From a bacterium (GTDB taxonomy: Bacteria > Patescibacteriota > Minisyncoccia > Minisyncoccales > JANBVM01), in contig JAUUXB010000002.1 of NCBI GenBank assembly GCA_030588745.1, positions 22,157 to 86,156 on the forward strand: a stretch of DNA of 64,000 nt, written 5' to 3'. The position numbers were made by a program, and so were the translations under genes. Positions 1 through 64,000 of this stretch are shown here, in pieces. Every line of letters starts with the position of its first letter. Positions within the stretch are counted from its first letter, which is position 1. The notes beneath the pieces were generated by a model. It was given only the letters and a program-made list of their open reading frames with translations. It did no database searches and was not told where the DNA came from.

Positions 1-4
1 TGGG

Positions 5-715
5 TTATCTCACCTCACAAACATCAAAAAAAGGAGAAATAGCTTTTTGGATTTCTAAGAGATATTCTCTGGGATAAGGTCTTAAGTTTTCAAATTCTGG
101 ATTTATTGTTTTCTCCCCTTTGAAATTCTGTAAATAGTATCTTTTGGCTGGCTTTATCCAATGAACAATTTTCAAGATGTCTTTTTTTCCATGAAGGCCT
201 GGCACCACAGTTGTTCTGAATTCATAATCAATTCTGGATTTTTTTAAAATATCAATGCTTTTTTCAATCTTTTTTAAAATATTAGTTTTTAAAACTCCGG
301 ATATTCCAATAATCTGAAGGTATTTTTCTTTTGGAGCCTTAACATCCATTGCCACATAATCTATTAATTTTTTATCAATCAAATGTTTTAAGATTTTAGG
401 ATTTGAGCCATTGGTATCAAGTTTTATTAAATAACCTAACTTTTTAATCTTTCTAATAAAGCTAGGCAACCGTGCATTTATAGTCGGTTCGCCCCCGCAG
501 ACCACAACTGCCTCTAATAACTCTTTTCTTTGTTTTAAAAAAGAAAAAAAATCTTTATTTGAAATAATTGGCTGAAGCTTAATTTTTTTAGGCAGAACAA
601 GTTCTGATGAATAACAAAAACCACAGCGAAAATTACAGCCAATTAAAAAAACCGTGGCTGCTAAATGGCCAGGATAATCAATAAGAGTAAGTTTTTGAAG
701 ACCGCCAATCTTCAT
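5..715 (-). CDS. nrdG: Anaerobic ribonucleotide reductase activating protein (radical SAM)
   Basis: Radical-SAM activase that would install the glycyl radical on NrdD, the class III ribonucleotide reductase encoded just upstream (3 nt gap, same strand). The 4Fe-4S/SAM motif is seen near residue 27 as GCNFRCGFC (CX3CX2C), followed by the glycine-rich VVCGGEPT typical of the family. At 236 residues it is in the usual range for the longer activase type often annotated as a pyruvate-formate-lyase-activating-like protein. The pairing with nrdD argues for NrdG. The gene is complete; its stop lies at the window edge. Confidence 0.9.
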   Translation of the reverse strand: MKIGGLQKLTLIDYPGHLAATVFLIGCNFRCGFCYSSELVLPKKIKLQPIISNKDFFSFLKQRKELLEAVVVCGGEPTINARLPSFIRKIKKLGYLIKLDTNGSNPKILKHLIDKKLIDYVAMDVKAPKEKYLQIIGISGVLKTNILKKIEKSIDILKKSRIDYEFRTTVVPGLHGKKDILKIVHWIKPAKRYYLQNFKGEKTINPEFENLRPYPREYLLEIQKAISPFFDVCEVR

Positions 716-718
716 AAA

Positions 719-2857
719 TTAAGCGTCGGTTAATGATTGCTTTTTTAATTTAAATTCTTTTCTCTCTTTCCACTCACGCTTTTTGCCGTCATTCCATTGT
801 GACACGGGGCGAATGTAACCGACTATCCTGGAATAAACCTCGCATGGCTGCTTGATAATGCATTTTGGACACTGAAAATGTTCTCCTGATAAATAACCAT
901 GAGAAGGACAAATTGAAAAAGTAGGAGTTAGGGTGATATATGGCAAGTGAAAGTTCTCAAACACTTTTTTAATCAATGTCTTAACAGTAGAAACATCAGA
1001 GATATTTTCACCCAAAAACAGATGTAAAACAGTGCCGCCAGTATACTTGCACTGAATTTCATCCTGAAGCTTTAAAGCTTCAAAAGCGTCAGTAGTATAA
1101 TTAACCGGCAATTGGCTTGAATTAGTATAGTAAGGCGTTTTTTCTGTTCCAGCAGCAATAATATCAGGATATTGCTCTTTATCTTTTAAAGCCAAGCGAT
1201 AGGCAGTGCTCTCAGCTGGTGTGGCCTCAAGATTATAGATATTATTGGTTTCACTTTGGTATTTAACTAGTTTCTTCCTCATAAAATCCATTGTTTCTAA
1301 GGCAAATTTTCTTCCTTTTCGTGAAGTAATATCCGCACCAATGAAATTAAGCAAGGCCTCGTTCATTCCAACCAGTCCAATAGTTGCAAAATGATTAGCA
1401 TAATAAGCATTTCTCATTTTTTTAATACTTTCCAGATAATATTTTGAATAAGGATAAAGGCCTTTTGTAATATAGTTTTCCAAAACTTTTCTTTTAATTT
1501 CCAAACTTTCTTTTGCCAAATTCATTACTCTTTCTAGCCGCTTGAAAAAATCTTTTTTGGTTTTTGATAAATAGCCAATTCTGGAAAGATTGATGGTCAC
1601 CACCCCTATTGATCCTGTAAGCGCTCCTGCGCCAAATAATCCTCCTCCGCCACGATTATGAAGTTCTTTCAAATCTAACCGAAGCCTACAACACATACTT
1701 CTAACATCCTCTGGCTTCATTTCAGAATTAATATAATTAGCAAAATAATTAGTTCCATATTTTCCTGATGCCTTAAAAGCTAAATCATATGCAGGATCAT
1801 CCCAGGGAAAATCTTTTGTAATATTGATTGTTGGAATGGGAAAATGAAATGGTTTTCCGGTTTTATCTCCCTCAAGTATTATTTCATAAAATGCTTTGTT
1901 AAGGATCTTCATTTCTTCTTCAAATTCAGCATAAGTTTCTTTCTGGGGCTTGCCACCAATAATAACAGGCTGATTAGCAAAAGAAGGTGACGGTTTTAAA
2001 TCAAGAGTAATGTTACTAAAAGGACACTGAAATCCTACTCTTGTAGGAACAGCCATGTTGTAAAGAAATTCCTGAAATGATTGCTTAACCTGCTTGTAAT
2101 TTAAATTATCGTAACGGATAAACGGAGCAAGCAAGGTATCAAAATTAGAAATAGCAACAGCTCCTGCTACTTCACCTTGAACTGTGTATAAAAAGTTTAT
2201 TATCTGGCCCAGGGCAACTCTTAAGTGCTTTGCTGGTTTTGATTCTACTTTGCCTATTACTCCACCAAAACCTCTGATCAAAAGGTCATACAAATCCCAG
2301 CCAGAGCAATAAGTACCTAAAGTATCTAGATTATGAATGTGAAAATCCCCAGACCGATGAGCATCTCTCACTTCTTTGGAATAAACTTTATTGAGCCAAT
2401 ATCTTTTAATGATATATGAAACGCCGTAGCGATTCAGCCCCTGCAGAGAAAAAGCCATGTTAGCATTCTCCTGAACTTCCCAGTCAAGTTTCCCTAAATA
2501 TTTATCAATTCTATCCACTGCTTCTTCGCTAACTTTCACTGCCTCTCTTATTCTTCTGCGCTGTTCTCTGTAAAGAATGTAAGCTTTAGCAGTTTCAACC
2601 AAGCCTTCTAAAATTAAAACTTCTTCAACAATATCCTGAATCTGTTCAACATGAGGAATTTCATCTTTTTTAAAGCGTCTGTCTAATATTTTAATTACCT
2701 CTTGAGTTAATTTCTTTGACTTGACGCCATCACCTTGGCCAGTAGCAGTAATAGCTTTAAAAATTGCATTGGAAATTTTTAAACCATCAAAATCAGTTAT
2801 TGTCCCATCTCTTTTTTGAACCTTAGTAGTTTTACTTTTAACAGCTTGTTTAGTCAT
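719..2857 (-). CDS. nrdD: Anaerobic (class III) ribonucleoside-triphosphate reductase
   Basis: Reduces ribonucleoside triphosphates to dNTPs without oxygen, using a glycyl radical made by the adjacent NrdG. Residues about 10-95 form an ATP-cone (KVQKRDGTITDFD), the allosteric dATP/ATP sensor. The C-terminal zinc region has CPSHG, CPKC and CEVYSR, and the radical glycine is G680 in SRIVGYIRPV. Length (712 aa) is normal. It heads an nrdDG operon behind a well-formed promoter; the predicted mRNA start is only about 3 nt before the ATG and there is no Shine-Dalgarno sequence. Its presence implies anaerobic DNA precursor synthesis. Confidence 0.95.
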   Translation of the reverse strand: MTKQAVKSKTTKVQKRDGTITDFDGLKISNAIFKAITATGQGDGVKSKKLTQEVIKILDRRFKKDEIPHVEQIQDIVEEVLILEGLVETAKAYILYREQRRRIREAVKVSEEAVDRIDKYLGKLDWEVQENANMAFSLQGLNRYGVSYIIKRYWLNKVYSKEVRDAHRSGDFHIHNLDTLGTYCSGWDLYDLLIRGFGGVIGKVESKPAKHLRVALGQIINFLYTVQGEVAGAVAISNFDTLLAPFIRYDNLNYKQVKQSFQEFLYNMAVPTRVGFQCPFSNITLDLKPSPSFANQPVIIGGKPQKETYAEFEEEMKILNKAFYEIILEGDKTGKPFHFPIPTINITKDFPWDDPAYDLAFKASGKYGTNYFANYINSEMKPEDVRSMCCRLRLDLKELHNRGGGGLFGAGALTGSIGVVTINLSRIGYLSKTKKDFFKRLERVMNLAKESLEIKRKVLENYITKGLYPYSKYYLESIKKMRNAYYANHFATIGLVGMNEALLNFIGADITSRKGRKFALETMDFMRKKLVKYQSETNNIYNLEATPAESTAYRLALKDKEQYPDIIAAGTEKTPYYTNSSQLPVNYTTDAFEALKLQDEIQCKYTGGTVLHLFLGENISDVSTVKTLIKKVFENFHLPYITLTPTFSICPSHGYLSGEHFQCPKCIIKQPCEVYSRIVGYIRPVSQWNDGKKREWKERKEFKLKKQSLTDA

Positions 2858-2866
2858 AATAATTAC

Positions 2867-2895
2867 ATTTTACTTCAACAAAAAAAAACGGTCAA
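2867..2895 (-). promoter_or_regulatory. Promoter of nrdDG
   Basis: On the minus strand TTGACC (2890-2895), a 17 bp T-rich spacer, then TAAAAT (2867-2872). The -10 ends 9 nt before the nrdD ATG, predicting a near-leaderless transcript. Upstream, AGTCAA/GTCAA occurs three times in about 25 bp (2891-2916), a possible operator. Confidence 0.65.
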
Positions 2896-2946
2896 ATATC
2901 CAGTCAATTCAGTCAAAATTTTAACTTATCCACAGAGTTTAAAAAA

Positions 2947-3891
2947 CTAAAATCCTGTAACAATAACTGTTACTTTTATTTCTCCATTTCTTAGCTGTTC
3001 ATCCTGAACAGCACCAAAAACAACTTTTGCTTTTGGATTGATTTCTTTTGTAATTAGTTTGCCAATTTCCTCAATTTCAAACAAAGATATATCCTCACCA
3101 CCAGAAACATTAAATAAAACTCCTTTTGCACCTTTTGGCCTGATATCTAAAAGTGGAGAGCTTAAAGCAAGAGCTGTTGCCTCTAATGCTCTTTTTTCAC
3201 CTTTGGCTGTTCCCATGCCAAAGAGAACGCTCCCAGAATTTTTAAGAATTGATTTTACATCAGCAAAATCAATATTCACAATCCCTGGCAGCATAATCAA
3301 ATCAGAAATTCCTTTAACCGCTTCTCTTAAAACATCATCACAAAGCCAGAAAGCATTAAGAAGCGAAGTTGTAGGGTCTAAACAATGAAGTAATTTGTCA
3401 TTTTTAATCACTAAAAGCGCATCAACTTTTTGTTGTAATAGCTTTCTGCTATTTTCCGCAATTTTCCTCCTGTAAACTCCCTCAAAGGAAAAAGGTAAAG
3501 TGGTAATTGCTACTGTTAAAGCACCTGTTTTTTTAGCAATTTGAGCAATGATAGGGCTAGCACCACTACCAGTTCCACCTCCCAGTCCTCCTGTAATAAA
3601 AATCATGTCAGCGCCTTTTAATGACTCATAAATTTTATCTTTACTTTCTTTTGCTGCTAATTCACCAACCTGAGGTTTCATGCCTGTTCCTAAGCCCTTG
3701 GTTATTTTTTCTCCTATTCTTAATTTCACATCAGCCTGAATCTTTTTTAAGTCCTGATAATCAGTATTCATTGCAATTAATTCAATTCCTTTAATTCTTG
3801 ATTTTTTCATTCTTGATATGGCATTGCCACCTGAACCGCCAACTCCTACTACTTTAATATTTGTTGTTAATTTTTTAATCCTCTTTTTCAT
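2947..3891 (-). CDS. ftsZ: Cell division GTPase FtsZ, tailless
   Basis: Tubulin-like GTPase forming the division ring. The nucleotide-binding N-terminus (VVGVGGSGGNAISRM), the signature loop GGLGGGTGSGASP and the synergy-loop NIDFAD are all present. At 314 aa it is shorter than usual: the protein stops at VTVIVTGF, the last strand of the globular domain, with no disordered linker and no C-terminal peptide that normally binds FtsA or other anchors. It overlaps ftsA by 4 nt (ATGA), so the two are translationally coupled. The stop is followed directly by the nrdD promoter, so this is the end of the lepB-to-ftsZ operon. Confidence 0.95.
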   Translation of the reverse strand: MKKRIKKLTTNIKVVGVGGSGGNAISRMKKSRIKGIELIAMNTDYQDLKKIQADVKLRIGEKITKGLGTGMKPQVGELAAKESKDKIYESLKGADMIFITGGLGGGTGSGASPIIAQIAKKTGALTVAITTLPFSFEGVYRRKIAENSRKLLQQKVDALLVIKNDKLLHCLDPTTSLLNAFWLCDDVLREAVKGISDLIMLPGIVNIDFADVKSILKNSGSVLFGMGTAKGEKRALEATALALSSPLLDIRPKGAKGVLFNVSGGEDISLFEIEEIGKLITKEINPKAKVVFGAVQDEQLRNGEIKVTVIVTGF

Positions 3892-5096
3892 GGAATAAAA
3901 ATTCTAAATATTTTTTTAATTTTAGAACCAAGCTTTTTCCCAAATCCAAAACCCTGTTCTTTTTCTTCCAAATCAGCACCTAAAAGAACCAAACCACAAG
4001 CAGTTGCCCAGCTTAAATCTCTTTCAATGCCTGTTATTCCTTGTGGTTTGCCTAAAAAACATGGGAGACAGAATTTCTTTTTTGCCAACTTAACAATTTT
4101 TGGCAATTTTGCTCCGCCTCCAATTAAAATCACTCCAGCTGGAAGCCGTTTTTCTTTTGATATTTTCTTAAGTTCCTCATTAATTTGTTCAAAAATTTCT
4201 GAAACCCTGATTGCAATAATTTTTGTTAAGAATTTTTGTGAAAAAATTAAAGGTTCTTCTTCCTCTATTACAACTTTCTTTTTAATATCTCTTCCGCTGA
4301 AAACACAGGAGCCGTACTTAATTTTAATTCTTTCTGCGCTGTCAATGTCAGTATATAATCCAACAGCAATATCTGAAGTAATATTGTCTGAACCTATGGG
4401 TATCACTGCCAGATGAATCAAACTCCCTTCTTCAAAAACAGCTAGATTGGTAACACCAGCTCCAATATCAACCAAAGCAACACCAAGCTCTTTCTGTTTT
4501 TCAGTTAATGATGACCGGGCTGCTGCCAGAGCAGAAGGCACTAAATCAAGTATTTCCAAATCAGAGTTTAAAATTGCCTGTCTTGTATTTTTAAGATATG
4601 GAGAAAATCCTCCTAAAGCCAAAACTTCTGTCTCTAATCTTACTCCTTCAAGACCAATGGGTTCTCTTATTCCTCTTTCTCCATCAATAATAAATTCTTT
4701 TGGTAAAATATCAAAAATTTCCTTGTTTGAAGGAAGGTTAATTGCCCGAGCTGCCTGCAATACTCTTTGGATGTCTTCTTCAGAAATTTTTCTATCAGCC
4801 CTGGAAACAGAAACTAATCCGTGGGAACAGGAAGAAAAAATATGACTTCCACTTAAGTTGACATAAACCGAATTAATTGGCCTGCCTAAGTCTTGAGAAA
4901 CTTTTGAAAAAACATTTTTTAATACATCTGATATTTTTTCTACGCTGACTACTGTTCCTTTTCTAATACCATCTGACTCTTCTTTAGTTGTTAAAACTGC
5001 CTCTATTACATTTTTCTTTGCGTCCTTTTTAGTAATTAAAACCTTTACGCTTGAAGACCCTATATCCAAACCGGTTATTATTTTTTTTCTTGCCAT
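3888..5096 (-). CDS. ftsA: Cell division protein FtsA
   Basis: Actin-family ATPase that tethers FtsZ to the membrane. Phosphate-1 motif is LDIGSSSVKV at the N-terminus, phosphate-2 is VDIGAGVTNLAVF, and the adenosine motif is VILIGGGAKLP. The C-terminus ends in a basic amphipathic helix (KLGSKIKKIFRIFIP), the expected membrane-targeting sequence. Length 402 aa is typical. It sits directly upstream of ftsZ with overlapping start and stop, as in many bacteria. Because the neighbouring FtsZ lacks its C-terminal peptide, how the two proteins bind each other is unclear. Confidence 0.95.
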   Translation of the reverse strand: MARKKIITGLDIGSSSVKVLITKKDAKKNVIEAVLTTKEESDGIRKGTVVSVEKISDVLKNVFSKVSQDLGRPINSVYVNLSGSHIFSSCSHGLVSVSRADRKISEEDIQRVLQAARAINLPSNKEIFDILPKEFIIDGERGIREPIGLEGVRLETEVLALGGFSPYLKNTRQAILNSDLEILDLVPSALAAARSSLTEKQKELGVALVDIGAGVTNLAVFEEGSLIHLAVIPIGSDNITSDIAVGLYTDIDSAERIKIKYGSCVFSGRDIKKKVVIEEEEPLIFSQKFLTKIIAIRVSEIFEQINEELKKISKEKRLPAGVILIGGGAKLPKIVKLAKKKFCLPCFLGKPQGITGIERDLSWATACGLVLLGADLEEKEQGFGFGKKLGSKIKKIFRIFIP

Positions 5097-5103
5097 TTGA
5101 TTA

Positions 5104-5538
5104 TTAAAAGTATGGGAATAAATAATAATTTTCTTTGCCTTTCATTTCTTTTGCTTTTTGCTCTGACTTCTCGTGGCTATAACCTAAAAGGTGTAAAATC
5201 CCGTGAATAAGTGCTCTGGATAATTCTTTTTTAAATAAAAGGCCTAATTTTTTAGCATTTTTTTTGATAAATTGGGGGCAGATAACCACTTCACCTAAGA
5301 TATTTTCAAATTCTTTTATTTTCCCCATAAAATCTTTGGTTTCAGAAAAAGATAAAACATCAGTTGGTTTGTTTTTGTTTAAATACTTTTTGTTTAAACC
5401 CCTCATTTCTTTTTCTTTTATAAAAGCTACTGAAACAATATGTCTTCCTTTATTTTCACCTCTTAAAACAGCTTGGCTAACTTTTTTTAAAAATTTTTTA
5501 TCAAGAACAAAATCTGTTAGATTGTTAATCTCAATCAT
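5104..5538 (-). CDS. ybeY: Endoribonuclease YbeY
   Basis: Zinc-dependent single-strand RNase involved in 16S rRNA 3' maturation and ribosome quality control. The metal motif HGILHLLGYSHE (H-x3-H-x5-H) lies near the C-terminus, and the family's usual H-G-x-L-H-L-x-G-Y core is intact. It is 144 aa, normal for the family. It lies between yqeY and ftsA in the operon with gaps of only a few bases. Confidence 0.92.
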   Translation of the reverse strand: MIEINNLTDFVLDKKFLKKVSQAVLRGENKGRHIVSVAFIKEKEMRGLNKKYLNKNKPTDVLSFSETKDFMGKIKEFENILGEVVICPQFIKKNAKKLGLLFKKELSRALIHGILHLLGYSHEKSEQKAKEMKGKENYYLFPYF

Positions 5539-5540
5539 AA

Positions 5541-6035
5541 TCAGGAAAGCAAATCCTTAACAATTTTTGAAATTAAAGCTCCGCTTGCTTTACCTTTAAC
5601 TTTTGGCATGAGTCCTGACATCACTTTTCCCATATCCTTAATGCTTTCTGCTTTTGTTTCTTTGATAACCTCTTTTGCTAATTCTTTAATTTCTTTTTCT
5701 TCGAGTTGTTGAGGCATATATGTTTTTAAAACTTCAAGTTCTTGTTCTTCTTTTTTTACCAAGTCATCTCTTTTACCTTTTCTAAATTCAGCAATCGCTT
5801 CTTCTGATTTTTTTGTTTTTAATATAATAACATCCAAAATTTCCTCGTCAGTTAAAATACTTTTTTCTTCTAGTTCCTTATCGGTGAAATCTGGATTTTC
5901 TTTGCTCAGTTGATATCTTTTTTCCTTTTCTTTATTAAAAATATCAGTTTTCAATAGTCTTAAAACTGAAACTTCAATTTCTTTTTTTTGTTTTAAAGCA
6001 TTTTTGAAATCTGTTTCAAGTTTATCCTTAAGCAT
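5541..6035 (-). CDS. GatB/YqeY domain protein
   Basis: Standalone YqeY protein, homologous to the tRNA-binding tail of the GatB subunit of the tRNA amidotransferase. The visible hallmarks are an acidic, lysine-rich helical N-half and the C-terminal stretch KDMGKVMSGLMPKVKGKASG that defines the family. Length 164 aa is slightly above the usual 150. In other bacteria it commonly sits next to rpsU, as here. The molecular role is not established; binding of tRNA or a partner amidotransferase is only inferred from homology. Confidence 0.88.
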   Translation of the reverse strand: MLKDKLETDFKNALKQKKEIEVSVLRLLKTDIFNKEKEKRYQLSKENPDFTDKELEEKSILTDEEILDVIILKTKKSEEAIAEFRKGKRDDLVKKEEQELEVLKTYMPQQLEEKEIKELAKEVIKETKAESIKDMGKVMSGLMPKVKGKASGALISKIVKDLLS

Positions 6036-6068
6036 ACTGATTAAAAAATAAATAATAATTTTTACTAA

Positions 6069-6287
6069 TTATCTTTTTAAACCCAGCTTTTTCATTCTTT
6101 GATACTCCTTCCTCTTTTCTTCTCTCCTTAAAGCTGCTCTATTTTTGAGCTGGCGGGATTTTTTCCTTTGCTTATACTTTTTCTTTCTTGCTCTAATCAA
6201 AAGACCGCTTTGTTTAACTCTTTTGCTAAAGCGTCTTACCAAGCTTTGTGACGTTTCTCTTTCTCTTTTTGTTACTTCTAAAGCCAT
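6069..6287 (-). CDS. rpsU: Ribosomal protein bS21
   Basis: Small basic protein of the 30S subunit that sits near the anti-Shine-Dalgarno region. Recognised by the N-terminal pattern VTKRERETSQSLVRRFSK and the long Arg/Lys-rich helix that follows. It is 72 aa, in the family range. It is located between the HIT and yqeY genes in the operon. In this window many genes lack Shine-Dalgarno sequences, so a protein acting at that site is of interest. Confidence 0.9.
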   Translation of the reverse strand: MALEVTKRERETSQSLVRRFSKRVKQSGLLIRARKKKYKQRKKSRQLKNRAALRREEKRKEYQRMKKLGLKR

Positions 6288-6311
6288 AATTTTGATTTAA
6301 TTGTTCAGTAT

Positions 6312-6668
6312 TTATGGTGTTTTTTGTTCATGCATTTTTTCTTCAGTTTGCCATCCACCCAAAACATGAAGGTGAATATGGTCTATCATTTGTCCTGCGC
6401 TTCTTCCAACATTAAATGCTAATTTATATCCTTGATCTTTAATTTTAAGTTTTTCTGCAACCTTTTTGGCAGTTAAAATCAAACCTCCAATTAATTCTTT
6501 GTCAGTTTCTTTTAAATCGTTTACTGAATTAATGTGTTTTTTGGGAATAATTAAAACATGGATTGGAGCTCTAGGATTTATATCCTTAAAAGCAATAAAT
6601 GTTTCATCTTTGTAAATCACTTCTGAATTCATTTCTTTATTTATAATTTTGCAAAATATACAATCCAT
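6312..6668 (-). CDS. HIT-family nucleotide hydrolase (HinT-like)
   Basis: Histidine-triad protein that would hydrolyse adenosine phosphoramidates or related nucleotide conjugates. The N-terminal CIFCKIINKE zinc-type motif and the catalytic HIHLHVLGGW (H-x-H-x-H) near the C-terminus are both present. It is 118 aa, the usual size. It follows hisS in the operon, a common bacterial neighbourhood with no known functional link. Confidence 0.92.
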   Translation of the reverse strand: MDCIFCKIINKEMNSEVIYKDETFIAFKDINPRAPIHVLIIPKKHINSVNDLKETDKELIGGLILTAKKVAEKLKIKDQGYKLAFNVGRSAGQMIDHIHLHVLGGWQTEEKMHEQKTP

Positions 6669-6681
6669 AAAAAGTAATAAA

Positions 6682-7971
6682 TTATTTTTTAATCTTTTTC
6701 TTAATCTCGTTCACCACTTTAACTAAATCTACTTCCTGTTGTTTTCCTGTTTTCATTTCTCTTATAATAATTGAATTGGCTAAAGCTTCTTTTTGGCCAA
6801 ATATTAAACTGTATTGAACACCAATCTTATTTGCAATATTAAGTTGAACGCTTAAAGAATCACGCCCCAAAGAAGAGTAAAACGGTATCTTTGCTTTCCT
6901 GAACTCTTCTGCTAATTTTAAGGTCTTCCTTTTTGCTAAATTGCCAAGCTGAGCTAAGAATACTTTTGGCTTTGGTTTTTGAGCAGGTTTTAAGGCTCGC
7001 TCTTTCATTAAAAGTATTATTCTATCAATGCCTCCTGCTATTCCTACAGCTGGCGTTGGTTTACCACCTAAAAGTTTTACTAAATCATCATACCTGCCTC
7101 CGCCAGCCAAGGCAATAGTGGTTAATTCTGAAGAATCTTTCTTTTTTTCTTGAACGAAAAATTCAAAAACTGTGCGAGTATAATAATCTAAACCTCTAAC
7201 CAAATGAGGGTTTAAATTATAGGGCAGTTCAAGCTCGTCTAAAAACTCAAGAAATTCTTTAAAATGTTTTCGGCAATCAGAACAAAGATGATCAATTGTC
7301 TGAGGCGCTTCTGAAGATATTTTCTGACATTTTTCCTGTTTACAATCCAATATTCTTAAAGGGTTTTCTTTAACCTTTCTTTTACAATTAACACACAAAT
7401 TGCCAGCTCTTGACCTAAGATAGCTTACCAAAAGCTTTTTATAATAAGGCCTGCAACAGCTGGCACCAATACTATTTACCTCAATACCTATATTTTTGAT
7501 TTTAAGGTCTTTAAAAATACTATATGCAATCTGTACAATTTCAGCATCAATAGCTGAACTTTCTTCGCCTAAAATCTCCAAACCAAACTGCCAGAACTGA
7601 CGAAATCTTCCAGACTGGGGTTTTTCATGGCGAAAATAAGGTCCAGAATGCCAAAGCTTAACAGGTTTAGGTAGATTTTTCATGCCATGTTCTATATAGG
7701 CCCTAACAATCGGAGCAGTTCCTTCTGGTCTTAAAGCCAGGTAATTCCCGCCTTTTGTTCTTAAAGTGAATATTTCTTTTTTAACTATGTCTGTAGAAAG
7801 ACCTATCCCTTTAGAAAAAAGCTCCCGCTGTTCCAATATAGGAGTTTCTATTCTTTTGAAACTGTAAGAACCTGCAATATTTTCAACAACAGTATTAATT
7901 TTTTCATAATATCCATAATCATCTTCTAGGATATCATGCATTCCTGTTGGTGATTGAAATTTTAATCTCAT
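6682..7971 (-). CDS. hisS: Histidine--tRNA ligase
   Basis: Class II aminoacyl-tRNA synthetase charging tRNA-His. Motif 2 appears as WHSGPYFRHEKPQSGR, the histidine-specific loop as VRGLDYYTRTVFEF, and motif 3 as GIAGGIDRIILL; a C-terminal anticodon-binding domain follows. Between motifs 2 and 3 there is a cysteine pair region (CVNCKRKVKENP then C..C..CSDC) as seen in many bacterial HisRS. Length 429 aa is typical. It lies 14 nt downstream of lepB. Confidence 0.96.
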   Translation of the reverse strand: MRLKFQSPTGMHDILEDDYGYYEKINTVVENIAGSYSFKRIETPILEQRELFSKGIGLSTDIVKKEIFTLRTKGGNYLALRPEGTAPIVRAYIEHGMKNLPKPVKLWHSGPYFRHEKPQSGRFRQFWQFGLEILGEESSAIDAEIVQIAYSIFKDLKIKNIGIEVNSIGASCCRPYYKKLLVSYLRSRAGNLCVNCKRKVKENPLRILDCKQEKCQKISSEAPQTIDHLCSDCRKHFKEFLEFLDELELPYNLNPHLVRGLDYYTRTVFEFFVQEKKKDSSELTTIALAGGGRYDDLVKLLGGKPTPAVGIAGGIDRIILLMKERALKPAQKPKPKVFLAQLGNLAKRKTLKLAEEFRKAKIPFYSSLGRDSLSVQLNIANKIGVQYSLIFGQKEALANSIIIREMKTGKQQEVDLVKVVNEIKKKIKK

Positions 7972-7985
7972 AAATTAGTTAAATT

Positions 7986-8528
7986 TTAGTAAGCTGGAGC
8001 TTCTATTTTAGCTAAGGCTGTAAATGGCCAGGCTCTTAAATAGACTTTGCCAACAATAAATTCTTTCAAAAGAGATCCCCAGCGTCTTGAATCAGAAGAA
8101 AAAGCCCTATTATCTCCTAATACAAAATATTCATTCTCTGACAATGAAGTTTTTATTTCCCCAGTTGTATAACTATCAGACAAATATTCTGATTCATCTA
8201 AAACAAACTTTTCACTTCCATTAACAATAATTATCTGGCCATTCTCAATAATTACTGTTTCACCTGGAAGTCCGATTATTCTTTTAATATAGCGTTGAGT
8301 AGGACTCTGAGGATATTTAAAAACAACCACCTCTCCTCTTTGAGGATCTCTGAACCTATAAGTAATCTCATCAACAATTAAATAATCACTATTAAAAAAA
8401 TTAGGCTCCATTGATATGCCTTGAACAAAAAAAGGTTGAAAAATAAAATAACGAACAGGAAACACTATAATAATCGCTAAAATCACTATTTTGATGGTTT
8501 CCAATAAAAAAGAGAGAAAGTCTTTCAT
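7986..8528 (-). CDS. lepB: Signal peptidase I
   Basis: Membrane serine protease removing signal peptides from exported proteins. One N-terminal transmembrane helix (residues about 12-32) is followed by the catalytic serine in GISMEPNF and the general-base lysine in RYIKRIIGLPGE; the conserved GDNRAFSSDSRRWG box is near the C-terminus. It is 180 aa, a compact single-helix type. It is the first gene of the operon that runs to ftsZ and has its own promoter, with the start point a few nt before the ATG. Confidence 0.94.
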   Translation of the reverse strand: MKDFLSFLLETIKIVILAIIIVFPVRYFIFQPFFVQGISMEPNFFNSDYLIVDEITYRFRDPQRGEVVVFKYPQSPTQRYIKRIIGLPGETVIIENGQIIIVNGSEKFVLDESEYLSDSYTTGEIKTSLSENEYFVLGDNRAFSSDSRRWGSLLKEFIVGKVYLRAWPFTALAKIEAPAY

Positions 8529-8537
8529 AATATGCTT

Positions 8538-8565
8538 ATTTTACCAGTTTTTTCGTGTTTGGCAA
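8538..8565 (-). promoter_or_regulatory. Promoter of the lepB-ftsZ operon
   Basis: Minus strand TTGCCA (8560-8565), 16 bp spacer, TAAAAT (8538-8543). The -10 ends 9 nt before the lepB ATG, so the mRNA is predicted to be near leaderless. Confidence 0.6.
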
Positions 8566-8612
8566 GCTTAAACTCTTGAGTATATTTTAAATTTAAGAAA
8601 TAATGGATAAAT

Positions 8613-9167
8613 ATGAAAATTATTATTGGCTTAGGAAATCCAGAAAAAAAACATGAATCAACCAGACACAATCTTGGCAGATTAATAATTAAAAGCTTTC
8701 AAAAAAAAGTTGGTTTTCCTGATTTTGAATTAAAGAAAAAAATGAAAGCTTTAATTTCTAAAAAAGGAAAAACAATTCTAGCTTTACCTGAAACTTTTAT
8801 GAATGCTTCTGGTAAATCTGTAAAGCTGTTAGTTAAAAACTACAAACTAAAAACAAATAATATTGTTGTAGTTCATGATGATTTTGCTCTTGAATTGGGA
8901 AAATTAAGAATTTCTAAAAACAGAAGTTCTGGAGGGCACAAGGGAATTCAATCAATAATCAACGAACTAAAAACAAAAGATTTTATCCGTTTTCGCATCG
9001 GAATAAAACCAAAGCGTCAACCTAAAAACTTAGATAAATTTGTTCTTAAAAAATTTACAAAACAAGAAAAAGAGGTTATAAAAAAAGCTATCAAAGAGTG
9101 TGTTAAAGCGCTTGAACTTGAATTAAAACAAGGATTAGAAAAAGCAATGAACGAATATAATAAATAA
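8613..9167 (+). CDS. pth: Peptidyl-tRNA hydrolase
   Basis: Releases peptide from prematurely dropped peptidyl-tRNA. The N-terminal IIIGLGNPEKKHESTRHNLG carries the family's Asn and catalytic His, followed by ETFMNASGKSV and VVVHDDFALELGKLR with the catalytic Asp, and SSGGHKGIQSI. It is 184 aa, normal. It is divergent from lepB across 84 bp; a weak TTGAGT element at 8576 could give a leaderless mRNA, but the -10 is poor. Confidence 0.95.
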   Translation: MKIIIGLGNPEKKHESTRHNLGRLIIKSFQKKVGFPDFELKKKMKALISKKGKTILALPETFMNASGKSVKLLVKNYKLKTNNIVVVHDDFALELGKLRISKNRSSGGHKGIQSIINELKTKDFIRFRIGIKPKRQPKNLDKFVLKKFTKQEKEVIKKAIKECVKALELELKQGLEKAMNEYNK

Positions 9168-9233
9168 AAGCGAGATAAATAGAACGGGATTAGACCTATA
9201 CTAATAAATGTTTTCAGAAAATATAGATAGAAT

Positions 9234-9259
9234 AAAAAAAGAAGGTCACAAAGGACCCT
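9234..9259 (-). terminator. Terminator of the 61-aa gene
   Basis: Minus strand stem AGGGTC/GACCTT (one G-T pair) with a 6 nt loop, then TTCTTTTTTT. The stem overlaps the stop codon of the small gene. Confidence 0.6.
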
Positions 9260-9443
9260 AATTAGTTTTTAAAATATCCCAAATATCCCGCACGATTCCA
9301 TATGGCATTGTAATAAACAAAAATCGCCCTGTGGAAATTATTTCTTTTATATTATCTATCAAACAATCATGTAGATAATCCCAAAAGTCCTCACAACAGA
9401 CACCATCGACTTGTTTCTCTTCGTCGACTTGTTTCTCTTCCAT
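9258..9443 (-). CDS. Small SD-led protein of unknown function (61 aa)
   Basis: No family recognised. It is judged real because the ATG follows a strong Shine-Dalgarno (AGGAGAGG, 8 nt spacing), a promoter (TTGATT-17 bp-TATATT) and its own terminator. The N-terminus repeats EEKQVD twice, encoded by an exact 17 bp repeat with 18 bp period. The rest holds a CC pair and an aromatic, hydrophobic C-half (DNIKEIISTGRFLFITMPYG), possibly one membrane-associated helix. It is monocistronic, between pth and topA, and convergent to pth. Confidence 0.6.
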   Translation of the reverse strand: MEEKQVDEEKQVDGVCCEDFWDYLHDCLIDNIKEIISTGRFLFITMPYGIVRDIWDILKTN

Positions 9444-9489
9444 TTTAAAATCCTCTCCTTTTTAAAGATACTATATTTTTCGATATCTA

Positions 9490-9518
9490 AATATAAAACA
9501 TTTAAACTTAAAAATCAA
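9490..9518 (-). promoter_or_regulatory. Promoter of the 61-aa gene
   Basis: Minus strand TTGATT (9513-9518), 17 bp, TATATT (9490-9495); predicts a leader of about 40 nt that holds the Shine-Dalgarno. Confidence 0.5.
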
Positions 9519-9580
9519 ATGCTTTTAAAAATTTTAAAATTACTGTTATAGTTTAATAATTATAGACAAAATCAAAGTTT

Positions 9581-11638
9581 ATGAAATTAATAGTCGTTGA
9601 AAGTCCAACAAAATGCAAAACTTTAAAAAAGTTTTTAGGCAAAGATTTCAAAATCTCAGCAACAATGGGACATGTCAGAGATTTGCCGCAAAAAAAACTT
9701 GGTATTGATATTGAGCATAATTTTAAACCTGAATACAAAACTATTGAAAAAAGAGAAAATACAATAAAAGATTTACAAAAAGAAACAAAAAAAGCAGAAA
9801 AAGTCTACTTAGCAATGGATCCCGACAGAGAAGGAGAAGCAATTGCCTGGCACTTAAGCCAGGTTCTAAAACTTAAAGACCCAGAGCGTATTATCTTTCA
9901 TGAGATTACAAAATCAGCAATTGAACAAGCCTTAAAGCATCCAAGAAAAACTGATATGAAGCTAGTTGATTCCCAGCAAGCAAGAAGAATTTTAGACAGA
10001 TTAGTTGGCTATAAATTGTCGCCTCTTTTATGGAAAAAAATAGCCAGAAGATTATCTGCTGGAAGAGTTCAGTCAGTGACTGTTAGGTTAGTTGCTGAAA
10101 GGGAAAAAGAGATTAAAGATTTCAAACCCCAGGAATACTGGAGCATTGAAGCTCTTTTTGAAAAAGACAAAAAAGAGTTTAAAGCTTTGCTCATTAAAAA
10201 AGACAATAAAACAATTTCAAAACTAGGGATTGAAAACAAAAAACAGGCAAATAAAATTCTAAAAGATTTAAAGAAAGCTGAGTACAAAGTTGCTGATATA
10301 GAAAGAAAAGAAAAAAAGAGGAATCCCCTTCCTCCTTTTACAACTTCAACTCTTCAGCAAACAGCTTGGAGAAAATTCCGTTATCCAGCAAAACAAACAA
10401 TGTTTTTAGCTCAAAAAATATATGAAAATGGTCTTATCACTTATCACAGAACAGACTCCTTAAACCTTTCCCAGCAATCCTTACTTCAAGCTAAAGAATT
10501 TATTATTGATAATTATGGGAAGAATTACTGGCCAGGATTTTCTAGAAGATATAAAGCAAAAGGAAGGGTTCAAGAGGCTCACGAAGCAATAAGACCAACC
10601 TACCCAGAAAAAAGTCCAGAACAATTACAAAAAAAATTAAATAAGAATGCTTTAAAAATTTATGAATTGATATGGACAAGATTTATTGCCTGTCAGATGA
10701 GCTCAGCTTTATTTAATTCATTGAAAATTGACATTGATGCCAAAAATTATTTATTCAGAGCTAATGGACAAACCTTAAAGTTTGACGGGTTTTTAAAAGT
10801 TTATGCTTTGAAATTTGAAGAAGCTATTCTTCCAGCTCTTGTTGTTAAAGAATTATTAAAATTAAAAAAACTGCTTTCTTTGCAGCACTTTACTCAACCA
10901 CCACCAAGATATACAGAAGCCAGTTTAATTAAAACTTTAGAAAAAAATGGAATTGGAAGACCTTCAACATATGCCCCAATACTCTCTACAATTCAATTAA
11001 GAAACTATATTGAAAAAGATGAGCAAAAACGTTTCAAACCAACTGAAATTGGAATTAGGGTCAATAATCTGCTGGTAAATCATTTTCCAAAGATTGTTGA
11101 TATTGGCTTTACAAAAAAAATGGAAGAAGATTTAGACGAAATAGCAAAAGGTGAAAAAAAATGGGTTCCAGTAATTAAGGAGTTCTATGAAGATTTTGAA
11201 AAAACTTTAAAACAGAAGGAAAAAGAAATTCCTCATAAAAAGCTAACTTATGAAAAAACAAGACAGAAATGCCCTCAATGCAAAAGCCCTATTGTTATAA
11301 AATTAGGAAGATATGGAAAATTCTATGCTTGCAGCAATTTCCCAAAATGCAAATACACAAAAACAATTAAAGAAAATGACTTAAAAATAAAGTGTCCTAA
11401 ATGTAAAAAAGGAGGGGTTGTAGAAAAGAGAACAAAAACAAAAAAAATCTTTTATGGTTGTTCAAACTGGCCTGAATGTGATTTTGCTACCTGGGATAAA
11501 CCCCTTACAAAAAAAAGACTTATCTGGGGCAATAAAACTGTGCAAGAATGCCCTGAATGTAAATCTCCTTTAGTTGAAACTAAAAGAAAGCAGATCAAGT
11601 GTTCAAATAAGGAGTGCGGGTATGTTCAAGAAAAATAG
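9581..11638 (+). CDS. topA: DNA topoisomerase I
   Basis: Type IA topoisomerase relaxing negative supercoils. The TOPRIM domain at the N-terminus shows VESPTKCKTLKK and the metal motif DPDREGEAIAWHL; the catalytic tyrosine is in GLITYHRTDS. Three C-terminal cysteine zinc modules follow (CPQC..CSNFPKC, CPKC..CSNWPEC, CPEC..CSNKEC). Length 685 aa is normal for a bacterial TopA with three ribbons. An extended -10 (TGTTATAGT at 9544-9552) lies about 28 nt upstream; no Shine-Dalgarno is seen. Confidence 0.96.
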   Translation: MKLIVVESPTKCKTLKKFLGKDFKISATMGHVRDLPQKKLGIDIEHNFKPEYKTIEKRENTIKDLQKETKKAEKVYLAMDPDREGEAIAWHLSQVLKLKDPERIIFHEITKSAIEQALKHPRKTDMKLVDSQQARRILDRLVGYKLSPLLWKKIARRLSAGRVQSVTVRLVAEREKEIKDFKPQEYWSIEALFEKDKKEFKALLIKKDNKTISKLGIENKKQANKILKDLKKAEYKVADIERKEKKRNPLPPFTTSTLQQTAWRKFRYPAKQTMFLAQKIYENGLITYHRTDSLNLSQQSLLQAKEFIIDNYGKNYWPGFSRRYKAKGRVQEAHEAIRPTYPEKSPEQLQKKLNKNALKIYELIWTRFIACQMSSALFNSLKIDIDAKNYLFRANGQTLKFDGFLKVYALKFEEAILPALVVKELLKLKKLLSLQHFTQPPPRYTEASLIKTLEKNGIGRPSTYAPILSTIQLRNYIEKDEQKRFKPTEIGIRVNNLLVNHFPKIVDIGFTKKMEEDLDEIAKGEKKWVPVIKEFYEDFEKTLKQKEKEIPHKKLTYEKTRQKCPQCKSPIVIKLGRYGKFYACSNFPKCKYTKTIKENDLKIKCPKCKKGGVVEKRTKTKKIFYGCSNWPECDFATWDKPLTKKRLIWGNKTVQECPECKSPLVETKRKQIKCSNKECGYVQEK

Positions 11639-11680
11639 ATTGACGCTTATGCTAAAAATTGATAATTTAAATTCACCTTG

Positions 11681-11763
11681 GCCGAAGTGGTGAAATGGCA
11701 AACACGGTAGATTCAAAATCTACTGCTCGTAAGGGCTTGTGGGTTCAACTCCCACCTTCGGCA
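11681..11763 (+). tRNA. tRNA-Leu (anticodon CAA)
   Basis: Acceptor stem GCCGAAG/CTTCGGC with discriminator A at 11763. The anticodon stem GTAGA/TCTAC encloses TTCAAAA, giving anticodon CAA (reads UUG). A long variable arm, as expected for Leu, and a T-arm with GGTTCAACTCC are present. CCA is not encoded. Followed at once by a terminator. Confidence 0.95.
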
Positions 11764-11772
11764 CTCTAAAAC

Positions 11773-11799
11773 AAAAACGCTTTTTAATCAGCGTTTTTT
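11773..11799. terminator. Bidirectional terminator after tRNA-Leu
   Basis: Stem AAAAACGCT/AGCGTTTTT with an 8 nt loop and T-runs on both strands. It would stop tRNA-Leu transcription on the plus strand and the nucleotidyltransferase operon on the minus strand. Confidence 0.85.
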
Positions 11800-11813
11800 C
11801 TGTTTCGTGTTAA

Positions 11814-13076
11814 TTATCTTTTCTTTTTTATTACTCTTTTAAATTCTGTATAAAACAGCTTATTATCTTCAATGTTTTTAAAAATAACTGAACTTGGCCC
11901 AATCAAACAATCTGAACCAACTAAAACTCCCGGCATAAAAGAGCAATTAATTCCTGTTTTTGTATTGTTACCTATCACGCATCCAAATCCTTTTAAGCCA
12001 GTTTCAATTTTTTTGTTTTTTACAACACTTTTAATTATTCCTTTGTCAATTCTCATATTGGCAGTAACTGCTCCAGCGCCTAATCTACAATTTTCTCCAA
12101 TTATGGAGTCTCCAATATATCCTGAATGCATGTGACTACCTTCACAAAAAACTGCATTTTTAACTTCTGCATTTGCACCAATTACAACTTTATTTTCTAA
12201 ATTAGTGTAATCTCTAATTAGGGCATTATTTCCAATAATACAATTGTCACCGATATAGCAAGGTCCTTTAATTACTGCATTTTCAAAAACTTTTGTATTC
12301 TTGCCAATATATACCTTGCCTTCAATAACTGCCTTTTTAGAAATATGAACTGATTTTTTAATTTTTTGTTCTAAAAATTTATCGAACAAATAATTCTTCA
12401 TTTCAAATAAATGCCAAGGATATTTCAAGGTAGCAATTTCATGCTTTTGTTTTAAAATTACTACTCTAATATCATTTTCTTTAGCATATTCTGACAAAGC
12501 ATCTTCAAAATCATAAATGTGCTTTTTAATTTTTTTGTAGGTTGTAAAAAAACTGGGTTTTAAAATATATGCCCCTACAACTTTAATTCTTGATGGTGCT
12601 TTTCCTTTTTTCGGCTTTTCAACAATGTCCAAAACCTTACTACCTTTAAGCTTCATTGTCCCAAAAAGCTCTGGAGTTTTTGTTTTTTGTCCAAACAATA
12701 TTGAATCATAATCTTGACTTTTAATTTTTCCTTCTTGAACTATTTCATCAATATCTACTTTCTCAGCATTTAAAACTAAAAACCTGTCTTTTAATAAGTC
12801 TTTAGCTTGCCAGAGAGCATTTCCCATTCCTTTTGCTTTTTTTTGAACCAAGAATTTTTTCTTTACTCCTAATTTGTATTTTTTAAGCTCTTTTTCAACA
12901 TCTTTTATGGAACTCTGAATAATAATTACTTTTGAAATTCCTATTTTTTCCAATCCTTTTAAAGTATAAAAAATCAATGGCTTTCCCATGACTTTTATTA
13001 AGCACTTGTTTTTTTTGTTTAAAGGCCAAAAACGACTAGAATCACCTGCTGCTAATACTACAGCTTGTTTTATCAT
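11814..13076 (-). CDS. GlmU-like bifunctional nucleotidyltransferase/left-handed beta-helix protein
   Basis: The N-terminal half (about 1-230) is a sugar-1-phosphate nucleotidyltransferase with the loop [21 protein letters not shown], a variant of the usual GxGTRL signature. The C-terminal half (about 240-400) carries hexapeptide repeats ([28 protein letters not shown]) that form a left-handed beta-helix acyltransferase fold. The layout matches GlmU, which makes UDP-GlcNAc, and murA and glmS nearby would use or feed that pathway. Substrate is inferred, since similar archaeal-type fusions act on other sugars. Overlaps the upstream gene by 4 nt; last gene of its operon. Confidence 0.78.
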
Positions 13077-14038
13077 ATCAAAGACAAGATTATTTTTACT
13101 ACTTTATCTGAATCATGAACAATTTCTCCCGAAGAAGTTATTAAATCTCTTCCAATGAATTTCTTTTTCTTTGCCAGATTTTTGTCGAAATCAATTAAAT
13201 TTAAAAATTCAGGATGTTTTTTCTTGTTTGATTTTAATCTTTGAATAGAAGGTCTTTTTGTATTGTAAATCACGTAATCCAGTCCATCCTTAAGATATTT
13301 TTCTATTTCATTAGTAAAATCCAAAACACTGAAATTATTAGTTTCACCATGCTTTGTCATTAAATTAGCTATATATATTGTTTTAGCCCTGCTTTTTTTA
13401 ATTACCTCAGACATCCCTTTTGTTAATAGAATTTGAAGTAAAGATGAATACAAATCACCTGGTCCAATTACAATTAAATCAGCTTTTTTAATTGCCTCAA
13501 TTGCTTTTGGATAAGCCTTTGCTTTTGGCTTTAAGAAAACTTTTTTAATCTTTAATTTCCTATTATGCTTGGGAATATCAATATTAGTTTCGCCAGATAT
13601 TATCTTGCCGTTTTCCAGTTCTGCATAAAGGGTGGAATTGTCCAGCGTTGCTGGTAAAACTTTGTGTTTAATGTTTAAAATCTTGCACATTTCATCACAG
13701 ATTTTCCCATAATCGTTTTTTGTAGAAAGCTCTAAGGCGGTAATTAAAAGATTAGCAAAATTATGTCCCTTTAAACCACCTGTTTCAAACCTATAATTTA
13801 AAAGGTTTTCTATTACAGGAGAAGTATCAGCTAAAGCAATAAATGCTCTTCTGATATCTCCAGGAGAAACAATTCTATAATCTTTTCTCAAGCGTCCGGC
13901 TGAACCGCCGGAATCAAGCATTGCGCAAACAACAGAAATTTCAACTGGATATTTCTTTAAAACAGCTAATACTGCTTTTGGCATAGCATTGCCGCCTCCA
14001 AGACAAACTATTCTTTTATTTTTATAATTTAACTTCAT
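13073..14038 (-). CDS. YvcK/CofD-like protein (UDP-sugar-binding gluconeogenesis factor family)
   Basis: Rossmann-type protein of the YvcK family, which binds UDP-GlcNAc and affects wall precursor supply. The glycine-rich N-terminus [20 protein letters not shown], the motif [15 protein letters not shown] and [14 protein letters not shown] are characteristic, as is [14 protein letters not shown] in the second half. It is 321 aa, typical. Its position between a GlmU-like enzyme and TsaC fits an envelope-precursor context, but the catalytic or regulatory role is not proven for the family as a whole. Confidence 0.85.
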
Positions 14039-14663
14039 GAGTAATTTTTAAAATTTCTTTTTTAGAAATCTGACCTTTTCTTAAAATTTTGAAACTCTCC
14101 ATGTCAATTACAGTAGAAGGCAAAGATTTTTTTAAATTTCCAGCATTTAAAATTAAATCAGGCTGGTTTTTTTTATCTTCAAATTGTTTTATTACTTCTT
14201 TGATTTTTCCTGATGCTTTTTTTCCTGTAATATTAGCTGACGTTGCTACTAAAGGAACGTCTGTTTTTTTTATTATAACATTTAAAACCTTATAATCAGG
14301 AATTCTCAAACCGATTTTTTTATGTTTACTAATCACTCCTCTTGGAAACTTCAAAGGTTTTGCCTTTAAAACTGCTGTTAATTTTCCAGGCCAGATTTTT
14401 TTTAAAAACTTTTCTTGAGACTGACTAATAAAAGCTATAGTTTTTGCGACTTTAATATTTTTTACAAACACAGGGAACGGTTTATTGGATTTTCTTTTTT
14501 TAATTTCAAAAACTTTTTTAACTGCAGAATAATTTTTAGCATCAGCTATTAAACCATAAACTGTATCAGTAGGGCAAATCACAACCCCTCCTTTTTTAAT
14601 AATTAAAACAGCTTGTTTTAAAACTAATTTTTGATTTTTAAGATTTACTTTTAGAGTTTTCAT
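14022..14663 (-). CDS. tsaC: L-threonylcarbamoyladenylate synthase (Sua5/YrdC)
   Basis: Makes threonylcarbamoyl-AMP for the t6A modification of ANN-decoding tRNAs. The YrdC core is seen in GGVVICPTDTVYGLIADA, a basic KKRKSNKPFPVFVKN segment, and VATSANITGKKASG near the C-terminus. It is 213 aa, the short form without a Sua5 tail. It overlaps yvcK by 17 nt and the upstream nucleotidyltransferase by 26 nt, showing tight coupling. Confidence 0.9.
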   Translation of the reverse strand: MKTLKVNLKNQKLVLKQAVLIIKKGGVVICPTDTVYGLIADAKNYSAVKKVFEIKKRKSNKPFPVFVKNIKVAKTIAFISQSQEKFLKKIWPGKLTAVLKAKPLKFPRGVISKHKKIGLRIPDYKVLNVIIKKTDVPLVATSANITGKKASGKIKEVIKQFEDKKNQPDLILNAGNLKKSLPSTVIDMESFKILRKGQISKKEILKITHEVKL

Positions 14664-15366
14664 TTTTAAAAAACTTAGAAACTCTCATAATGTCTGCTGG
14701 GTTACTAAAATCCAGCCAATAGTCACTAATTTGTTTCACTTTTACTTTTTTATCCCTTGCCAAAAGATTGATAGCATCAGTTAATTCGTATTCTCCTCTT
14801 TTTGAAAGCTTAACATCTTTTAGTTTATCGAAAATCTCTGGAGTGAATTTATATAGTCCTATATTTATTAAATTACCAATATGTTTCTTTGGTTTTTCAA
14901 TTATTTTTTTTAAAAATCCATCCTCAATATTTAACACTCCGTATTTTTCTGGATTCTTATGGTTCAAACAAGCCATGTAATTATAATCATCATCAATATT
15001 GAAAGCTTTAAAATCTCTTGGAGAAAAAAGATGGTCTCCATAAACCATTATAAAGTTTTCATCCTTTATAAAATCTTTTACACATTCTAAAGCGCAAGCT
15101 GTTCCATACTTTTCTTTCCCTAAAATCTCAAACTGATCCACAACACGAACACTATACTTCTCTTTGTTTAAAAACTCCTTTATCTTTTCTTTTTTATATC
15201 CTACTACTAAAACCAGTTCTTTGTATCCTGCTTTTAAAAGATTATCTAAAAGATAACTTAAAAAAGGAACATTGCAAGTATTAATCAGCTGTTTTGGCTT
15301 GTTTTTAGTTAAATGAAGCATACGGGTTCCTTTTCCCGCAGCTGCAATGATGACTTTTTTAATCAT
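14638..15366 (-). CDS. Sugar-nucleotide pyrophosphorylase (NTP_transferase family)
   Basis: Nucleotidyltransferase joining a sugar-1-phosphate to an NTP. The signature AAAGKGTRMLHLTKNKPKQL is intact, followed by VYGDHLF with the metal Asp, and a C-terminal segment EYELTDAINLL found in glucose-1-phosphate transferases. At 242 aa it contains only the catalytic domain. It starts the operon with tsaC, yvcK and the GlmU-like gene, behind a promoter at 15388-15415. Sugar and base specificity cannot be read from the sequence. Confidence 0.82.
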   Translation of the reverse strand: MIKKVIIAAAGKGTRMLHLTKNKPKQLINTCNVPFLSYLLDNLLKAGYKELVLVVGYKKEKIKEFLNKEKYSVRVVDQFEILGKEKYGTACALECVKDFIKDENFIMVYGDHLFSPRDFKAFNIDDDYNYMACLNHKNPEKYGVLNIEDGFLKKIIEKPKKHIGNLINIGLYKFTPEIFDKLKDVKLSKRGEYELTDAINLLARDKKVKVKQISDYWLDFSNPADIMRVSKFFKNENSKSKS

Positions 15367-15387
15367 ATATTTTAAAAACTCTCATTT

Positions 15388-15415
15388 TTTATACCATAAA
15401 TCTAAATTGAATCAA
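15388..15415 (-). promoter_or_regulatory. Promoter of the nucleotidyltransferase operon
   Basis: Minus strand TTGATT (15410-15415), 16 bp, TATAAA (15388-15393); leader about 15 nt. Confidence 0.5.
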
Positions 15416-15455
15416 GGATAGAATGTTTAAAATTGCATTTCAATATTATAGAAAT

Positions 15456-15484
15456 TTGACAAAAATTAAAAGGGGTGTTATTTT
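15456..15484 (+). promoter_or_regulatory. Promoter of the TPR gene
   Basis: Consensus TTGACA (15456-15461), 17 bp, TATTTT (15479-15484). The leader that follows contains a perfect 6 bp hairpin TTAGCT-AAA-AGCTAA at 15503-15517 without a T-run. Confidence 0.65.
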
Positions 15485-15558
15485 ATCATCACGAAGTGAG
15501 GATTAGCTAAAAGCTAACTCAATGATCTTTAAAAAATTAATAAAAAAGGTGAAAAAAA

Positions 15559-16218
15559 ATTAGTAGAGATGAAAAAATTATTGAAAATGCGCAAAATTTA
15601 TATAATCAAGGAGAGTGGTCGAAAGCAATTGAATTACTCGATACGCTCCTTACAACTCATAATGAAGAGGATGTTGCTGAAGCAAACCGAATAAGAGGTT
15701 GGTGCTATTACTACCTTGGGATAAAGGGTGATGAAAGTAAAAAAAATGAAAATCTTGAGAAAGCTGAAGAACATTTCGAATTAAGCTTAGCGGGAGTTAA
15801 AGAAAACGAGGCAAAAGTTTCTGCATTAAACGGGCTGGCATTATCTTTGTGGATTCTAGGGAAGAAAGAAGAAGCAAAACTAGAAAGTTTTAAAGCTACG
15901 GAAAAATTTCCACAGGAACCTTCTGTTTGGAATACAAGAAGTATTCTTTGCCGATGGGCAGGAGATTTTGAGACAAGTGTTAATGTCTGCGAAAGAGTCT
16001 ATCAAACAGCTGTAGCTAAAAAAGATTTTAGAACAGCGGGTCACGGTAAACACAATAGAGGAAATGCATTAGTAAAACTAGGGAAAATTGAAGAAGCAAA
16101 AGAAGAGTATGAAAAAGCAATAAAGATGTACAAGAAATATGAAGGAAAAACCGGAGAAAGCGCGGAATTCCACTTAAAAAGTGTACGACAAAAACTCGCA
16201 ACTTTAATCATTAAATAG
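15559..16218 (+). CDS. TPR-repeat protein (true 5' end upstream of ORF-track call)
   Basis: The ORF track starts at a TTG at 15847, but the frame is open back to a stop at 15550 and the added residues are clearly the same protein (AQNLYNQGEWSKAIELLDTL is a TPR-like helix pair). Later repeats are ALNGLALSLWILGKKEEAK and RGNALVKLGKIEEAKEEYEKA. No ATG, GTG or TTG suits the real start: either an ATT start at 15559, 7 nt after AAAGGTG, or a fusion to ATG 15522 if the A8 run at 15552-15559 had one base fewer. About 219 aa. Predicted protein-binding scaffold; partner unknown. Monocistronic, with its own promoter and terminator. Confidence 0.75.
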   Translation: MSRDEKIIENAQNLYNQGEWSKAIELLDTLLTTHNEEDVAEANRIRGWCYYYLGIKGDESKKNENLEKAEEHFELSLAGVKENEAKVSALNGLALSLWILGKKEEAKLESFKATEKFPQEPSVWNTRSILCRWAGDFETSVNVCERVYQTAVAKKDFRTAGHGKHNRGNALVKLGKIEEAKEEYEKAIKMYKKYEGKTGESAEFHLKSVRQKLATLIIK

Positions 16219-16243
16219 CGCAACCAAAGCGCTTATTTTTTTA
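16216..16243 (+). terminator. Terminator of the TPR gene
   Basis: Stem AGCGC/GCGCT (16217-16221/16229-16233), then a TTATTTTTTT tract. The stem overlaps the TAG stop. Confidence 0.65.
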
Positions 16244-16244
16244 T

Positions 16245-16273
16245 TTGCCAAAAACCAAGATTAAACGTATAAT
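16245..16273 (+). promoter_or_regulatory. Promoter of murA
   Basis: TTGCCA (16245-16250), 17 bp, TATAAT (16268-16273). The ATG at 16282 lies 8 nt after the -10, so the mRNA is predicted leaderless. Confidence 0.75.
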
Positions 16274-16281
16274 AAGCAATT

Positions 16282-17550
16282 ATGAAAAGGGCATACATAA
16301 TTAAAGGAAGCAAAAAACCTCTAAAAGGTGAAGTTGAAATTCAAGGCCACAAAAATGCTGCTGGCCCTATTTTAGCAGCAACCATTTTAACAAAAGAACC
16401 ATGCATAATTGATAATATACCAAGAATAAGCGATATTTTAAATTTCATTGAAATGATAGAGCAGATTGGAGCTGAAGTTAAGTGGCTTAATCCTCATAAA
16501 ATCAAAATAAGCACAAAAGATATTGATGCTAAAAAAATACCGGTAGATTTATTCAGAAGAATGAGGATGTCAGTGCTTTTAATTGCTCCTTTGCTTTCAA
16601 GGTTTAAAACATTCAAAGTCCCTCATCCTGGCGGAGATAAAATAGGACTAAGACCAATTTCTTCTCATTTAGACGCCTTAAAAGAATTTGGAGTCCAAAT
16701 CAAAGAACAGCCTGGCTATTATATCTTTAAAGCACCAACTAAAAAATCAGGAAAAAGAGTAGTTTTAAGAGAATTCTCTGTTACAGCCACTGAAAACATG
16801 ATGATGTTGGCTAGTGGAATACAAGGAAAAAGCAGAATTGAAACAGCTGCCTGTGAACCACATGTTCAGGATTTAGGAAGATTCTTACAAAAAATGGGGG
16901 CTAAAATCAAAGGTATTGGCACTCACACTGTAAAAATAGAAGGAAAAGAAAATTTAGCTGGAGCAAAACATTCAATATGTCCTGATTTTACAGAGGCTGG
17001 TACATTTTTCCTGGCTTTTGCTTTAACTGGTGGTGAAGGCAGAATTAAGAATATTGACCCAAGCGCTTTAACGTTTTTCTTGGAAAAAATGAAAGATATT
17101 GGAGTAAATTTTGAAGTTAAAAAAAATGAAATCATAGTGAAAAAATCAAAAGATTTTAAAGCTGTAAAAATTCAATCACTTCCATTCCCAGGATTTCCTA
17201 CTGACCTCCAGCCTCAAGCAACAGTTCTATTAACTCAAGCAAAAGGAAAATCTTTAATCCACGACCCTCTATATGAAAATAGATTTAGCCACTTACAGGA
17301 ACTAAGAGCAATGGGAGCTGATATTGAGATTACTGACCCTCATAGAGCTTTAATATTTGGAAAAACAAAATTTATTGCAAACCATATTACTGCTACTGAT
17401 ATTAGGGCAGGAGCAACACTGATTTTAGCAGCTTTAATTGCTAAGGGAACAAGTAAAATTCATAACGTTCATCAAATTGAAAGAGGTTATGAAAGATTTG
17501 ATGAAAAGTTGAAAAAATTAGGAGCTGACATTAAAATTAAAAATCTTTAA
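16282..17550 (+). CDS. murA: UDP-N-acetylglucosamine 1-carboxyvinyltransferase with Asp in place of the active-site Cys
   Basis: First committed enzyme of peptidoglycan synthesis, transferring enolpyruvate from PEP to UDP-GlcNAc. K24-N25 in QGHKNAAGP, the GFPTDLQPQ aspartate loop and the IERGYERFDE arginine are conserved over 422 aa. The catalytic loop usually reads PGGCAIGARP; here it is PGGDKIGLRP, so D119 replaces the cysteine that fosfomycin alkylates. The same Cys-to-Asp change occurs naturally in Mycobacterium and Borrelia MurA and gives fosfomycin resistance. Single-gene unit with a near-consensus promoter. Confidence 0.93.
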   Translation: MKRAYIIKGSKKPLKGEVEIQGHKNAAGPILAATILTKEPCIIDNIPRISDILNFIEMIEQIGAEVKWLNPHKIKISTKDIDAKKIPVDLFRRMRMSVLLIAPLLSRFKTFKVPHPGGDKIGLRPISSHLDALKEFGVQIKEQPGYYIFKAPTKKSGKRVVLREFSVTATENMMMLASGIQGKSRIETAACEPHVQDLGRFLQKMGAKIKGIGTHTVKIEGKENLAGAKHSICPDFTEAGTFFLAFALTGGEGRIKNIDPSALTFFLEKMKDIGVNFEVKKNEIIVKKSKDFKAVKIQSLPFPGFPTDLQPQATVLLTQAKGKSLIHDPLYENRFSHLQELRAMGADIEITDPHRALIFGKTKFIANHITATDIRAGATLILAALIAKGTSKIHNVHQIERGYERFDEKLKKLGADIKIKNL

Positions 17551-17570
17551 AAATATTTCTTCAAATACAA

Positions 17571-17592
17571 AACCCGCTTTTAGCGGGTTTTT
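17571..17592. terminator. Bidirectional terminator between murA and korB
   Basis: Stem AACCCGC/GCGGGTT with loop TTTTA and T-tracts on both strands; serves the convergent murA and kor operons. Confidence 0.85.
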
Positions 17593-17608
17593 GTGCTTGA
17601 GAATTAGT

Positions 17609-18475
17609 TTACTGGAACTGCTTTATCATTTTCTCCCAATCAACTTCTCTTTTAACTTTATACCAAGGGTCTTTTAATGTTTCTCTTTTCTCTTCAAAGC
17701 TTGGTTTGTTTATTTTATAGAACACACCAATGGGGATTTTAGCACTCTCATCTAGAGAATAATTCCATTCATGAGCTTTTTTCAAAGCCTCCTCATAATT
17801 AGAACTGTCATGATTGTCTAACTTATAAATCCTTTCCTCTAAATATTCTTTTGGATTATTGTAAATCAAACAGGGCTGAAGCACATCAACTAAAGCAAAT
17901 CCTTTATGCATTATTGCTTTTTTAAACAATTCTTTTAAATGATCTTTTTCATTGGTATAACCACGAGCCACAAAAGTAGCTCCACTTACCAAAGCCAGTG
18001 CAATTGGATTTATTGGTTCTTCTAATTTTCCAAATGGAGTTGAACCACTAATGAACCCTTTTTCTGAAGTAGGACTTGCCTGGCCAGTAGTTAAAGCAAA
18101 GGTTTTGTTGTTGTGCACAACCATTGTTAAATCATTATTATAACGGCAGGCATGAATGAAATGAGCCATTCCTTCAGCATAAGTATCACCATCTCCCCCA
18201 AAACCAATTACAGTTAATTCTGGATTGCCTACCTTCATTCCAATACAAGGAGGAATAACCCTGCCATGCAAGCTGTAAAATCCATTAATGTTAATGTAAT
18301 CAAAAATCTTAGCATGACATCCAATACCAGATGCCATTACAATGTTTTTTTTCTTAATCTTGTTCTCTTTCACTAAATCTACTAAAGCATTCTGGATAGC
18401 ATTCAAAAGCATGAAATTATAACATCCTAGGCACCAAGTATTAATTTCTTTTGTTTGAAAATCTTGTATTTTCAT
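17609..18475 (-). CDS. 2-oxoacid:ferredoxin oxidoreductase, beta subunit
   Basis: TPP-binding subunit of an enzyme that oxidises 2-oxoacids to acyl-CoA, with CO2 release and reduced ferredoxin. The N-terminal CLGCYNF cysteines and the TPP/Mg motif GFGGDGDTYAEGMAHF with a following NNKTFALTTGQ are present. Length 288 aa is normal for a KorB/PorB-type subunit. It lies 2 nt downstream of the fused gamma-alpha subunit, so the pair is a complete two-subunit enzyme. Whether the acid is pyruvate, 2-oxoglutarate or other cannot be told. Confidence 0.88.
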   Translation of the reverse strand: MKIQDFQTKEINTWCLGCYNFMLLNAIQNALVDLVKENKIKKKNIVMASGIGCHAKIFDYININGFYSLHGRVIPPCIGMKVGNPELTVIGFGGDGDTYAEGMAHFIHACRYNNDLTMVVHNNKTFALTTGQASPTSEKGFISGSTPFGKLEEPINPIALALVSGATFVARGYTNEKDHLKELFKKAIMHKGFALVDVLQPCLIYNNPKEYLEERIYKLDNHDSSNYEEALKKAHEWNYSLDESAKIPIGVFYKINKPSFEEKRETLKDPWYKVKREVDWEKMIKQFQ

Positions 18476-18477
18476 AA

Positions 18478-20121
18478 TTAGAATTGTTTAATCGTATTAA
18501 TTATTGTTTCAGGAATAAATGGACGAGCATCATACTGCAATACTTTGTTTTTAATAATATGGCCAGTTTTCTCAGCAATAATATCACCTAGTTGTCCAGT
18601 AGCATTATTCTCAACCAATACCACTTTATCAGAACTCTCAAGCTCTTTTTTAACCATATCAGTTGGAAATGGATTAATGTAAGAAATCTGCATAAACCTA
18701 TAATCATCTAAATCTTTTAAAGCATCGAGAATTGCTCCTTTTGTTGAGCCCCAACCAACTATTAAATTCTTTCCTTGACCATAAACACTTACTGGATTTA
18801 ATTTATTAATCTCATCAGTAATAGTTTTTTCTTTCTTCAATCTTTTATCAGTCATCTTATTCATCCACTCACCTTCTTCAGTAGTATTTCCATATTCATC
18901 ATGCTCATAACTTGTGACTTTAATAATTGGTCCCTGACCAGGAACAGCACGAGGAGAATTGCCATCTTCTGTAATTTTATACCCCCTATAATCATCTGAG
19001 GGGTTTTCAATAATAAACCTATCAGAACTAACAGAAGATTTTTCAAGTTTATCAAAAGTATAATCACTTTCTGCTAAATGCTTGTCAGAAACAAGTATAA
19101 CTAAACTTCTGTACTTATTAGCTAAATAAAATGCCTCTTGAGTTCTGATTATTGCTTCCTGAGGATCTCCTGGAGCAACAACGATTCTTGTGAATTCACC
19201 TTGGCCAATATTAACTGCAAACTTCAAATCAGCCTGAGCAGTGTAAGTTGGAACACCGCTAGCAGGACCAGTTCTCTGAGCTAAGTATACAACTAAAGGA
19301 ATTTCACCCATTCCAGCCAAGCTCATTGCCTCACCCATCAAAGCAAACCCTCCTCCTGAAGTTCCAACCATGGCTTTAGCACCAGCAAAAGAAGCACCAA
19401 GAGCAGCATTAACAACTGCAATTTCACTTTCAAGTTGTATAACTAATAAATTATGATCTTTTTCTTTTGCTGCTAAATGATGCAGGATTGCAGTAGCTGG
19501 TGTCATTGGATAAGCAATATACACATCAATATTAGATACAATTGCTCCTGTGCTGACTGCTTTACTTCCAGAAATAAAGTATTTTTGACCGTCCAGTGGC
19601 TTGAAATCTTCTACTTTTTCTCCAAGACCATAGCCTATTTTTGCTGATTCTTTAATTAAATTAATCTTCTTTCCTCCAAATCTTTCTTCTAATTCTTTCA
19701 TTAAAAAATCTTCAGTCATTCCAAAATACTTGAACAGCCAGCCAATTAAAATATCATTCTCTATTACTGGCTTAGCATTTAAGTTTTTTAAGATAGGTTG
19801 TATATCAATAGGATAAAACTTTTTTTCTGTTTTTAAATCCTTATCACCTACAATAAAACCATTTTCTTTTAAACCTTTAGCATGTTTATCAATTGTAGTC
19901 TGATCAAGTGCAATAATTAGATCATATTTATTGCTGTGGGAATAAACAGGTTTATCAGAGATTTTAATTACATTGAAATTATGACCTCCCCTTATTAATG
20001 AAGGATAGTCCCTGTAATTAAAAACATAATAACCTGAAGAAGAAAAAACCTCTCCTATAAAGTATGAGGTTACATTGGTTCCTTGGCCCGCTTTCCCTCC
20101 AATTAAAATTGTTTTTTCCAT
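18478..20121 (-). CDS. 2-oxoacid:ferredoxin oxidoreductase, fused gamma-alpha subunit
   Basis: Residues about 1-180 form the gamma domain (GGKAGQGTNVTSYFIGEVF, YPSLIRGGHNF); from about 190 on is the alpha domain with YPMTPATAILHHLA and the long pyrimidine-binding region. The gamma-alpha fusion of about 550 aa is a common layout in anaerobes. No ferredoxin-like delta domain is present in either subunit, so electrons must pass directly from the beta-subunit cluster to an outside ferredoxin. It follows glmS on the same strand with a 20 nt gap. Confidence 0.88.
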   Translation of the reverse strand: MEKTILIGGKAGQGTNVTSYFIGEVFSSSGYYVFNYRDYPSLIRGGHNFNVIKISDKPVYSHSNKYDLIIALDQTTIDKHAKGLKENGFIVGDKDLKTEKKFYPIDIQPILKNLNAKPVIENDILIGWLFKYFGMTEDFLMKELEERFGGKKINLIKESAKIGYGLGEKVEDFKPLDGQKYFISGSKAVSTGAIVSNIDVYIAYPMTPATAILHHLAAKEKDHNLLVIQLESEIAVVNAALGASFAGAKAMVGTSGGGFALMGEAMSLAGMGEIPLVVYLAQRTGPASGVPTYTAQADLKFAVNIGQGEFTRIVVAPGDPQEAIIRTQEAFYLANKYRSLVILVSDKHLAESDYTFDKLEKSSVSSDRFIIENPSDDYRGYKITEDGNSPRAVPGQGPIIKVTSYEHDEYGNTTEEGEWMNKMTDKRLKKEKTITDEINKLNPVSVYGQGKNLIVGWGSTKGAILDALKDLDDYRFMQISYINPFPTDMVKKELESSDKVVLVENNATGQLGDIIAEKTGHIIKNKVLQYDARPFIPETIINTIKQF

Positions 20122-20141
20122 AAATTTTTTTGTTTTCTTAA

Positions 20142-21950
20142 TTACTCAACAGTTACACTTTTCGCCAAATTCCTTGGTTTATCAACGTCACGGTCAAGTG
20201 CTATAGCTATATAATACGCGAAAAGATGAAGTGGGATAACTGACAACATAGGAGTTAACATTTCCAAAGTTTTTGGTATATAAATTACATCATCAACTAT
20301 CTCTTTTATCCTTTCGTTACCCTCAGTAGCAATTGCAAGAACTGGTCCTTTCCTTACTTTTACTTCTTCAACACCTAAAATCATTTTATCGTATACAGAA
20401 TCAGAAGGACAGACTGCTATTGTTGGGAAGTTCTCGTCAACTAAAGCCAAGGGTCCATGTTTTAATTCACCGCTAGCTCCTCCTTCAGCATGAAGATAAG
20501 AAATCTCTTTTAGCTTTAGAGCTCCTTCCAAAGCAATAGGGAAATTATATTTTCTTCCAATAAACCAGAAGTTTTTGAAATCTTTATATTTTTCGGCTAT
20601 AGCTTTGATTTGTTCTTTATTTTCTAAAATTTGTTTGGCAAGTTCAGGCACTCTAGCAAGCTCTGAAACAATTCTTTTACCCATTACTAAAGACATATTG
20701 CGCTGCCTTCCCAGATAAACTGAAAGCATTGCTAAGGTTGCAATTTGACCTAAAAACACTTTTGTAGAAGCAACAGCAATTTCAGGACCTGAACGGGTAT
20801 AAATTCCTGCATCTGTTTCTCTTGCCTGGGTTGAACCAACAACGTTTGTTATTCCCAAAGTTAAAATATCTTTCTTTTTCAACTCGCCTATCCCTGCCAA
20901 AGTATCAGCAGTTTCACCTGACTGGGAAACAAACACAGCAGCAGTGTTTTTATCAATAATTGGTTTTCTGTATCTAAATTCAGAACCAATCTCTGCTTCA
21001 GACAAAATACCAGCGTACTCCTCAAGCATGTATTTGCCAATTTTTGAAGCATAACCAGCAGTACCACAGGCAACTAAAACAATTCTGTTAATTTTATTTA
21101 ATCTATTCCTAACGCTATCCAATCCACCAAGTCTTACTGTTCCTTCATCAGGAATCAACCTACCCCGGATTGCATTTTCAATTGTTTCTGGCCCTTCCAT
21201 TATTTCTTTAAGCATGAAATGCTCATATCCTTTTTTCTGGGCATCTTCTGGAGTCCAATCAATAGAAACCATTGGTTTTTCTTTAAGAATAAAAAAGTCC
21301 TCTGGCTTTAGAACAGCAACTTCATTATCATCTAAAGTAATAACTTGTCTGGTATGGGTTATTATTGCTGATGGATCAGATGCAACTAAAAGCTCATTCT
21401 GACCAACACCTAAAATCATTGGTGAAGATAAACGCGCAGCTACAATTTTCTGAGGCTCTTTTTTAGACATCAAGGCAATACCATATGTTCCTCTTATATC
21501 TTTTAAGATTTTTCTAAGTGCTTCTTCCAAGCTACCATTATAGTTCTCTTCAACCAAGTGGCACAATACTTCTGTATCAGTTTCGCTTGTAAATTTGTGG
21601 CCTTTTGAGATTAATTTTTCTTTAAGCTCTTTATAGTTTTCAATAATACCGTTATGAACTAAGAAAATGTTTTTATCACAGTCAAAATGAGGATGGGCAT
21701 TTTCATTTGTCACAGCCCCAGTGGTGCTCCATCTTGTATGTCCAATACCAGTAGTTCCTTCAACGGTTAAATTTGAAAGCTCTTCTGATCTGGAAATTTT
21801 ACCTATTTTTTTATGAATAAACGGTTCTTTGTCTTTATTAAAAACGCAAAAACCGTAGCTGTCATAGCCGCGGTATTCCATTCTTCTTAGACCAGATATC
21901 AGAATTGGCAGGGCTTGTTTTTTACCTAAATAACCTATAATGCCGCACAT
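20142..21950 (-). CDS. glmS: Glutamine--fructose-6-phosphate aminotransferase (isomerizing)
   Basis: Makes glucosamine-6-phosphate, the entry to UDP-GlcNAc. The N-terminal glutaminase has the nucleophile Cys2 in MCGIIGYLG, plus GHTRWSTTG and HNGIIENY; two SIS domains follow, with SQSGETADTLAG in the first and the C-terminal DRDVDKPRNLAKSVTVE tail. It is 602 aa, the standard length. It lies 3 nt after leuS. Supplies precursor for MurA and the GlmU-like enzyme. No glmS riboswitch fits the 3 nt spacer. Confidence 0.96.
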   Translation of the reverse strand: MCGIIGYLGKKQALPILISGLRRMEYRGYDSYGFCVFNKDKEPFIHKKIGKISRSEELSNLTVEGTTGIGHTRWSTTGAVTNENAHPHFDCDKNIFLVHNGIIENYKELKEKLISKGHKFTSETDTEVLCHLVEENYNGSLEEALRKILKDIRGTYGIALMSKKEPQKIVAARLSSPMILGVGQNELLVASDPSAIITHTRQVITLDDNEVAVLKPEDFFILKEKPMVSIDWTPEDAQKKGYEHFMLKEIMEGPETIENAIRGRLIPDEGTVRLGGLDSVRNRLNKINRIVLVACGTAGYASKIGKYMLEEYAGILSEAEIGSEFRYRKPIIDKNTAAVFVSQSGETADTLAGIGELKKKDILTLGITNVVGSTQARETDAGIYTRSGPEIAVASTKVFLGQIATLAMLSVYLGRQRNMSLVMGKRIVSELARVPELAKQILENKEQIKAIAEKYKDFKNFWFIGRKYNFPIALEGALKLKEISYLHAEGGASGELKHGPLALVDENFPTIAVCPSDSVYDKMILGVEEVKVRKGPVLAIATEGNERIKEIVDDVIYIPKTLEMLTPMLSVIPLHLFAYYIAIALDRDVDKPRNLAKSVTVE

Positions 21951-21953
21951 TGT

Positions 21954-24350
21954 TTAAATTACAATGTTTATTAATTTGCCTGGAACGAAAATTATCTTTT
22001 TAATACCTTTACCTAATATTCTTTTTTTAACTTTTTCACGATTTAGTGTCAAATCGCGTGCTTCATCTTCAGAGACATTAGCTTCTACCTTAATTTTATC
22101 CCGAACCCTACCATTAATCTGAATTATTAAAGTAATTGTTTTTTCTTTTGCCAATTTCTCATCATATTTTGGCCAGGACTGGTTATGAATTGAATCTTTG
22201 TTGCCAATTTCTTTCCAAAGCTCTTCAGTAATATGAGGTGCAAATGGAGCCAGTAGTAATAGCATTCTTTCCACTACATCTTTCCCAATATCATCCTTAT
22301 TCTTAAAGCCAAAATTAATAAATTCCATAAAAGCAGCTATAGCTGTATTAAATTTCATTTTCTCCATGTCAGTTTCTACTTTCCTGTTAAGTTTGTGAAT
22401 TTCTTTAACAGCCTCTCTGTTACTTTTTTCATTTTTAAAGCACTGCAAAACCAATTTCCAAACTTTATTTAAAAACCTATTAACGCCTTTTACCCCTTTA
22501 CTATTCCAGGAAATTGCCTGCTCAAAAGGACCTATAAACATTTCATAAACTCTTAAAGTATCAGCGCCGTACTCTTTAACAATATCATCTGGATTAATAA
22601 CATTACCAAAAGATTTAGACATTTTTCTGCCATCTTCAGCTAAGACAATGCCATGAGAAGTTCTTTTTTGATATGGTTCTGGTTGGGGAACAACTTTAAT
22701 ATCATAAAGAAATTTATAAATAAATCTGGAGTATAAAAGATGCAAAGTAGTGTGCTCCATTCCACCATTGTACCAATCAACTGGCATCCAATAATCTATT
22801 TTCTTTTTATCGGCAATTTCCTTGTCATTATTTGGATCAACATATCTTAAATAATACCAATTTGAACCTGCCCAGTTAGGCATAGTATCAGTTTCTCTTT
22901 TTGCGCTGCCTTTACATTTTGGACATTTAACATTAACCCAATCATTAATAACAGCTAAAGGAGATTCTCCTGTTTCAGTTGGTTCGTATTTCTCAACATA
23001 AGGAAGCTCAACTGGTAAATCTTTTTCTGACACTGGAACTGCTCCACACTTTTGACAATGAATGATTGGAATTGGCTCTCCCCAATAATGCTGACGTGAA
23101 AATACCCAATCCCTTAATTTATAATGAACTTGTTTTCTGCCAAGTTTTCTTTTTTCAAACCATTCAGTAATTTTCTTAATTGCCTCTTTTGATTTTAAAT
23201 TATTAAACTCTCCTGAATTGACTAAAGTTCCATATTCAACAAAAGCTTGTTTTGAAACATCTCCTCCTTTTATTACTTCTCTTATCTCTAAATTATACTT
23301 CTTGGCAAACTCATAATCACGTTTGTCATGAGCAGGAACAACCATTACAGCTCCACCACCATAAGTTGCAACCACATAATCACCAATCCAAACAGGAATC
23401 TTTTCATTATTAATTGGATTAATACAATATGAACCAGTAAAAACTCCTGTTTTTTCTTTTTCTAATTTTGTTCTTTCAAATTCTGTTTTATTCTTTGATT
23501 GTTTGATGTATTTCTCAACTTCTTTTAATTGTTCTTTTTTAACTATTTTTTCAACCAGCTTATGTTCAGGAGCTAAAACAATTGCAGTGCTTCCGAAAAT
23601 AGTATCAGCCCTAGTAGTAAAAACAGATATGATTTCACTGGAATCTTCTATCTTAAAATCAATTTCAACTCCATAACTTCTGCCAATCCAGTCAATTTGT
23701 TGAACTTTAATTTTTTCTAAAAAATTAACTTTTTCTAAATCTTCAATCAACCTATCAGCATATTTTGTAATCTTAAGCATCCATTGTTTTAATTCTTTTT
23801 TTGTAACCTGGGCTTTACACCTTTCACATTTTCCATCAATAACTTCTTCATTTGCCAAGCCAATTTTGCATGACGGACACCAGTTAATTGGAATTTTTGC
23901 CTGATAAGCTAAATTATTTTCAAAAAGTTTTAAAAATATCCACTGAGTCCATTTATAATACTTAGGGTCAGTTGTATTTACTTCTCTTGACCAGTCAAAA
24001 GAAAGACCTAAGCTTTTAAGCTGTCTTTTAAAATTAGAAATGTTTTGTTCAGTAGCTTTTTCGGGATGAATTCCTGTTTTAATAGCATAGTTTTCTGTTG
24101 GCAAACCAAAAGCGTCCCAGCCAATTGGAAACATTACATTATAACCATGCATTCTATATTTTCGTGAAATTGCATCTAGGGCTGAATAAGACCTGCAATG
24201 ACCAACATGAAGACCAACTCCAGATGGATAGGGAAATTCAATAAGAATGTACTTTTTAGGTTTTTTTGAAAAATCTTCAGCTCTATAAAAAACCTTCTTT
24301 TCCCAAAACTTCTGCCATTTTGGCTCTATTTTTTGAGGTTCGTATTCCAT
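21954..24350 (-). CDS. leuS: Leucine--tRNA ligase
   Basis: Class Ia synthetase. HIGH motif is HVGH in FPYSSGVGLHVGH-like context (YPSGVGLHVGHCRSY), the editing CP1 domain contains TTRADTIFGSTAIVLAPEH, and the KMSKS loop is GRKMSKSFGNV. A zinc knuckle (CPSC..CERC) is near residue 160-180. Length 798 aa is normal. It is divergent from the HDAC-like gene and is the first gene of a leuS-glmS-kor run. Confidence 0.96.
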   Translation of the reverse strand: MEYEPQKIEPKWQKFWEKKVFYRAEDFSKKPKKYILIEFPYPSGVGLHVGHCRSYSALDAISRKYRMHGYNVMFPIGWDAFGLPTENYAIKTGIHPEKATEQNISNFKRQLKSLGLSFDWSREVNTTDPKYYKWTQWIFLKLFENNLAYQAKIPINWCPSCKIGLANEEVIDGKCERCKAQVTKKELKQWMLKITKYADRLIEDLEKVNFLEKIKVQQIDWIGRSYGVEIDFKIEDSSEIISVFTTRADTIFGSTAIVLAPEHKLVEKIVKKEQLKEVEKYIKQSKNKTEFERTKLEKEKTGVFTGSYCINPINNEKIPVWIGDYVVATYGGGAVMVVPAHDKRDYEFAKKYNLEIREVIKGGDVSKQAFVEYGTLVNSGEFNNLKSKEAIKKITEWFEKRKLGRKQVHYKLRDWVFSRQHYWGEPIPIIHCQKCGAVPVSEKDLPVELPYVEKYEPTETGESPLAVINDWVNVKCPKCKGSAKRETDTMPNWAGSNWYYLRYVDPNNDKEIADKKKIDYWMPVDWYNGGMEHTTLHLLYSRFIYKFLYDIKVVPQPEPYQKRTSHGIVLAEDGRKMSKSFGNVINPDDIVKEYGADTLRVYEMFIGPFEQAISWNSKGVKGVNRFLNKVWKLVLQCFKNEKSNREAVKEIHKLNRKVETDMEKMKFNTAIAAFMEFINFGFKNKDDIGKDVVERMLLLLAPFAPHITEELWKEIGNKDSIHNQSWPKYDEKLAKEKTITLIIQINGRVRDKIKVEANVSEDEARDLTLNREKVKKRILGKGIKKIIFVPGKLINIVI

Positions 24351-24362
24351 ATTTTATTTTTC

Positions 24363-24390
24363 ATCTTATCCTCTAATTTTTAATTTGTAA
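24363..24390 (-). promoter_or_regulatory. Promoter of leuS
   Basis: Minus strand TTACAA (24385-24390), 16 bp, TAAGAT (24363-24368); predicted leader only about 5 nt. Confidence 0.45.
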
Positions 24391-24394
24391 ACTT

Positions 24395-24402
24395 GTTATA
24401 AT
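24395..24402 (+). promoter_or_regulatory. Extended -10 promoter of the HDAC-like gene
   Basis: TGTTATAAT (extended -10, TGnTATAAT) ends 6 nt before the ATG at 24409, so the mRNA should start at the ATG. No clear -35, as is common with extended -10 promoters. Confidence 0.6.
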
Positions 24403-24408
24403 GGAATT

Positions 24409-25506
24409 ATGAAAACTGCTTTAATTTACAGCCCGGAATTAAAAAACTATAGTTTTGGCAAAGGACACCCCTTTACAAGTGAAAGGTTTGAGAATTTTAT
24501 TAATTTTGCAAAACAAAAACTTCCTAACTTTAATGAAGTTTTTGAAGAAATTATTCCTGAATCTGCTACAGAAAAGGATTTAAAATTAGTTCATAGTCAA
24601 GAATATATTGAAGCAATATCCAAAGCTTCAAAAGGTATTATCTTGCCTAATATTTTCCAATACACGACAACAGATAATCTTGATCCTTCAACTGGTTATA
24701 TCCCAAAAGGAATACATGAAGCTGGCAAAATAGCAGTAGGTACTTCTTTAAAAGCTAGTGAATTAGTCTTTAAAGGAAAGTTTAAGAAAGCTATATCTTT
24801 GGGTGGCGGACTCCACCATGCAAAAAGAGAAAAAGGGGAGGGTTTTTGTATATATAATGATGTAGCTATTTGTGCTAAAGAATTACTTAAAAAAGGATTA
24901 AAAAGAATCTTAGTTTTAGATACAGATGCTCACGCAGGCAATGGAACTTCTGAAACTTTCTATAATGAAAATAAAGTTTTATTTATTGATATTCATCAAG
25001 ATCCAGCAAGTTTGTATCCTGGAACAGGATTTTTGAATGAAATAGGCGAAGGCAAGGGAAAAGGTTTTACAATTAATATTCCTCTTTCGCTAGGAGCTAG
25101 TGATAAATCCTATGAATATGTATTTGAAGAAATTATTTTTCCGATAGCTAAAGAATTCAAACCAGAAATTATTATAAGAAATGGGGGTTCTGACCCTTAT
25201 TTTGGAGACGGTTTAACTAATCTTGGGTTAACTTTAGATGGGTTTAGAATAATTGGAGAAAAAGTACGGATTTTAGCTAAAGAGGTTTGTGATGGTAAAG
25301 AAATTGACCTTATAGCTTCAGGGTACAACCAAAAGGTTTTACCTATAACATGGCTTTCTTTAATTTCAGGCCTTTTGGATTTAAAAATAAAATTAAAAGA
25401 ACCTCAAAAGTTAATCTTTCCAAAAGATTTCAAGTTAAAAGAAACAAAAGAGATAGTAAAGGAATTAAAATCTCTTCTTAAAAACTATTGGAGGTGTTTT
25501 AATTAA
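24409..25506 (+). CDS. Histone deacetylase family hydrolase
   Basis: Arginase/deacetylase-fold zinc hydrolase, related to bacterial acetoin-utilisation-type and acetylpolyamine deacetylases. The catalytic His pair is in GGGLHHAKREKGEGFCIYND, zinc ligands in LDTDAHAGNGTSETFY (D-x-H) and IIRNGGSDPYFGD (second Asp). Length 365 aa is typical. It removes acetyl groups from lysine side chains or polyamines in known relatives; the substrate here is unknown. It is a single gene with an extended -10 promoter and ends back to back with tatD with no spacer. Confidence 0.88.
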   Translation: MKTALIYSPELKNYSFGKGHPFTSERFENFINFAKQKLPNFNEVFEEIIPESATEKDLKLVHSQEYIEAISKASKGIILPNIFQYTTTDNLDPSTGYIPKGIHEAGKIAVGTSLKASELVFKGKFKKAISLGGGLHHAKREKGEGFCIYNDVAICAKELLKKGLKRILVLDTDAHAGNGTSETFYNENKVLFIDIHQDPASLYPGTGFLNEIGEGKGKGFTINIPLSLGASDKSYEYVFEEIIFPIAKEFKPEIIIRNGGSDPYFGDGLTNLGLTLDGFRIIGEKVRILAKEVCDGKEIDLIASGYNQKVLPITWLSLISGLLDLKIKLKEPQKLIFPKDFKLKETKEIVKELKSLLKNYWRCFN

Positions 25507-26343
25507 CTAAATATTAAAAAGCTCTCTGGCGTTTTGAGTTGTAATTTCAGCTAATTTTTCGAAGCTGATTTTTTTTACTTTGGCAATATGCTCTGCAATA
25601 TATTTTACAAAAATAGGTTCATTACGCTTAGCTTCAACACCTTTTGGAACTAAATAAGGACAATCTGTTTCAATTAAAATCTTGTCTAAAGGGGTTATCT
25701 CAATAACTTTTTTAAAATCAATACCTTCAATGTTTTTAAAAATTATTCCATTAAAACCAATGTAATATCCTAAATCCAAATCTTTTTTAATATCATCAAC
25801 AGTGCCAACAAAACTGTGAGCAACTGCTTTTTTAGGTCTTAAATCAGGATTCTCGGATAAAATTTTAAATAAATCATTGTTGGCCATACGGCAGTGAAAA
25901 ATCACTGGTAAATTCAATTCTTTTGCCAATTTTAATTGTTGTAACAATAATTCTCTCTGTTTATCTTTAAATAATTCTTTTTTCTTTTTAGTTTTTGGCT
26001 TCCAATAATAATCCAGTCCAATTTCACCAATGGCTACTACTTTTTTAGAACTTGCCAAGCTTTTGTATCTCTCATAATCAAATTCTTTTTCATAATTCTC
26101 TCCTTCCAGTTTGTCAGGTTTTAGTTTTATTAATCCTGTATCTAAGTTTATAGGATGAAGACCAATTGAAGCTGATATTCCTTTTTCAGAACTTTCTGCA
26201 ATTTCTACTGCTTTTTTTGAGGTCTTAAAATTACTCCCAACATTTATCATCCAGACATTATTCTCTAAACATTTTTTGATTACCTTTTCTCTGTCTTTTT
26301 CAAAAGCCCTAAAATTTAAGTGAGCATGGGTATCAATTAGCAT
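25507..26343 (-). CDS. tatD: TatD-family metal-dependent DNase
   Basis: TIM-barrel hydrolase with 3'-5' DNase activity in characterised relatives. Metal ligands are visible in IDTHAHLNFRAF, GEIGLDYY, PVIFHCRM, AVAHSFVGT and ETDCPYL. At 278 aa it is slightly long because of a basic insert (WKPKTKKKKELFKDK). A promoter just upstream predicts a start 2 nt before the ATG. Convergent with the HDAC-like gene. Confidence 0.9.
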   Translation of the reverse strand: MLIDTHAHLNFRAFEKDREKVIKKCLENNVWMINVGSNFKTSKKAVEIAESSEKGISASIGLHPINLDTGLIKLKPDKLEGENYEKEFDYERYKSLASSKKVVAIGEIGLDYYWKPKTKKKKELFKDKQRELLLQQLKLAKELNLPVIFHCRMANNDLFKILSENPDLRPKKAVAHSFVGTVDDIKKDLDLGYYIGFNGIIFKNIEGIDFKKVIEITPLDKILIETDCPYLVPKGVEAKRNEPIFVKYIAEHIAKVKKISFEKLAEITTQNARELFNI

Positions 26344-26352
26344 ATAATAGTT

Positions 26353-26380
26353 ATTTTATCTAAATACAGAATCTTTTCAA
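26353..26380 (-). promoter_or_regulatory. Promoter of tatD
   Basis: Minus strand TTGAAA (26375-26380), 16 bp, TAAAAT (26353-26358); 9 nt from -10 to ATG, near leaderless. Confidence 0.55.
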
Positions 26381-26383
26381 TTT

Positions 26384-26409
26384 AAAAAAAAAGAAGTCAT
26401 TTAATGACT
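26384..26409 (-). terminator. Terminator of the 128-aa gene
   Basis: Minus strand stem AGTCAT/ATGACT with 3 nt loop followed by TCTTTTTTTTT. Confidence 0.75.
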
Positions 26410-26431
26410 AATAGAACGGATCTATATTTTT

Positions 26432-26818
26432 TTAAAAATTATTATTCTCTTCTTTGAAATCTACTCTGGGGACTTCCAAAAAGTCTAAGTTATAAGTTAA
26501 ACAAAAGCCTGTTATTAGCTTAAGATCAGCTGTGGTGGGATTGCGTAAAATAAATTCATTCAATTTAGTCCTAGGTATTGCTTGGAAGAAAACAATAGGA
26601 TTTTCTCTACCCCACAAAACCCAGTGTCTCCAGTATTTCATGTTCTCAAGTTCCTCTTTTGCATCCTCGTCCTCGGCTGCTTTTTTTTCTAACTCCTTAG
26701 CCTTTTTTTTCTTTTTTATATAATCAGTAAAGTACATTTTCTTAAAAATTTCTAATAATTTTGAAGCTTCCCCGCTAGAGTATTCAAAGATTTCTAATCT
26801 TTCTTTCTTTTTGTCCAA
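26432..26818 (-). CDS. SD-led hypothetical protein (about 128 aa)
   Basis: No family recognised. The ORF track starts at a TTG (26824) that sits only 2 nt after the Shine-Dalgarno GAGGAGGT; the next TTG (26818) has an ideal 8 nt spacing and is chosen. The protein is charged, with a predicted coiled coil of Lys/Glu (KKKKKAKELEKKAAEDEDAKEE) around residues 35-60, then an aromatic stretch (YWRHWVLWGRENPIVFF). No signal peptide. It has a TATAAT about 25 nt upstream and its own terminator, so it is monocistronic. Confidence 0.6.
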   Translation of the reverse strand: MDKKKERLEIFEYSSGEASKLLEIFKKMYFTDYIKKKKKAKELEKKAAEDEDAKEELENMKYWRHWVLWGRENPIVFFQAIPRTKLNEFILRNPTTADLKLITGFCLTYNLDFLEVPRVDFKEENNNF

Positions 26819-26918
26819 TTTCAATTACCTCCTCTTTGATTTTTAATTATATTATTATGAAATTGCTAAACTCACCCTATCACACAATATCCCTGAAAGT
26901 CAAGAGTTTTAGAGAAAA

Positions 26919-26944
26919 TAAAAAAAGAGGGTGTTTACCACCCC
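26919..26944 (-). terminator. Terminator of the 103-aa gene
   Basis: Minus strand stem GGGTG/CACCC, loop GTAAA, then TCTTTTTTTATTTT. Confidence 0.75.
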
Positions 26945-26968
26945 TTTAATAATTTTGAATGTTCTCCT

Positions 26969-27280
26969 TCATATCTTCAACTTCAAATTCCTTTTCAGTG
27001 TTTCTAAATTTTTTTTCTCTTTCTCGATAAGTAAATTTAAATAGTAAGCCTCCGAAAAGCATTTACCATTATTTTTCCTTACTGTCGTAACAATTAGATA
27101 TTTTTCTTCAGACGAGAGACTATAAGTATCTTCTCCTTGATTAGCTGAATTATTCTTTGTGTTAACTGGCTTTATTTTCTTCCATTTCCCTTCCTGACAT
27201 GAAAGTACAATAGTCTGCGCATTGTGTCCTCCTACTCTCCCTCTTCCAAAACTAACTTTTATTATTGGAATCCTATTCAT
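26969..27280 (-). CDS. SD-led hypothetical protein (103 aa)
   Basis: Not recognised. Supported by a strong Shine-Dalgarno (GGAGGTT, about 10 nt before ATG) and a downstream terminator. The N-terminus is Gly/Arg-rich (KVSFGRGRVGGHNAQTIV), the middle is polar, and the last 25 residues form a Lys/Glu-rich helix. No membrane segment. Together with the 128-aa gene it forms a small accessory patch between tatD and metG. Confidence 0.6.
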   Translation of the reverse strand: MNRIPIIKVSFGRGRVGGHNAQTIVLSCQEGKWKKIKPVNTKNNSANQGEDTYSLSSEEKYLIVTTVRKNNGKCFSEAYYLNLLIEKEKKNLETLKRNLKLKI

Positions 27281-27419
27281 TTTTTATTTTAACCTCCTGC
27301 CTTATAGCGGTGAATTAGCCACCAAACATTTATGGTAAGCTTAAATCCTTGATGGACAAATCGTCGCCATAAGACTTTCAAACCAATCTCCTAATTTTGA
27401 AAGAACTACAATATAAATT

Positions 27420-27448
27420 AAAACCTCCCAGTTTGGCTGGGAGGTTTT
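27420..27448. terminator. Strong 12-bp hairpin terminator
   Basis: AAAACCTCCCAG/CTGGGAGGTTTT with a 5 nt loop; can act on both strands. On the minus strand it closes the candidate unit that begins at the promoter at 27627-27655. Confidence 0.8.
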
Positions 27449-27471
27449 AATAGCTTTTTATTTATTTTGAA

Positions 27472-27594
27472 TTATAATTTCTCTTTTACTAAAACTCCCA
27501 ACCAATGAGTTCTCAGGACAATGATAACATTCCAAACACTGTTGGTTAGAAAATCAATATTAATCTTACTTTTTGTTTTTGATAAATTTAACAT
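27472..27594 (-). CDS. Candidate 40-aa ORF or small RNA in the 27.3-27.7 kb gap
   Basis: The 412 bp gap between metG and the 103-aa gene holds a complete-looking unit: promoter, about 200 nt, strong terminator. Inside it an ATG ORF of 40 codons (MLNLSKTKSK..., with a hydrophobic centre WNVIIVLRTHWLGVLV) fits, but has no Shine-Dalgarno. The transcript also has an internal AACCAA/TTGGTT pairing. It could be a small membrane peptide or a structured RNA; the sequence does not decide. The remaining 140 bp of the gap is leader for the 103-aa gene. Confidence 0.35.
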   Translation of the reverse strand: MLNLSKTKSKINIDFLTNSVWNVIIVLRTHWLGVLVKEKL

Positions 27595-27626
27595 TTCTCA
27601 AAATTAATCATTTTAGTCCTGTTTTT

Positions 27627-27655
27627 AAGATAACAAAGGAGATAAATGATGTCAA
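27627..27655 (-). promoter_or_regulatory. Promoter in the metG-downstream gap
   Basis: Minus strand TTGACA (27650-27655), 17 bp, TATCTT (27627-27632). It lies just after the metG stop and drives no ORF-track gene. Confidence 0.6.
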
Positions 27656-27692
27656 GAACTTATCTATAAATTAGCGAAATAAAAATAAAAAA

Positions 27693-29180
27693 TTATCTAA
27701 GATTTAATCTAGGGAACAAAGGTTTTCCTTTTTTTATAGTAAAGACGCATTTTTTCTCATCAGATTCTAATCCAATTTGGCATAATATCTTTTCAGAAGT
27801 TTCAGGCATAAAAGGTTCTAATATTTTAGTAATTTCAGAAATAGTATAAAGCAAACATAAAATGCAGATTCTCTGTTCTTTGTTTTCTTCCCAGAGCTTA
27901 TTCTTTTCAATATATTGATCGCAAAAACTAATTAATTCCCAAATTGAGATTAGAGCTTCATTAAATTTATATTCTTTTAAAGCTTTTCTATATTTTTCCT
28001 GAGCTTTATCAATTTTCTTCTGGAAATCTGTATTTTTAACTTCCTCAATTTTCAAAATTTCAGTTTTTATTTCTAATTTCTCTGCCAAACTTAAAACCCT
28101 TGACACTAAATTACCAAGCCCTTTTGCTAAATCAGAATTATACCTTTCTTCAAATCTTTCATAAGTAAAGTCACCGTCTTTAAATGGAGAGATTTCGCGC
28201 AGGAGAAAATATCTAACTGCTTCTGTGCCATATTTTTCAACTAACTGATAAGGATCAATAATATTCCCTAGGGATTTTGAAATCTTTTCACCATCAATAG
28301 TTATATATTCATGAATAAAAATTTTATCGGGCCAAGGTAAATCAGCTGATAAGAGTATTGCTGGCCAGTAAACTGTATGAAATCTCAAAATTCCTTTGCC
28401 AATAACGTGTAGTTTATTCTTGTGATTAACCCACCAGTCATTAAATTTATTCTCATCGCTTCCGTAACCTAGGGCAGTAATATAGTTTGCCAGTGCGTCA
28501 AACCAAACCCAGATAATTTGACCAAGATCACCAGGAACTGGAATTCCCCAACCATGAGCCCTTTCTTTTGAGCGGGAAATACAAATATCTTTTAATCCTG
28601 AATTAATGAAACTTAATGTTTCATTTTTTCTAGTTTCCGGAATAATTTTAATTTTATCTTTTTCAATAAGTTCTTTTAATCGATTTTGATATTTTGAAAG
28701 CTTAAAAAAATAATTTTCTTCTTCAATTAGCTCTGGCTTCTTCTTATGCTCTGGACACAAACCATTAACAAGTTCATCTTCTGTATAAAATTCCTCACAA
28801 CCAACACAATAAAGTCCTTTGTACTTTTTCTTATAAATATCTTTTTTGCAAGCCAGCCATAACTTTTCAGCTCCTTTTATATGGCGCTTCTCAGTTGTCC
28901 TAATAAAATCATCAAAGCTTAAATTAAGTGCTTTTTTAAGGCCCTTAAAGGTTTCTGCATTTTTATCAACAAATTCTTTTACTGGAACATTAGCTTTTTC
29001 TGCCGCTTGAGCATTTTTCAAGCTGTTTTCATCGGTCCCAGTTAAAAACAAAACCTCCTCACCCAATGCTCTATGATGCCGAGCTAAAACATCTGCCTGG
29101 ATTTTCTCCAGAGCATGACCAATGTGAGGTTCTGCATTTACATAATCTATTGCTGTTGTAATAAAAAACTTGTTTTTCAT
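27693..29180 (-). CDS. metG: Methionine--tRNA ligase
   Basis: Class Ia synthetase with HIGH in AEPHIGHALEKIQAD and the KMSKS-type loop GEKISKSLGNI. A zinc module reads CVGCEEFYTEDELVNGLCPEH. It is 495 aa, without the C-terminal tRNA-binding (Trbp111) domain seen in longer MetRS. It supplies both initiator and elongator Met-tRNA. It is monocistronic on the minus strand, 77 bp downstream of the AI-2E permease gene. Confidence 0.95.
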   Translation of the reverse strand: MKNKFFITTAIDYVNAEPHIGHALEKIQADVLARHHRALGEEVLFLTGTDENSLKNAQAAEKANVPVKEFVDKNAETFKGLKKALNLSFDDFIRTTEKRHIKGAEKLWLACKKDIYKKKYKGLYCVGCEEFYTEDELVNGLCPEHKKKPELIEEENYFFKLSKYQNRLKELIEKDKIKIIPETRKNETLSFINSGLKDICISRSKERAHGWGIPVPGDLGQIIWVWFDALANYITALGYGSDENKFNDWWVNHKNKLHVIGKGILRFHTVYWPAILLSADLPWPDKIFIHEYITIDGEKISKSLGNIIDPYQLVEKYGTEAVRYFLLREISPFKDGDFTYERFEERYNSDLAKGLGNLVSRVLSLAEKLEIKTEILKIEEVKNTDFQKKIDKAQEKYRKALKEYKFNEALISIWELISFCDQYIEKNKLWEENKEQRICILCLLYTISEITKILEPFMPETSEKILCQIGLESDEKKCVFTIKKGKPLFPRLNLR

Positions 29181-29257
29181 GTTAGTTCACTACTTTTTAA
29201 TCCTTATATAAAAATCAGCCCATTTCAAGGCCTACTTCTTACTGATGAAGAATAATT

Positions 29258-30283
29258 TCAGCTAACCAAACCATCTTTTTTCCTTTCCTGCATAAAATCT
29301 CTTAAAAATTCGTAAATTATACTTGTTAAGGGAATTGATAAAATTGCTCCCAAAAATCCTGCTAATCTTCCACCAACAAGCACAGCTATTAAAACTAAAA
29401 TGGCAGGTAGTCCAACCAATCTTCTAGTTAAAATTGGAGTTATAATATTTCCCTCTATCTGCTGAATTAAAACAAAGGCCAGTAAAACAAACAGGGCTTT
29501 AAACCAGGAATCCAAAGCTGCTAAAATAGTAATTATTGTGCCAGCAAAAATAGGACCTAAAACAGGAATAATATCCATTATTCCTGCAAACAAGCTTAGC
29601 ATTGATGCATAGTTCACATTAAGAACATTTAAAGTAATATATGAAACCAATCCAACAAATAAACTGCTTAAGATCCTTGTTCCAAACCAGGCAGCCGTTT
29701 TATTCTGACATCTTTGCAATAAATCCTGAAAATATTCTTCGCTTCTTTTTGGAGACAGAGCTTTAATTGCTTTTTTAACCTCTCTATCTTCCATTGAAAA
29801 GAATATGGCAATAGCAAAAATAGTAACTGTTGAAAAGATTCCTCCAAAAATAGAAATTAAAACTCCAAAAATACTTGAAGATGCTTTTATTAACCAATCC
29901 TGCAATGCTAATGTAAAGGTTTCAAAATTCTCAAAGGCTTCCAGTCCTAATCCTCTTAAAGGAGGGGATAGTTTCCCAAAATATTGAGGAAAGAGCTGGG
30001 CAAACTGCTGTATTTCAAACACAAAAACAGGCACTGTCCAGTACAGAATAAAACTCAGCAGTGCAAACACACTAACATAAACAAAAAGCGTAGCTATAAC
30101 CCGGGGGATTCTTCTTCTTTCTAAAAAGTCGATTACTGGATTAAACAATATGGAAATAACTAAAGCAAAAATAACTGAAACTAAAATATCCCTTATTGAA
30201 TAAAGGGTGTAAAAAACCAAAATAGCAATGCTGATTTTTAGAATTGTCCCCCAGGATATATCTAAAACTCTCTCATCTTCCAT
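29258..30283 (-). CDS. AI-2E family transporter
   Basis: Polytopic membrane protein of the PerM/TqsA family with about 7-8 predicted helices. The family pattern is visible as IDFLERRRIPRVIATLF near residue 50 and GPIFAGTIITILAA, NIITPILTRRLVGLPAILVL and GRLAGFLGAILSIPL toward the C-terminus. Length 341 aa is typical. The substrate is unknown; the family name does not prove AI-2 transport. It is 8 nt downstream of the M16 peptidase gene, so co-transcribed with it. Confidence 0.88.
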   Translation of the reverse strand: MEDERVLDISWGTILKISIAILVFYTLYSIRDILVSVIFALVISILFNPVIDFLERRRIPRVIATLFVYVSVFALLSFILYWTVPVFVFEIQQFAQLFPQYFGKLSPPLRGLGLEAFENFETFTLALQDWLIKASSSIFGVLISIFGGIFSTVTIFAIAIFFSMEDREVKKAIKALSPKRSEEYFQDLLQRCQNKTAAWFGTRILSSLFVGLVSYITLNVLNVNYASMLSLFAGIMDIIPVLGPIFAGTIITILAALDSWFKALFVLLAFVLIQQIEGNIITPILTRRLVGLPAILVLIAVLVGGRLAGFLGAILSIPLTSIIYEFLRDFMQERKKDGLVS

Positions 30284-30291
30284 AATTTAAA

Positions 30292-31554
30292 TTAAAGTTT
30301 TAAAATCTTTTTAAATTTCTCTTTATTATTAAATGGACCAATTAAAGCTAAGTTTAATTTCTGCGGCTGAAAAATATCTTTAGCAACCTTTAAAATATCG
30401 TTTGAGCTAACTTTATCAACTTTCTTAAAAATTTCTTTTAAGGTTAAAATCTTTCCCTCTAAAAGCTCTTGATTGGCAAAAAATGAAGCCAAAGCATCAG
30501 AGGGTTCCAACAGAAGCGCTGTTTTTCCTTTAACATAGTTCTTTGCTTTTTTTAATTCTGAAGCAGGAACTTTTTGTTTTGAAATTTTCTTGTATTCTTC
30601 AAGAACTGCTGAAATTACTGTTTCTACTTTTTTATTATCCACTCCAATCTGGGTAAGTAAATAACCAGAATCAGGATTTGCTTCAGAAATAGTGCTGATG
30701 TAATAAGCTATACCCAGCTTCTCTCTTATTTTAACAAATAAACGGGAACTCATCATTCCTCCCAAAATAACAGCTAATAGTTTTTGAGCATATTTTTGAG
30801 CATGGAATAAATTATATGCCCTTGTCCCTAAACATAAATGGGTCTGGTCAGTTTTTCTTGTTTGAATGATTATTTCTGGCTCTGATTGTCTTTCAACAAC
30901 TGATTGTTTTTTTAATGGCTCATCTTCTTTTATTCTTGAAAAGTATTTTTTAACCTTTTTAACTGCCAAATTACTGTTTATATTCCCGGCAACACAAACT
31001 ATTGTATTTGACGCCACATATTGCTTATCCATGTAATCAACTAGTTTTTTCCTTGTCATATTGGAAATATTCTCTTTTGTTCCAATAATATCCCAACCAG
31101 CAGGCTGGTCGCCATATAAAAGCTTAGACCATAATACATGAACATAAGTCATTGGGTGATCCAAACGCATATTAATTTCTTCAGTAATTACTCCTTTTTC
31201 TTTCTTTATTTCTTTAGAAGGCAAAGTAGAATTTAAAAAGATATCAGAAACCCAGTCCAGAGCAGTATCAAATTGGGTTGAAACTGTCTTGGCATAATAT
31301 CCTGTGCACTCTTCTGAAGTAAAAGCATTGTAAATTCCACCAATCTTATCCATAGTCTCGGCAATTGCTAATGTAGTTGGTCTTTTTTTTGTTCCTTCAA
31401 AATACATGTGTTCTAAAAAATGAGAAATCCCATTAATATCTTTTTTCTCATACTTAGAGCCGGTTTTAACTAATACCAATACTGTCACAGCTTCTGTGTT
31501 TTTTTGAGGAACAATGATAATCCTTAAACCATTCTTAAGAGTTGTTTTAAACAT
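30292..31554 (-). CDS. M16 family zinc metallopeptidase
   Basis: Pitrilysin/processing-peptidase family. The inverted zinc motif HFLEHMYFEGT (HxxEH) is at about residue 43, with the distal Glu in EEINMRLDHP. The C-terminal half has the R/Y region typical of the second M16 lobe. At 420 aa it is a single two-domain unit, like bacterial homodimeric MPP-type peptidases. No signal peptide, so it probably acts in the cytoplasm. First gene of a pair with the AI-2E permease; a terminator and tRNA-like scar lie immediately upstream. Confidence 0.92.
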   Translation of the reverse strand: MFKTTLKNGLRIIIVPQKNTEAVTVLVLVKTGSKYEKKDINGISHFLEHMYFEGTKKRPTTLAIAETMDKIGGIYNAFTSEECTGYYAKTVSTQFDTALDWVSDIFLNSTLPSKEIKKEKGVITEEINMRLDHPMTYVHVLWSKLLYGDQPAGWDIIGTKENISNMTRKKLVDYMDKQYVASNTIVCVAGNINSNLAVKKVKKYFSRIKEDEPLKKQSVVERQSEPEIIIQTRKTDQTHLCLGTRAYNLFHAQKYAQKLLAVILGGMMSSRLFVKIREKLGIAYYISTISEANPDSGYLLTQIGVDNKKVETVISAVLEEYKKISKQKVPASELKKAKNYVKGKTALLLEPSDALASFFANQELLEGKILTLKEIFKKVDKVSSNDILKVAKDIFQPQKLNLALIGPFNNKEKFKKILKL

Positions 31555-31574
31555 AGTTAATATTTATATTTTAG

Positions 31575-31598
31575 CAAAAAACCGCTCGATTGGCGATT
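31575..31598 (-). terminator. Boundary terminator (site 7)
   Basis: Minus strand AATCGC/GCGGTT with 7 nt loop and TTTTTT. Near-copy of the terminator at site 6. Confidence 0.65.
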
Positions 31599-31606
31599 TT
31601 TTACTA

Positions 31607-31622
31607 GCTCCAGTGACAGAAC
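31607..31622 (-). repeat. tRNA-3'-end-like scar, site 7
   Basis: Minus strand GTTCTGTCACTGGAGC: a shortened member of the GTTC...GGAGC series, 8 nt before its terminator. See the findings for the whole array. Confidence 0.4.
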
Positions 31623-31687
31623 TCTTCATTTGTTAAAACTATGAATGGGCACAATAAATAGGTGATTGCCACACCATCAAAGCAATC

Positions 31688-31713
31688 AAAAAGAAAAACA
31701 CCCATTCTGGGTG
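31688..31713 (-). terminator. Terminator of the cold-shock gene
   Basis: Minus strand CACCC/GGGTG stem, 5 nt loop, then TTTTTCTTTTTG. Confidence 0.75.
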
Positions 31714-31744
31714 ATTTCTTTTATTTGATTTACTGAATTAATTC

Positions 31745-31942
31745 TTAAAGGCGGGTTACGTTTGTTGCGTTAGGACCCTTTGGAGAATCAACTTTTTCGA
31801 AAGATACTCTATCACCTACTTTTAACTCTTCGTAGGTTACGCCCTTAAGTTCGTTGCTATGAAAGAATAAATCTTTCTCTTCACCATCAACGGTAATAAA
31901 TCCAAATCCTTTATCTGTAAGATTTTTAATTGTTCCTTCCAT
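31745..31942 (-). CDS. Cold-shock domain protein
   Basis: Single OB-fold RNA/DNA-binding protein of 65 aa. The RNP1-like KGFGFITVDG and RNP2-like DLFFHSNEL motifs are both intact. Relatives act as RNA chaperones. It is monocistronic with a strong promoter about 100 nt upstream and its own terminator; the long 5' leader is usual for csp genes and may fold with temperature. It is the first gene of the array of units bounded by tRNA-end-like scars. Confidence 0.93.
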   Translation of the reverse strand: MEGTIKNLTDKGFGFITVDGEEKDLFFHSNELKGVTYEELKVGDRVSFEKVDSPKGPNATNVTRL

Positions 31943-32045
31943 GATTGTGATATAAATTAATTAATGTTTTAAGATTTTATCTCAAAGCTTAGTTCCTTGA
32001 ATAAGTTCGACTAAATTTTTATCAGGCAACTATCTTATATGAACA

Positions 32046-32074
32046 ATATTAACATCTAAAAAATAATTGGTCAA
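32046..32074 (-). promoter_or_regulatory. Promoter of the cold-shock gene
   Basis: Minus strand TTGACC (32069-32074), 17 bp, TAATAT (32046-32051), directly after the T-run of the site 6 terminator. Leader about 95 nt. Confidence 0.65.
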
Positions 32075-32076
32075 CC

Positions 32077-32099
32077 AAAAAACCGCCCAAGAGGCGATT
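32077..32099 (-). terminator. Boundary terminator (site 6)
   Basis: Minus strand AATCGCC/GGCGGTT stem of 7 bp, loop TCTTG, then TTTTTTGG. Confidence 0.75.
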
Positions 32100-32110
32100 C
32101 TTTGAATTTG

Positions 32111-32137
32111 GCTCCGGGGATGGTACAATATTAGAAC
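32111..32137 (-). repeat. tRNA-3'-end-like scar, site 6
   Basis: Minus strand GTTCTAATATTGTACCATCC then CCGGAGC, followed by CA. The ending GGA-G-CCA looks like a tRNA acceptor 3' strand with discriminator G and encoded CCA. 21 of 28 positions match site 4 without gaps. Confidence 0.45.
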
Positions 32138-32209
32138 TTGGTTTATGGAAGGATTTTCTACAGTCAAATCAATTCAATTATCATTTTAAAGTCTAAAAGA
32201 ATAAAAAAG

Positions 32210-32255
32210 AGAGAGTTTCCTAAAAGGTACTCTCTTTTATCGGATTTCAGAAAAT
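32210..32255 (-). terminator. Terminator of the 198-aa gene
   Basis: Minus strand AGAGAGT/ACTCTCT stem with an 11 nt loop and TTTTTTATTC tail; overlaps the gene's 3' end. Confidence 0.65.
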
Positions 32256-32833
32256 TCAACTCGTTCGATAGAACTCTCCAGGAAAATAACGCAGGAGATA
32301 TAATCACTGAGGGCTAAAATAGCTCCGAAGTTATTTTCTTCAAAAAACCTCTTATGTGATGGAAATCCAAAGTGTTTCATTTTTTCCTCTAGAAACTCTC
32401 CTCTACTATTTTTCAACTCTCGCCATGTATTTTCTTTGCCTCTTTCATTCCACGAGTTCAATATATCTCTGTGGAATGGATTGTTTGGATCAAAAAGGAA
32501 ATATCCTCTTCGGAAGTAAAATCGTACAATGAAAATCGGCAAATGAGCAAAACTAAAAGTGTTACAGGGGGCAAATAATGCCGTCCAAATACCTGGGTAA
32601 TTTCCCTTAGTAATCCATTCTTGAGGAACTCTTCCAAATTGTTTCCACTCTTCTTGCATTTTTTCAAAATGTTCTCGTTCATGAACTCTATGAAAATAAC
32701 CAACTTGGTTATATTGAGATAACTCAATTCTATTTGAAGTGGTTAATAGTTTATAAGTTTCCTTCCACAGCTTACTTCTCCATCTTGTATAATCTTGCTT
32801 TAAACCCAACCAATCAATAACCTTTGATTCCAT
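32237..32833 (-). CDS. SD-led hypothetical protein (198 aa)
   Basis: Not recognised. The ORF-track start (32851) lies inside the Shine-Dalgarno itself; AGGAGGT precedes the ATG at 32833 by 8 nt, so the protein starts MESKVIDWLG. It is rich in Trp, Phe, His and Arg (HRVHEREHFEKMQEEWKQF) with a hydrophobic middle (FAHLPIFIVRFYF) and a C-terminal ALSDYISCVIFLE segment. No signal peptide. It has its own promoter and terminator and is flanked on both sides by tRNA-end-like scars. Confidence 0.6.
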   Translation of the reverse strand: MESKVIDWLGLKQDYTRWRSKLWKETYKLLTTSNRIELSQYNQVGYFHRVHEREHFEKMQEEWKQFGRVPQEWITKGNYPGIWTALFAPCNTFSFAHLPIFIVRFYFRRGYFLFDPNNPFHRDILNSWNERGKENTWRELKNSRGEFLEEKMKHFGFPSHKRFFEENNFGAILALSDYISCVIFLESSIERVEFSEIR

Positions 32834-32883
32834 GAGTGATAACCTCCTCATCTAATATAAAGTTGTTAATTTTCTACCCGTTT

Positions 32884-32911
32884 ATCTTACAAGAATTTAA
32901 CAAAAAATCAA
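32884..32911 (-). promoter_or_regulatory. Promoter of the 198-aa gene
   Basis: Minus strand TTGATT (32906-32911), 16 bp, TAAGAT (32884-32889). Confidence 0.5.
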
Positions 32912-32943
32912 CCCCAAACAAAAAAAATTGCTAATTTAGCGAA

Positions 32944-33013
32944 AAGTTCTAGTCCTACTCTGGGTTAAGGAAAAAACCTGCCAAAATAGCAGATTTTTAA
33001 ATTCAAGTTCTAG
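32944..33013. repeat. Direct repeat AAGTTCTAG flanking the site 5 terminator
   Basis: AAGTTCTAG occurs at 32944-32952 and 33005-33013 on the plus strand, framing the terminator. The first copy continues as GTTCTAGTCC, a good T-loop consensus, in the opposite orientation to the scars. Confidence 0.4.
32971..32994 (-). terminator. Boundary terminator (site 5)
   Basis: Minus strand CTGC/GCAG stem around TATTTTG, then GTTTTTT. Together with the scar at 33025-33052 and the promoter at 32884 it fills the 303 bp gap between the 198-aa and 106-aa genes. Confidence 0.6.
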
Positions 33014-33024
33014 CAAAAAGTGGG

Positions 33025-33052
33025 GCTCCCCTTATTGGACGCGTTCAGAACC
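33025..33052 (-). repeat. tRNA-3'-end-like scar, site 5
   Basis: Minus strand GGTTCTGAACGCGTCCAATA then AGGGGAGC, followed by CCCA. Same length as site 4, with 20 of 28 positions identical. Confidence 0.45.
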
Positions 33053-33114
33053 ATTGATTGGAGAGAAATTCGGGAAAATCTTAGAGAAATAGAATCTTTA
33101 TTAGTAAGGAATTA

Positions 33115-33142
33115 AAATAAAAAATGGTGCTTTTTTGCACCA
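33115..33142 (-). terminator. Terminator of the 106-aa gene
   Basis: Minus strand TGGTGC/GCACCA, loop AAAAAA, then TTTTTTATTTT. Confidence 0.8.
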
Positions 33143-33154
33143 ATTGACTTTAAT

Positions 33155-33475
33155 TTAATCATACATTTTTTCTAACTCCTTCATATCTTTTTCTGCATAG
33201 TCCTTGCCAAGCAGTGTTAGTTTATAACCTCTTCCTGTTTCTTCCACTAAACAGTGTCGTATCATATCCACGATCACTTCTTGAACTTCGTCACTGTAAT
33301 CAGACTGGTATCCAAAATCAATTAACTCAAATCTCTCTTTATCTTCCTTTTTCATTTTCTTAACCTCTCTGTGAATATAAAGGGAGTCAAGTTCTCTATT
33401 TCTTTCTATAAGTTTCAAAATTATACCAGTGAGGAGATTTCTAATTTCCTTAAAAACTGGGGTATAAATTGTCAT
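33155..33475 (-). CDS. SD-led hypothetical protein, winged-helix-like (106 aa)
   Basis: No family recognised with certainty. A Shine-Dalgarno (GGAGGG, 8 nt) and a perfect terminator support it. The C-terminal half (EVQEVIVDMIRHCLVEETGRGYKLTLLGKDYA) has the helix-then-wing rhythm and the Y-x-LT-x-x-G ending of small winged-helix DNA-binding proteins, so a transcription regulator is possible. N-terminal helices are charged. Flanked by scars at sites 5 and 4. Confidence 0.55.
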   Translation of the reverse strand: MTIYTPVFKEIRNLLTGIILKLIERNRELDSLYIHREVKKMKKEDKERFELIDFGYQSDYSDEVQEVIVDMIRHCLVEETGRGYKLTLLGKDYAEKDMKELEKMYD

Positions 33476-33523
33476 TTCTATCCCTCCGATTGATATTATT
33501 TTTAAATTTAATTTTCTACCTTG

Positions 33524-33552
33524 CTTCTACTCAATCTTTTGAGTTTTGTCAA
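33524..33552 (-). promoter_or_regulatory. Promoter of the 106-aa gene
   Basis: Minus strand TTGACA (33547-33552) just after the site 4 terminator, 17 bp, weak TAGAAG (33524-33529). Confidence 0.4.
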
Positions 33553-33554
33553 AC

Positions 33555-33579
33555 TAAAAACCCGAGAAACAATCTCGGG
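33555..33579 (-). terminator. Boundary terminator (site 4)
   Basis: Minus strand CCCGAGA/TCTCGGG, loop TTGTT, then TTTTTAG. Almost identical to the site 3 terminator. Confidence 0.8.
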
Positions 33580-33588
33580 CTGAACAGA

Positions 33589-33616
33589 GCTCCGGGTCTT
33601 GGACGATGTTAGAACC
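33589..33616 (-). repeat. tRNA-3'-end-like scar, site 4
   Basis: Minus strand GGTTCTAACATCGTCCAAGA then CCCGGAGC, ending about 10 nt before its terminator. Confidence 0.45.
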
Positions 33617-33662
33617 TGTTTTGAAATAAAAAAAATGGCCGATAGATAAATCATACGGCTTT

Positions 33663-33902
33663 TTAACTTATTATTTTTCCTTCGTTAAGAGCTTTTATCT
33701 TCTCGTCCATCTCTTTATTTTGTATTGCTGTTTGAAATGGAAACAAAGCTTTTTCCATAAACTTCTTTGCTACCATTGCGGTAAGATAGTCGGTTTCTTC
33801 TTTGCTGCCGTCAGAACTATCCAAAATAATGCTATCTGCAGCACTAACTGCACCTTCAACTATTTTATTTCGTCTATATTCTATTTCTTGCCATTTTTCC
33901 AT
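33663..33902 (-). CDS. SD-led hypothetical protein (79 aa)
   Basis: Not recognised. The ORF-track start at 33941 is upstream of the Shine-Dalgarno (AGGAGGT); the ATG at 33902, 11 nt after it, is chosen, giving MEKWQEIEYRRNKIVEG. It is a short, mostly helical soluble protein with an acidic centre (DSSDGSKEETDY) and charged C-terminus. Flanked by scars 4 and 3. A TTGACT -35-like element follows the site 3 terminator, but no convincing -10 is seen. Confidence 0.5.
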   Translation of the reverse strand: MEKWQEIEYRRNKIVEGAVSAADSIILDSSDGSKEETDYLTAMVAKKFMEKALFPFQTAIQNKEMDEKIKALNEGKIIS

Positions 33903-33962
33903 TTTAAGGTTCAACCTCCTTTTATTTAGTAACCTTAGCATGCCAAATTAAATCAAAAAAGT

Positions 33963-33987
33963 CAAAACCCGAGAACCAATCTCGGGC
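33963..33987 (-). terminator. Boundary terminator (site 3)
   Basis: Minus strand CCCGAG/CTCGGG, loop ATTGGTT, then TTTTGAC. Confidence 0.75.
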
Positions 33988-33994
33988 TGAATTT

Positions 33995-34017
33995 GCTCCC
34001 CTAGTCGGTCTCGAACC
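33995..34017 (-). repeat. tRNA-3'-end-like scar, site 3
   Basis: Minus strand GGTTCGAGACCGACTAGGGG then AGC, followed by A. This copy keeps T-loop TTCGAGA, a 5 nt stem strand, a 7 nt acceptor strand and G73, the spacing of a real tRNA, but the matching T-stem strand is lost. Confidence 0.5.
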
Positions 34018-34090
34018 TGTGGTTTAAAGGAAAATTAAGGGGTTTTCCAGGGTATCCCGCAATGCCTCTCGGTCGGGGCTCTTTTAAGCT

Positions 34091-34146
34091 AAAATGAGAC
34101 AAATGAGACAGTGCTAAGGGGTATGGAAATTGTGTCTTATTTCTCA
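34091..34146 (-). terminator. Imperfect terminator of the Mrr-like gene with tandem AAATGAGAC
   Basis: The plus strand has AAATGAGAC twice in tandem (34092-34109); the complement of this pairs imperfectly with TGTCTTATTTCTCA at the mrr stop, giving a long stem ending in TTTT on the minus strand. Confidence 0.45.
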
Positions 34147-34673
34147 ATTTCCTTAGCTAACTTTTCAAGCCCGAATCCATTTATTAATTCTATCTCTATG
34201 AGACTATCTTTAGCAAAAACTTTTCCATCTTCTGTAAATTCACCAGTGGTGACAAAAAATCCTTTTTCGCCTTTTTCTTTGTTAAGATCTTGAATGGAAC
34301 CAGCAAACTCTCTTACCTCTTTTGGTAGAACTTGATTTTTTCTTTTGCATTGAATAAAAAATCTTTTTCCATCCTTAAAGGCAATAACATCGATACCCTT
34401 ATCTCCTGACCCACCAACCACTTTTGTTTTATATCCTAAACCCTCAAAGATAATGGCGACAATTCTCTCAAATTTTTTATGATTCATTGTTTTCCATTCA
34501 ATCAATCTTTTGTGTTTCTTAAGCCATTTTTCATCAAGCCATTTACTAATATATGACTTGGCTATGGAAATGACTACGGGGGTACTAAGTGCGATAACCC
34601 AAAACCACCAAAATGGTTTTATGAAAGTTATCCAAGGTGTTCTTATTGGTTCCGTATAATCAATGTGGATCAT
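34137..34673 (-). CDS. Membrane-anchored Mrr-like restriction endonuclease domain protein
   Basis: PD-(D/E)XK nuclease of the Mrr_cat type. Residues about 15-40 contain a hydrophobic, Trp-rich membrane segment (FWWFWVIALSTPVVISIA). From about residue 60 the Mrr domain shows MNHKKFERIVAIIFEGLGYKT, then the catalytic GDKGIDVIAF with FFIQCKRKN (D...QxK). Length 178 aa. The start overlaps the 13-codon MKEKIKK ORF, in another frame. Relatives cut modified or foreign DNA; membrane anchoring suggests it acts on entering DNA. Last gene of its operon. Confidence 0.8.
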   Translation of the reverse strand: MIHIDYTEPIRTPWITFIKPFWWFWVIALSTPVVISIAKSYISKWLDEKWLKKHKRLIEWKTMNHKKFERIVAIIFEGLGYKTKVVGGSGDKGIDVIAFKDGKRFFIQCKRKNQVLPKEVREFAGSIQDLNKEKGEKGFFVTTGEFTEDGKVFAKDSLIEIELINGFGLEKLAKEIEK

Positions 34674-34701
34674 TTTTTATTTTCTTAATTTTTTCTTTCA
34701 T
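34660..34701 (-). other. 13-codon MKEKIKK leader ORF overlapping the mrr-like start
   Basis: ATGAAAGAAAAAATTAAGAA begins 7 nt after the thermonuclease stop and ends inside the mrr-like gene in another frame. Its start is nearly identical to those of other genes in this operon. One A fewer in the A6 run would fuse it in frame to the Mrr protein. Confidence 0.5.
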
Positions 34702-34708
34702 GGATTTT

Positions 34709-35590
34709 TCATTTTCCTATTTCAATTTGAGAAGGGTTTTTTAGAATGATTTCCGGCCTGTCTTCATATTCCTTAATTTCACCCTTAATTCTAACTGTTT
34801 TTTGAGAATAATAGTCCTCTGGACTCTGAACAAACTTATATTGGTCTGAACTAAAAATTACACTAACAAAACATTGGTTAGGATATGATTTTTCGAAATT
34901 TAAAAAGACTGTATTAGTTTTTGATCTATAAGTATCAACAATCTTCCCCTCAATAATTATTTCTTTTCCTAAATAATTTCCTGCCTGACAAGCGCCAACA
35001 ATTTTTAATCCTGTTAATTCAGAAGTTAATTTTTCCCATCGAAACCCAATCTTTTCATCTTCTTCTATTATTCTCTCGCCCCATTTACAGCCAACTTTAT
35101 TTTCTATGGCTTCTCTTTCTGCTTGAGCGATTTCTTCTTTATACTTCACATCTTCTGGAGAGAAACGAGCCACCGCTAATCCTTCTTTAACCAATTCCAG
35201 ACTAATATTCTGATCGCTAAGAAAAACATATCTCAAATATCGACACCATTGATCTTGATCTTCTTTTCCTTTTTCTAATTTTACCTCTTTGTTTAAAATC
35301 AACTCTTCTAACGCCTGTTTGGCTTCTTCATAACAAGGATGTCCTCTTTCATCGGCATCAATTCCTAAAATTCTAACTGAATAACCCCCTTCTATCATAA
35401 AAGTATCGCCATCAATAACCTTAGTTGTTAATTTTAAGGCCATATCGGAAAGCTCAGGAATACTTACACAATTCCCATCTTCACCATTATGGTTTTTCTC
35501 TCGATTAGAAATTATTATCGCTCCTCCAATAATTAAGGCTCCGACAATAATTGCCAAGAATATTCTGTTTTGTTTAAAAAATTCTTTCAT
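34709..35590 (-). CDS. Membrane-anchored thermonuclease (SNase family) with C-terminal OB-like domain
   Basis: An N-terminal anchor (MKEFFKQNRIFLAIIVGALI) is followed by a staphylococcal-nuclease domain, with metal/catalytic motifs KVIDGDTFMIEGG, VRILGIDADERG and the Glu/Arg region near DQWCRYLRYVFL. From about residue 195 a second beta-rich domain resembles an OB-fold (LGKEIIIEGKIVDTY, TVRIKGEIKEYED). The ORF track begins at a TTG (35611) inside the previous gene; ATG 35590, after AAGG, is chosen. Probably faces outward and degrades external DNA or RNA, which could feed nucleotide salvage. Confidence 0.82.
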   Translation of the reverse strand: MKEFFKQNRIFLAIIVGALIIGGAIIISNREKNHNGEDGNCVSIPELSDMALKLTTKVIDGDTFMIEGGYSVRILGIDADERGHPCYEEAKQALEELILNKEVKLEKGKEDQDQWCRYLRYVFLSDQNISLELVKEGLAVARFSPEDVKYKEEIAQAEREAIENKVGCKWGERIIEEDEKIGFRWEKLTSELTGLKIVGACQAGNYLGKEIIIEGKIVDTYRSKTNTVFLNFEKSYPNQCFVSVIFSSDQYKFVQSPEDYYSQKTVRIKGEIKEYEDRPEIILKNPSQIEIGK

Positions 35591-35598
35591 TTTTAACC

Positions 35599-36387
35599 TT
35601 ATTGATCCCAAATATCTTCTGTGAAATTTAAAACTTTTACAATGGGCTTAATCCCTGCTTCCCTTATTATTTCTTTCAATATGGGTTGTTTAGAGATAAA
35701 GTTAGCCACTGGAGGACTACTTTTATAATAAAATTTCACAAATTTCTTTCCTAAATTAGTTTTTAAAAGAAACGCATCTCTAAAATCTCTTAAAATATCA
35801 ATTTCTGGAGCTAGCGGAGTTCCATATGCGGCAGTGGCAATAAAACAACCTTCTTCGTCTCTGGATTCTGTTTTATATCGAGTATTAGCTTCCGAAGTAG
35901 ATTCTCTCCAAAAACCCATTCCGAAGATTTTTCCAGTATCTGTATCTTTCATAACCAAGAAATAAATTCTATTCCCGTCCTTCATTTTATAATACATAAG
36001 TATAGTTCCTAACCTTTCTTCAAGATAAGGAGTTCTGCCCTCCACCCCTTCTTTTAATACATTCAACCCCCATATTTCATCTATTAAACTCAATGCAAAT
36101 TGTGTCGTATTTTGTTCTGTCGGCTCCAAAAGAGGTTCAAAAGTTGCGCCATATTGACCTGTTTCCTCATTTTTACCTAGATACACATCAGCTAAACCAT
36201 ACCATTTTCCAAGGAATTGAATTTCTTCACTAACAGAAGAAGCGAAAACAGTCTCTTGTGACTTTATAGTGAATCCAGTTTGAGTTTTCAATCTGAAATC
36301 ATTTAAGATGAGAATTATTAACAAAACTAGCACAAAAATAATGCTTCCAAAAATTATTTTCCTATTTTTCTTAATTTTCTCTTTCAT
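35599..36387 (-). CDS. Membrane protein with C-terminal CFI-box domain
   Basis: N-terminal positive stretch MKEKIKKNRK then one transmembrane helix (IIFGSIIFVLVLLIILIL). The central region is of unknown fold. At about residues 190-250 lies the conserved CFIATAAYGTPLAPEIDILRDF block, followed by FYYKSSPPVANFI, matching the CFI-box C-terminal domain found in many secreted archaeal and bacterial proteins; its role is not known. Start follows the previous stop as TAA-ATCT-ATG, shared with the neighbour downstream of the amber ORF. Confidence 0.75.
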   Translation of the reverse strand: MKEKIKKNRKIIFGSIIFVLVLLIILILNDFRLKTQTGFTIKSQETVFASSVSEEIQFLGKWYGLADVYLGKNEETGQYGATFEPLLEPTEQNTTQFALSLIDEIWGLNVLKEGVEGRTPYLEERLGTILMYYKMKDGNRIYFLVMKDTDTGKIFGMGFWRESTSEANTRYKTESRDEEGCFIATAAYGTPLAPEIDILRDFRDAFLLKTNLGKKFVKFYYKSSPPVANFISKQPILKEIIREAGIKPIVKVLNFTEDIWDQ

Positions 36388-36391
36388 AGAT

Positions 36392-37243
36392 TTATCCCGC
36401 TTTCTCTCTTAGCCCCTCGATCATATACTTTAAGATAAGACCAGAAAACGGCTCTTCATATTTTCTATCATCTATAGTAACAGTTAACTTTGCTAATTTT
36501 TCAGACCATATAAAATATTGCGTCTTTTGTTTTCTTTCTCTTCTTAACGCTATCCCATCACTGTATGAGTCTATAGAAATAATCTTGTCCAAATTCACGC
36601 TTAATGTCCTTTTTTGCCCAGTAAAAACAATTCTTTTGTTCGTAAGGGTAAACATACCTTTGTCTATAACTCTTATTTCTTCGCGGGATTCACTTTTTGA
36701 ACCAAAAGCCCCAACTCTAAAATAGACTCCTTTTGCCACCCTAAAACTTGGACCACCATAACCACCACTACTTACTCTTACCGAACGTGGTTCTTTTAAT
36801 GAAATATTTGGAAGTACACATCTAAGTTCTTCGTCCTTTTTTAAAAGGATAGGTGATGGTATCCCTATAAACTTTATAGGCGCTTTTCCTTCTCTTATTG
36901 CATTCATCCATTCTTCCATATCTGCTTCCTTTTGTTTAACATCTGACATTCCGCCATTGGCTATATTTTTCCATTCTCTCGCGGTTAAAGTCTGGTTTCT
37001 GTATTCCTGCCAAATTAGACTAGATGCGTCTTGAACTTTAGAAAGCTTATGCTTTTCTCCACGTCTAGCAAAGATTGCATCACATTTATTACACTCAAAA
37101 CTCTTAATGGTTAGTAAGCCAAATATCTTCTTCCTGATGGTTTCTATTAGTTGTCCAGACTTGCATACGGGGCACTTTGTAAGCCAAGAGGTTCCAATAG
37201 GATTACCATGGTCATTTAATGTTTTCTTAATTTTTTCTTCCAT
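36392..37243 (-). CDS. Zinc-ribbon/PH-like domain protein
   Basis: The ORF track starts at 37264, but the preceding ORF ends at 37248 and the common start sequence AAATCT-ATG is at 37243, giving MEEKIKKTLNDHG. A zinc ribbon follows (CPVCKSGQL...CNKCDAIF, residues about 22-60). The C-terminal part (MFTLTNKRIVFTGQKRTLSV...IDSYSDGIAL) has the pattern of bacterial PH/GRAM-like domains that often sit at membranes. No membrane helix of its own. The function is unknown; a sensor or adaptor role for the operon is a guess. Confidence 0.65.
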   Translation of the reverse strand: MEEKIKKTLNDHGNPIGTSWLTKCPVCKSGQLIETIRKKIFGLLTIKSFECNKCDAIFARRGEKHKLSKVQDASSLIWQEYRNQTLTAREWKNIANGGMSDVKQKEADMEEWMNAIREGKAPIKFIGIPSPILLKKDEELRCVLPNISLKEPRSVRVSSGGYGGPSFRVAKGVYFRVGAFGSKSESREEIRVIDKGMFTLTNKRIVFTGQKRTLSVNLDKIISIDSYSDGIALRRERKQKTQYFIWSEKLAKLTVTIDDRKYEEPFSGLILKYMIEGLREKAG

Positions 37244-37247
37244 AGAT

Positions 37248-37478
37248 TTATTCATTAACACCATTTTTTCTTAGACACATTTTATAATAAACCTCGTAAT
37301 CATCGAGCTTAAATTTACCTTCGGCACAAGTAGTACATTTTTCAATAGCTTTTTCTACTGCTATATTATGACAATTAGAATAAATTTGTGATGGTCTTAT
37401 CTAACACCAATAAAAAGCACCACCAACGATTAAGATAATAATTGCTATCCACCAATATTCCTTAATTTTTTCTTTCAT
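37248..37478 (-). pseudogene. Small membrane Cys protein split by an in-frame amber codon
   Basis: ATG 37478 opens MKEKIKEYWWIAIIILIVGGAFYWC, a 25-residue single-helix peptide ending at TAG (37401-37403). The same frame continues for 50 codons without a stop, with C/H motifs (SNCHN, KCTTCAEGKF, YKMCLRKN), to TAA at 37248, 4 nt before the next gene's start. The downstream part looks like a real protein end, so the gene is either interrupted by a nonsense mutation or read through at UAG. It fills the gap between the 71-aa and zinc-ribbon genes and is absent from the ORF track. Confidence 0.55.
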
Positions 37479-37498
37479 AGAGCTTTATGAAGTGCTTC

Positions 37499-37714
37499 TC
37501 AGTCAGAAGCCCCCTCTCTTATTTGTATGACACAGGTTTGAATACAAGCACTTTTGTCGCTACTGCAATACTCATCACAACCGCACCTTCTTTTACATCT
37601 TTCGATAGGATCACCTGTGTATTTATACCAAATCAAATAACCAACAGTGATTGTTAGTGATAATAAAGATAAGGTAATAAGAATAAGGCAAATTATTTTG
37701 ATTTTTTCTTTCAT
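37499..37714 (-). CDS. Small membrane-anchored cysteine-rich protein (71 aa)
   Basis: Begins MKEKIKIIC, then one transmembrane helix (LILITLSLLSLTITVGYLIW), then a compact outer part with six cysteines (RCKRRCGCDEYC...SACIQTC). The outside position is inferred from the positive N-terminus. Not similar to a named family that I recognise; a disulfide-stabilised or metal-binding knob is possible. First gene of the operon running to the Mrr-like nuclease, with its own promoter after the site 2 terminator. Confidence 0.6.
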   Translation of the reverse strand: MKEKIKIICLILITLSLLSLTITVGYLIWYKYTGDPIERCKRRCGCDEYCSSDKSACIQTCVIQIREGASD

Positions 37715-37731
37715 AGTGTTTCTTTATCTTC

Positions 37732-37760
37732 AAAATAACCTTATTTAAAACAAAATTCAA
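37732..37760 (-). promoter_or_regulatory. Promoter of the MKEKIKK-type operon
   Basis: Minus strand TTGAAT (37755-37760), 17 bp, TATTTT (37732-37737), placed about 10 nt after the site 2 terminator. Confidence 0.5.
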
Positions 37761-37769
37761 GCCAAAATT

Positions 37770-37791
37770 AAAAACCCGATAAAGTCGGGTT
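37770..37791 (-). terminator. Boundary terminator (site 2)
   Basis: Minus strand ACCCGA/TCGGGT, loop CTTTA, then TTTTTAATTTT. Confidence 0.75.
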
Positions 37792-37797
37792 GATAAT

Positions 37798-37821
37798 GCT
37801 TCTCGGTCGCTCGAACCGAGC
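37798..37821 (-). repeat. tRNA-3'-end-like scar, site 2
   Basis: Minus strand GCTCGGTTCGAGCGACCGAG then AAGC. A T-arm-like hairpin with 5 paired bases (CTCGG/CCGAG) around TTCGAGCGA. Confidence 0.45.
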
Positions 37822-37829
37822 ACTAGCCT

Positions 37830-37851
37830 GCTCCGGCGATAGGACTCGAAC
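37830..37851 (-). repeat. tRNA-3'-end-like scar, site 1
   Basis: Minus strand GTTCGAGTCCTATCGCCGGA then GC, followed by A. It lies immediately after the glyS stop and is the best match to a tRNA T-loop (GTTCGAGTCC). Confidence 0.5.
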
Positions 37852-37852
37852 T

Positions 37853-39253
37853 TTAACGCTCAATTTTCTCTTTTAAAAATTCAACTAGCTCTTTGATTTT
37901 TATCCTAACTTGTTTTGTTGTATCCCTATCTCTAATAGTAACATCATTTTGCTTTAAAGAATCGTAATCAATGGTAATACAGTATGGAGTTCCTATTTCA
38001 TCTTGAGAATAATAACGTTTACCAATATTACCTCTGTCATCCCAGGCAGTAGAAAATTCAGGCTTTAATATCTCATAAACTTGTTTGGCTTTCTTAACTA
38101 ATTCTGGTTTGTTAGCCAACAAAGGAAATACTGCTGCTTTATAAGGCGCTAAATAAGGTTTTAATTTTAAAACGATGCGTTCTTCTTTTTTTCCTTTCTC
38201 TTCAGAATAAGCATCCAACAAGACTGTTAAAAAAGACCTGTCCATTCCAAATGTTGGCTCTACAACGTGAGGAATGAATTTTTCTCCTGTTTCTTTGTCT
38301 GTGTAACGTAAATCAACTCCTGATTTTTCCATATGGTTTTTTAAATCAAAATCAGTTCTATAAGCCAGCCCATAAAGTTCTTTAAAGCTTCCGAAAGGAA
38401 AACTATATTCTAAATCTTCTGTTTTTTTGGAATAATGAGACCTTTCTTCATCTGTGTGCTCCCGCCATCTTAGATTGTTTTTATTTACACCCAATATTTC
38501 AGTAGTCCATGTCCACATTTCTTTTTTCCAGTAATCAAATAATTTTTCCCATTTCTGTTTTTTAGGATTAAAGAAATATTCAAACTCAGAAAGATTAAAC
38601 TGAAGAGTGCGGAAAATAAAATTACCTAGACTAATTTCATTTCTAAAAGCAGGGCCTGATTGAGCCAAGCCAAAAGGAAGGCCGGGCGATAAAGAATCTA
38701 GAACATTTTTAAAATTAACAAACATGCCTTGAGCAATTTCTCCTCTTAAATAAGCTAAAGACTTATTCTCAGGAACAATACCAATATGGGTTTCAAACAA
38801 AAGATTGAATTTTCTTGGTTTGGTCCAATCAAAAGCCCCGCAAGACGAACAAACAAGTTTTTCTTTATCAATAATGTTTTTAATTTCTTCAACATCGAAA
38901 CCTTCAACTTTTATCTCATTTCCTTTTTTCTCAAAATGGTCTTCAATTAAGTGATCAGCTCTAATTCTGCTTTTGCATTTCTTACAATCAACTAAAATAT
39001 CTGTAAAACTATTAGTATGACCTGAGGCCTCCCATACTCTAGGACTCATAATAACTCCTGAATCAAGTCCATAAATATCTTCTCTATTATTAACAAAATG
39101 TTTCCACCAAAGATTTTTAATGTTATGTAAGAGTTCAACACCCAAAGGCCCATAATCATAAGTATTTGCTAAACCACCATATATCTCAGAGCCTGGAAAA
39201 ACAAAACCTCGTCTTTTCGCTAATGATGTAATTTTTGCCATTTTATCAGCCAT
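37853..39253 (-). CDS. glyS: Glycine--tRNA ligase (single-chain type)
   Basis: Class II synthetase of the homodimeric type, charging tRNA-Gly. Motifs include TYDYGPLGVELLHNIKNLWW at the N-terminus, motif 2 around GPAFRNEISLGNFIFRTLQF, and motif 3 in VVEPTFGMDRSFLTVLLDAY; a C-terminal anticodon-binding domain follows. A zinc-type insertion (CKKC...CSSCGAFDW) is present. It is 466 aa, normal. It follows the secreted protein gene by 2 nt and is the last gene before the accessory region. Confidence 0.95.
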   Translation of the reverse strand: MADKMAKITSLAKRRGFVFPGSEIYGGLANTYDYGPLGVELLHNIKNLWWKHFVNNREDIYGLDSGVIMSPRVWEASGHTNSFTDILVDCKKCKSRIRADHLIEDHFEKKGNEIKVEGFDVEEIKNIIDKEKLVCSSCGAFDWTKPRKFNLLFETHIGIVPENKSLAYLRGEIAQGMFVNFKNVLDSLSPGLPFGLAQSGPAFRNEISLGNFIFRTLQFNLSEFEYFFNPKKQKWEKLFDYWKKEMWTWTTEILGVNKNNLRWREHTDEERSHYSKKTEDLEYSFPFGSFKELYGLAYRTDFDLKNHMEKSGVDLRYTDKETGEKFIPHVVEPTFGMDRSFLTVLLDAYSEEKGKKEERIVLKLKPYLAPYKAAVFPLLANKPELVKKAKQVYEILKPEFSTAWDDRGNIGKRYYSQDEIGTPYCITIDYDSLKQNDVTIRDRDTTKQVRIKIKELVEFLKEKIER

Positions 39254-39255
39254 AT

Positions 39256-40923
39256 TTATTGAATTGTTCCATTAGTTATTGTTGGGTCATTTGGCAAGGA
39301 AGTATTAACAGCTGGAGCTGAGCTTTTAATTATGGTTTGGGTCCAGCTATCTTCAGCTGTAATCTGTACTTCATTAATTATATTAGGAATTTGACCTCTT
39401 TGATACACAGCAGGGGTAAATGAAATCTGAAAAGCAATTGTTAAAGGTGGTTCTGTAACTCCAACCCCTCTTGCCAAATCGCCTGCTAACCAGACAATTT
39501 CTCTTGATTGAGAATCAAAGGTAAATTTCTCAAATTCTGGTTCAGGAAACACTCTGCCAGTTAATTCTATGTTTTGAGGCAAAATTGCCTTTACTTTTGC
39601 ATTTTTAATATCTGAATAATGATTCCTTATATGCCACATAATTGTATAAGTGGTAGCTTCACCTACCTGCAACGGAACAGGACCAGAATTGCCAAAAACT
39701 TCATCCTGAAAATATGCTTTTTGGTCTATTCCAAGTTTTGAACCAATTTTTGTAACAAATTCTTCTTTAACCTGCCCAATAAATATTTTATTTCTTAAAA
39801 CAGGATTTTTAACACTGCCTAAATCATCTTTTAATTTTATGAAGAAATCAACCTTTCCTTCTTCTGTTGGAATTAAATATTGAAGGTCTGGAACTCTTCT
39901 CCAGTCAAAAACAATAGAGTTGTCGCCTGCTTGAAAACTTCCATAATCAGATTTTATTGTTTGAAAATCAAAAGCTTCTCCTTCTAACTGATTAATCATA
40001 AATAAATTACTTACACTATCTTCTCCCACATTTTTAAAGTAAATCTCATAATGGAGCCAATCACCAGGCACAGCAACATATTGAGGGTTTCCATTAATTT
40101 CCTGCCTGATGTAAAGAGAATGTCTAACCACTTCCACTCCTTTTGTAGCTTCTTTTAAAACAATGAACTCACCGTTCTTCCAAACACCCAACTTAGCTTT
40201 AAAAACTTTTGCTTCTCCTAAATCTCCAGAAAGCCTGCCTGAGATTTCAATTCTTCCTCCTTCTGATTTATTTAAAACAGGGATTTCCCATTCTGTCTGC
40301 TCAATTGATTTAGGAGTGGAGCTTATAAATTCAAAACCAAATGGATATTCAATCTGGCATCTCAAATTAGTTAAAAGATGTTCAATATTAGAGAAATAAT
40401 TAATCCGAAAAACAAAATCTTTGCCCGATGCAATCTTAGAAGGCAAATCAAAATCAAATACTAAAGGAGCTGACTTAATCTGGCTGGTAAAGTCAGAAGA
40501 TAGCTGGTATCTTGCTTTTAAATCTTTTGGCCTATAACTCAAAGATGCTTTAGTAATTTTAATATCTCCCTCTTTTCCCAAAATACTTATTTTAAATGAA
40601 AATGTCTTTTCTTCGCCCGGATAAATTGCTTCGCCCAATTCTTCTGGACCTAAAATCTGTCTTTCAAAAAACTCTCCGTCTTTTAAAGAATATTCAGGCG
40701 CCTCGAAAACAAGTTCTGGATTATCTAAACGAAACTCTCCTTTGTTTCTATACCTTACAACATACTCTACTTCCTCACCTAAAGTGATTTCAGATGGTCC
40801 AAAAATATCCAATCTTAAAAGTTCTTTTGAATAAACGTTTTTTTGCCAATTCCAAATAAACCAGGTTGTTCCTGCTAAAATAACTATAATAATGAAATAA
40901 TTTAAAATCTTTTTCATATTCAT
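39256..40923 (-). CDS. Membrane-anchored protein with tandem beta-sandwich (DUF11/CARDB-like) repeats
   Basis: One N-terminal anchor (MKKILNYFIIIVILAGTTWFIW) and a large extracellular part of about 520 residues with at least three beta-sandwich units. Each has the pattern of a conserved-repeat domain: V-x-Y-x-x-x-x-RNKGE, YEIYFKNVGEDSVSNL, YTIMWHIRNHYSDIKNAKVKA. Such domains occur in bacterial surface proteins and may mediate adhesion. Overlaps recO by one base, so it is translated from a housekeeping operon. Substrate or partner unknown. Confidence 0.7.
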   Translation of the reverse strand: MNMKKILNYFIIIVILAGTTWFIWNWQKNVYSKELLRLDIFGPSEITLGEEVEYVVRYRNKGEFRLDNPELVFEAPEYSLKDGEFFERQILGPEELGEAIYPGEEKTFSFKISILGKEGDIKITKASLSYRPKDLKARYQLSSDFTSQIKSAPLVFDFDLPSKIASGKDFVFRINYFSNIEHLLTNLRCQIEYPFGFEFISSTPKSIEQTEWEIPVLNKSEGGRIEISGRLSGDLGEAKVFKAKLGVWKNGEFIVLKEATKGVEVVRHSLYIRQEINGNPQYVAVPGDWLHYEIYFKNVGEDSVSNLFMINQLEGEAFDFQTIKSDYGSFQAGDNSIVFDWRRVPDLQYLIPTEEGKVDFFIKLKDDLGSVKNPVLRNKIFIGQVKEEFVTKIGSKLGIDQKAYFQDEVFGNSGPVPLQVGEATTYTIMWHIRNHYSDIKNAKVKAILPQNIELTGRVFPEPEFEKFTFDSQSREIVWLAGDLARGVGVTEPPLTIAFQISFTPAVYQRGQIPNIINEVQITAEDSWTQTIIKSSAPAVNTSLPNDPTITNGTIQ

Positions 40924-41651
40924 TAAATTTGTCCACTTATTTCTAGGATAAAAGATAAATAATGTTTTGAAAACTCCTCTAAATCTTTTAAGTCTTTATC
41001 ATTTATTTTTAATCTAGAAATTACCTCTAGTTTTTTCTCACTGATAAAACGTATTATTTTAATTGTTTCTGGACTCACTAATATATCTGATTTATCTTTT
41101 GAAAGGCAATTTTTACAAATTATACCTTGTTTTTTAGGGCTAAAATAAATACTCTCAGGTTTTAGTTTTTCTTCACAAGCCAAACAATTATATAAATCAG
41201 GCCTATAACCTAAAACAGATAAAAATTTCCAGAGAAAATAATAATAAATTATTCTTGTGTTTTTAAAACTTCTGTCATCTAATTTTCTAAAAACCTCTAA
41301 CAATAAATTCCAAATATTTTCATCTGACTCTTGCCCTTTAATTAAATCATCTAAAACCTGTCTAATGCTGTGGGTTATATCAAGTCTTTTTAAATCTTCC
41401 CTTAAATTTTTAAATTTTTCAATTGCGATTGCATCTGTTAATGTCTTGTAATTCTTTCCTTGGATAAATTCAATTTCTGATAAATAAAAAATCTCAATCC
41501 CTGATTTTAATTTTGAAGTCATCTTACGTATTGCTTTTGCTAAAATCTCTAATCTTCCAAAATCCTTTGTATAAACACTAAATAGCTGATCAGCTTCTTT
41601 TCTATCCACCTTTCTGAAAATAATACCTTGGGTCCTATAATGAACGAACAT
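40923..41651 (-). CDS. recO: DNA repair protein RecO
   Basis: Recombination mediator working with RecR to load RecA. The N-terminal OB-fold begins YRTQGIIFRKVDRKEADQLF and the zinc finger is CLACEEKL...CKNCLS. The ORF track begins at a TTG overlapping the previous gene by 17 nt; ATG 41651, one base after that gene's TAG, is the better start and matches the family N-terminus. 242 aa, normal. Confidence 0.88.
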   Translation of the reverse strand: MFVHYRTQGIIFRKVDRKEADQLFSVYTKDFGRLEILAKAIRKMTSKLKSGIEIFYLSEIEFIQGKNYKTLTDAIAIEKFKNLREDLKRLDITHSIRQVLDDLIKGQESDENIWNLLLEVFRKLDDRSFKNTRIIYYYFLWKFLSVLGYRPDLYNCLACEEKLKPESIYFSPKKQGIICKNCLSKDKSDILVSPETIKIIRFISEKKLEVISRLKINDKDLKDLEEFSKHYLSFILEISGQI

Positions 41652-41652
41652 T

Positions 41653-42093
41653 CTATTTTTGAAGTCCAAAAAGTTTTTTTAGTGCTTCACGCTCTTTTTT
41701 TATCACAGACTCTTCTGGTGTACCCCTAAACGAAGATTGTTCCTTGCCTAATTTTTTATATATAGCCCTAATATCACCTGGGTTGAAAGTAGTTTTGTTT
41801 GGTGGCAGTAAATTTTTAAGTTTTTCTGCAAATTTCTTTCTTTGCGCTTCACCCATTTGAATATTAGTGTCTTTATAAAAATCTTCTCTACCTTTTAATA
41901 TCCCCATCAAAGATTTTTTCTCAAAAAATTCTTGCTTTTTAAGAACACTTGAACCAGTAGTTCCTTTTGGAACTTCTGTCTTTTTAACTTCCGGTTTTTT
42001 TGCCTTTGGTGGTAAGCTATATTCTCTTGGTGGCCCTTGTGGCTCACCCCACATTTTTCGTCCAAATTGTCCGCTTTTATTTTCTAAAACCAT
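41653..42093 (-). CDS. Hypothetical basic protein between ileS and recO (146 aa)
   Basis: Not recognised. N-terminal 60 residues are low-complexity and Pro/Lys-rich (PPKAKKPEVKKTEVPKG), probably disordered. The C-terminal 85 residues are helical and charged (AQRKKFAEKLKNLLPP, KEREALKKLFGLQK). No membrane segment. Lies 15 nt after ileS. Its C-terminal helices and context suggest a nucleic-acid or ribosome partner, but this is only a guess. Confidence 0.6.
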   Translation of the reverse strand: MVLENKSGQFGRKMWGEPQGPPREYSLPPKAKKPEVKKTEVPKGTTGSSVLKKQEFFEKKSLMGILKGREDFYKDTNIQMGEAQRKKFAEKLKNLLPPNKTTFNPGDIRAIYKKLGKEQSSFRGTPEESVIKKEREALKKLFGLQK

Positions 42094-42108
42094 AATTATA
42101 TATATAAA

Positions 42109-45100
42109 TTAGTTCCCGACCTTTTTAATAAATAATTGTATTTTTTGACCATTAATACTTAATTCTTTCCCTTTTTTTAATCCCTTAACCAAATCCAAAT
42201 CTTTTGCTTTTGTTTCTTTAATAATTATTTTTTCTTTTCTTAATAAAAGCTCGCTCATATCATGTTCTGCTTTAAACTGAATTATAATAATATCTTTTGG
42301 AGTCAGTTTTTGTTTTTTTCTTGCTTCTTGAATATTTCTAATCACCTCTCTTACTATTCCTTGTTCTTGTAACTGCTTGGTAATTTTTGTGTTAAGCTTT
42401 ATTTCTTTTCCAAAACCAACATTTAAAACATTAACTTCTTGCTTAATTAAATCCAAAAGCTCATTTTCATTTTTTAATTCTTTATCCTTAATAATTAACT
42501 CCTGTAATGCCTGTCTTACTTTAATTCCATGCTTTGCTCTTTCAGCTAAAGCTTGGGTAACAATTTCCCGAGTTTTTTCCATTTTCTTATTCAATTTTTC
42601 ATCAACAGATTTTTCAGTTGTTTTGGGCCAATCTTCTAAATGAACTGAATCTTTAATTTTAAACCCTGCTTTTTTAAAATCCTGATATATGTATTCAGTA
42701 AAAAAGGGAATAAAAGGAGCTGATAGCTTTATTGTCTGAAAAATCACAAAGCTCAAAGTTCCAGCAGCATCTTTTAATTCCATATCAGTTTTTGGCTGTT
42801 GGAATCTTTTTCTAGATCTTCTAATATACCATAAAGAAAGTTCATTCATAACAAATTTTTCAATGCTTCTAGCTGCACCAGTTATATCATAATTTTCTAG
42901 CAATTTAGTGGTTTTTACAATCAGTTCATTAAGTTTAGAAATAATCCATCTGTCTAAAATATGCTTGGAAGGTGGATTTTTAAAACTTAAGGATTCACCA
43001 TCAGTGTAAGTTTTTAAAAAAACATAGGAATTCCATAAAGGAAGAATGAATTTCCTTAGACTATTTTCTGGTTCTTTTTCTGAAAACAGCTTTGAATCAC
43101 CGGGCTGATTAACAGTGTAAAATGACCACCTTAAAGCATCAGTTGAATATTTTTCAATAATATGCCATGGATCAATTATATTTCCTTTTGATTTTGACAT
43201 TTTTTCACCTTTTTCATCCAAAATATGACCCAAAGAAACAACGTTTTTATAGGATGGTCCTTTTCCAAGCAAAGTAGAGACAGCAAGTAAAGTATAAAAC
43301 CAGCCTCTTGTTTGGTCTATTGCTTCACAGATATAATGAGCAGGAAATTGCTTGTTTTCATCAATAAGCTTTTTATTTTCAAAAGGATAATGATATTGAG
43401 CAAAAGGCATTGCTCCTGAATCAAACCAGCAATCTATTACTTCAGGAACTCTTTCCATTAAAGCCCCGCAACCAGAGCACTGAAATTTCACATTATCAAT
43501 ATAAGGTCTGTGTAAATCCATCTCTAGGTTTTTATTAAAAGGCAATACTCTAAATTCTATCTCTTCCAGTTTGCCTGTTTTCATTTTGTTTCCTTTTTTA
43601 CGCCAGTTTAAAATTTTTTCAAGAGACCAACCCTCTAAAGTTTTTTTAAAAACACCTAAAGGAAGTTCATGAGAAACAATTAAAATATTTTTTCCTTTAT
43701 ACTTTTTATCAATCTCTTTTAAAAAGTTGTACATTCTTTTTTTCAAATCTTTCACGCTTTCACCTCTGGGAGCTTTTGTTTCAGTCAAATTTCCTTTTTT
43801 TTCAAAATACTCCCAAACCAGCCCAGGTGCTTTACCATTAAAAGTACCAATATCAAATTCCCTTAATCTTTTGCTGAATTTAAGTGAAGCTTTAGTTGTT
43901 TCAGCTATAATTTCAGCAGTTTGTTTTGTTCGCAGTAAGTCTGACGAAAAAATTAAATCCAAATCCATTTTTGCCAATTTATCTCCTGCTTTTTTAGCTT
44001 CTTTTTTTCCTTTATCAGTTAAAGGGCAGTGAATTTTCTCAGGCCAGCATGAAGTAACTCCTTTTGCCTGTTTTATACTCTCACCATGACGAATTATAAA
44101 ATAATTGTTGTTGCTAAACTTCTGTTTTAACAAATCACTAATACCGCCAATTACCACCTGATTTTTACAATGAGCGCACTGCCAAACAGGAAGAGGAGTC
44201 CCCCAATACCTTTCTCTTGAAATTGCCCAGTCCTTAACCTCTCTTAACCATTCGCCAAATCTTCCTTTTTTAAGATAAGACGGATACCAATTTATTTTTG
44301 CATTATTAGCAATCAAATCCTTTTTAACTTTTGTCATTTCTATAAACCAGCTTTTTTTTGCGTAATAAAGAAGCGGTGTTTTGCATCTCCAGCAAAATGG
44401 ATAATCATGTTCATACAATTCTTGCTTGAACAACAACCCTCTTTCTTTTAAATCCTCAATTATTAAAGGGTCAGCTTCTTTAAAATACATTCTTGCCCAT
44501 TTTTCAACATTTAATCTAAACCTCCCTTCATCATCAATGTTTAATAAAATTGGCAGTTTATTCTTTCTTCCAACCTCCATATCATCTATTCCATAAGCAG
44601 GGGCAATGTGAACAAGACCTGTTCCTTCGTCCAGAGAAACAAAATCTCCTCCAATAACTTTGTAGGCATTTCTTGAAACCTCATCTTCTGCTGGATATAG
44701 GGCTTCGTATCTTAAATTAAACAAATCTTTTCCTTTGAATTCACCAACAATTTCACCCTTAAGGTCCAAATTCTTAATTCTTTCTTTTGCTAATATTAAA
44801 TACTCATCATTAACTTTAACTTTTGCATAAACCAATTTAGGATTTACTGCTACAGCTACATTACCAGGCAATGTCCAGGGAGTAGTTGTCCATACCAAAA
44901 AAGAAGTATTTTTAAAATTAGGGCTAATAATCTTGAATTTAATAAAAACTGATGGTTCTTTTATTTTTTTATACCCCTGAGCCACCTCATGGCTTGAAAG
45001 AGGAGTTCCACACCTAGGACAATATGGAACAACTTTAAAATCTTGAATCAAAAGTTTCTTTTGCCAGATTTGCTTTAATATCCACCACAATGATTCAACA

Positions 45101-45546
45101 TACTCAGAATTATAGGTGATATAAGGATTATCTATATCCACCCAATAACCAATTTTTTCTGTTAAATCTACCCAGGCCTTTGTAAAATTCCAGACAGATA
45201 TTTTGCATTTTTTATTAAATTTAGAAATACCATATTTTTCAATATCTTTTTTTGATTTTAAGCCAAGCTTTTTTTCAATCTGAAGCTCAACTGGCAAACC
45301 ATGTGTATCCCAACCACCTTTTCTTAAAACCCTAAAACCCTTCATTGTTTTATATCTACAAATTATATCTTTAAAAACCCTGGCTAAAACATGATGAAGT
45401 CCTGGAGGAGCATTAGCAGTAGGAGGACCTTCATAAAACACAAAATCACGAGCTTTAGCTCGTTGTTGTATGCTTTTTTCAAATATCTTTTTATCTTTCC
45501 AGAACTTTAAAACTTTTACTTGCTTTTTAGGTAAGTCTAGTTTCAT
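42109..45546 (-). CDS. ileS: Isoleucine--tRNA ligase with inserted histidine-phosphatase domain
   Basis: Class Ia synthetase: HIGH-type motif PPGLHHVLARV near residue 48, editing domain with VWTTTPWTLPGNVAV (about 218), KMSKS at 782-786. Between the zinc pair CAHC (457-460) and CSGC (690-693) lies an extra domain of about 180 residues that is a complete histidine phosphatase: FIIRHGES (486), SSDLLRTKQTAE (534-545), RGESVKDLKKRM and IVSHELPLG with H626. Total 1145 aa against about 920-1050 for usual IleRS. All catalytic residues of both enzymes appear intact. Preceded by TTGAAA-17-TATTTT. Confidence 0.93.
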   Translation of the reverse strand: MKLDLPKKQVKVLKFWKDKKIFEKSIQQRAKARDFVFYEGPPTANAPPGLHHVLARVFKDIICRYKTMKGFRVLRKGGWDTHGLPVELQIEKKLGLKSKKDIEKYGISKFNKKCKISVWNFTKAWVDLTEKIGYWVDIDNPYITYNSEYVESLWWILKQIWQKKLLIQDFKVVPYCPRCGTPLSSHEVAQGYKKIKEPSVFIKFKIISPNFKNTSFLVWTTTPWTLPGNVAVAVNPKLVYAKVKVNDEYLILAKERIKNLDLKGEIVGEFKGKDLFNLRYEALYPAEDEVSRNAYKVIGGDFVSLDEGTGLVHIAPAYGIDDMEVGRKNKLPILLNIDDEGRFRLNVEKWARMYFKEADPLIIEDLKERGLLFKQELYEHDYPFCWRCKTPLLYYAKKSWFIEMTKVKKDLIANNAKINWYPSYLKKGRFGEWLREVKDWAISRERYWGTPLPVWQCAHCKNQVVIGGISDLLKQKFSNNNYFIIRHGESIKQAKGVTSCWPEKIHCPLTDKGKKEAKKAGDKLAKMDLDLIFSSDLLRTKQTAEIIAETTKASLKFSKRLREFDIGTFNGKAPGLVWEYFEKKGNLTETKAPRGESVKDLKKRMYNFLKEIDKKYKGKNILIVSHELPLGVFKKTLEGWSLEKILNWRKKGNKMKTGKLEEIEFRVLPFNKNLEMDLHRPYIDNVKFQCSGCGALMERVPEVIDCWFDSGAMPFAQYHYPFENKKLIDENKQFPAHYICEAIDQTRGWFYTLLAVSTLLGKGPSYKNVVSLGHILDEKGEKMSKSKGNIIDPWHIIEKYSTDALRWSFYTVNQPGDSKLFSEKEPENSLRKFILPLWNSYVFLKTYTDGESLSFKNPPSKHILDRWIISKLNELIVKTTKLLENYDITGAARSIEKFVMNELSLWYIRRSRKRFQQPKTDMELKDAAGTLSFVIFQTIKLSAPFIPFFTEYIYQDFKKAGFKIKDSVHLEDWPKTTEKSVDEKLNKKMEKTREIVTQALAERAKHGIKVRQALQELIIKDKELKNENELLDLIKQEVNVLNVGFGKEIKLNTKITKQLQEQGIVREVIRNIQEARKKQKLTPKDIIIIQFKAEHDMSELLLRKEKIIIKETKAKDLDLVKGLKKGKELSINGQKIQLFIKKVGN

Positions 45547-45636
45547 GTGTATATATCTAAAATATCACTTTAGATTGTTTTTTTCAAATAAAAAAACCTG
45601 TACAAAGCACAAATTCAATTACAAAAAACTAAGAAA

Positions 45637-47220
45637 TTACATTTTTTCAGGAGCCAAAATTGCCATTAAGTCAAAGGTTTCTTTAAGCACAGTTTTAGTT
45701 GCCAAAATTAAAGCTATTCTAGCCTGCTGTAACTTTTCATCCTCAGCCAAAACCCTGCAGTCTTTATAGAATTTATGGAAAACAGTAGCTAAATCAATCA
45801 TGTATTGAGGCAGTCTTTGAACTTGATAATCATTGGCTGTGTCTTCAATTATTTCTGGAAATTTAACAAGTTCTTTTATTAATTTAATTTCAGAAGAATG
45901 TTTTAGCAAAGAAAAATCAGGTCTTGTTTTTTTTGCTTTTGTTTTTCTTAAAATACTGCAGATTCTTGCATAAGCATATTGAACATAATAAACCGGATTT
46001 TTCTCTGATTGCTCTTTGGCTAAATCTAAATCGAAATTTAAATGAGTATCTGCTGATCTTGTTAAAAAAAAGAATCTAACAACGTCTTTGCCCACCATAT
46101 CAATTAAATCATCCATTGTTACATAACGGCCTGCTCTTTTTGACATTTTTAATTTCTTTTGTTTCTCAAAAAGGGTGACGAATTGCAGAAGAACAATATC
46201 AAGTTTCCCCTTATAACCAAGAGCCTCAACAACTGCCTGAAGACCAGCTACATCTCCATAATGGTCGGCTCCCCAAATATTAATCACTTTGTCAAACTTT
46301 TTGTCTTTAAATTTATACTCATGAAGAGCCGTATCTCCTGCCAAATATGTTTTCCATTTATTTGATTTTACTATTACTCTATCTCTATCATCACCATATT
46401 GTTTTGATTTAAACCATAAAGCTCCTTCTTTTTCGTATAAAAAGCCTTTTTTCTTTAATTTATCTATTACCTTATCAACTAATCCAGACTTATGAAAATT
46501 TGTTTCTGAAATCCATTCATCATATTTAATACTCATCTTATCAGTGGTTTTTTTAATCATTTCTTTAATAATAATCTTCGCTGCCTCTTCCCCTGCCTTA
46601 TATACATCTTTGCTTTTAATTCTTTTGTTTAAATCATCAATATATGCTCCTTTGTATTTTGCTTCTTTGTCTTTTAAAACAGAGTGTCCTAAAGTCATAA
46701 TCTGCATTCCATAATCATTTATATAATAAGCTTTTTCTGTCTTGTAACCGGCTTTTTTTAAAACATTTGCCAAAACATCACCAAATGGCCCACCTCTGGC
46801 GTTACCAACTGTTAAAGGACCTGTTGGGTTTGCAGAAATAAACTCAACCTGAACTTTTTTATTTTTCCCAATATTTAATTGACCAAATTTATCTTTTTGT
46901 TTAAGAATTTTATCAACTTGTTCTTGGAGATATTTTTCTGAAATGAAAAAATTGATAAAGCCCGGTTTTACTATCTTAATTCTTTCAAATAAACTTGATA
47001 TTTTAGCCTTGAAATTCTCAGTTAACAATTCTGCTATTTCCATTGGATCTTTCTTTGTTTTTCTTGCAATTATCATTGCAATATTAGTTGAATAATCTCC
47101 ATGAATCTTTTTTTCAGGATATTCAACTTTAATTTCAGCAATATCAAAATCAATAAGCCCCTTTTTCTGAAGCTTATTTATTGATTCTTGTATCAGGTTT
47201 TTTATTTCTTGTTTAATCAT
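45637..47220 (-). CDS. argS: Arginine--tRNA ligase
   Basis: Class Ia synthetase. The HIGH equivalent is in SANPTGPLTVGNARGGPFGD, the KMSKS loop is KLKMSKRAGRYVTMDDL, and the C-terminal DALR anticodon-binding domain contains VQYAYARICSILRK. N-terminal Add-1 domain present. 527 aa, near the lower end of the family. It overlaps the HMG-CoA reductase gene by 8 nt, so both are in one operon. Confidence 0.95.
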   Translation of the reverse strand: MIKQEIKNLIQESINKLQKKGLIDFDIAEIKVEYPEKKIHGDYSTNIAMIIARKTKKDPMEIAELLTENFKAKISSLFERIKIVKPGFINFFISEKYLQEQVDKILKQKDKFGQLNIGKNKKVQVEFISANPTGPLTVGNARGGPFGDVLANVLKKAGYKTEKAYYINDYGMQIMTLGHSVLKDKEAKYKGAYIDDLNKRIKSKDVYKAGEEAAKIIIKEMIKKTTDKMSIKYDEWISETNFHKSGLVDKVIDKLKKKGFLYEKEGALWFKSKQYGDDRDRVIVKSNKWKTYLAGDTALHEYKFKDKKFDKVINIWGADHYGDVAGLQAVVEALGYKGKLDIVLLQFVTLFEKQKKLKMSKRAGRYVTMDDLIDMVGKDVVRFFFLTRSADTHLNFDLDLAKEQSEKNPVYYVQYAYARICSILRKTKAKKTRPDFSLLKHSSEIKLIKELVKFPEIIEDTANDYQVQRLPQYMIDLATVFHKFYKDCRVLAEDEKLQQARIALILATKTVLKETFDLMAILAPEKM

Positions 47221-48403
47221 TTTTTAATAGTTTTTCTATTCTATTATGAAGCCTCATATGACCCTTTTGAATTCCCTCTGAAACTAAAGCTCTTAAAGCT
47301 GCTAAATTCTGGGCTAAACCAACACCAGCCATGACACAAGCTAGTTCCTGGGCTGATTTTACATTTAATATCTTTAAAGAAACTCTGGCTACTGGATAAG
47401 CTGATATTGTTCCTCCAGTCACTCCAACTGCTATTGGGAGCGTCATTTCTCCAATCAAATCACCACTATTAGTCTTTGTCCATTTAGTCAAGGGCAGGTA
47501 TCTTCCTGATTTTGCTGCATATCCATGCGCTCCTGCTTCAAGCGCTCTCCAGTCATTTGAAACGGCCAAAGCAACTGCTCCCATTCCATTTAAAATGCCT
47601 TTGTTATTGGTAACTGCCCTGTAAATATCAGTTTCAGCTATGGCCTGAGCTTTAATAATATTTTCAACTACTTCTTCACCTTTAAATCCTTTTGTTGTTA
47701 AAGATTCTTTTAAAACTTTTCCTTTAACTTTCACTAATCTTTTGTCAGCTAAATTGGAAATAATTTTAAAAACTGCTTTTTTATTTACAATCTTTTCAAT
47801 TAAAGAAGAAATGCCCTCAATCATTGTATCTACTGTATTGGCCCCCATAGCGTCTTTAGTATCTACCAATAAATGAATTCTTAAAATCGTCCCTATGTTT
47901 TTATTATTTAAAACAGTTAGTTCTAGGTCTTTTGCACCGGCCCCCATCCTAATCAAATCAGGCTTTTTGGAATTAGCAAGCTTAATAATTTCTTTTTTTT
48001 TCTCTAAAATTTTTTCTTTAGCTTTTTTGACATTTTCTAAGCCTGTTAAATAAATCTGTCCTATCATCTGATTGCCCAAATTCTCAGCTTTAATTCCTCC
48101 ATTTGTTCTTAGCAACTTTGCTCCATAACAAGCTGCAGCAACCACAGAAGGCTCTTCAGTTACCATTGGCACAAGGTAATCTTTTTTATTTATTAAAAAG
48201 TTTACAGCAATACTATAAGGAAGAGAAAAAGTACCAATCACATTTTCAGCCATCCTATCTCTTAATTCTGGTTTTAATGCGCCTTTTTCAATGATTTCAA
48301 GCTCTTTATCAGTTAAATCAGCAAACTCTTTTACTTTTTTAAGTTTTTGTTTTCTGTTTAATTTAAAAAATCCAGGGATTCTGCTATTTTTCTTCTCATT
48401 CAT
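47213..48403 (-). CDS. mvaA: Hydroxymethylglutaryl-CoA reductase (class II type)
   Basis: Produces (or degrades) mevalonate from HMG-CoA with NAD(P)H. Visible motifs: ENVIGTFSLPYSIAVNF, TEEPSVVAAACYGAKLLR with the catalytic Glu, DAMGANTVDTMIEG with the catalytic Asp, and GHMRLH with the C-terminal catalytic His. These fit the bacterial class II enzyme. The ATG at 48403 is taken as the start: it lies 7 nt from TAATCT, so the message is leaderless; the ORF-track TTG is one codon upstream. The lower mevalonate kinases are at 55.8-58.8 kb. Confidence 0.92.
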   Translation of the reverse strand: MNEKKNSRIPGFFKLNRKQKLKKVKEFADLTDKELEIIEKGALKPELRDRMAENVIGTFSLPYSIAVNFLINKKDYLVPMVTEEPSVVAAACYGAKLLRTNGGIKAENLGNQMIGQIYLTGLENVKKAKEKILEKKKEIIKLANSKKPDLIRMGAGAKDLELTVLNNKNIGTILRIHLLVDTKDAMGANTVDTMIEGISSLIEKIVNKKAVFKIISNLADKRLVKVKGKVLKESLTTKGFKGEEVVENIIKAQAIAETDIYRAVTNNKGILNGMGAVALAVSNDWRALEAGAHGYAAKSGRYLPLTKWTKTNSGDLIGEMTLPIAVGVTGGTISAYPVARVSLKILNVKSAQELACVMAGVGLAQNLAALRALVSEGIQKGHMRLHNRIEKLLKND

Positions 48404-48410
48404 CAATTTA

Positions 48411-48439
48411 AGATTATCTCATTTTTCTGTTAAAATCAA
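48411..48439 (-). promoter_or_regulatory. Promoter of the HMG-CoA reductase-argS operon
   Basis: Minus strand TTGATT (48434-48439), 17 bp, TAATCT (48411-48416), 7 nt before the ATG. It abuts the divergent TA promoter. Confidence 0.55.
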
Positions 48440-48441
48440 AA

Positions 48442-48470
48442 TTGACAGCAATAAAATTTATACTTATTAT
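48442..48470 (+). promoter_or_regulatory. Promoter of the toxin-antitoxin/smpB unit
   Basis: TTGACA (48442-48447), 17 bp, TATTAT (48465-48470). The antitoxin ATG is 7 nt after the -10, predicting a leaderless transcript. It also rules out the ORF-track start, which is the TTG of this -35. Confidence 0.75.
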
Positions 48471-48477
48471 ACAAATA

Positions 48478-48660
48478 ATGACTCAAAAAACTCTACAAAA
48501 AACAAAAACAGATAAAATACTTAAGGAATTGAAGTTAATTAGAAATCAGCTTCAAAAACTCTTGATTATAATCCCAGAAGAAACATTGGGTGATTATAAA
48601 AATAAAGCTGAGGTTAAAAAGGCCTACTTAAAGGCAGTACGAGAATACCCTCCAAAATAA
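48478..48660 (+). CDS. Putative antitoxin (60 aa)
   Basis: Small protein MTQKTLQKTKTDKILKELK..., with a helical Leu/Ile zipper-like core (LKLIRNQLQKLLIIIPEE) and a basic C-terminus (VKKAYLKAVREYPPK). It precedes a RelE-like toxin gene and overlaps it by one base (TAATG), the usual antitoxin-toxin order. No specific antitoxin family is recognised, and no clear DNA-binding fold is visible, so the role rests on context. Confidence 0.65.
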   Translation: MTQKTLQKTKTDKILKELKLIRNQLQKLLIIIPEETLGDYKNKAEVKKAYLKAVREYPPK

Positions 48661-48917
48661 TGAATATTCGGCACACAGAAAGCTTTATAAAAAATATTGA
48701 AAAGCTGCCTAAAAGTATAAAAAGAATTTTCAAAAAACAAAAGGGTGTTTTTATCAAAAACTGGCTTGACCCAAGACTGCACATAAAAAGAATGAAAGAG
48801 TTGCCTGGATGTTTTTCTTTCAGAATCACTCGAAGATATAGGGTGCTTTTTTATTTCAGAAACAAAGATGCAATATTTTTCAGCATAGGTCACAGAAAAG
48901 ACATTTATAAATCATGA
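48660..48917 (+). CDS. RelE/ParE-superfamily toxin
   Basis: 85-aa basic protein with the typical toxin order: helix-rich start (HTESFIKNIEKLPKSIKRIFKKQ), then HIKRMKELPGCFSFRITRRYRVLFYF and a final IFFSIGHRKDIYKS. This pattern is that of ribosome-dependent mRNA interferases of the RelE/YafQ type. It overlaps the antitoxin gene by 1 nt and smpB by 4 nt. Cleaved mRNAs without stop codons would be substrates of the SmpB-tmRNA pair directly downstream. Confidence 0.8.
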   Translation: MNIRHTESFIKNIEKLPKSIKRIFKKQKGVFIKNWLDPRLHIKRMKELPGCFSFRITRRYRVLFYFRNKDAIFFSIGHRKDIYKS

Positions 48918-49366
48918 AAATCATTACCAAAAATAAAAAAGCATATTTTAACTATGAAATCCTGGAAAAGTTTGAAGCAGGCATTTCTTTAATTGGACAA
49001 GAGGTAAAATCAATAAAACTAGGAAGAATTAACTTAGCCGGGTCTTATGTTGTTTTAAGGGGTGGAGAGGTTTATTTAGTTGGAGCTAATGTTCCTCCTT
49101 ATCAGCCAAAAAATGCGCCTAAGGATTATAATTCTAAAAGATCAAGAAAATTGCTTTTAACAAAAAAAGAAATCAAATATTTAATAGGAAAATCAAAACA
49201 AAAAGGTTTGACAATGATACCATTAATAATTTATACTAGGAAAGGTAAAATAAAGCTGCAATTCGGTTTAGCTAAAGGGAAAAGAAAAATTGATAAAAGA
49301 GAAATAATAAGAAAGAGGGAGATTGAAAGAGAAATAAGAAAGAACATTGGAAAAGAGTTCCGTTAA
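48914..49366 (+). CDS. smpB: SsrA-binding protein SmpB
   Basis: Partner of tmRNA in rescuing stalled ribosomes. The family core is clear: NYEILEKFEAGISLIGQEVKSIK, the LAGSYVV segment, and the basic C-terminal tail (KGKRKIDKREIIRKREIER) that enters the ribosomal A site. 150 aa, normal. It overlaps the toxin stop by 4 nt (ATGA) and lies 7 nt upstream of ssrA, so toxin, SmpB and tmRNA probably share transcription. Confidence 0.95.
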   Translation: MKIITKNKKAYFNYEILEKFEAGISLIGQEVKSIKLGRINLAGSYVVLRGGEVYLVGANVPPYQPKNAPKDYNSKRSRKLLLTKKEIKYLIGKSKQKGLTMIPLIIYTRKGKIKLQFGLAKGKRKIDKREIIRKREIEREIRKNIGKEFR

Positions 49367-49373
49367 ACAAAAT

Positions 49374-49711
49374 GGGGACGTAAGATTCGACAGGAATTTG
49401 AATAAAAAATGCAAGTCGAGCTTCGAATCTCGTAAATCTTCGAAAAAACATTAAGTGCCAATAATTTATTTGCACCTGCATTAGCTACTGCTTAATGCCG
49501 TTTACCTTACTGATTCTCGATAGGTAAAAGTAGGCGTGATATTATCGAGATAGATAGTTTTTTGGGAACTGGGAAAATTATCAAAAATCAACAGAACAAA
49601 AATCAGAAAAATTTTGCCCAGTTTAAATTTTCTGAGTTCAACCAATTGGGCTAAGCTTGTAGAGTTATTTTAGAATAATTTCTGGACAAGGGTTCGCCCC
49701 CTTCGTCTCCA
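49374..49711 (+). ncRNA. ssrA: tmRNA (transfer-messenger RNA)
   Basis: 5' end GGGGACG pairs with CGTCTCC at the 3' end; the T-arm GGGTTCGCCCCC precedes it. The 5' GGGGACGTAAGATTCGACAGG block is the usual tmRNA start. The tag reading frame runs from GCC at 49457 to TAA at 49493-49495 and codes for ANNLFAPALATA. Several pseudoknot-like pairings lie downstream. CCA is not encoded (ends A-CA). The minus ORF-track frames here are shadows. Confidence 0.93.
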
Positions 49712-49745
49712 CAAGATTAATTAATAAAAATAGGTTAAGAATAAA

Positions 49746-50321
49746 TTGAGAAATAAAAAAAGATATAATCAAAGACACAGAGGTCCTAAAGTAAGGGCTA
49801 ATGAATATATAAGAGCTAAAGAAGTAAGATTGATTGATGAAACTGGAAAACAAATTGGAGTTGTTCCTTTAGAAGAGGCAATTCAAACAGCCAAAGAGCG
49901 TAATTTAGATTTAGTTCAGGTTACTGATAAAGTTGATCCTCCTGTTTGTAAAATTGTTGAATACGGAAAATATCTTTATCAATTGCAAAAAAAAGAAAAA
50001 GAGAAGAAAACAACAAAAAGTACTGAGATAAAAGGATTAAGATTGAGGTTTAATATTTCCCCTCATGATTTGGAAACAAGAGCCAATCAAGCAGAAAAAT
50101 TCTTAAAAAAAGGAAATCTGGTAAAAATAGAAATGCTTTTAAGAGGAAGAGAAAAGGGACTTGGTCAATTTGCTAGAGAAAAAATAAACAACTTTGTACA
50201 GACTTTAAATGAAAAGATTCCAATAAAAATTGAGAGTAGCTTAAAAAGAACTCCCAATAAGTTCATAATGATTGTTTCAAGAGATCAAAAACAAGAAGGA
50301 AAAAGCAAGGAAAATACATAA
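49746..50321 (+). CDS. infC: Translation initiation factor IF-3
   Basis: Binds the 30S subunit and checks start-codon pairing. N-domain VRANEYIRAKEVRLIDETG, C-domain KGLRLRFNISPHDLETRANQAEKFLKKG. 191 aa. The only possible start is TTG at 49746 since TAG precedes it in frame at 49731; infC genes often use rare starts because IF-3 represses its own translation by rejecting them. No strong Shine-Dalgarno (AGG is 12 nt away). Followed by rpmI and rplT as in most bacteria. Confidence 0.95.
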   Translation: MRNKKRYNQRHRGPKVRANEYIRAKEVRLIDETGKQIGVVPLEEAIQTAKERNLDLVQVTDKVDPPVCKIVEYGKYLYQLQKKEKEKKTTKSTEIKGLRLRFNISPHDLETRANQAEKFLKKGNLVKIEMLLRGREKGLGQFAREKINNFVQTLNEKIPIKIESSLKRTPNKFIMIVSRDQKQEGKSKENT

Positions 50322-50326
50322 ATAAT

Positions 50327-50518
50327 ATGAAAACAAGAAAATCAGTAGCAAAGCGTTTTAAAATCACAAAAACTGGTAAGGTTTTAAGAAGGGCAGTTGG
50401 TCTTTGCCATTACAGAGCAAAAAAATCAGGGAAGCAAATCAGAAAAAGAAGGAAGTTGGTCCCTTTAGCGCCTGCTGAAGCAAAAAAAATTAAAAAGATT
50501 CTTAAATACCAAAGGTAA
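50327..50518 (+). CDS. rpmI: Ribosomal protein bL35
   Basis: 63-aa basic 50S protein with MKTRKSVAKRFKITKTGKVLRR and the family's RKRRKL segment. It lies 5 nt after infC and 2 nt before rplT, in the conserved infC-rpmI-rplT order. Confidence 0.95.
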   Translation: MKTRKSVAKRFKITKTGKVLRRAVGLCHYRAKKSGKQIRKRRKLVPLAPAEAKKIKKILKYQR

Positions 50519-50520
50519 CT

Positions 50521-50892
50521 ATGACAAGAGTAAAAAGAGGCACAACTGCACATAAAAGAAGAAAGCGTGTTTTAAAACTTGTTAAAGGTTATCGTTGGGG
50601 AAGAAAATCAAAATATAGGTTAGCAAAAGATGCCTTGTTTCATGCCTGGACTCATGCATACAAACATAGAAGAACTAAAAAAAGAGACTTCAGAGGTCTC
50701 TGGCAAATCCAGATTAATGCTGCAGTTCGTGAAAAAGGAATTTCATACAGTAAATTCATAAATCTTTTGAAAAAGAACAAAATTGAGATTGATAGAAAAA
50801 TCCTATCTCAATTAGCGCAAAAACATCCTAAAATATTTGAAAAGATTCTTGAAAAAGTAATTGTTAAAAAAGAAGCAAGAAAAACCGCCTAA
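50521..50892 (+). CDS. rplT: Ribosomal protein bL20
   Basis: 50S assembly protein binding 23S rRNA and, in several bacteria, its own mRNA. Recognised by TRVKRGTTAHKRRKRVLKLVKGYRW and the C-terminal GLWQIQINAAVREKGISYSKFI. 123 aa. Its stop codon lies in the loop of the terminator that ends the operon. Confidence 0.96.
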   Translation: MTRVKRGTTAHKRRKRVLKLVKGYRWGRKSKYRLAKDALFHAWTHAYKHRRTKKRDFRGLWQIQINAAVREKGISYSKFINLLKKNKIEIDRKILSQLAQKHPKIFEKILEKVIVKKEARKTA

Positions 50893-50903
50893 AAGGCGGT
50901 TTT
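50881..50903. terminator. Bidirectional terminator after rplT
   Basis: AAAACCGCC/GGCGGTTTT, loop TAAAA (contains the rplT stop). Serves the convergent Nudix-side operon as well. Confidence 0.85.
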
Positions 50904-50910
50904 AAAATAC

Positions 50911-51333
50911 CTACAGTTTATTACTAACAGTAAAATCATTAGCTTCTTTTAAGACTCTTTTGGCATTTTCAAATGTTAACTGCTCTATGGCTTTATCATA
51001 AGAAAGCCATTTAAAATCAACATGCTCATAAGAAAGTTTAATTTCTTTTGTCTTGGTTTCAGCTAGGAAAAATATTACTGTTTTAAAAATTGTTTTATCT
51101 TGTTTTTTAAAAAAATACTCTATTTTTTCTTTAAACTCTCCAATAAATTTTAAATCATCAATCCCAGTTTCTTCTTTAGCCTCTCTTGTGACTGTTTGTC
51201 TTAACTCTTCATTTTTTTCAATCTTGCCTTTAACAAAATCCCAGTGCCCTAATTCATAATGTAAAACAAGGTAATAAATATTACCTTTGTCTTTTCTAAA
51301 GATTACTACCCCAGCTGATTTTTCTGTTGGCAC
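50911..51333 (-). CDS. Nudix hydrolase (Ap4A-hydrolase-like)
   Basis: Nudix box visible as GKIEKNEELRQTVTREAKEETGI, matching GX5EX7REUXEEXGU. The N-terminal SAGVVIFRKDKGNIYYLVLHYELGHWDFVKG is typical of the bis(5'-nucleosyl)-tetraphosphatase (NUDT2-like) group, so the likely reaction is cleavage of Ap4A. 140 aa. It is 1 nt downstream of polX and ends the operon MFS-polX-Nudix. Confidence 0.88.
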   Translation of the reverse strand: MPTEKSAGVVIFRKDKGNIYYLVLHYELGHWDFVKGKIEKNEELRQTVTREAKEETGIDDLKFIGEFKEKIEYFFKKQDKTIFKTVIFFLAETKTKEIKLSYEHVDFKWLSYDKAIEQLTFENAKRVLKEANDFTVSNKL

Positions 51334-51334
51334 G

Positions 51335-53053
51335 CTATTTAAAATGTTTTAGTAATTTATTTAAGGGTTGAGTGTTTATAATATCTTTTTTTTCTGCCCA
51401 ACCACGACGGGCCTGAGCTACTCCTAAGTTCAGAAATTTCATTTGTTCTTTGTGATGCGCATCTGTATTAATAATCATTTTTACCCCCGCTTCTTTGCAC
51501 CTTCTAATGTTTAAATCATTTAAGTCCAATCTTATAGGGTAAGCATTTATTTCTAAGATTGTTCCAAATTCCTTTGCAGCTTTTAGAATTTTATCGAAAT
51601 CAATCTCATACTCTTCTCTTTGTTTAAGTAGTCTTCCTGTTGGATGAGAGATAATATCAACGTGCTTGTTTCTCATTGCCTTAATTAATCTATTTGTCAT
51701 TTCAGATTTTTCCATTTTAAAACTTGAATGAATTCCAGCAATAACATAATCCAGTTTCTTCAAAGCCTCATCTTTAATATCAATTGAGCCATCTTTTAAA
51801 ATATTTGTTTCAGCACCTTGAAGTATTCTGAATTTTTTCCTGCCAAGCTTTTTATTCAACCTATCAATTTCTTTTCTTTGCTCTAATAATTGTTTTTCAT
51901 TTAATCCGTATTCAATTCTTAAAAACTTTGTATGATCTGAAATGCCAATATAGTCACAACCTAATTCCATTGCTTTTTTAGCCATTTCTAAAATGGAATT
52001 TTCACCTCCATTCCAGCTTGAATGGCAGTGTAAATGTCCTTTAATATCTTTTAACTGCACTAATTTAGGAAGCTTGCCTTTTAAAGCTGCCTCAATTTCT
52101 CCTTGGTCCTCTCTTATTTCAGGTGGAACCCAATCCATGCCCAATAACTTATAAATTTCTTTTTCATTCTTCCCTGCAATTTTTCTTTTTCCTTTAAATA
52201 AACCATATTCGTTTAATTTTAATCCTTTGCTTATCGCAACTTTTCTTGTAGCAATATTGTGCTCTTTTGAACCAATAAAATACTGAAGAGCTGCTCCATA
52301 ACTTTCTTTTGGAACAACTCTTATATCAACATCAAAACCAGTCCTCATTCTTACTGATGCCCTGGTAGTTCCTTTGCTCCAAACTTTTTCAATACCATCA
52401 AGAGATACAAAAAAATCCATTACTTTCTTTGGCTTTCTAGAAGCTATTAAGATATCAATATCTTTAACAGTTTCTTTCATTCTTTTTAAAGAACCAACAA
52501 TATCAATTTTCTCAACCTCTTTTAATCTCTTTAGTTTTTCATAAATATCTCTGGCAATTGGTAAAATCTCTCCTAGTAAAAATCTGCCCTTGCTTTTCTT
52601 TAAAAACTCAATTCCTTGTAAAATGTTTTGTTCTGTTTTTTCTCCAAAACCAAAAAGTGGCGCAATTTTATGCGCCTTAGCAGCTTTTTCCAACTGTTTA
52701 ACGTTTTTGATTCCTAGTTTTTGGTATAAAGTTTTAATCTTTTTTGGACCTAATCCCTCAACAGCAGTAAGTGTACTTACATCAACAGGGGATTTCTTTT
52801 TCAGTTTTTGAAAATACTTAATCTTTCCTGTTTTTAAATATTCTTCAATTTTTAAAGCAAGGTGTTTTCCTATTCCAGGAATTTTCTTAAGCCCTTTTAA
52901 GCCTTCTTTTATATAAATATCACTCACGTCCTGCTCTAAGTTTTCCAAGGTTAAAGCTGCTTTTTTATAGGCATAAGGCCTAAAAGCAACTTCATCCATT
53001 TCTAAATATTCTGAAATTTCATAAAATATTTTAGCAATTTCCTGATTTCTCAT
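51335..53053 (-). CDS. polX: DNA polymerase X with PHP exonuclease domain
   Basis: Family X repair polymerase fused to a PHP 3'-5' exonuclease, as in Bacillus PolX. N-terminal 8-kDa-like domain with helix-hairpin-helix IPGIGKHLALKIEEYLK and VEGLGPKKIKTLYQKLG, polymerase palm VGSLKRMKETVKDIDILIAS (metal Asp pair), then the PHP domain from about residue 338 (GHLHCHSSWNGG, ISDHTKF, GIHSSF, NTDAHH). 572 aa, the standard length. Acts in base-excision or gap-filling repair. Confidence 0.93.
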   Translation of the reverse strand: MRNQEIAKIFYEISEYLEMDEVAFRPYAYKKAALTLENLEQDVSDIYIKEGLKGLKKIPGIGKHLALKIEEYLKTGKIKYFQKLKKKSPVDVSTLTAVEGLGPKKIKTLYQKLGIKNVKQLEKAAKAHKIAPLFGFGEKTEQNILQGIEFLKKSKGRFLLGEILPIARDIYEKLKRLKEVEKIDIVGSLKRMKETVKDIDILIASRKPKKVMDFFVSLDGIEKVWSKGTTRASVRMRTGFDVDIRVVPKESYGAALQYFIGSKEHNIATRKVAISKGLKLNEYGLFKGKRKIAGKNEKEIYKLLGMDWVPPEIREDQGEIEAALKGKLPKLVQLKDIKGHLHCHSSWNGGENSILEMAKKAMELGCDYIGISDHTKFLRIEYGLNEKQLLEQRKEIDRLNKKLGRKKFRILQGAETNILKDGSIDIKDEALKKLDYVIAGIHSSFKMEKSEMTNRLIKAMRNKHVDIISHPTGRLLKQREEYEIDFDKILKAAKEFGTILEINAYPIRLDLNDLNIRRCKEAGVKMIINTDAHHKEQMKFLNLGVAQARRGWAEKKDIINTQPLNKLLKHFK

Positions 53054-53058
53054 ATTGT

Positions 53059-53697
53059 TTAGAATGGTAAACGAGAACGAGGAACTCTTGGAAGAACCTT
53101 ATCATGAGGAGCTATATCATTCCTAATCACTAAAAGCAAAAATGCTGAAATAAACGTTAGTCCACCAACTAAAATAAAAACTATTTTAAAACCAAACAAA
53201 GCAACCATAATTCCACCAGTAGCACCAGCTATTCCTGCTGCAAAGCCCAAGGAAGTGCTTCTAACGCCCCATTCATAGGCTTCATCTCCTTTGTCAATAT
53301 GTCTTGTAAAAATAGCTGCCCAGGAAGGTACAGCCATTGCCATAGCAATGGCATGCAAAACTTGGAAAGCATAAATGTGCCAAGGTTCAGATGAAATCAT
53401 ATAACCAAAAGGAACAAATGCATTTAAAAAAGTCCCAGTAAACATAAACCAAAAATCATCCTGCTCACCATGGTTCTTGTCTAAATACTTGCCAATTGGA
53501 ATCTGTAAACAAGATTTTACAACCCAGTAAGTTAAAGAGGCAAAGCCAGCCACTTCAGCAGCCTGAGCAATGCCGCTAACTGCAACATTTTTAACAATAA
53601 AGATAGCAAAAACAGGACCAAGCAAACCCCAGCCACCACTTAGAGCAATATCGCTAACTATTAAAGTCTTAATGACCTTGTTAATAGATTTTGACAT
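53059..53697 (-). CDS. Half-size MFS-type membrane protein
   Basis: 212 aa with about six predicted helices, against 12 for normal major facilitator transporters. The first loop has KSCLQIPIGKYLDKNHGEQDD, a variant of the MFS inter-helix A motif, and a central RHIDKGDEAYEWGVRSTSLG. The ORF ends in a polar tail (RVPRSRLPF) followed by polX, with no remnant of a second half, so it looks stable, not broken. It could work as a dimer. Its substrate is unknown. First gene of the operon, behind a near-perfect promoter with no leader. Confidence 0.7.
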   Translation of the reverse strand: MSKSINKVIKTLIVSDIALSGGWGLLGPVFAIFIVKNVAVSGIAQAAEVAGFASLTYWVVKSCLQIPIGKYLDKNHGEQDDFWFMFTGTFLNAFVPFGYMISSEPWHIYAFQVLHAIAMAMAVPSWAAIFTRHIDKGDEAYEWGVRSTSLGFAAGIAGATGGIMVALFGFKIVFILVGGLTFISAFLLLVIRNDIAPHDKVLPRVPRSRLPF

Positions 53698-53704
53698 ATT
53701 GTTT

Positions 53705-53733
53705 ATTATACTGGTCTATTTCATTAAGCTCAA
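53705..53733 (-). promoter_or_regulatory. Promoter of MFS-polX-Nudix
   Basis: Minus strand TTGAGC (53728-53733), 17 bp, TATAAT (53705-53710), 7 nt before the ATG: leaderless. Confidence 0.75.
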
Positions 53734-53754
53734 ATAAAAAAAATGAAGGACATA

Positions 53755-54783
53755 TCACAAATCATTTTCATTAATCATTTTTCCTAATTTCTCAACTTTC
53801 TTAAAAAACATGTCTTTTACAAAAAATACTCCTACTTTAAAAATAATCGTGAGTCCTGCTAATGCAAATAACAATTCTGCTGCCCTAATAATCATTGTGA
53901 AGGCAGCAGCAATAGAAATGTTTAAACCTAAGGAATTAAAAGCGAAAGTTTGAATTGCTTCATGAGAACCTAAAGCAGCTGGAATTGGAATCATTGCTGC
54001 TAAATATGTAAAACCCAAAACAGATAAACTCGATAACAATCCAATATTTTTTCCTAAAAAAATAATTAAAATATAGGCTCTTAAAAGCATTGCTCCGGCT
54101 CTTAAAAAAGACAAGCTAAAAGTTTTTTGTAATTTTTTGTTTTCCCATCTAAAAAAATTAAAAATTTGCTTTTCAGCCTCCAAAAGAAAGTTTCTTTGGT
54201 CAAAATTTTTAAAACCACTGATCTTAAAAATAAACCTGATTATGCTTTCTCTTTTTAAAACTTTGAAATAAAAATATGAAATTACAAAAAAGAAAAATAA
54301 AAACACACCGCCAAAAATTATTAATAAGTTTTTGGAAGGTAGCCCTATTTTATAAAGAAAGTATAAACTTCCTAAAACAATTACTATTAGATTAACAGTC
54401 CACTCCAAAATCCTGTCAATAAAAACTGAAGTCATTACTTGAGTCCAAGAAACTTTATTTTTTCTTCTCAGCACATAGCCTCGCAAAACCTCTCCTGCCC
54501 ATAAAAGAACGGGTGCTAAAAAGATAACACTAAAACCTGCAAGAAAAGCTTTAAAAAGTTCAAAAAAAGAAATTTCAACATTCTGAGCTTTTAAAGTTTC
54601 CTGCCATCTCCAAGCACCAAACAGCATTATTAAAAAAGTTAGGATAAAAATTACTATGCCGTTCCAACCAGTAAAAATTAAAAAGGCATTCTTTATTTCC
54701 TGCCAGCCTACAGTTTTGCCAATCCAAACAAAAAGAACTATTCCAATGATAAGAGAAATTAAAAAAAGAAAAAACTTTTTCAT
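53755..54783 (-). CDS. Flippase-like integral membrane protein (LPG synthase TM region/UPF0104)
   Basis: About eight predicted helices over 342 aa with the family features RWQETLKAQNVEISFFELFKAF, LAPVLLWAGEVLRGYVLRRK near the N-terminus and AAMIPIPAALGSHEAIQTFAFN near the C-terminus. Homologues form the membrane part of lysylphosphatidylglycerol synthase or move lipid-linked sugars; which applies here is not known, since the soluble catalytic domain is absent. Single gene with its own leaderless promoter overlapping the terminator of the next gene upstream. Confidence 0.8.
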   Translation of the reverse strand: MKKFFLFLISLIIGIVLFVWIGKTVGWQEIKNAFLIFTGWNGIVIFILTFLIMLFGAWRWQETLKAQNVEISFFELFKAFLAGFSVIFLAPVLLWAGEVLRGYVLRRKNKVSWTQVMTSVFIDRILEWTVNLIVIVLGSLYFLYKIGLPSKNLLIIFGGVFLFFFFVISYFYFKVLKRESIIRFIFKISGFKNFDQRNFLLEAEKQIFNFFRWENKKLQKTFSLSFLRAGAMLLRAYILIIFLGKNIGLLSSLSVLGFTYLAAMIPIPAALGSHEAIQTFAFNSLGLNISIAAAFTMIIRAAELLFALAGLTIIFKVGVFFVKDMFFKKVEKLGKMINENDL

Positions 54784-54791
54784 TATTCTAA

Positions 54792-54819
54792 ATTATATCA
54801 ACAATAAAAAGTAAAACAA
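54792..54819 (-). promoter_or_regulatory. Promoter of the flippase-like gene
   Basis: Minus strand TTGTTT (54814-54819), 16 bp, TATAAT (54792-54797), 8 nt before the ATG. The -35 is inside the T-tract of the preceding terminator. Confidence 0.55.
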
Positions 54820-54841
54820 AACTCCTTAAAGTCAAGGAGTT
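54815..54841 (-). terminator. Terminator of the metalloprotease gene
   Basis: Minus strand ACTCCTT/AAGGAGT with 6 nt loop, then TTTGTTTT. Confidence 0.75.
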
Positions 54842-54864
54842 CTGTCTTCTTTAGGCCTTAATAA

Positions 54865-55698
54865 TTAAAGTCCACCGTATAGTTTCTGAATACCAGTAAT
54901 GTCTCCAGTATTTAAATCTCTTTTCTTTATATCACCATAATTAGAGTAACCGTACATTGTTTCGTCTAAACAAACCGTATTATATAAATCAGCTAAACCA
55001 ACTCCATGTCCTAATTCATGAACAGCAATGTTCTGAAGATCCATTACTAAAGGATTATTAACTGCATCTCCCCAAGTAAAGTCAGTATCAAACAAAATAT
55101 CAAATTCAACAATCCTTCTTAGCCCAGGAGGTCCGGTGTAGTATCCCCAAACTATTGCTACTGCTATTACACCATCCTGCGGATAATCTCCGAACACTAA
55201 CTCATTTCTACCATCGGGAGCATCACTGTCCCAACTTGCAGTGTAATCAACGGAATAATCTCCAAAGAGTTCTGCGTTTGTATGTGTATCCCATTCTTCT
55301 GCTCCTGTTGAAATTGCACTAACCACAAAGCTTTCTGCTAAATTATCAGAATTATCAGGATCTATAACATAATTTACAGGCCCTTCTTGCCATTTCACCC
55401 CTCTTCCCAAAAAGGCATAGCAAGAGCTTGTATCCGGGTCTTCTCCACCGCCCCCACAATCTTCCGGACACTTATTGATATTCTCACTCGGCTCACAGAT
55501 GCCATTGCCACATTCTGTCCCTGGCTTTACAAAACCCTTTTTATAATGAATGAATACAGCCTTTTCCAGTCCGGGTGGGGTTATTTTGGCTCTGCCTTCT
55601 GCTTTTTCATTTGCTGGAATCAGCCTTCCTGCCCCAGCCACACCAGAAACAGATAAGACAATTAAAACAATTAAAATTCCTAAACCTATTTTTTTCAT
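54865..55698 (-). CDS. Secreted matrixin-like metalloprotease
   Basis: Signal peptide MKKIGLGILIVLIVLSVSGVAGA, a short Cys-rich module CGNGICEPSENINKCPEDCG (residues 63-81, a calcium-binding/dockerin-like or EGF-like motif often seen near lipoprotein ends), then a zinc protease domain: HELGHGVGLAD (H227, E228, H231, with D237 as third ligand) and Met-turn DETMYGYS. This fits the metzincin/matrixin clan. 277 aa. Presumably acts outside the cell, where an episymbiont could use it on host or environmental protein. Own promoter and terminator. Confidence 0.85.
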   Translation of the reverse strand: MKKIGLGILIVLIVLSVSGVAGAGRLIPANEKAEGRAKITPPGLEKAVFIHYKKGFVKPGTECGNGICEPSENINKCPEDCGGGGEDPDTSSCYAFLGRGVKWQEGPVNYVIDPDNSDNLAESFVVSAISTGAEEWDTHTNAELFGDYSVDYTASWDSDAPDGRNELVFGDYPQDGVIAVAIVWGYYTGPPGLRRIVEFDILFDTDFTWGDAVNNPLVMDLQNIAVHELGHGVGLADLYNTVCLDETMYGYSNYGDIKKRDLNTGDITGIQKLYGGL

Positions 55699-55754
55699 AT
55701 TTCTCTTTTTACTTCATTAATTCTAATTTTCCGACCTTTGATGAATTCAACTTC

Positions 55755-55783
55755 ATTTTATCTTCACTAAATAGTCTCGTCAA
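55755..55783 (-). promoter_or_regulatory. Promoter of the metalloprotease gene
   Basis: Minus strand TTGACG (55778-55783), 17 bp, TAAAAT (55755-55760); leader about 50 nt with AGAGAAAT before the ATG. Confidence 0.6.
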
Positions 55784-55826
55784 GAAAAAACATTTTGCTT
55801 TTTTTATTCCCTCTTTCTAGAAAGAT

Positions 55827-56780
55827 TCACTCTATCCTAACCCCTTCAGTTGGAATCTTTGCATTAATAATAGAGCCTCCAGCTTTTTCTATTGCTTTTT
55901 TAATATTATCTAAATTATCTTTTTTAGATATAGCGAGCATACAATCCCCGCCACCAGCTCCAGAAAGCTTAACTCCATAAGCCCCTGCATTTAAAGCTGC
56001 TTTTATTAAATTCTCCAGCTTTTTAGAGCTTATGTCAAGATTCCTTAATAAATCCTGATTCAAATTCATTAATCTTCCAACTTCTTTCCAGTTTTTATTT
56101 TCTATTTCAGTTTTTGCTAAATTAACTATTTTTTCAATTTCATTAAATATGTGGTTTATTTTCTTGGGCTCTTTTGTTCTTTTTTCACGAACCACTTTAA
56201 CTAAAGTCGGCGTATCTGCCTTAATGCCTGTATAACCAATAACTAAAGGAATATTCTGGACATTGATTGCTTTAATAACTTTTCCAGCTGTTTTAAAAAA
56301 TAAGATTCCTCCATAAACTGCAGCTGCTACATCAAATCCTGAACCCAGGCCTTGAACATCTAAAACTGTTTGATACGAAAGATCAAAAACATCTTTTTCA
56401 TTCATCTTTATCTTAAATAATTCTGATAAGCCTTTAATAGCTGAAACAACAACAGCAGAAGAGCTTCCTAAACCGACCTTATCTGAAAATTCGCTTTGAG
56501 TTTTAATATCTAAACCAGATTTTACATCATATTTTTTAAAAAAATTCCTGATTGCTGTTAAAAGAAAACTCACTTTTTTAAAGTGAGATTTTTCTAAATC
56601 AGAAATATTTTCATTTTCAATGTTTAACTCCGGAGCAGTCAGAATAATATTGTTGTCATTTCTCTTTTTCAAAGAAACGCTGATTCTATGGTCAACAGAA
56701 GCCACAATGCATGGTTTGTCATAAATTACAGCGTGCTCTCCAAATAACATCAGTTTTCCTGGCGCAGAAGCCTTGATCAT
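55827..56780 (-). CDS. Phosphomevalonate kinase (GHMP family)
   Basis: GHMP kinase beginning SAPGKLMLFGEHAVIYD, with ATP loop KVGLGSSSAVVVSAIKG and C-terminal GVKLSGAGGGDCML. The middle QGLGSGFDVAAAVYGG matches phosphomevalonate kinases (G-S-G-F-D-V) and lacks the HG-x-PSG-x-D of mevalonate kinase found two genes upstream, so the step MVA-5-P to MVA-5-PP is assigned. 317 aa. Follows the decarboxylase gene by 1 nt. Databases may call it mevalonate kinase. Confidence 0.78.
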   Translation of the reverse strand: MIKASAPGKLMLFGEHAVIYDKPCIVASVDHRISVSLKKRNDNNIILTAPELNIENENISDLEKSHFKKVSFLLTAIRNFFKKYDVKSGLDIKTQSEFSDKVGLGSSSAVVVSAIKGLSELFKIKMNEKDVFDLSYQTVLDVQGLGSGFDVAAAVYGGILFFKTAGKVIKAINVQNIPLVIGYTGIKADTPTLVKVVREKRTKEPKKINHIFNEIEKIVNLAKTEIENKNWKEVGRLMNLNQDLLRNLDISSKKLENLIKAALNAGAYGVKLSGAGGGDCMLAISKKDNLDNIKKAIEKAGGSIINAKIPTEGVRIE

Positions 56781-56781
56781 A

Positions 56782-57774
56782 CTAAAAAAGATGTTCTTTA
56801 ATTAGTTTTGGTCCCTGACCTGGCTTACAAACAATAACTTTTTTAACTCCACCAAGATTCTCTAGTTTTTGAGTGAGTTCTGAAACTTTATCTTCTAAAC
56901 AGATAATTTTCACTTGAGCACCAGCATCTATAGTAAAATAACATTCTAAACCTTTCTCTCTCCACTCTAAAACTGAATGTATTATTTCCAAAGTTGCTGG
57001 CATCCAATAAATTATTGACGGAACAGTTGTAATCATTGTGGCATGCATCTTTAAACAATTCGCTTCAGCTGTTTTTCCAACCAAACCAATATCTTTATTT
57101 AAAATACCTTGCCGTACATTCTCTAGGTCTTGTTCTATTGTGTCAAGCCAAGCAGAATACATTGGAGAAGTTTCAATTGTTTGAGCCATACCAACACGAC
57201 TAGAGACTTTTTTAGCTTTAGTTGAAACAATGGTAGCAAGCATCCTAAAGTTTGGCCAGTGTTCTGGTAAAGCAATTTGTTCTGCATAACTATCAGTACC
57301 ATCTTGTTTTTTTCCTTTGGTCCATTCTACAAATCCACCTAAACAGCTTCTTGTTGCTGAGCCACTGCCCTGACGAGAGATTATAGATAATTCTTTTGAA
57401 TCCAGGCTCATCCCAAGCGCTTCTGTTGCAGCAAAAGTGAAGGCAGCAAATCCTGAAGCAGAGCTCGCCAATCCTGCTGCCCTTGGAAAATTATTTCTAC
57501 TGATAATTTTTGCTTTTTCAGAAACTCTTGCTATTTTTCTAATCAAATTTAGGTGTCGGACCAATTTTTCCAACTCTTTTCCTTCTTTAATACCCTGACC
57601 ATCTAAAATAAAAATGTCTTGATCATATCCACCAAACTCAACAGTTGTAGTAGTGTTCAACCCATTTAAAGTCAGGGAAATAGAACTGTTATAGGGTAAA
57701 AACAGTTCTGGATCTCTTTTGCCCCAATATTTTATTAGGGCAATATTTGCATTAGCAATTGCAGTTGCTTTCAT
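56782..57774 (-). CDS. mvaD: Diphosphomevalonate decarboxylase
   Basis: Last step to isopentenyl diphosphate. The N-terminal ANANIALIKYWGKRDPELFLPYNSSIS is diagnostic, followed by NNFPRAAGLASSASGFAAF (ATP loop), RQGSGSATRSCLGGFVEW and, near the end, YFTIDAGAQVK, where the catalytic Asp remains although the usual P-N after it is A-Q. 330 aa. Overlaps the mevalonate kinase stop by 4 nt. Confidence 0.92.
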   Translation of the reverse strand: MKATAIANANIALIKYWGKRDPELFLPYNSSISLTLNGLNTTTTVEFGGYDQDIFILDGQGIKEGKELEKLVRHLNLIRKIARVSEKAKIISRNNFPRAAGLASSASGFAAFTFAATEALGMSLDSKELSIISRQGSGSATRSCLGGFVEWTKGKKQDGTDSYAEQIALPEHWPNFRMLATIVSTKAKKVSSRVGMAQTIETSPMYSAWLDTIEQDLENVRQGILNKDIGLVGKTAEANCLKMHATMITTVPSIIYWMPATLEIIHSVLEWREKGLECYFTIDAGAQVKIICLEDKVSELTQKLENLGGVKKVIVCKPGQGPKLIKEHLF

Positions 57775-58784
57775 ATGATTTTAACTCCTTTAACTCCGAT
57801 CTTTGCTTGAAAAGATTTGAACCCATTTTGCTCAAAAGAATTTTTCAAGTCAAGCATATCTTTTTCATCTTTTGTTAAAACTAAACAACACCCTCCACCC
57901 CAAGCTCCGGTTGGCTTAGCCCCTAAAGCATTGTTTTTGATGGCAATTTCGACTATTTTATCTAACTCAGAAGTTGAAATATTTAATTTTTTTAACTCTT
58001 TATAATACTCTGTCATTAATATTCCCAAATCATTGAGGTTTTTTGAAATTAAAACCTCTAAAGCTTTTTTTGAAATATTGTCCAGAGAATTTAAAACAGA
58101 ATTTACGAATTGGGGTTTTTTTTCTTTTTGTTCTCTAACATAAGAAACCATTTCAGATGTTTTCACTTTTTTATCACTATCAACTATCAATAAGGGAATT
58201 TCAAAATCAATTGTTAAAGCTTTTACGCCTTCTGATTTTTTATATTTAACATAACCACCATAAGTAACAGCATTATTATCAATACCAGAAGGAGTTCCTC
58301 CATGAGCTATTACATCACCCAAGTAGGTAAAATCAGAAACGTCTTTTTTAGAAAAATCTTTTGTTAAATATTTTAATGCTCCTAAACTAATGGCTGAAAA
58401 AACAGATGAGCTTGAGCCTAAATTCTTGGGCACTTGGGAATCAATCTCAATTTCTAAACCTTTGAAACCATATTTTTTAAAAATATTGGCAAGAACAAAA
58501 AAACTCGGAATCAATTCATTGTTTTTATAAATTTCTTTAATTTTATCAAAACTCTTTTTCTTTATAAAAACATCTATTTCTTCATATAAATCAAAAAGCT
58601 CTTTTTCTTTTAAAGAGCGAGTTAACTTCAAGTTCTTGGAAGTTATTAAAATAGCTTTCTTATCAGAAGAAAAAAGCTTGACATTGCACTTTTTATCAAT
58701 GCTGCAGGCAATGCCTAATTTATCATAAACAACTGCATGCTCCCCAAACAGAATAATTTTACCTGGAGAAGATGTAGTTATCAT
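57771..58784 (-). CDS. Mevalonate kinase
   Basis: GHMP kinase with SSPGKIILFGEHAVVYD, ATP loop KNLGSSSSVFSAISLGA and the mevalonate-kinase signature AHGGTPSGIDNNAVTYGG (catalytic Asp). The third motif reads KPTGAWGGGCCL, with W where glycine is usual. 337 aa. Its operon order is kinase, decarboxylase, phosphomevalonate kinase, completing the lower mevalonate route; HMG-CoA synthase and IPP isomerase are not in the window. Confidence 0.88.
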   Translation of the reverse strand: MITTSSPGKIILFGEHAVVYDKLGIACSIDKKCNVKLFSSDKKAILITSKNLKLTRSLKEKELFDLYEEIDVFIKKKSFDKIKEIYKNNELIPSFFVLANIFKKYGFKGLEIEIDSQVPKNLGSSSSVFSAISLGALKYLTKDFSKKDVSDFTYLGDVIAHGGTPSGIDNNAVTYGGYVKYKKSEGVKALTIDFEIPLLIVDSDKKVKTSEMVSYVREQKEKKPQFVNSVLNSLDNISKKALEVLISKNLNDLGILMTEYYKELKKLNISTSELDKIVEIAIKNNALGAKPTGAWGGGCCLVLTKDEKDMLDLKNSFEQNGFKSFQAKIGVKGVKII

Positions 58785-58804
58785 TATTAAACATTATCAA
58801 TAAT

Positions 58805-59554
58805 TTAGAATAATGCAAATTTGCTTTCAAGAAAGAATTTTACTTCTGGAGAAACACTATCCCAACTGTAATAATGACCTGGCAAATAAAGGGCCTGTGA
58901 AAAAGAAAGTTCTTTTCTTGAAACCTGTGCTAAAAGCCACTTGTAAGGAGCTTTCAAGAGTGCCCAGATAAGTGTCTTCAAATCCATTTCAAAAAGAGCG
59001 TCTTTTCCTTTATTGTCCAATAAAAGAACATTGTCGGATTTTAAAACATTTTCCCAAAAAGGAATGCCTACTTCAATAGCAAAAACATTGTTTCTTTTAT
59101 CCTTTAAAACCTTCCCCATTGTTCTGTTGACAAAGATTGCTCCATTTGACAATCCAGCCATAATTATCTTATTTTCAGGGTGATTTTTAATAAAATATTC
59201 AATCTCGCTGGCTAGTTTCTGGGACTGTTTGGGAAATAAGCTTAAAGTTTCTTTAAATCCTTCAACTCTGCCCAAAAAGCTCTCTTTGGTTCTTGTATAA
59301 GGAACAACTATTGAGTTGTAACCTAAATCACTCAAAGTCATTTCAATGCCTTTAATAATTGGAGCAAAATCAGTTGCTTCTTTTACTGGAGTATCTCCCC
59401 AGCCACCAGAATTAAAGATAATAACTATATTATTTTCTGGAACTGAACTTAAAACACTTTTAAAGTTTGAATTATCAGGAGTCTCTCCCAAAAGAAAAAA
59501 CAATCCTGTTAAAAGGATTATGACAGTAATTAATTTTTTATTTTTTCTGTTCAT
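58805..59554 (-). CDS. Membrane-anchored alpha/beta-hydrolase-like protein
   Basis: N-terminal helix KKLITVIILLTGLFFLLG anchors the protein or is a signal peptide. The rest has an alpha/beta-hydrolase rhythm: VIIFNSGGWGD (oxyanion loop), nucleophile elbow IIMAGLSNGAIF (G-x-S-x-G) and a late LPGHYYSWDS that may give the catalytic His. 249 aa. Similar proteins are often unnamed esterases; the substrate is unknown. Between the HD gene (3 nt) and mevalonate kinase (20 nt) in one operon. Confidence 0.68.
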   Translation of the reverse strand: MNRKNKKLITVIILLTGLFFLLGETPDNSNFKSVLSSVPENNIVIIFNSGGWGDTPVKEATDFAPIIKGIEMTLSDLGYNSIVVPYTRTKESFLGRVEGFKETLSLFPKQSQKLASEIEYFIKNHPENKIIMAGLSNGAIFVNRTMGKVLKDKRNNVFAIEVGIPFWENVLKSDNVLLLDNKGKDALFEMDLKTLIWALLKAPYKWLLAQVSRKELSFSQALYLPGHYYSWDSVSPEVKFFLESKFALF

Positions 59555-59557
59555 CAG

Positions 59558-60868
59558 TTATTTATAGAACTTTTTTTTCATTTCGTCCATAAGCTCGAAG
59601 TTTATCTCATTATCAGATATCTCGAAAGCCCACTCCCAGATTGGAGCAGCAGAAAGTTTCTTTTTCTCTTTTTCATACAAAAGCGCTTGAAGTAAGACTG
59701 CCATAACATTTAATTGCGAAAGAAAACGTCCTTCAGCGCTACTTTTAGTCCGGTATTCATGCCAAAGATCAAATATCTCTTTTCTGGAAGGACCCTTTAA
59801 TCTCGAACTAAGCCTTTTAAAAGCTTTTTTTTCTTTTTTAAAGTCCTCAATATATTTTTTCATCTTTTCTTTCCTTGAAAGCCGTGGCCATTTTTTCAGA
59901 ATCTTTTTTTCTTTTCCTTTTGATTTACTCAAAATTCTATCGTAAGGAGTTGAGTCACCAGTGTAAACAGCAGAAATCTCATGGACTAAAGCCATTTTAA
60001 GAAGTTTCTCTGTATTATAGGTTCTTTTTTTAGGGCTTCCAAAAAGCCAAGCCATTAAACTCAAAGTAAAAATATGACCAGCAACTGTTTCAGGCTTTTT
60101 TACATCTCTAATAGTCCAATATAAACGAGGCATATGTTTTAATTTTCCTATCTCTAAAAGGAATTCTAAAATATTTGTCAGTTCTTTTTCTCTTTTTTTA
60201 AAAGATTTTGAAACTTTAATTTTTTCCCCAAATATCCTTTTGTAACGACGATAAAGTCTTCTTTTAATAACAGCCAAGAAATCCAGAAGCAAAGGGTCTT
60301 CTACCACCTCTTCAGTTCCTTCCCACCAGCTTGTTCCTCCAGTAGCATTATCACTGCCAAAATACTCAATTGACTGAAGTAACATTTCAATTCTGTCTAA
60401 TTGCCTAACAAATTTTGCTTCTTTGCTTATTCTTTTTTCATTATCATACCAATGAGAATAAATTTCATTCTTTAACTTTGTTTCAAGGGAACCAGTTAAT
60501 TTTAAAAAGGCTTTTTTTTCTCTCCTGAATTTTATCTTGGCTCTTTTTTCTTTTTCATTTCTTGAAAGACGCACCCATTTCATTAATAGCTTTTCATCTT
60601 TTTTCTTTTTCCTGGAAAGTCCTTGATAATAACCAAAAGGAGTTACGTCACCAGTATAAACCTCGCCAAGATCATGAAAAAGAGCAATTTTAATTGCTCT
60701 TTCTACGTTTAGCCCAGCCTTTTCGCTCATTAACCAAGCAGTAACTGCAACCCTAAAAGTATGACCAGCAATTGATTCTGGATTTTTAACTTGCATCAGA
60801 ACCCAACCTGTTCGAGGCATTTCTTTTAATTTATTTGCCTCAATTAAGAAATTAAGAGCATTTTTCAT
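59558..60868 (-). CDS. Tandem HD-domain hydrolase, second copy degenerate
   Basis: Two related HD units (about 1-210 and 228-436) of the YfbR/HDDC2 type, which in relatives dephosphorylate deoxynucleoside monophosphates. Copy 1 keeps the metal ligands (H36, H65-D66, D158 in RQLDRIEML). Copy 2 aligns as TVAGHIFTLSLMAW, ALVHEISAVYTGD and SQLNVMAVL: D66 became E297 and D158 became N387, so it is probably inactive. A tandem duplication with one dead half suggests the second unit now has a binding or dimerising role. Follows greA by 3 nt. Confidence 0.78.
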   Translation of the reverse strand: MKNALNFLIEANKLKEMPRTGWVLMQVKNPESIAGHTFRVAVTAWLMSEKAGLNVERAIKIALFHDLGEVYTGDVTPFGYYQGLSRKKKKDEKLLMKWVRLSRNEKEKRAKIKFRREKKAFLKLTGSLETKLKNEIYSHWYDNEKRISKEAKFVRQLDRIEMLLQSIEYFGSDNATGGTSWWEGTEEVVEDPLLLDFLAVIKRRLYRRYKRIFGEKIKVSKSFKKREKELTNILEFLLEIGKLKHMPRLYWTIRDVKKPETVAGHIFTLSLMAWLFGSPKKRTYNTEKLLKMALVHEISAVYTGDSTPYDRILSKSKGKEKKILKKWPRLSRKEKMKKYIEDFKKEKKAFKRLSSRLKGPSRKEIFDLWHEYRTKSSAEGRFLSQLNVMAVLLQALLYEKEKKKLSAAPIWEWAFEISDNEINFELMDEMKKKFYK

Positions 60869-60871
60869 GAG

Positions 60872-61345
60872 CTAAAACAAAGAATATTTAATTCTTTTAA
60901 GTTTATAGATCACTTTTATAGGAGAAGCGACCTCCACTGTATCATTAAGCTTGTGGCCTAATAGGATTTTTCCTATTGGAGAATCTGATGAGATTTTACC
61001 CTCACCAGGATTAGCTTCCAGGGTTCCAACAATTGTGAATTCATTAATCTCGCCATCAGTTTCTTCCAAGGTAACTGTTGCGCCTAAATGAACAATATTG
61101 CGCTTGTTTTTTGGAGGCAGCTTAATTAGTTCAATATTTTTTAAAATATGCTCTAACTCAACAAGCCTGCTTTCTAAGAAACTTAAATCTTCTCGAAAAA
61201 CAATGTATTCAGGATTTAAATCGTCGGATTGCAAAAGCTGAGGAGATTCTCCTTTTGTTTTTGCCATTCTGATTCTTTTCAAATCTTCGTATTCTTTCTT
61301 TACTTTATTTACTCCTTTTTTTGTTAGATAATATTTTTCTGGCAT
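60872..61345 (-). CDS. greA: Transcription elongation factor GreA family protein
   Basis: Rescues backtracked RNA polymerase. N-terminal coiled coil (LTKKGVNKVKKEYEDLKRI...FLESRLVELEHIL) and C-terminal domain (VHLGATVTLEE, ISSDSPIGKILLGHKLNDTVEV) are of normal size at 157 aa. The acidic tip, normally DLSENAEY, reads DLNPEY, two residues shorter, with acidic residues kept nearby (SDDLNPEY). First large gene of the operon toward the mevalonate genes. Confidence 0.88.
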   Translation of the reverse strand: MPEKYYLTKKGVNKVKKEYEDLKRIRMAKTKGESPQLLQSDDLNPEYIVFREDLSFLESRLVELEHILKNIELIKLPPKNKRNIVHLGATVTLEETDGEINEFTIVGTLEANPGEGKISSDSPIGKILLGHKLNDTVEVASPIKVIYKLKRIKYSLF

Positions 61346-61353
61346 ATAAACAT

Positions 61354-61380
61354 AAAAGGGCCTCTTGTTTTAGAGGTCCA
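61354..61380 (-). terminator. Terminator of the 38-aa unit
   Basis: Minus strand CCTCT/AGAGG stem with outer GG/CC, loop AAAACA, then CCTTTTA; a short T-run, so read-through to greA is possible. Confidence 0.5.
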
Positions 61381-61412
61381 GTAGATTTCTTTTATTTAAA
61401 TTCAGACACTCG

Positions 61413-61529
61413 TCATCCTACTGAACCCGCCATTGTCCTTGTTTTGTAAATTGCAGTTGAAAAACAAATTACAAAATCAACGGAAAGAAATGTAACGATA
61501 AAAGGATTCAGTTTTTTTCTTTTAGCCAT
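61413..61529 (-). CDS. Candidate 38-aa membrane peptide (or leader RNA) upstream of greA
   Basis: The 278 bp between greA and the activase gene hold a consensus promoter (TTGACA-16-TATAAT) and a terminator. Between them is one ORF too short for the track: MAKRKKLNPFIVTFLSVDFV..., basic start then a hydrophobic stretch (FIVTFLSVDFVICFSTAI), like a small membrane peptide. No Shine-Dalgarno; the leader would be about 11 nt. It might equally be a non-coding leader that attenuates greA. Confidence 0.4.
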   Translation of the reverse strand: MAKRKKLNPFIVTFLSVDFVICFSTAIYKTRTMAGSVG

Positions 61530-61546
61530 AGTAATTTAACATATTC

Positions 61547-61574
61547 ATTATAGCCACGCATAAAACTATGTCAA
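61547..61574 (-). promoter_or_regulatory. Consensus promoter upstream of the 38-aa ORF/greA operon
   Basis: Minus strand TTGACA (61569-61574), 16 bp, TATAAT (61547-61552): both hexamers perfect, the strongest promoter in the window. Confidence 0.8.
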
Positions 61575-61623
61575 GCTTTACTTTAATAATTGTAAAATAA
61601 TAATTATAATTCATCAATCATAC

Positions 61624-62592
61624 TTAAACATCAACTGCTAAATTGCTCCATTTACCGCATCTGTCATTCCAACGAGCAATAACTTTTCCATCTATTCTTG
61701 CTTCAATAACCTCGCATTGATTTGGACAGCCTTTACAGTCAAAAGAGGTACATTTGATATCCTTGTCTGAAACTTCAAATCCTGAAAATTTTGTTTGGGA
61801 AGGTGGATTATCTTTTATTAAAAGAGCTACTCCAAAAGCACCCATTACAGTATTGTATTCTGGAACAAGAATTTTTTGCCCTAAAGCTTTTTCAAAAGCC
61901 TTTCTCATTCCTATATTTTCAGAAACACCTCCTAAAAATACAATGGGCTCTTTTATATTCTTACCCTTGGCTACATTAGCCAAGAAGTTTCTGGCTAGAC
62001 CCTGACAAAGACCAGCTACAATGTCTTCTACCCTATGACCAATTTGTTGTTTATGAATCATATCTGATTCGCAAAATACTGTACATCTGGAACCAATGGT
62101 AGTTGGACTTTTTGAGCTTAAAGCTAATCTTCCAAATTCTTCGATCGGAATTTTTAATCTAAATGCTTGTGCATCAAGAAAGGATCCTGTTCCTGCAGCG
62201 CAAACCAAATTCATGGCAAAATCAACTGCTACTTTGTTTTCTAAAATAATAATTTTTGAATCCTGCCCACCGATTTCAATAATAGTTCCTGCATCAGGAA
62301 CTAAAAAAGAAGTTCCTTTAGCGTGAGCAGTAATTTCATTTTTTATTAGGTCAGCCCCAGTAATAACTCCAGCCAGATAACGAGCAGAGCCAGTGGTTGC
62401 CACTCCTGAGATTTGAACACTCAAATTGTCTTTTTCAATTTGATTTTTTAATTTTTTAAGTCCTTCCTGAATAGCTTTAATTGGATTTCCTCCAGTCCGG
62501 AAATAAAAGTGGGCTAAAATCTGACCTTGTTCATTAATTAAAACCAATTTAGTAGAAATAGAACCAACATCAATGCCTAAATAAGTTTTCAT
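61624..62592 (-). CDS. Acyl-CoA dehydratase activase (BadF/HgdC ATPase family)
   Basis: ASKHA-fold ATPase with a bridging 4Fe-4S cluster that, in known relatives, injects a low-potential electron into 2-hydroxyacyl-CoA dehydratases or benzoyl-CoA reductase. Phosphate motif GIDVGSISTKLVLI, cluster cysteines in NLVCAAGTGSFLD and IGSRCTVFCESDM, second ATP motif VFLGGVSENIGM. A C-terminal tail with extra cysteines (CTSFDCKGCPNQC...RCGKW) is present. 322 aa. Overlaps its partner gene by 4 nt. Confidence 0.87.
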   Translation of the reverse strand: MKTYLGIDVGSISTKLVLINEQGQILAHFYFRTGGNPIKAIQEGLKKLKNQIEKDNLSVQISGVATTGSARYLAGVITGADLIKNEITAHAKGTSFLVPDAGTIIEIGGQDSKIIILENKVAVDFAMNLVCAAGTGSFLDAQAFRLKIPIEEFGRLALSSKSPTTIGSRCTVFCESDMIHKQQIGHRVEDIVAGLCQGLARNFLANVAKGKNIKEPIVFLGGVSENIGMRKAFEKALGQKILVPEYNTVMGAFGVALLIKDNPPSQTKFSGFEVSDKDIKCTSFDCKGCPNQCEVIEARIDGKVIARWNDRCGKWSNLAVDV

Positions 62593-63665
62593 AATCTTTT
62601 CTTTTTATATTTATAATAGTTTTTAACTACATCAACAAAGGCTTCGAGACGAGTATTAATTCCAGCTTCAGCCACTTGTTCATCTAAGGATAATGATAAA
62701 AAGGGAATTTTTCTTTCTTGGTGAATTTTTTCCAAAATTGGCCGTATTGTTACCTCTGGCATGCAAAAAGCTGGCAACAAATGAATTATTCCGTCAAAGC
62801 CCTTTTTTACATAATCTAACATTTCATAGATTGCGTCTCTGCCGTGGCCGCCAACAGTTGATTTTAAATAAGGTTTTATTTTTTTTTGGATTACCCAATC
62901 TTTCCAAAAGAAGATTTTCTTTTTTAGATGATAGGTCAAGTCCATCTCCCGATGAACTTCTATTCCTTCTTGTCCTAATTTTTTTTCAACCTCAAAATTG
63001 ATTATTGGATCAGAAACAGTATAAATTTCTCCAATTAAACCAATTTTAGGCATATTTTTGTTTTTTTCAATTTTAATCTTTGCGAACTTTTTTAAGATTT
63101 CTTTCTTAAATTTTGGAAAATCTTTTTCTTTTTCTGTTCTATCAAGACCTACCAGGGCCTCAATTAACAATTTATCAGTCATTGTTCCTTCAACTTGCCT
63201 TGGTCTATAATATTGAGCTATCTTTTCCAGTTTTTCAATAAGTCTTAATTTTTTGAAAGAAAATCTAACTGCTTTAAAAATCTGCCAAGGAGAAGCTGCA
63301 GAAATTTCTTTTATTTTAGAAAAAATATCTTTGGGGCTCTGGTCAAAAGTAATGAAGTTAACGTTATGGCCTGCTTCTTGTAAAACCTTGTCTTGAACCG
63401 CACTATAATATCTCAAACGACAAGAACCGCCAAGAGCAGTAACCATAAAAATTGTGTTTGCTCCTTTTTTTATTGTTTCTAAATAATTCCCGATGTTCAC
63501 TTTTAAAGGAAAGCAATACATTTCAGGGGCTAATTTTGCTCCTTCAATAATTGTCTGGGAAGTTGTCTTCTCAGGAGAAATAACTTCCAAACCTAACTCT
63601 TTAAAAAGAGTTTTGAAAGCAATAGTATAATTACCCCATCTAGGAAAAGTTATTTTTAGTTTCAT
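62589..63665 (-). CDS. HgdB-like 2-hydroxyacyl-CoA dehydratase family protein (COG3580 type)
   Basis: 358-aa protein starting KITFPRWGNYTIAFKTLFKELG, with APEMYCFPLKVNIGNYLE and GGSCRLRYYSAVQ holding candidate cluster cysteines, and a later FDGIIHLLPAFCMPEVTIRP. This is the COG3580 architecture, distantly related to HgdB. Its end, EQVAEAGINTRLEAFVDVV, is repeated at the end of the next gene. The true substrate of these standalone systems is not known. Lies between the activase (4 nt overlap) and a third partner. Confidence 0.8.
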   Translation of the reverse strand: MKLKITFPRWGNYTIAFKTLFKELGLEVISPEKTTSQTIIEGAKLAPEMYCFPLKVNIGNYLETIKKGANTIFMVTALGGSCRLRYYSAVQDKVLQEAGHNVNFITFDQSPKDIFSKIKEISAASPWQIFKAVRFSFKKLRLIEKLEKIAQYYRPRQVEGTMTDKLLIEALVGLDRTEKEKDFPKFKKEILKKFAKIKIEKNKNMPKIGLIGEIYTVSDPIINFEVEKKLGQEGIEVHREMDLTYHLKKKIFFWKDWVIQKKIKPYLKSTVGGHGRDAIYEMLDYVKKGFDGIIHLLPAFCMPEVTIRPILEKIHQERKIPFLSLSLDEQVAEAGINTRLEAFVDVVKNYYKYKKKRL

Positions 63666-63670
63666 ATAAA

Positions 63671-64000
63671 TTATTGAAGTGTGTCAACAAAAGCCTCTAG
63701 TCGTGTTTGAAAACCTGCTTCCCCTGTATGTTCATCAATTATTAGATATAAAAAGGGGATCTTCTGGTTTTTAAATTCTTTTTCAATAAATTCTTTTAAA
63801 ACAGCATCACAACCACAAGCAAAAGAAGAAATTTCAATGACTCCTGTAATATTATACTTCAATATTTCTTCAATCTTTTCAAATATTTCTTTCCCAAACT
63901 CCCAGTGGAATTCAATCGCAAGTATAGATTCTTGTAAAGAGCCAGTCAGAGCTGTGTTGTTCGGAACTTCGTCAAGAAAAATTGGTTCAACTCCTAATTT
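63671..64000 (-). CDS. HgdB-like protein, partial at window edge (COG3581-type)
   Basis: The ORF track gives 63 aa, but the frame is open from 64000 (KLGVEPIFLDEVPNN...), so this is the C-terminal 109 residues of a longer gene whose start lies outside the window. The cysteine motif SSFACGCDAV and the ending EHTGEAGFQTRLEAFVDTL match the 2-hydroxyglutaryl-CoA dehydratase-like (DUF2229) family and its neighbour. It probably forms a complex with that protein and uses the activase. Confidence 0.75.
   Translation of the reverse strand, partial: KLGVEPIFLDEVPNNTALTGSLQESILAIEFHWEFGKEIFEKIEEILKYNITGVIEISSFACGCDAVLKEFIEKEFKNQKIPFLYLIIDEHTGEAGFQTRLEAFVDTLQ

Follow-up and report, generated by a model that had tools for sequence, protein, structure and literature searches.

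The window, as we call the whole stretch of 64,000 nucleotides that was analyzed, carries on its reverse strand a gene predicted to encode an isoleucyl-tRNA synthetase (IleRS) into which a histidine phosphatase (HP) domain is inserted. The gene, its internal features, and its neighbors in the conserved cluster are listed here by coordinate.

37853..39253, minus strand: class II synthetase read as glyS
40923..41669, minus strand: recO, downstream in the conserved cluster
42109..45546, minus strand: ileS, IleRS with inserted histidine phosphatase; 1145 aa, single intact open reading frame
43189..43203, minus strand: KMSKS, residues 782-786
43468..43479, minus strand: second CxxC; C690 and C693 correspond to C502 and C504 of 1ILE
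43522..44127, minus strand: CP3 insertion, residues 474-675; replaces residues 478-487 of T. thermophilus IleRS (1ILE alignment)
43600..44100, minus strand: His_Phos_1 domain, residues 483-649; PF00300 at 120 bits (gathering score 21.7 bits), E 1.3e-34
44167..44178, minus strand: first CxxC of the CP3 zinc knuckle; C457 and C460 correspond to C461 and C464 of 1ILE
45391..45402, minus strand: class I signature GLHH, residues 49-52; the swapped GXHH form of HXGH
45637..47220, minus strand: argS, upstream neighbor; where relatives have a separate HP gene, it is located between argS and ileS

The window protein scored 909 bits against the NCBIfam model TIGR00392 (ileS), for which the cut-off is 621, bearing out the first-pass annotation, which had called it an isoleucyl-tRNA synthetase. 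Its Pfam domains run in the order tRNA-synt_1, split by His_Phos_1, followed by Anticodon_1 and DUF5915, and both editing-domain motifs, TTTPWTLPGN and GTG..HIAPAYG..D, could be found. We read the frame as a bona fide IleRS that is predicted to catalyze aminoacylation. The synthetase frame, the CP3 zinc cysteines, and KMSKS are shared with type 2 IleRS (T. thermophilus 1ILE; Priestia megaterium IleRS2, 8C8U-8C9D), from which the window protein differs in having an HP domain of ∼200 residues in CP3 instead of 10 residues. Its GXHH signature is like that of mupirocin hyper-resistant IleRS2, in which this form of the motif works and confers the hyper-resistance (PMC10485003). The GLHH of the window is nothing special, since GXHH is common among IleRS2, and the protein missed the cut-off of the NCBIfam models for the mupirocin-resistance enzymes MupA and MupB (814 and 820 vs 1900). 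Another NCBIfam model, NF040702 (IleRS with an N-acetyltransferase domain), likewise describes an IleRS containing an added enzyme, but there the enzyme is a different one and the window protein scored 327 vs a cut-off of 1999 bits.

Alignment with 1ILE was unbroken up to residue 473 (477 in 1ILE) and picked up again at residue 676 (488 in 1ILE), leaving ∼202 residues in the place of 10. The insert therefore lies between C457-x-x-C460 and C690-x-x-C693, in the CP3 zinc hairpin. The name CP3 for this region comes from yeast IleRS, where the CP2-CP3 linker just before the insertion site lines the pocket for the tRNA end (PMC7955072). A fold model of the full-length IleRS-HP, computed from a four-sequence input, had a pLDDT of 38, too low for use. 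When the HP domain was modeled alone, the predicted fold was the alpha/beta fold of the superfamily, with a pLDDT of 82.5 and a pTM of 0.83, and the nearest compact solved folds were PhoE (TM 0.79), CobC (0.78), and PspA (0.76). A sequence search with the HP also placed PhoE and PspA closest. PhoE (1H2E), the phosphoserine phosphatase PspA (4IJ5), and the alpha-ribazole phosphatase CobC share with the insert the branch-1 HP fold and the catalytic set, but identity in the fold alignment is ∼20-26% and the insert, unlike them, is embedded in a synthetase. Every NCBIfam equivalog cut-off was missed (CobC, 88.5 vs 162.9 bits; dPGM_arch, 80.6 vs 225; GpmB, 71.7 vs 261; PspA, 71.3 vs 350), and for this reason the specificity of the HP is not predictable from its sequence. 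A bifunctional RNase H/acid phosphatase (PRK07238) likewise joins an HP domain to a nucleic-acid enzyme; that protein, however, is an end-to-end fusion with an unrelated partner, whereas the HP of the window is an insertion.

The catalytic set of the window HP consists of R486, H487 (the nucleophile), R539, E563 (the acid), and H626. The motifs RHGES, SDLLRTKQTAE, and SHELPLG, named when the domain was first noticed, are all present, and the domain is complete as had been claimed, although its catalytic stretch is nearer to 170 aa than to the ∼180 aa given at that time. At the sequence level, two more of the original claims hold: the placement of the domain at residues 460-690, within the CxxC...CxxC zinc region, and the impression that both enzymes look active. 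Across relatives, the R-H...R...E/D...H set was intact in 84 of 84 distinct HP domains from IleRS frames, both copies of two-HP IleRS included, in all three ValRS-borne HP domains of the same set, and in 60 of 63 separate HP genes. The three exceptions are enolase-neighbor genes of another kind, in which the last His is probably misaligned. Retention of the set in all 84 rules out a dead domain, and the suggestion that the catalytic His might be missing in most relatives fails on the same count. We obtained dN/dS values of 0.14 in a fused close pair and 0.08-0.16 in separate-gene close pairs, and the HP is under purifying selection. In a same-genus comparison, the HP was 61% identical vs 81% for the N part and 76% for the C part of the synthetase; by this measure the HP diverges faster than the synthetase around it. 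The insert is probably an active, PhoE/PspA-like branch-1 histidine phosphatase.

The genome of the window (G000, 626 kb) contains a single PF00300 protein, the IleRS-HP itself. Dozens of Patescibacteria genomes have this insert at the identical position, and carrying it is the commonest state in the class of the window. With the same architecture in so many independent genomes, misassembly, or two genes joined in error, can be dismissed. For the order, sampled by 247 genomes, fused and separate copies were counted by hand among the best ∼150 copies listed, a frame >600 aa being taken as fused and a gene of 180-240 aa (∼195 aa) as separate. Among these copies, 69 were in large frames and 81 were separate genes (79 genomes), and the number of genomes with both forms was zero. 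Most of the listed separate copies (65/81) immediately precede ileS on the same strand, with a median gap of 11 bp; nine more lie within 2.4 kb of ileS on the same strand, and seven are elsewhere or on another contig. At E≤1e-30, an HP match was present in 277 of the 383 class-sample genomes and in 59 of the 379 phylum-sample genomes. Among the class matches listed outside the order, nine were separate genes (in eight genomes) and the remainder large frames, with fused status in these large tallies judged by frame length, confirmed for extracted loci, and the genomes being mostly metagenome-assembled. All of the large frames extracted were IleRS except six ValRS. In a scan of named genomes, the loci examined outside Patescibacteria (L004-L012) all had the HP as a separate gene, and a search for viral relatives found none.

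Across the order, the cluster reads argS - (HP) - ileS - small protein - recO - 555-aa protein - class II synthetase read as glyS. Since the HP is found either in IleRS or as the gene directly before ileS, it would be made together with the synthetase and often adjacent to it. In two genomes (G007 and G010), the HP lies between argS and recO while ileS, of another type, is elsewhere; at this locus the HP either outlasted the synthetase or never sat inside one. In the window, the small protein is a 146-aa protein with no Pfam match (41653-42093, minus strand), and small proteins recur at the same place across the order. The 555-aa protein (39256-40923, minus strand) has a weak DUF7619 match, and relatives of it occur repeatedly in this cluster throughout the order. 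A hydroxymethylglutaryl-CoA reductase gene (47213-48406, minus strand) lies directly upstream of argS.

A search of IleRS sequences for PF00300 insertions, combined with their phylogeny as the first-pass annotation had proposed, placed the insertions in three IleRS types. With the HP excised, the IleRS cores formed the far-apart types A (GXHH), B (GVHH/EMHKS), and C (HYGH among others), and fused proteins are present in all three. The fusion label requires at least 10 changes on the tree, a count that cannot separate gain from loss. The N and C halves of IleRS were of the same type in 93 of 94 proteins; N/C chimeras of IleRS types, considered as a cause of HP spread, were rejected with one weak mixed case in the 94. 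In the HP trees, which come from short alignments and have modest support, the six HP domains of family f182 group together (SH-aLRT 90), and their IleRS cores belong to two types. A single clade was rejected both for five f182 IleRS cores (AU p 2.6e-10) and for the HP of type-C IleRS (AU p 5e-5). The HP groups by organism family, not by IleRS type, and the simplest reading would be a cassette retained within a lineage through exchanges of the synthetase. Since the fused state is class-wide, fusion may well be the older condition and separation the derived one.

Several synthetases contain more than one HP. Family f199 (L177-L181) has two HP domains in the CP3 region, with the zinc cysteines partly lost; the second copies fall apart from the first in the HP tree, which makes an additional acquisition more likely than tandem duplication. 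A 1572-aa IleRS (L247:1167-5882, +) has three HP domains, and another (L248:837-5228, +) has two at separate sites. The HP was also found inside ValRS in six genomes. Reading the flanks of three of them placed the HP at the equivalent zinc region in L183 and ∼45 residues beyond it in L182 and L188. Other added domains were observed in this set: a 1451-aa IleRS (L249:1638-5990, −) has a GNAT domain at 666-764 and an HP at a later site, 917-1072; two of the six HP-ValRS (L183:27-3857, +; L250:195-4037, +) carry an RBBP9-like serine hydrolase as well as the HP; and the L183 ValRS has an additional HAD-type domain near its N-terminal zinc/editing region.

Our best explanation, which we consider reasonably probable, is that an active PhoE/PspA-like phosphatase is physically or genetically tied to IleRS, making the window protein a single-chain bifunctional enzyme. 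From the architecture, catalytic set, purifying selection, linkage, and recurrence seen in these genomes, we infer a phosphatase activity, a class of substrate, and a benefit of tethering. An autonomously folding HP would sit at the tip of the CP3 zinc hairpin of a complete IleRS. The superfamily has an established mechanism, in which H487 would make the attack on a phosphomonoester while E563 protonates the leaving group and R486, R539, and H626 hold the phosphate, and the phosphohistidine would then be released by water. The substrate would most likely be a small phosphorylated metabolite (a nucleotide, sugar, or amino-acid phosphate), possibly tied to aminoacylation by IleRS or ValRS, rather than pyrophosphate or 3-phosphoglycerate. 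The linkage itself, with the HP inside IleRS or directly before ileS, would be under selection. Since the HP recurs inside or directly beside IleRS across the whole class, the two jobs are probably linked. A more far-reaching proposal, which we put forward tentatively, is that IleRS and ValRS of Patescibacteria carry cis-acting phosphatases whose catalysis is a second function of these enzymes, tied to aminoacylation; such phosphatases would have been recruited on several occasions and retained through synthetase replacement. Under such coupling the phosphatase could act on a phosphorylated molecule linked to charging, such as a by-product nucleotide, the phosphorylated end of a tRNA, or an inhibitor of the aminoacyl-nucleotide kind.

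It is also possible, and we hold this just as tentatively, that the HP is a passenger. On this view, a general housekeeping phosphatase in a streamlined genome would be co-expressed with the highly expressed ileS by occupying a CP3 loop that tolerates insertions, and it would have no coupling to aminoacylation. The HP is a separate gene in many genomes, is fused to an MFS-like protein in one (L255), and is the only PF00300 protein of the window genome, all of which a passenger would explain. Because HAD, serine hydrolase, and GNAT domains are inserted in some of these synthetases too, the sites may be generally permissive. Operon inertia would likewise suit a passenger and could account for part of the HP-ileS linkage (argS-HP-ileS-recO; G007 and G010), and the incomplete occurrence of the HP in the class and phylum samples weighs against our best explanation. 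However, a random passenger should turn up in a wide variety of hosts, whereas the large frames examined were again and again IleRS or ValRS, with the HP at several sites and in several copies, and most separate copies remain beside ileS. The repeated choice of IleRS and ValRS and the retention beside ileS favor coupling, and both the coupled and the passenger readings stand.

We regard it as improbable that the HP, with the GNAT, serine hydrolase, and HAD domains of relatives, inactivates inhibitors that mimic aminoacyl nucleotides on the target itself. The inserted set (GNAT, serine hydrolase, HP/HAD) resembles the enzymes that disarm microcin C, namely the GNAT MccE, the peptidase MccF, and a phosphoramide-cleaving HIT hydrolase (PMC7157772), which is a lead rather than a test, and the signature of the IleRS is GXHH, which in IleRS2 goes with mupirocin hyper-resistance (PMC10485003). 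Against such self-protection, the HP lies outside the HIT family, GXHH is widespread in IleRS2 without an HP, and the HP is class-wide and old whereas resistance genes are patchy. We also know of no inhibitor of this kind for these organisms, which counts further against it. Membership in the same superfamily and its status as sole PF00300 protein in G000 would allow the insert to be the cell's phosphoglycerate mutase, but this is very unlikely: G000 has a PF01676 protein adjoining enolase, the NCBIfam dPGM and GpmB cut-offs were missed, and we rejected a glycolytic role since relatives without PF01676 mostly carry a different HP gene beside enolase and two genomes without enolase and PF01676 (G003 and G012) still keep the insert. 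Removal of the pyrophosphate from aminoacylation might be suspected from the absence of soluble family I pyrophosphatase in G000 and many relatives, yet G000 has a membrane H+-pyrophosphatase, and a stand-in role for the HP is not supported because genomes without the HP subfamily (G014, G029, and G151-G157) lack both kinds too; we give this role very little credence. A structural role, raised in the first-pass annotation, is disfavored in its pure form to the point of being highly improbable. The location in the zinc hairpin and the partial loss of zinc cysteines in two-HP IleRS would agree with it, but the catalytic set is kept in 84/84, the domain is under purifying selection and recurs as a separate gene beside ileS, and many IleRS of the same order work without the insert.

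A description of an HP domain inside IleRS or ValRS could not be found in the open-access literature searched, in line with the earlier remark that no characterized example was known, and no phosphatase appears in the catalogue of synthetase domains that we consulted. The IleRS-HP architecture may be listed in automatic domain databases. Synthetases with added domains are already known; the HP as the added enzyme appears to be new. IleRS is essential and universal. An intact phosphatase that is found class-wide inside or mostly beside it, and re-recruited in other IleRS types and in ValRS, would point to an unrecognized connection of charging with phosphate chemistry in uncultured bacteria of a very large group. 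From the history of the HP it further seems that replacement of a host enzyme need not remove the domain it carries.

Four further observations were made among the relatives. A divergent IleRS type within the order (L048-L055) has GVHH, with EMHKS replacing KMSKS, and its HP is usually a separate upstream gene. A 1353-aa IleRS (L203:640-4698, +) is longer by ∼190 residues ahead of the HP insert, and this stretch gave no Pfam match. The HP fused to an MFS/Atg22-like protein, mentioned above, lies in a protein of 624 aa (L255:2185-4056, −). Lastly, in family f177 (L256 and L257), the HP is C-terminal in proteins of 446-462 aa.
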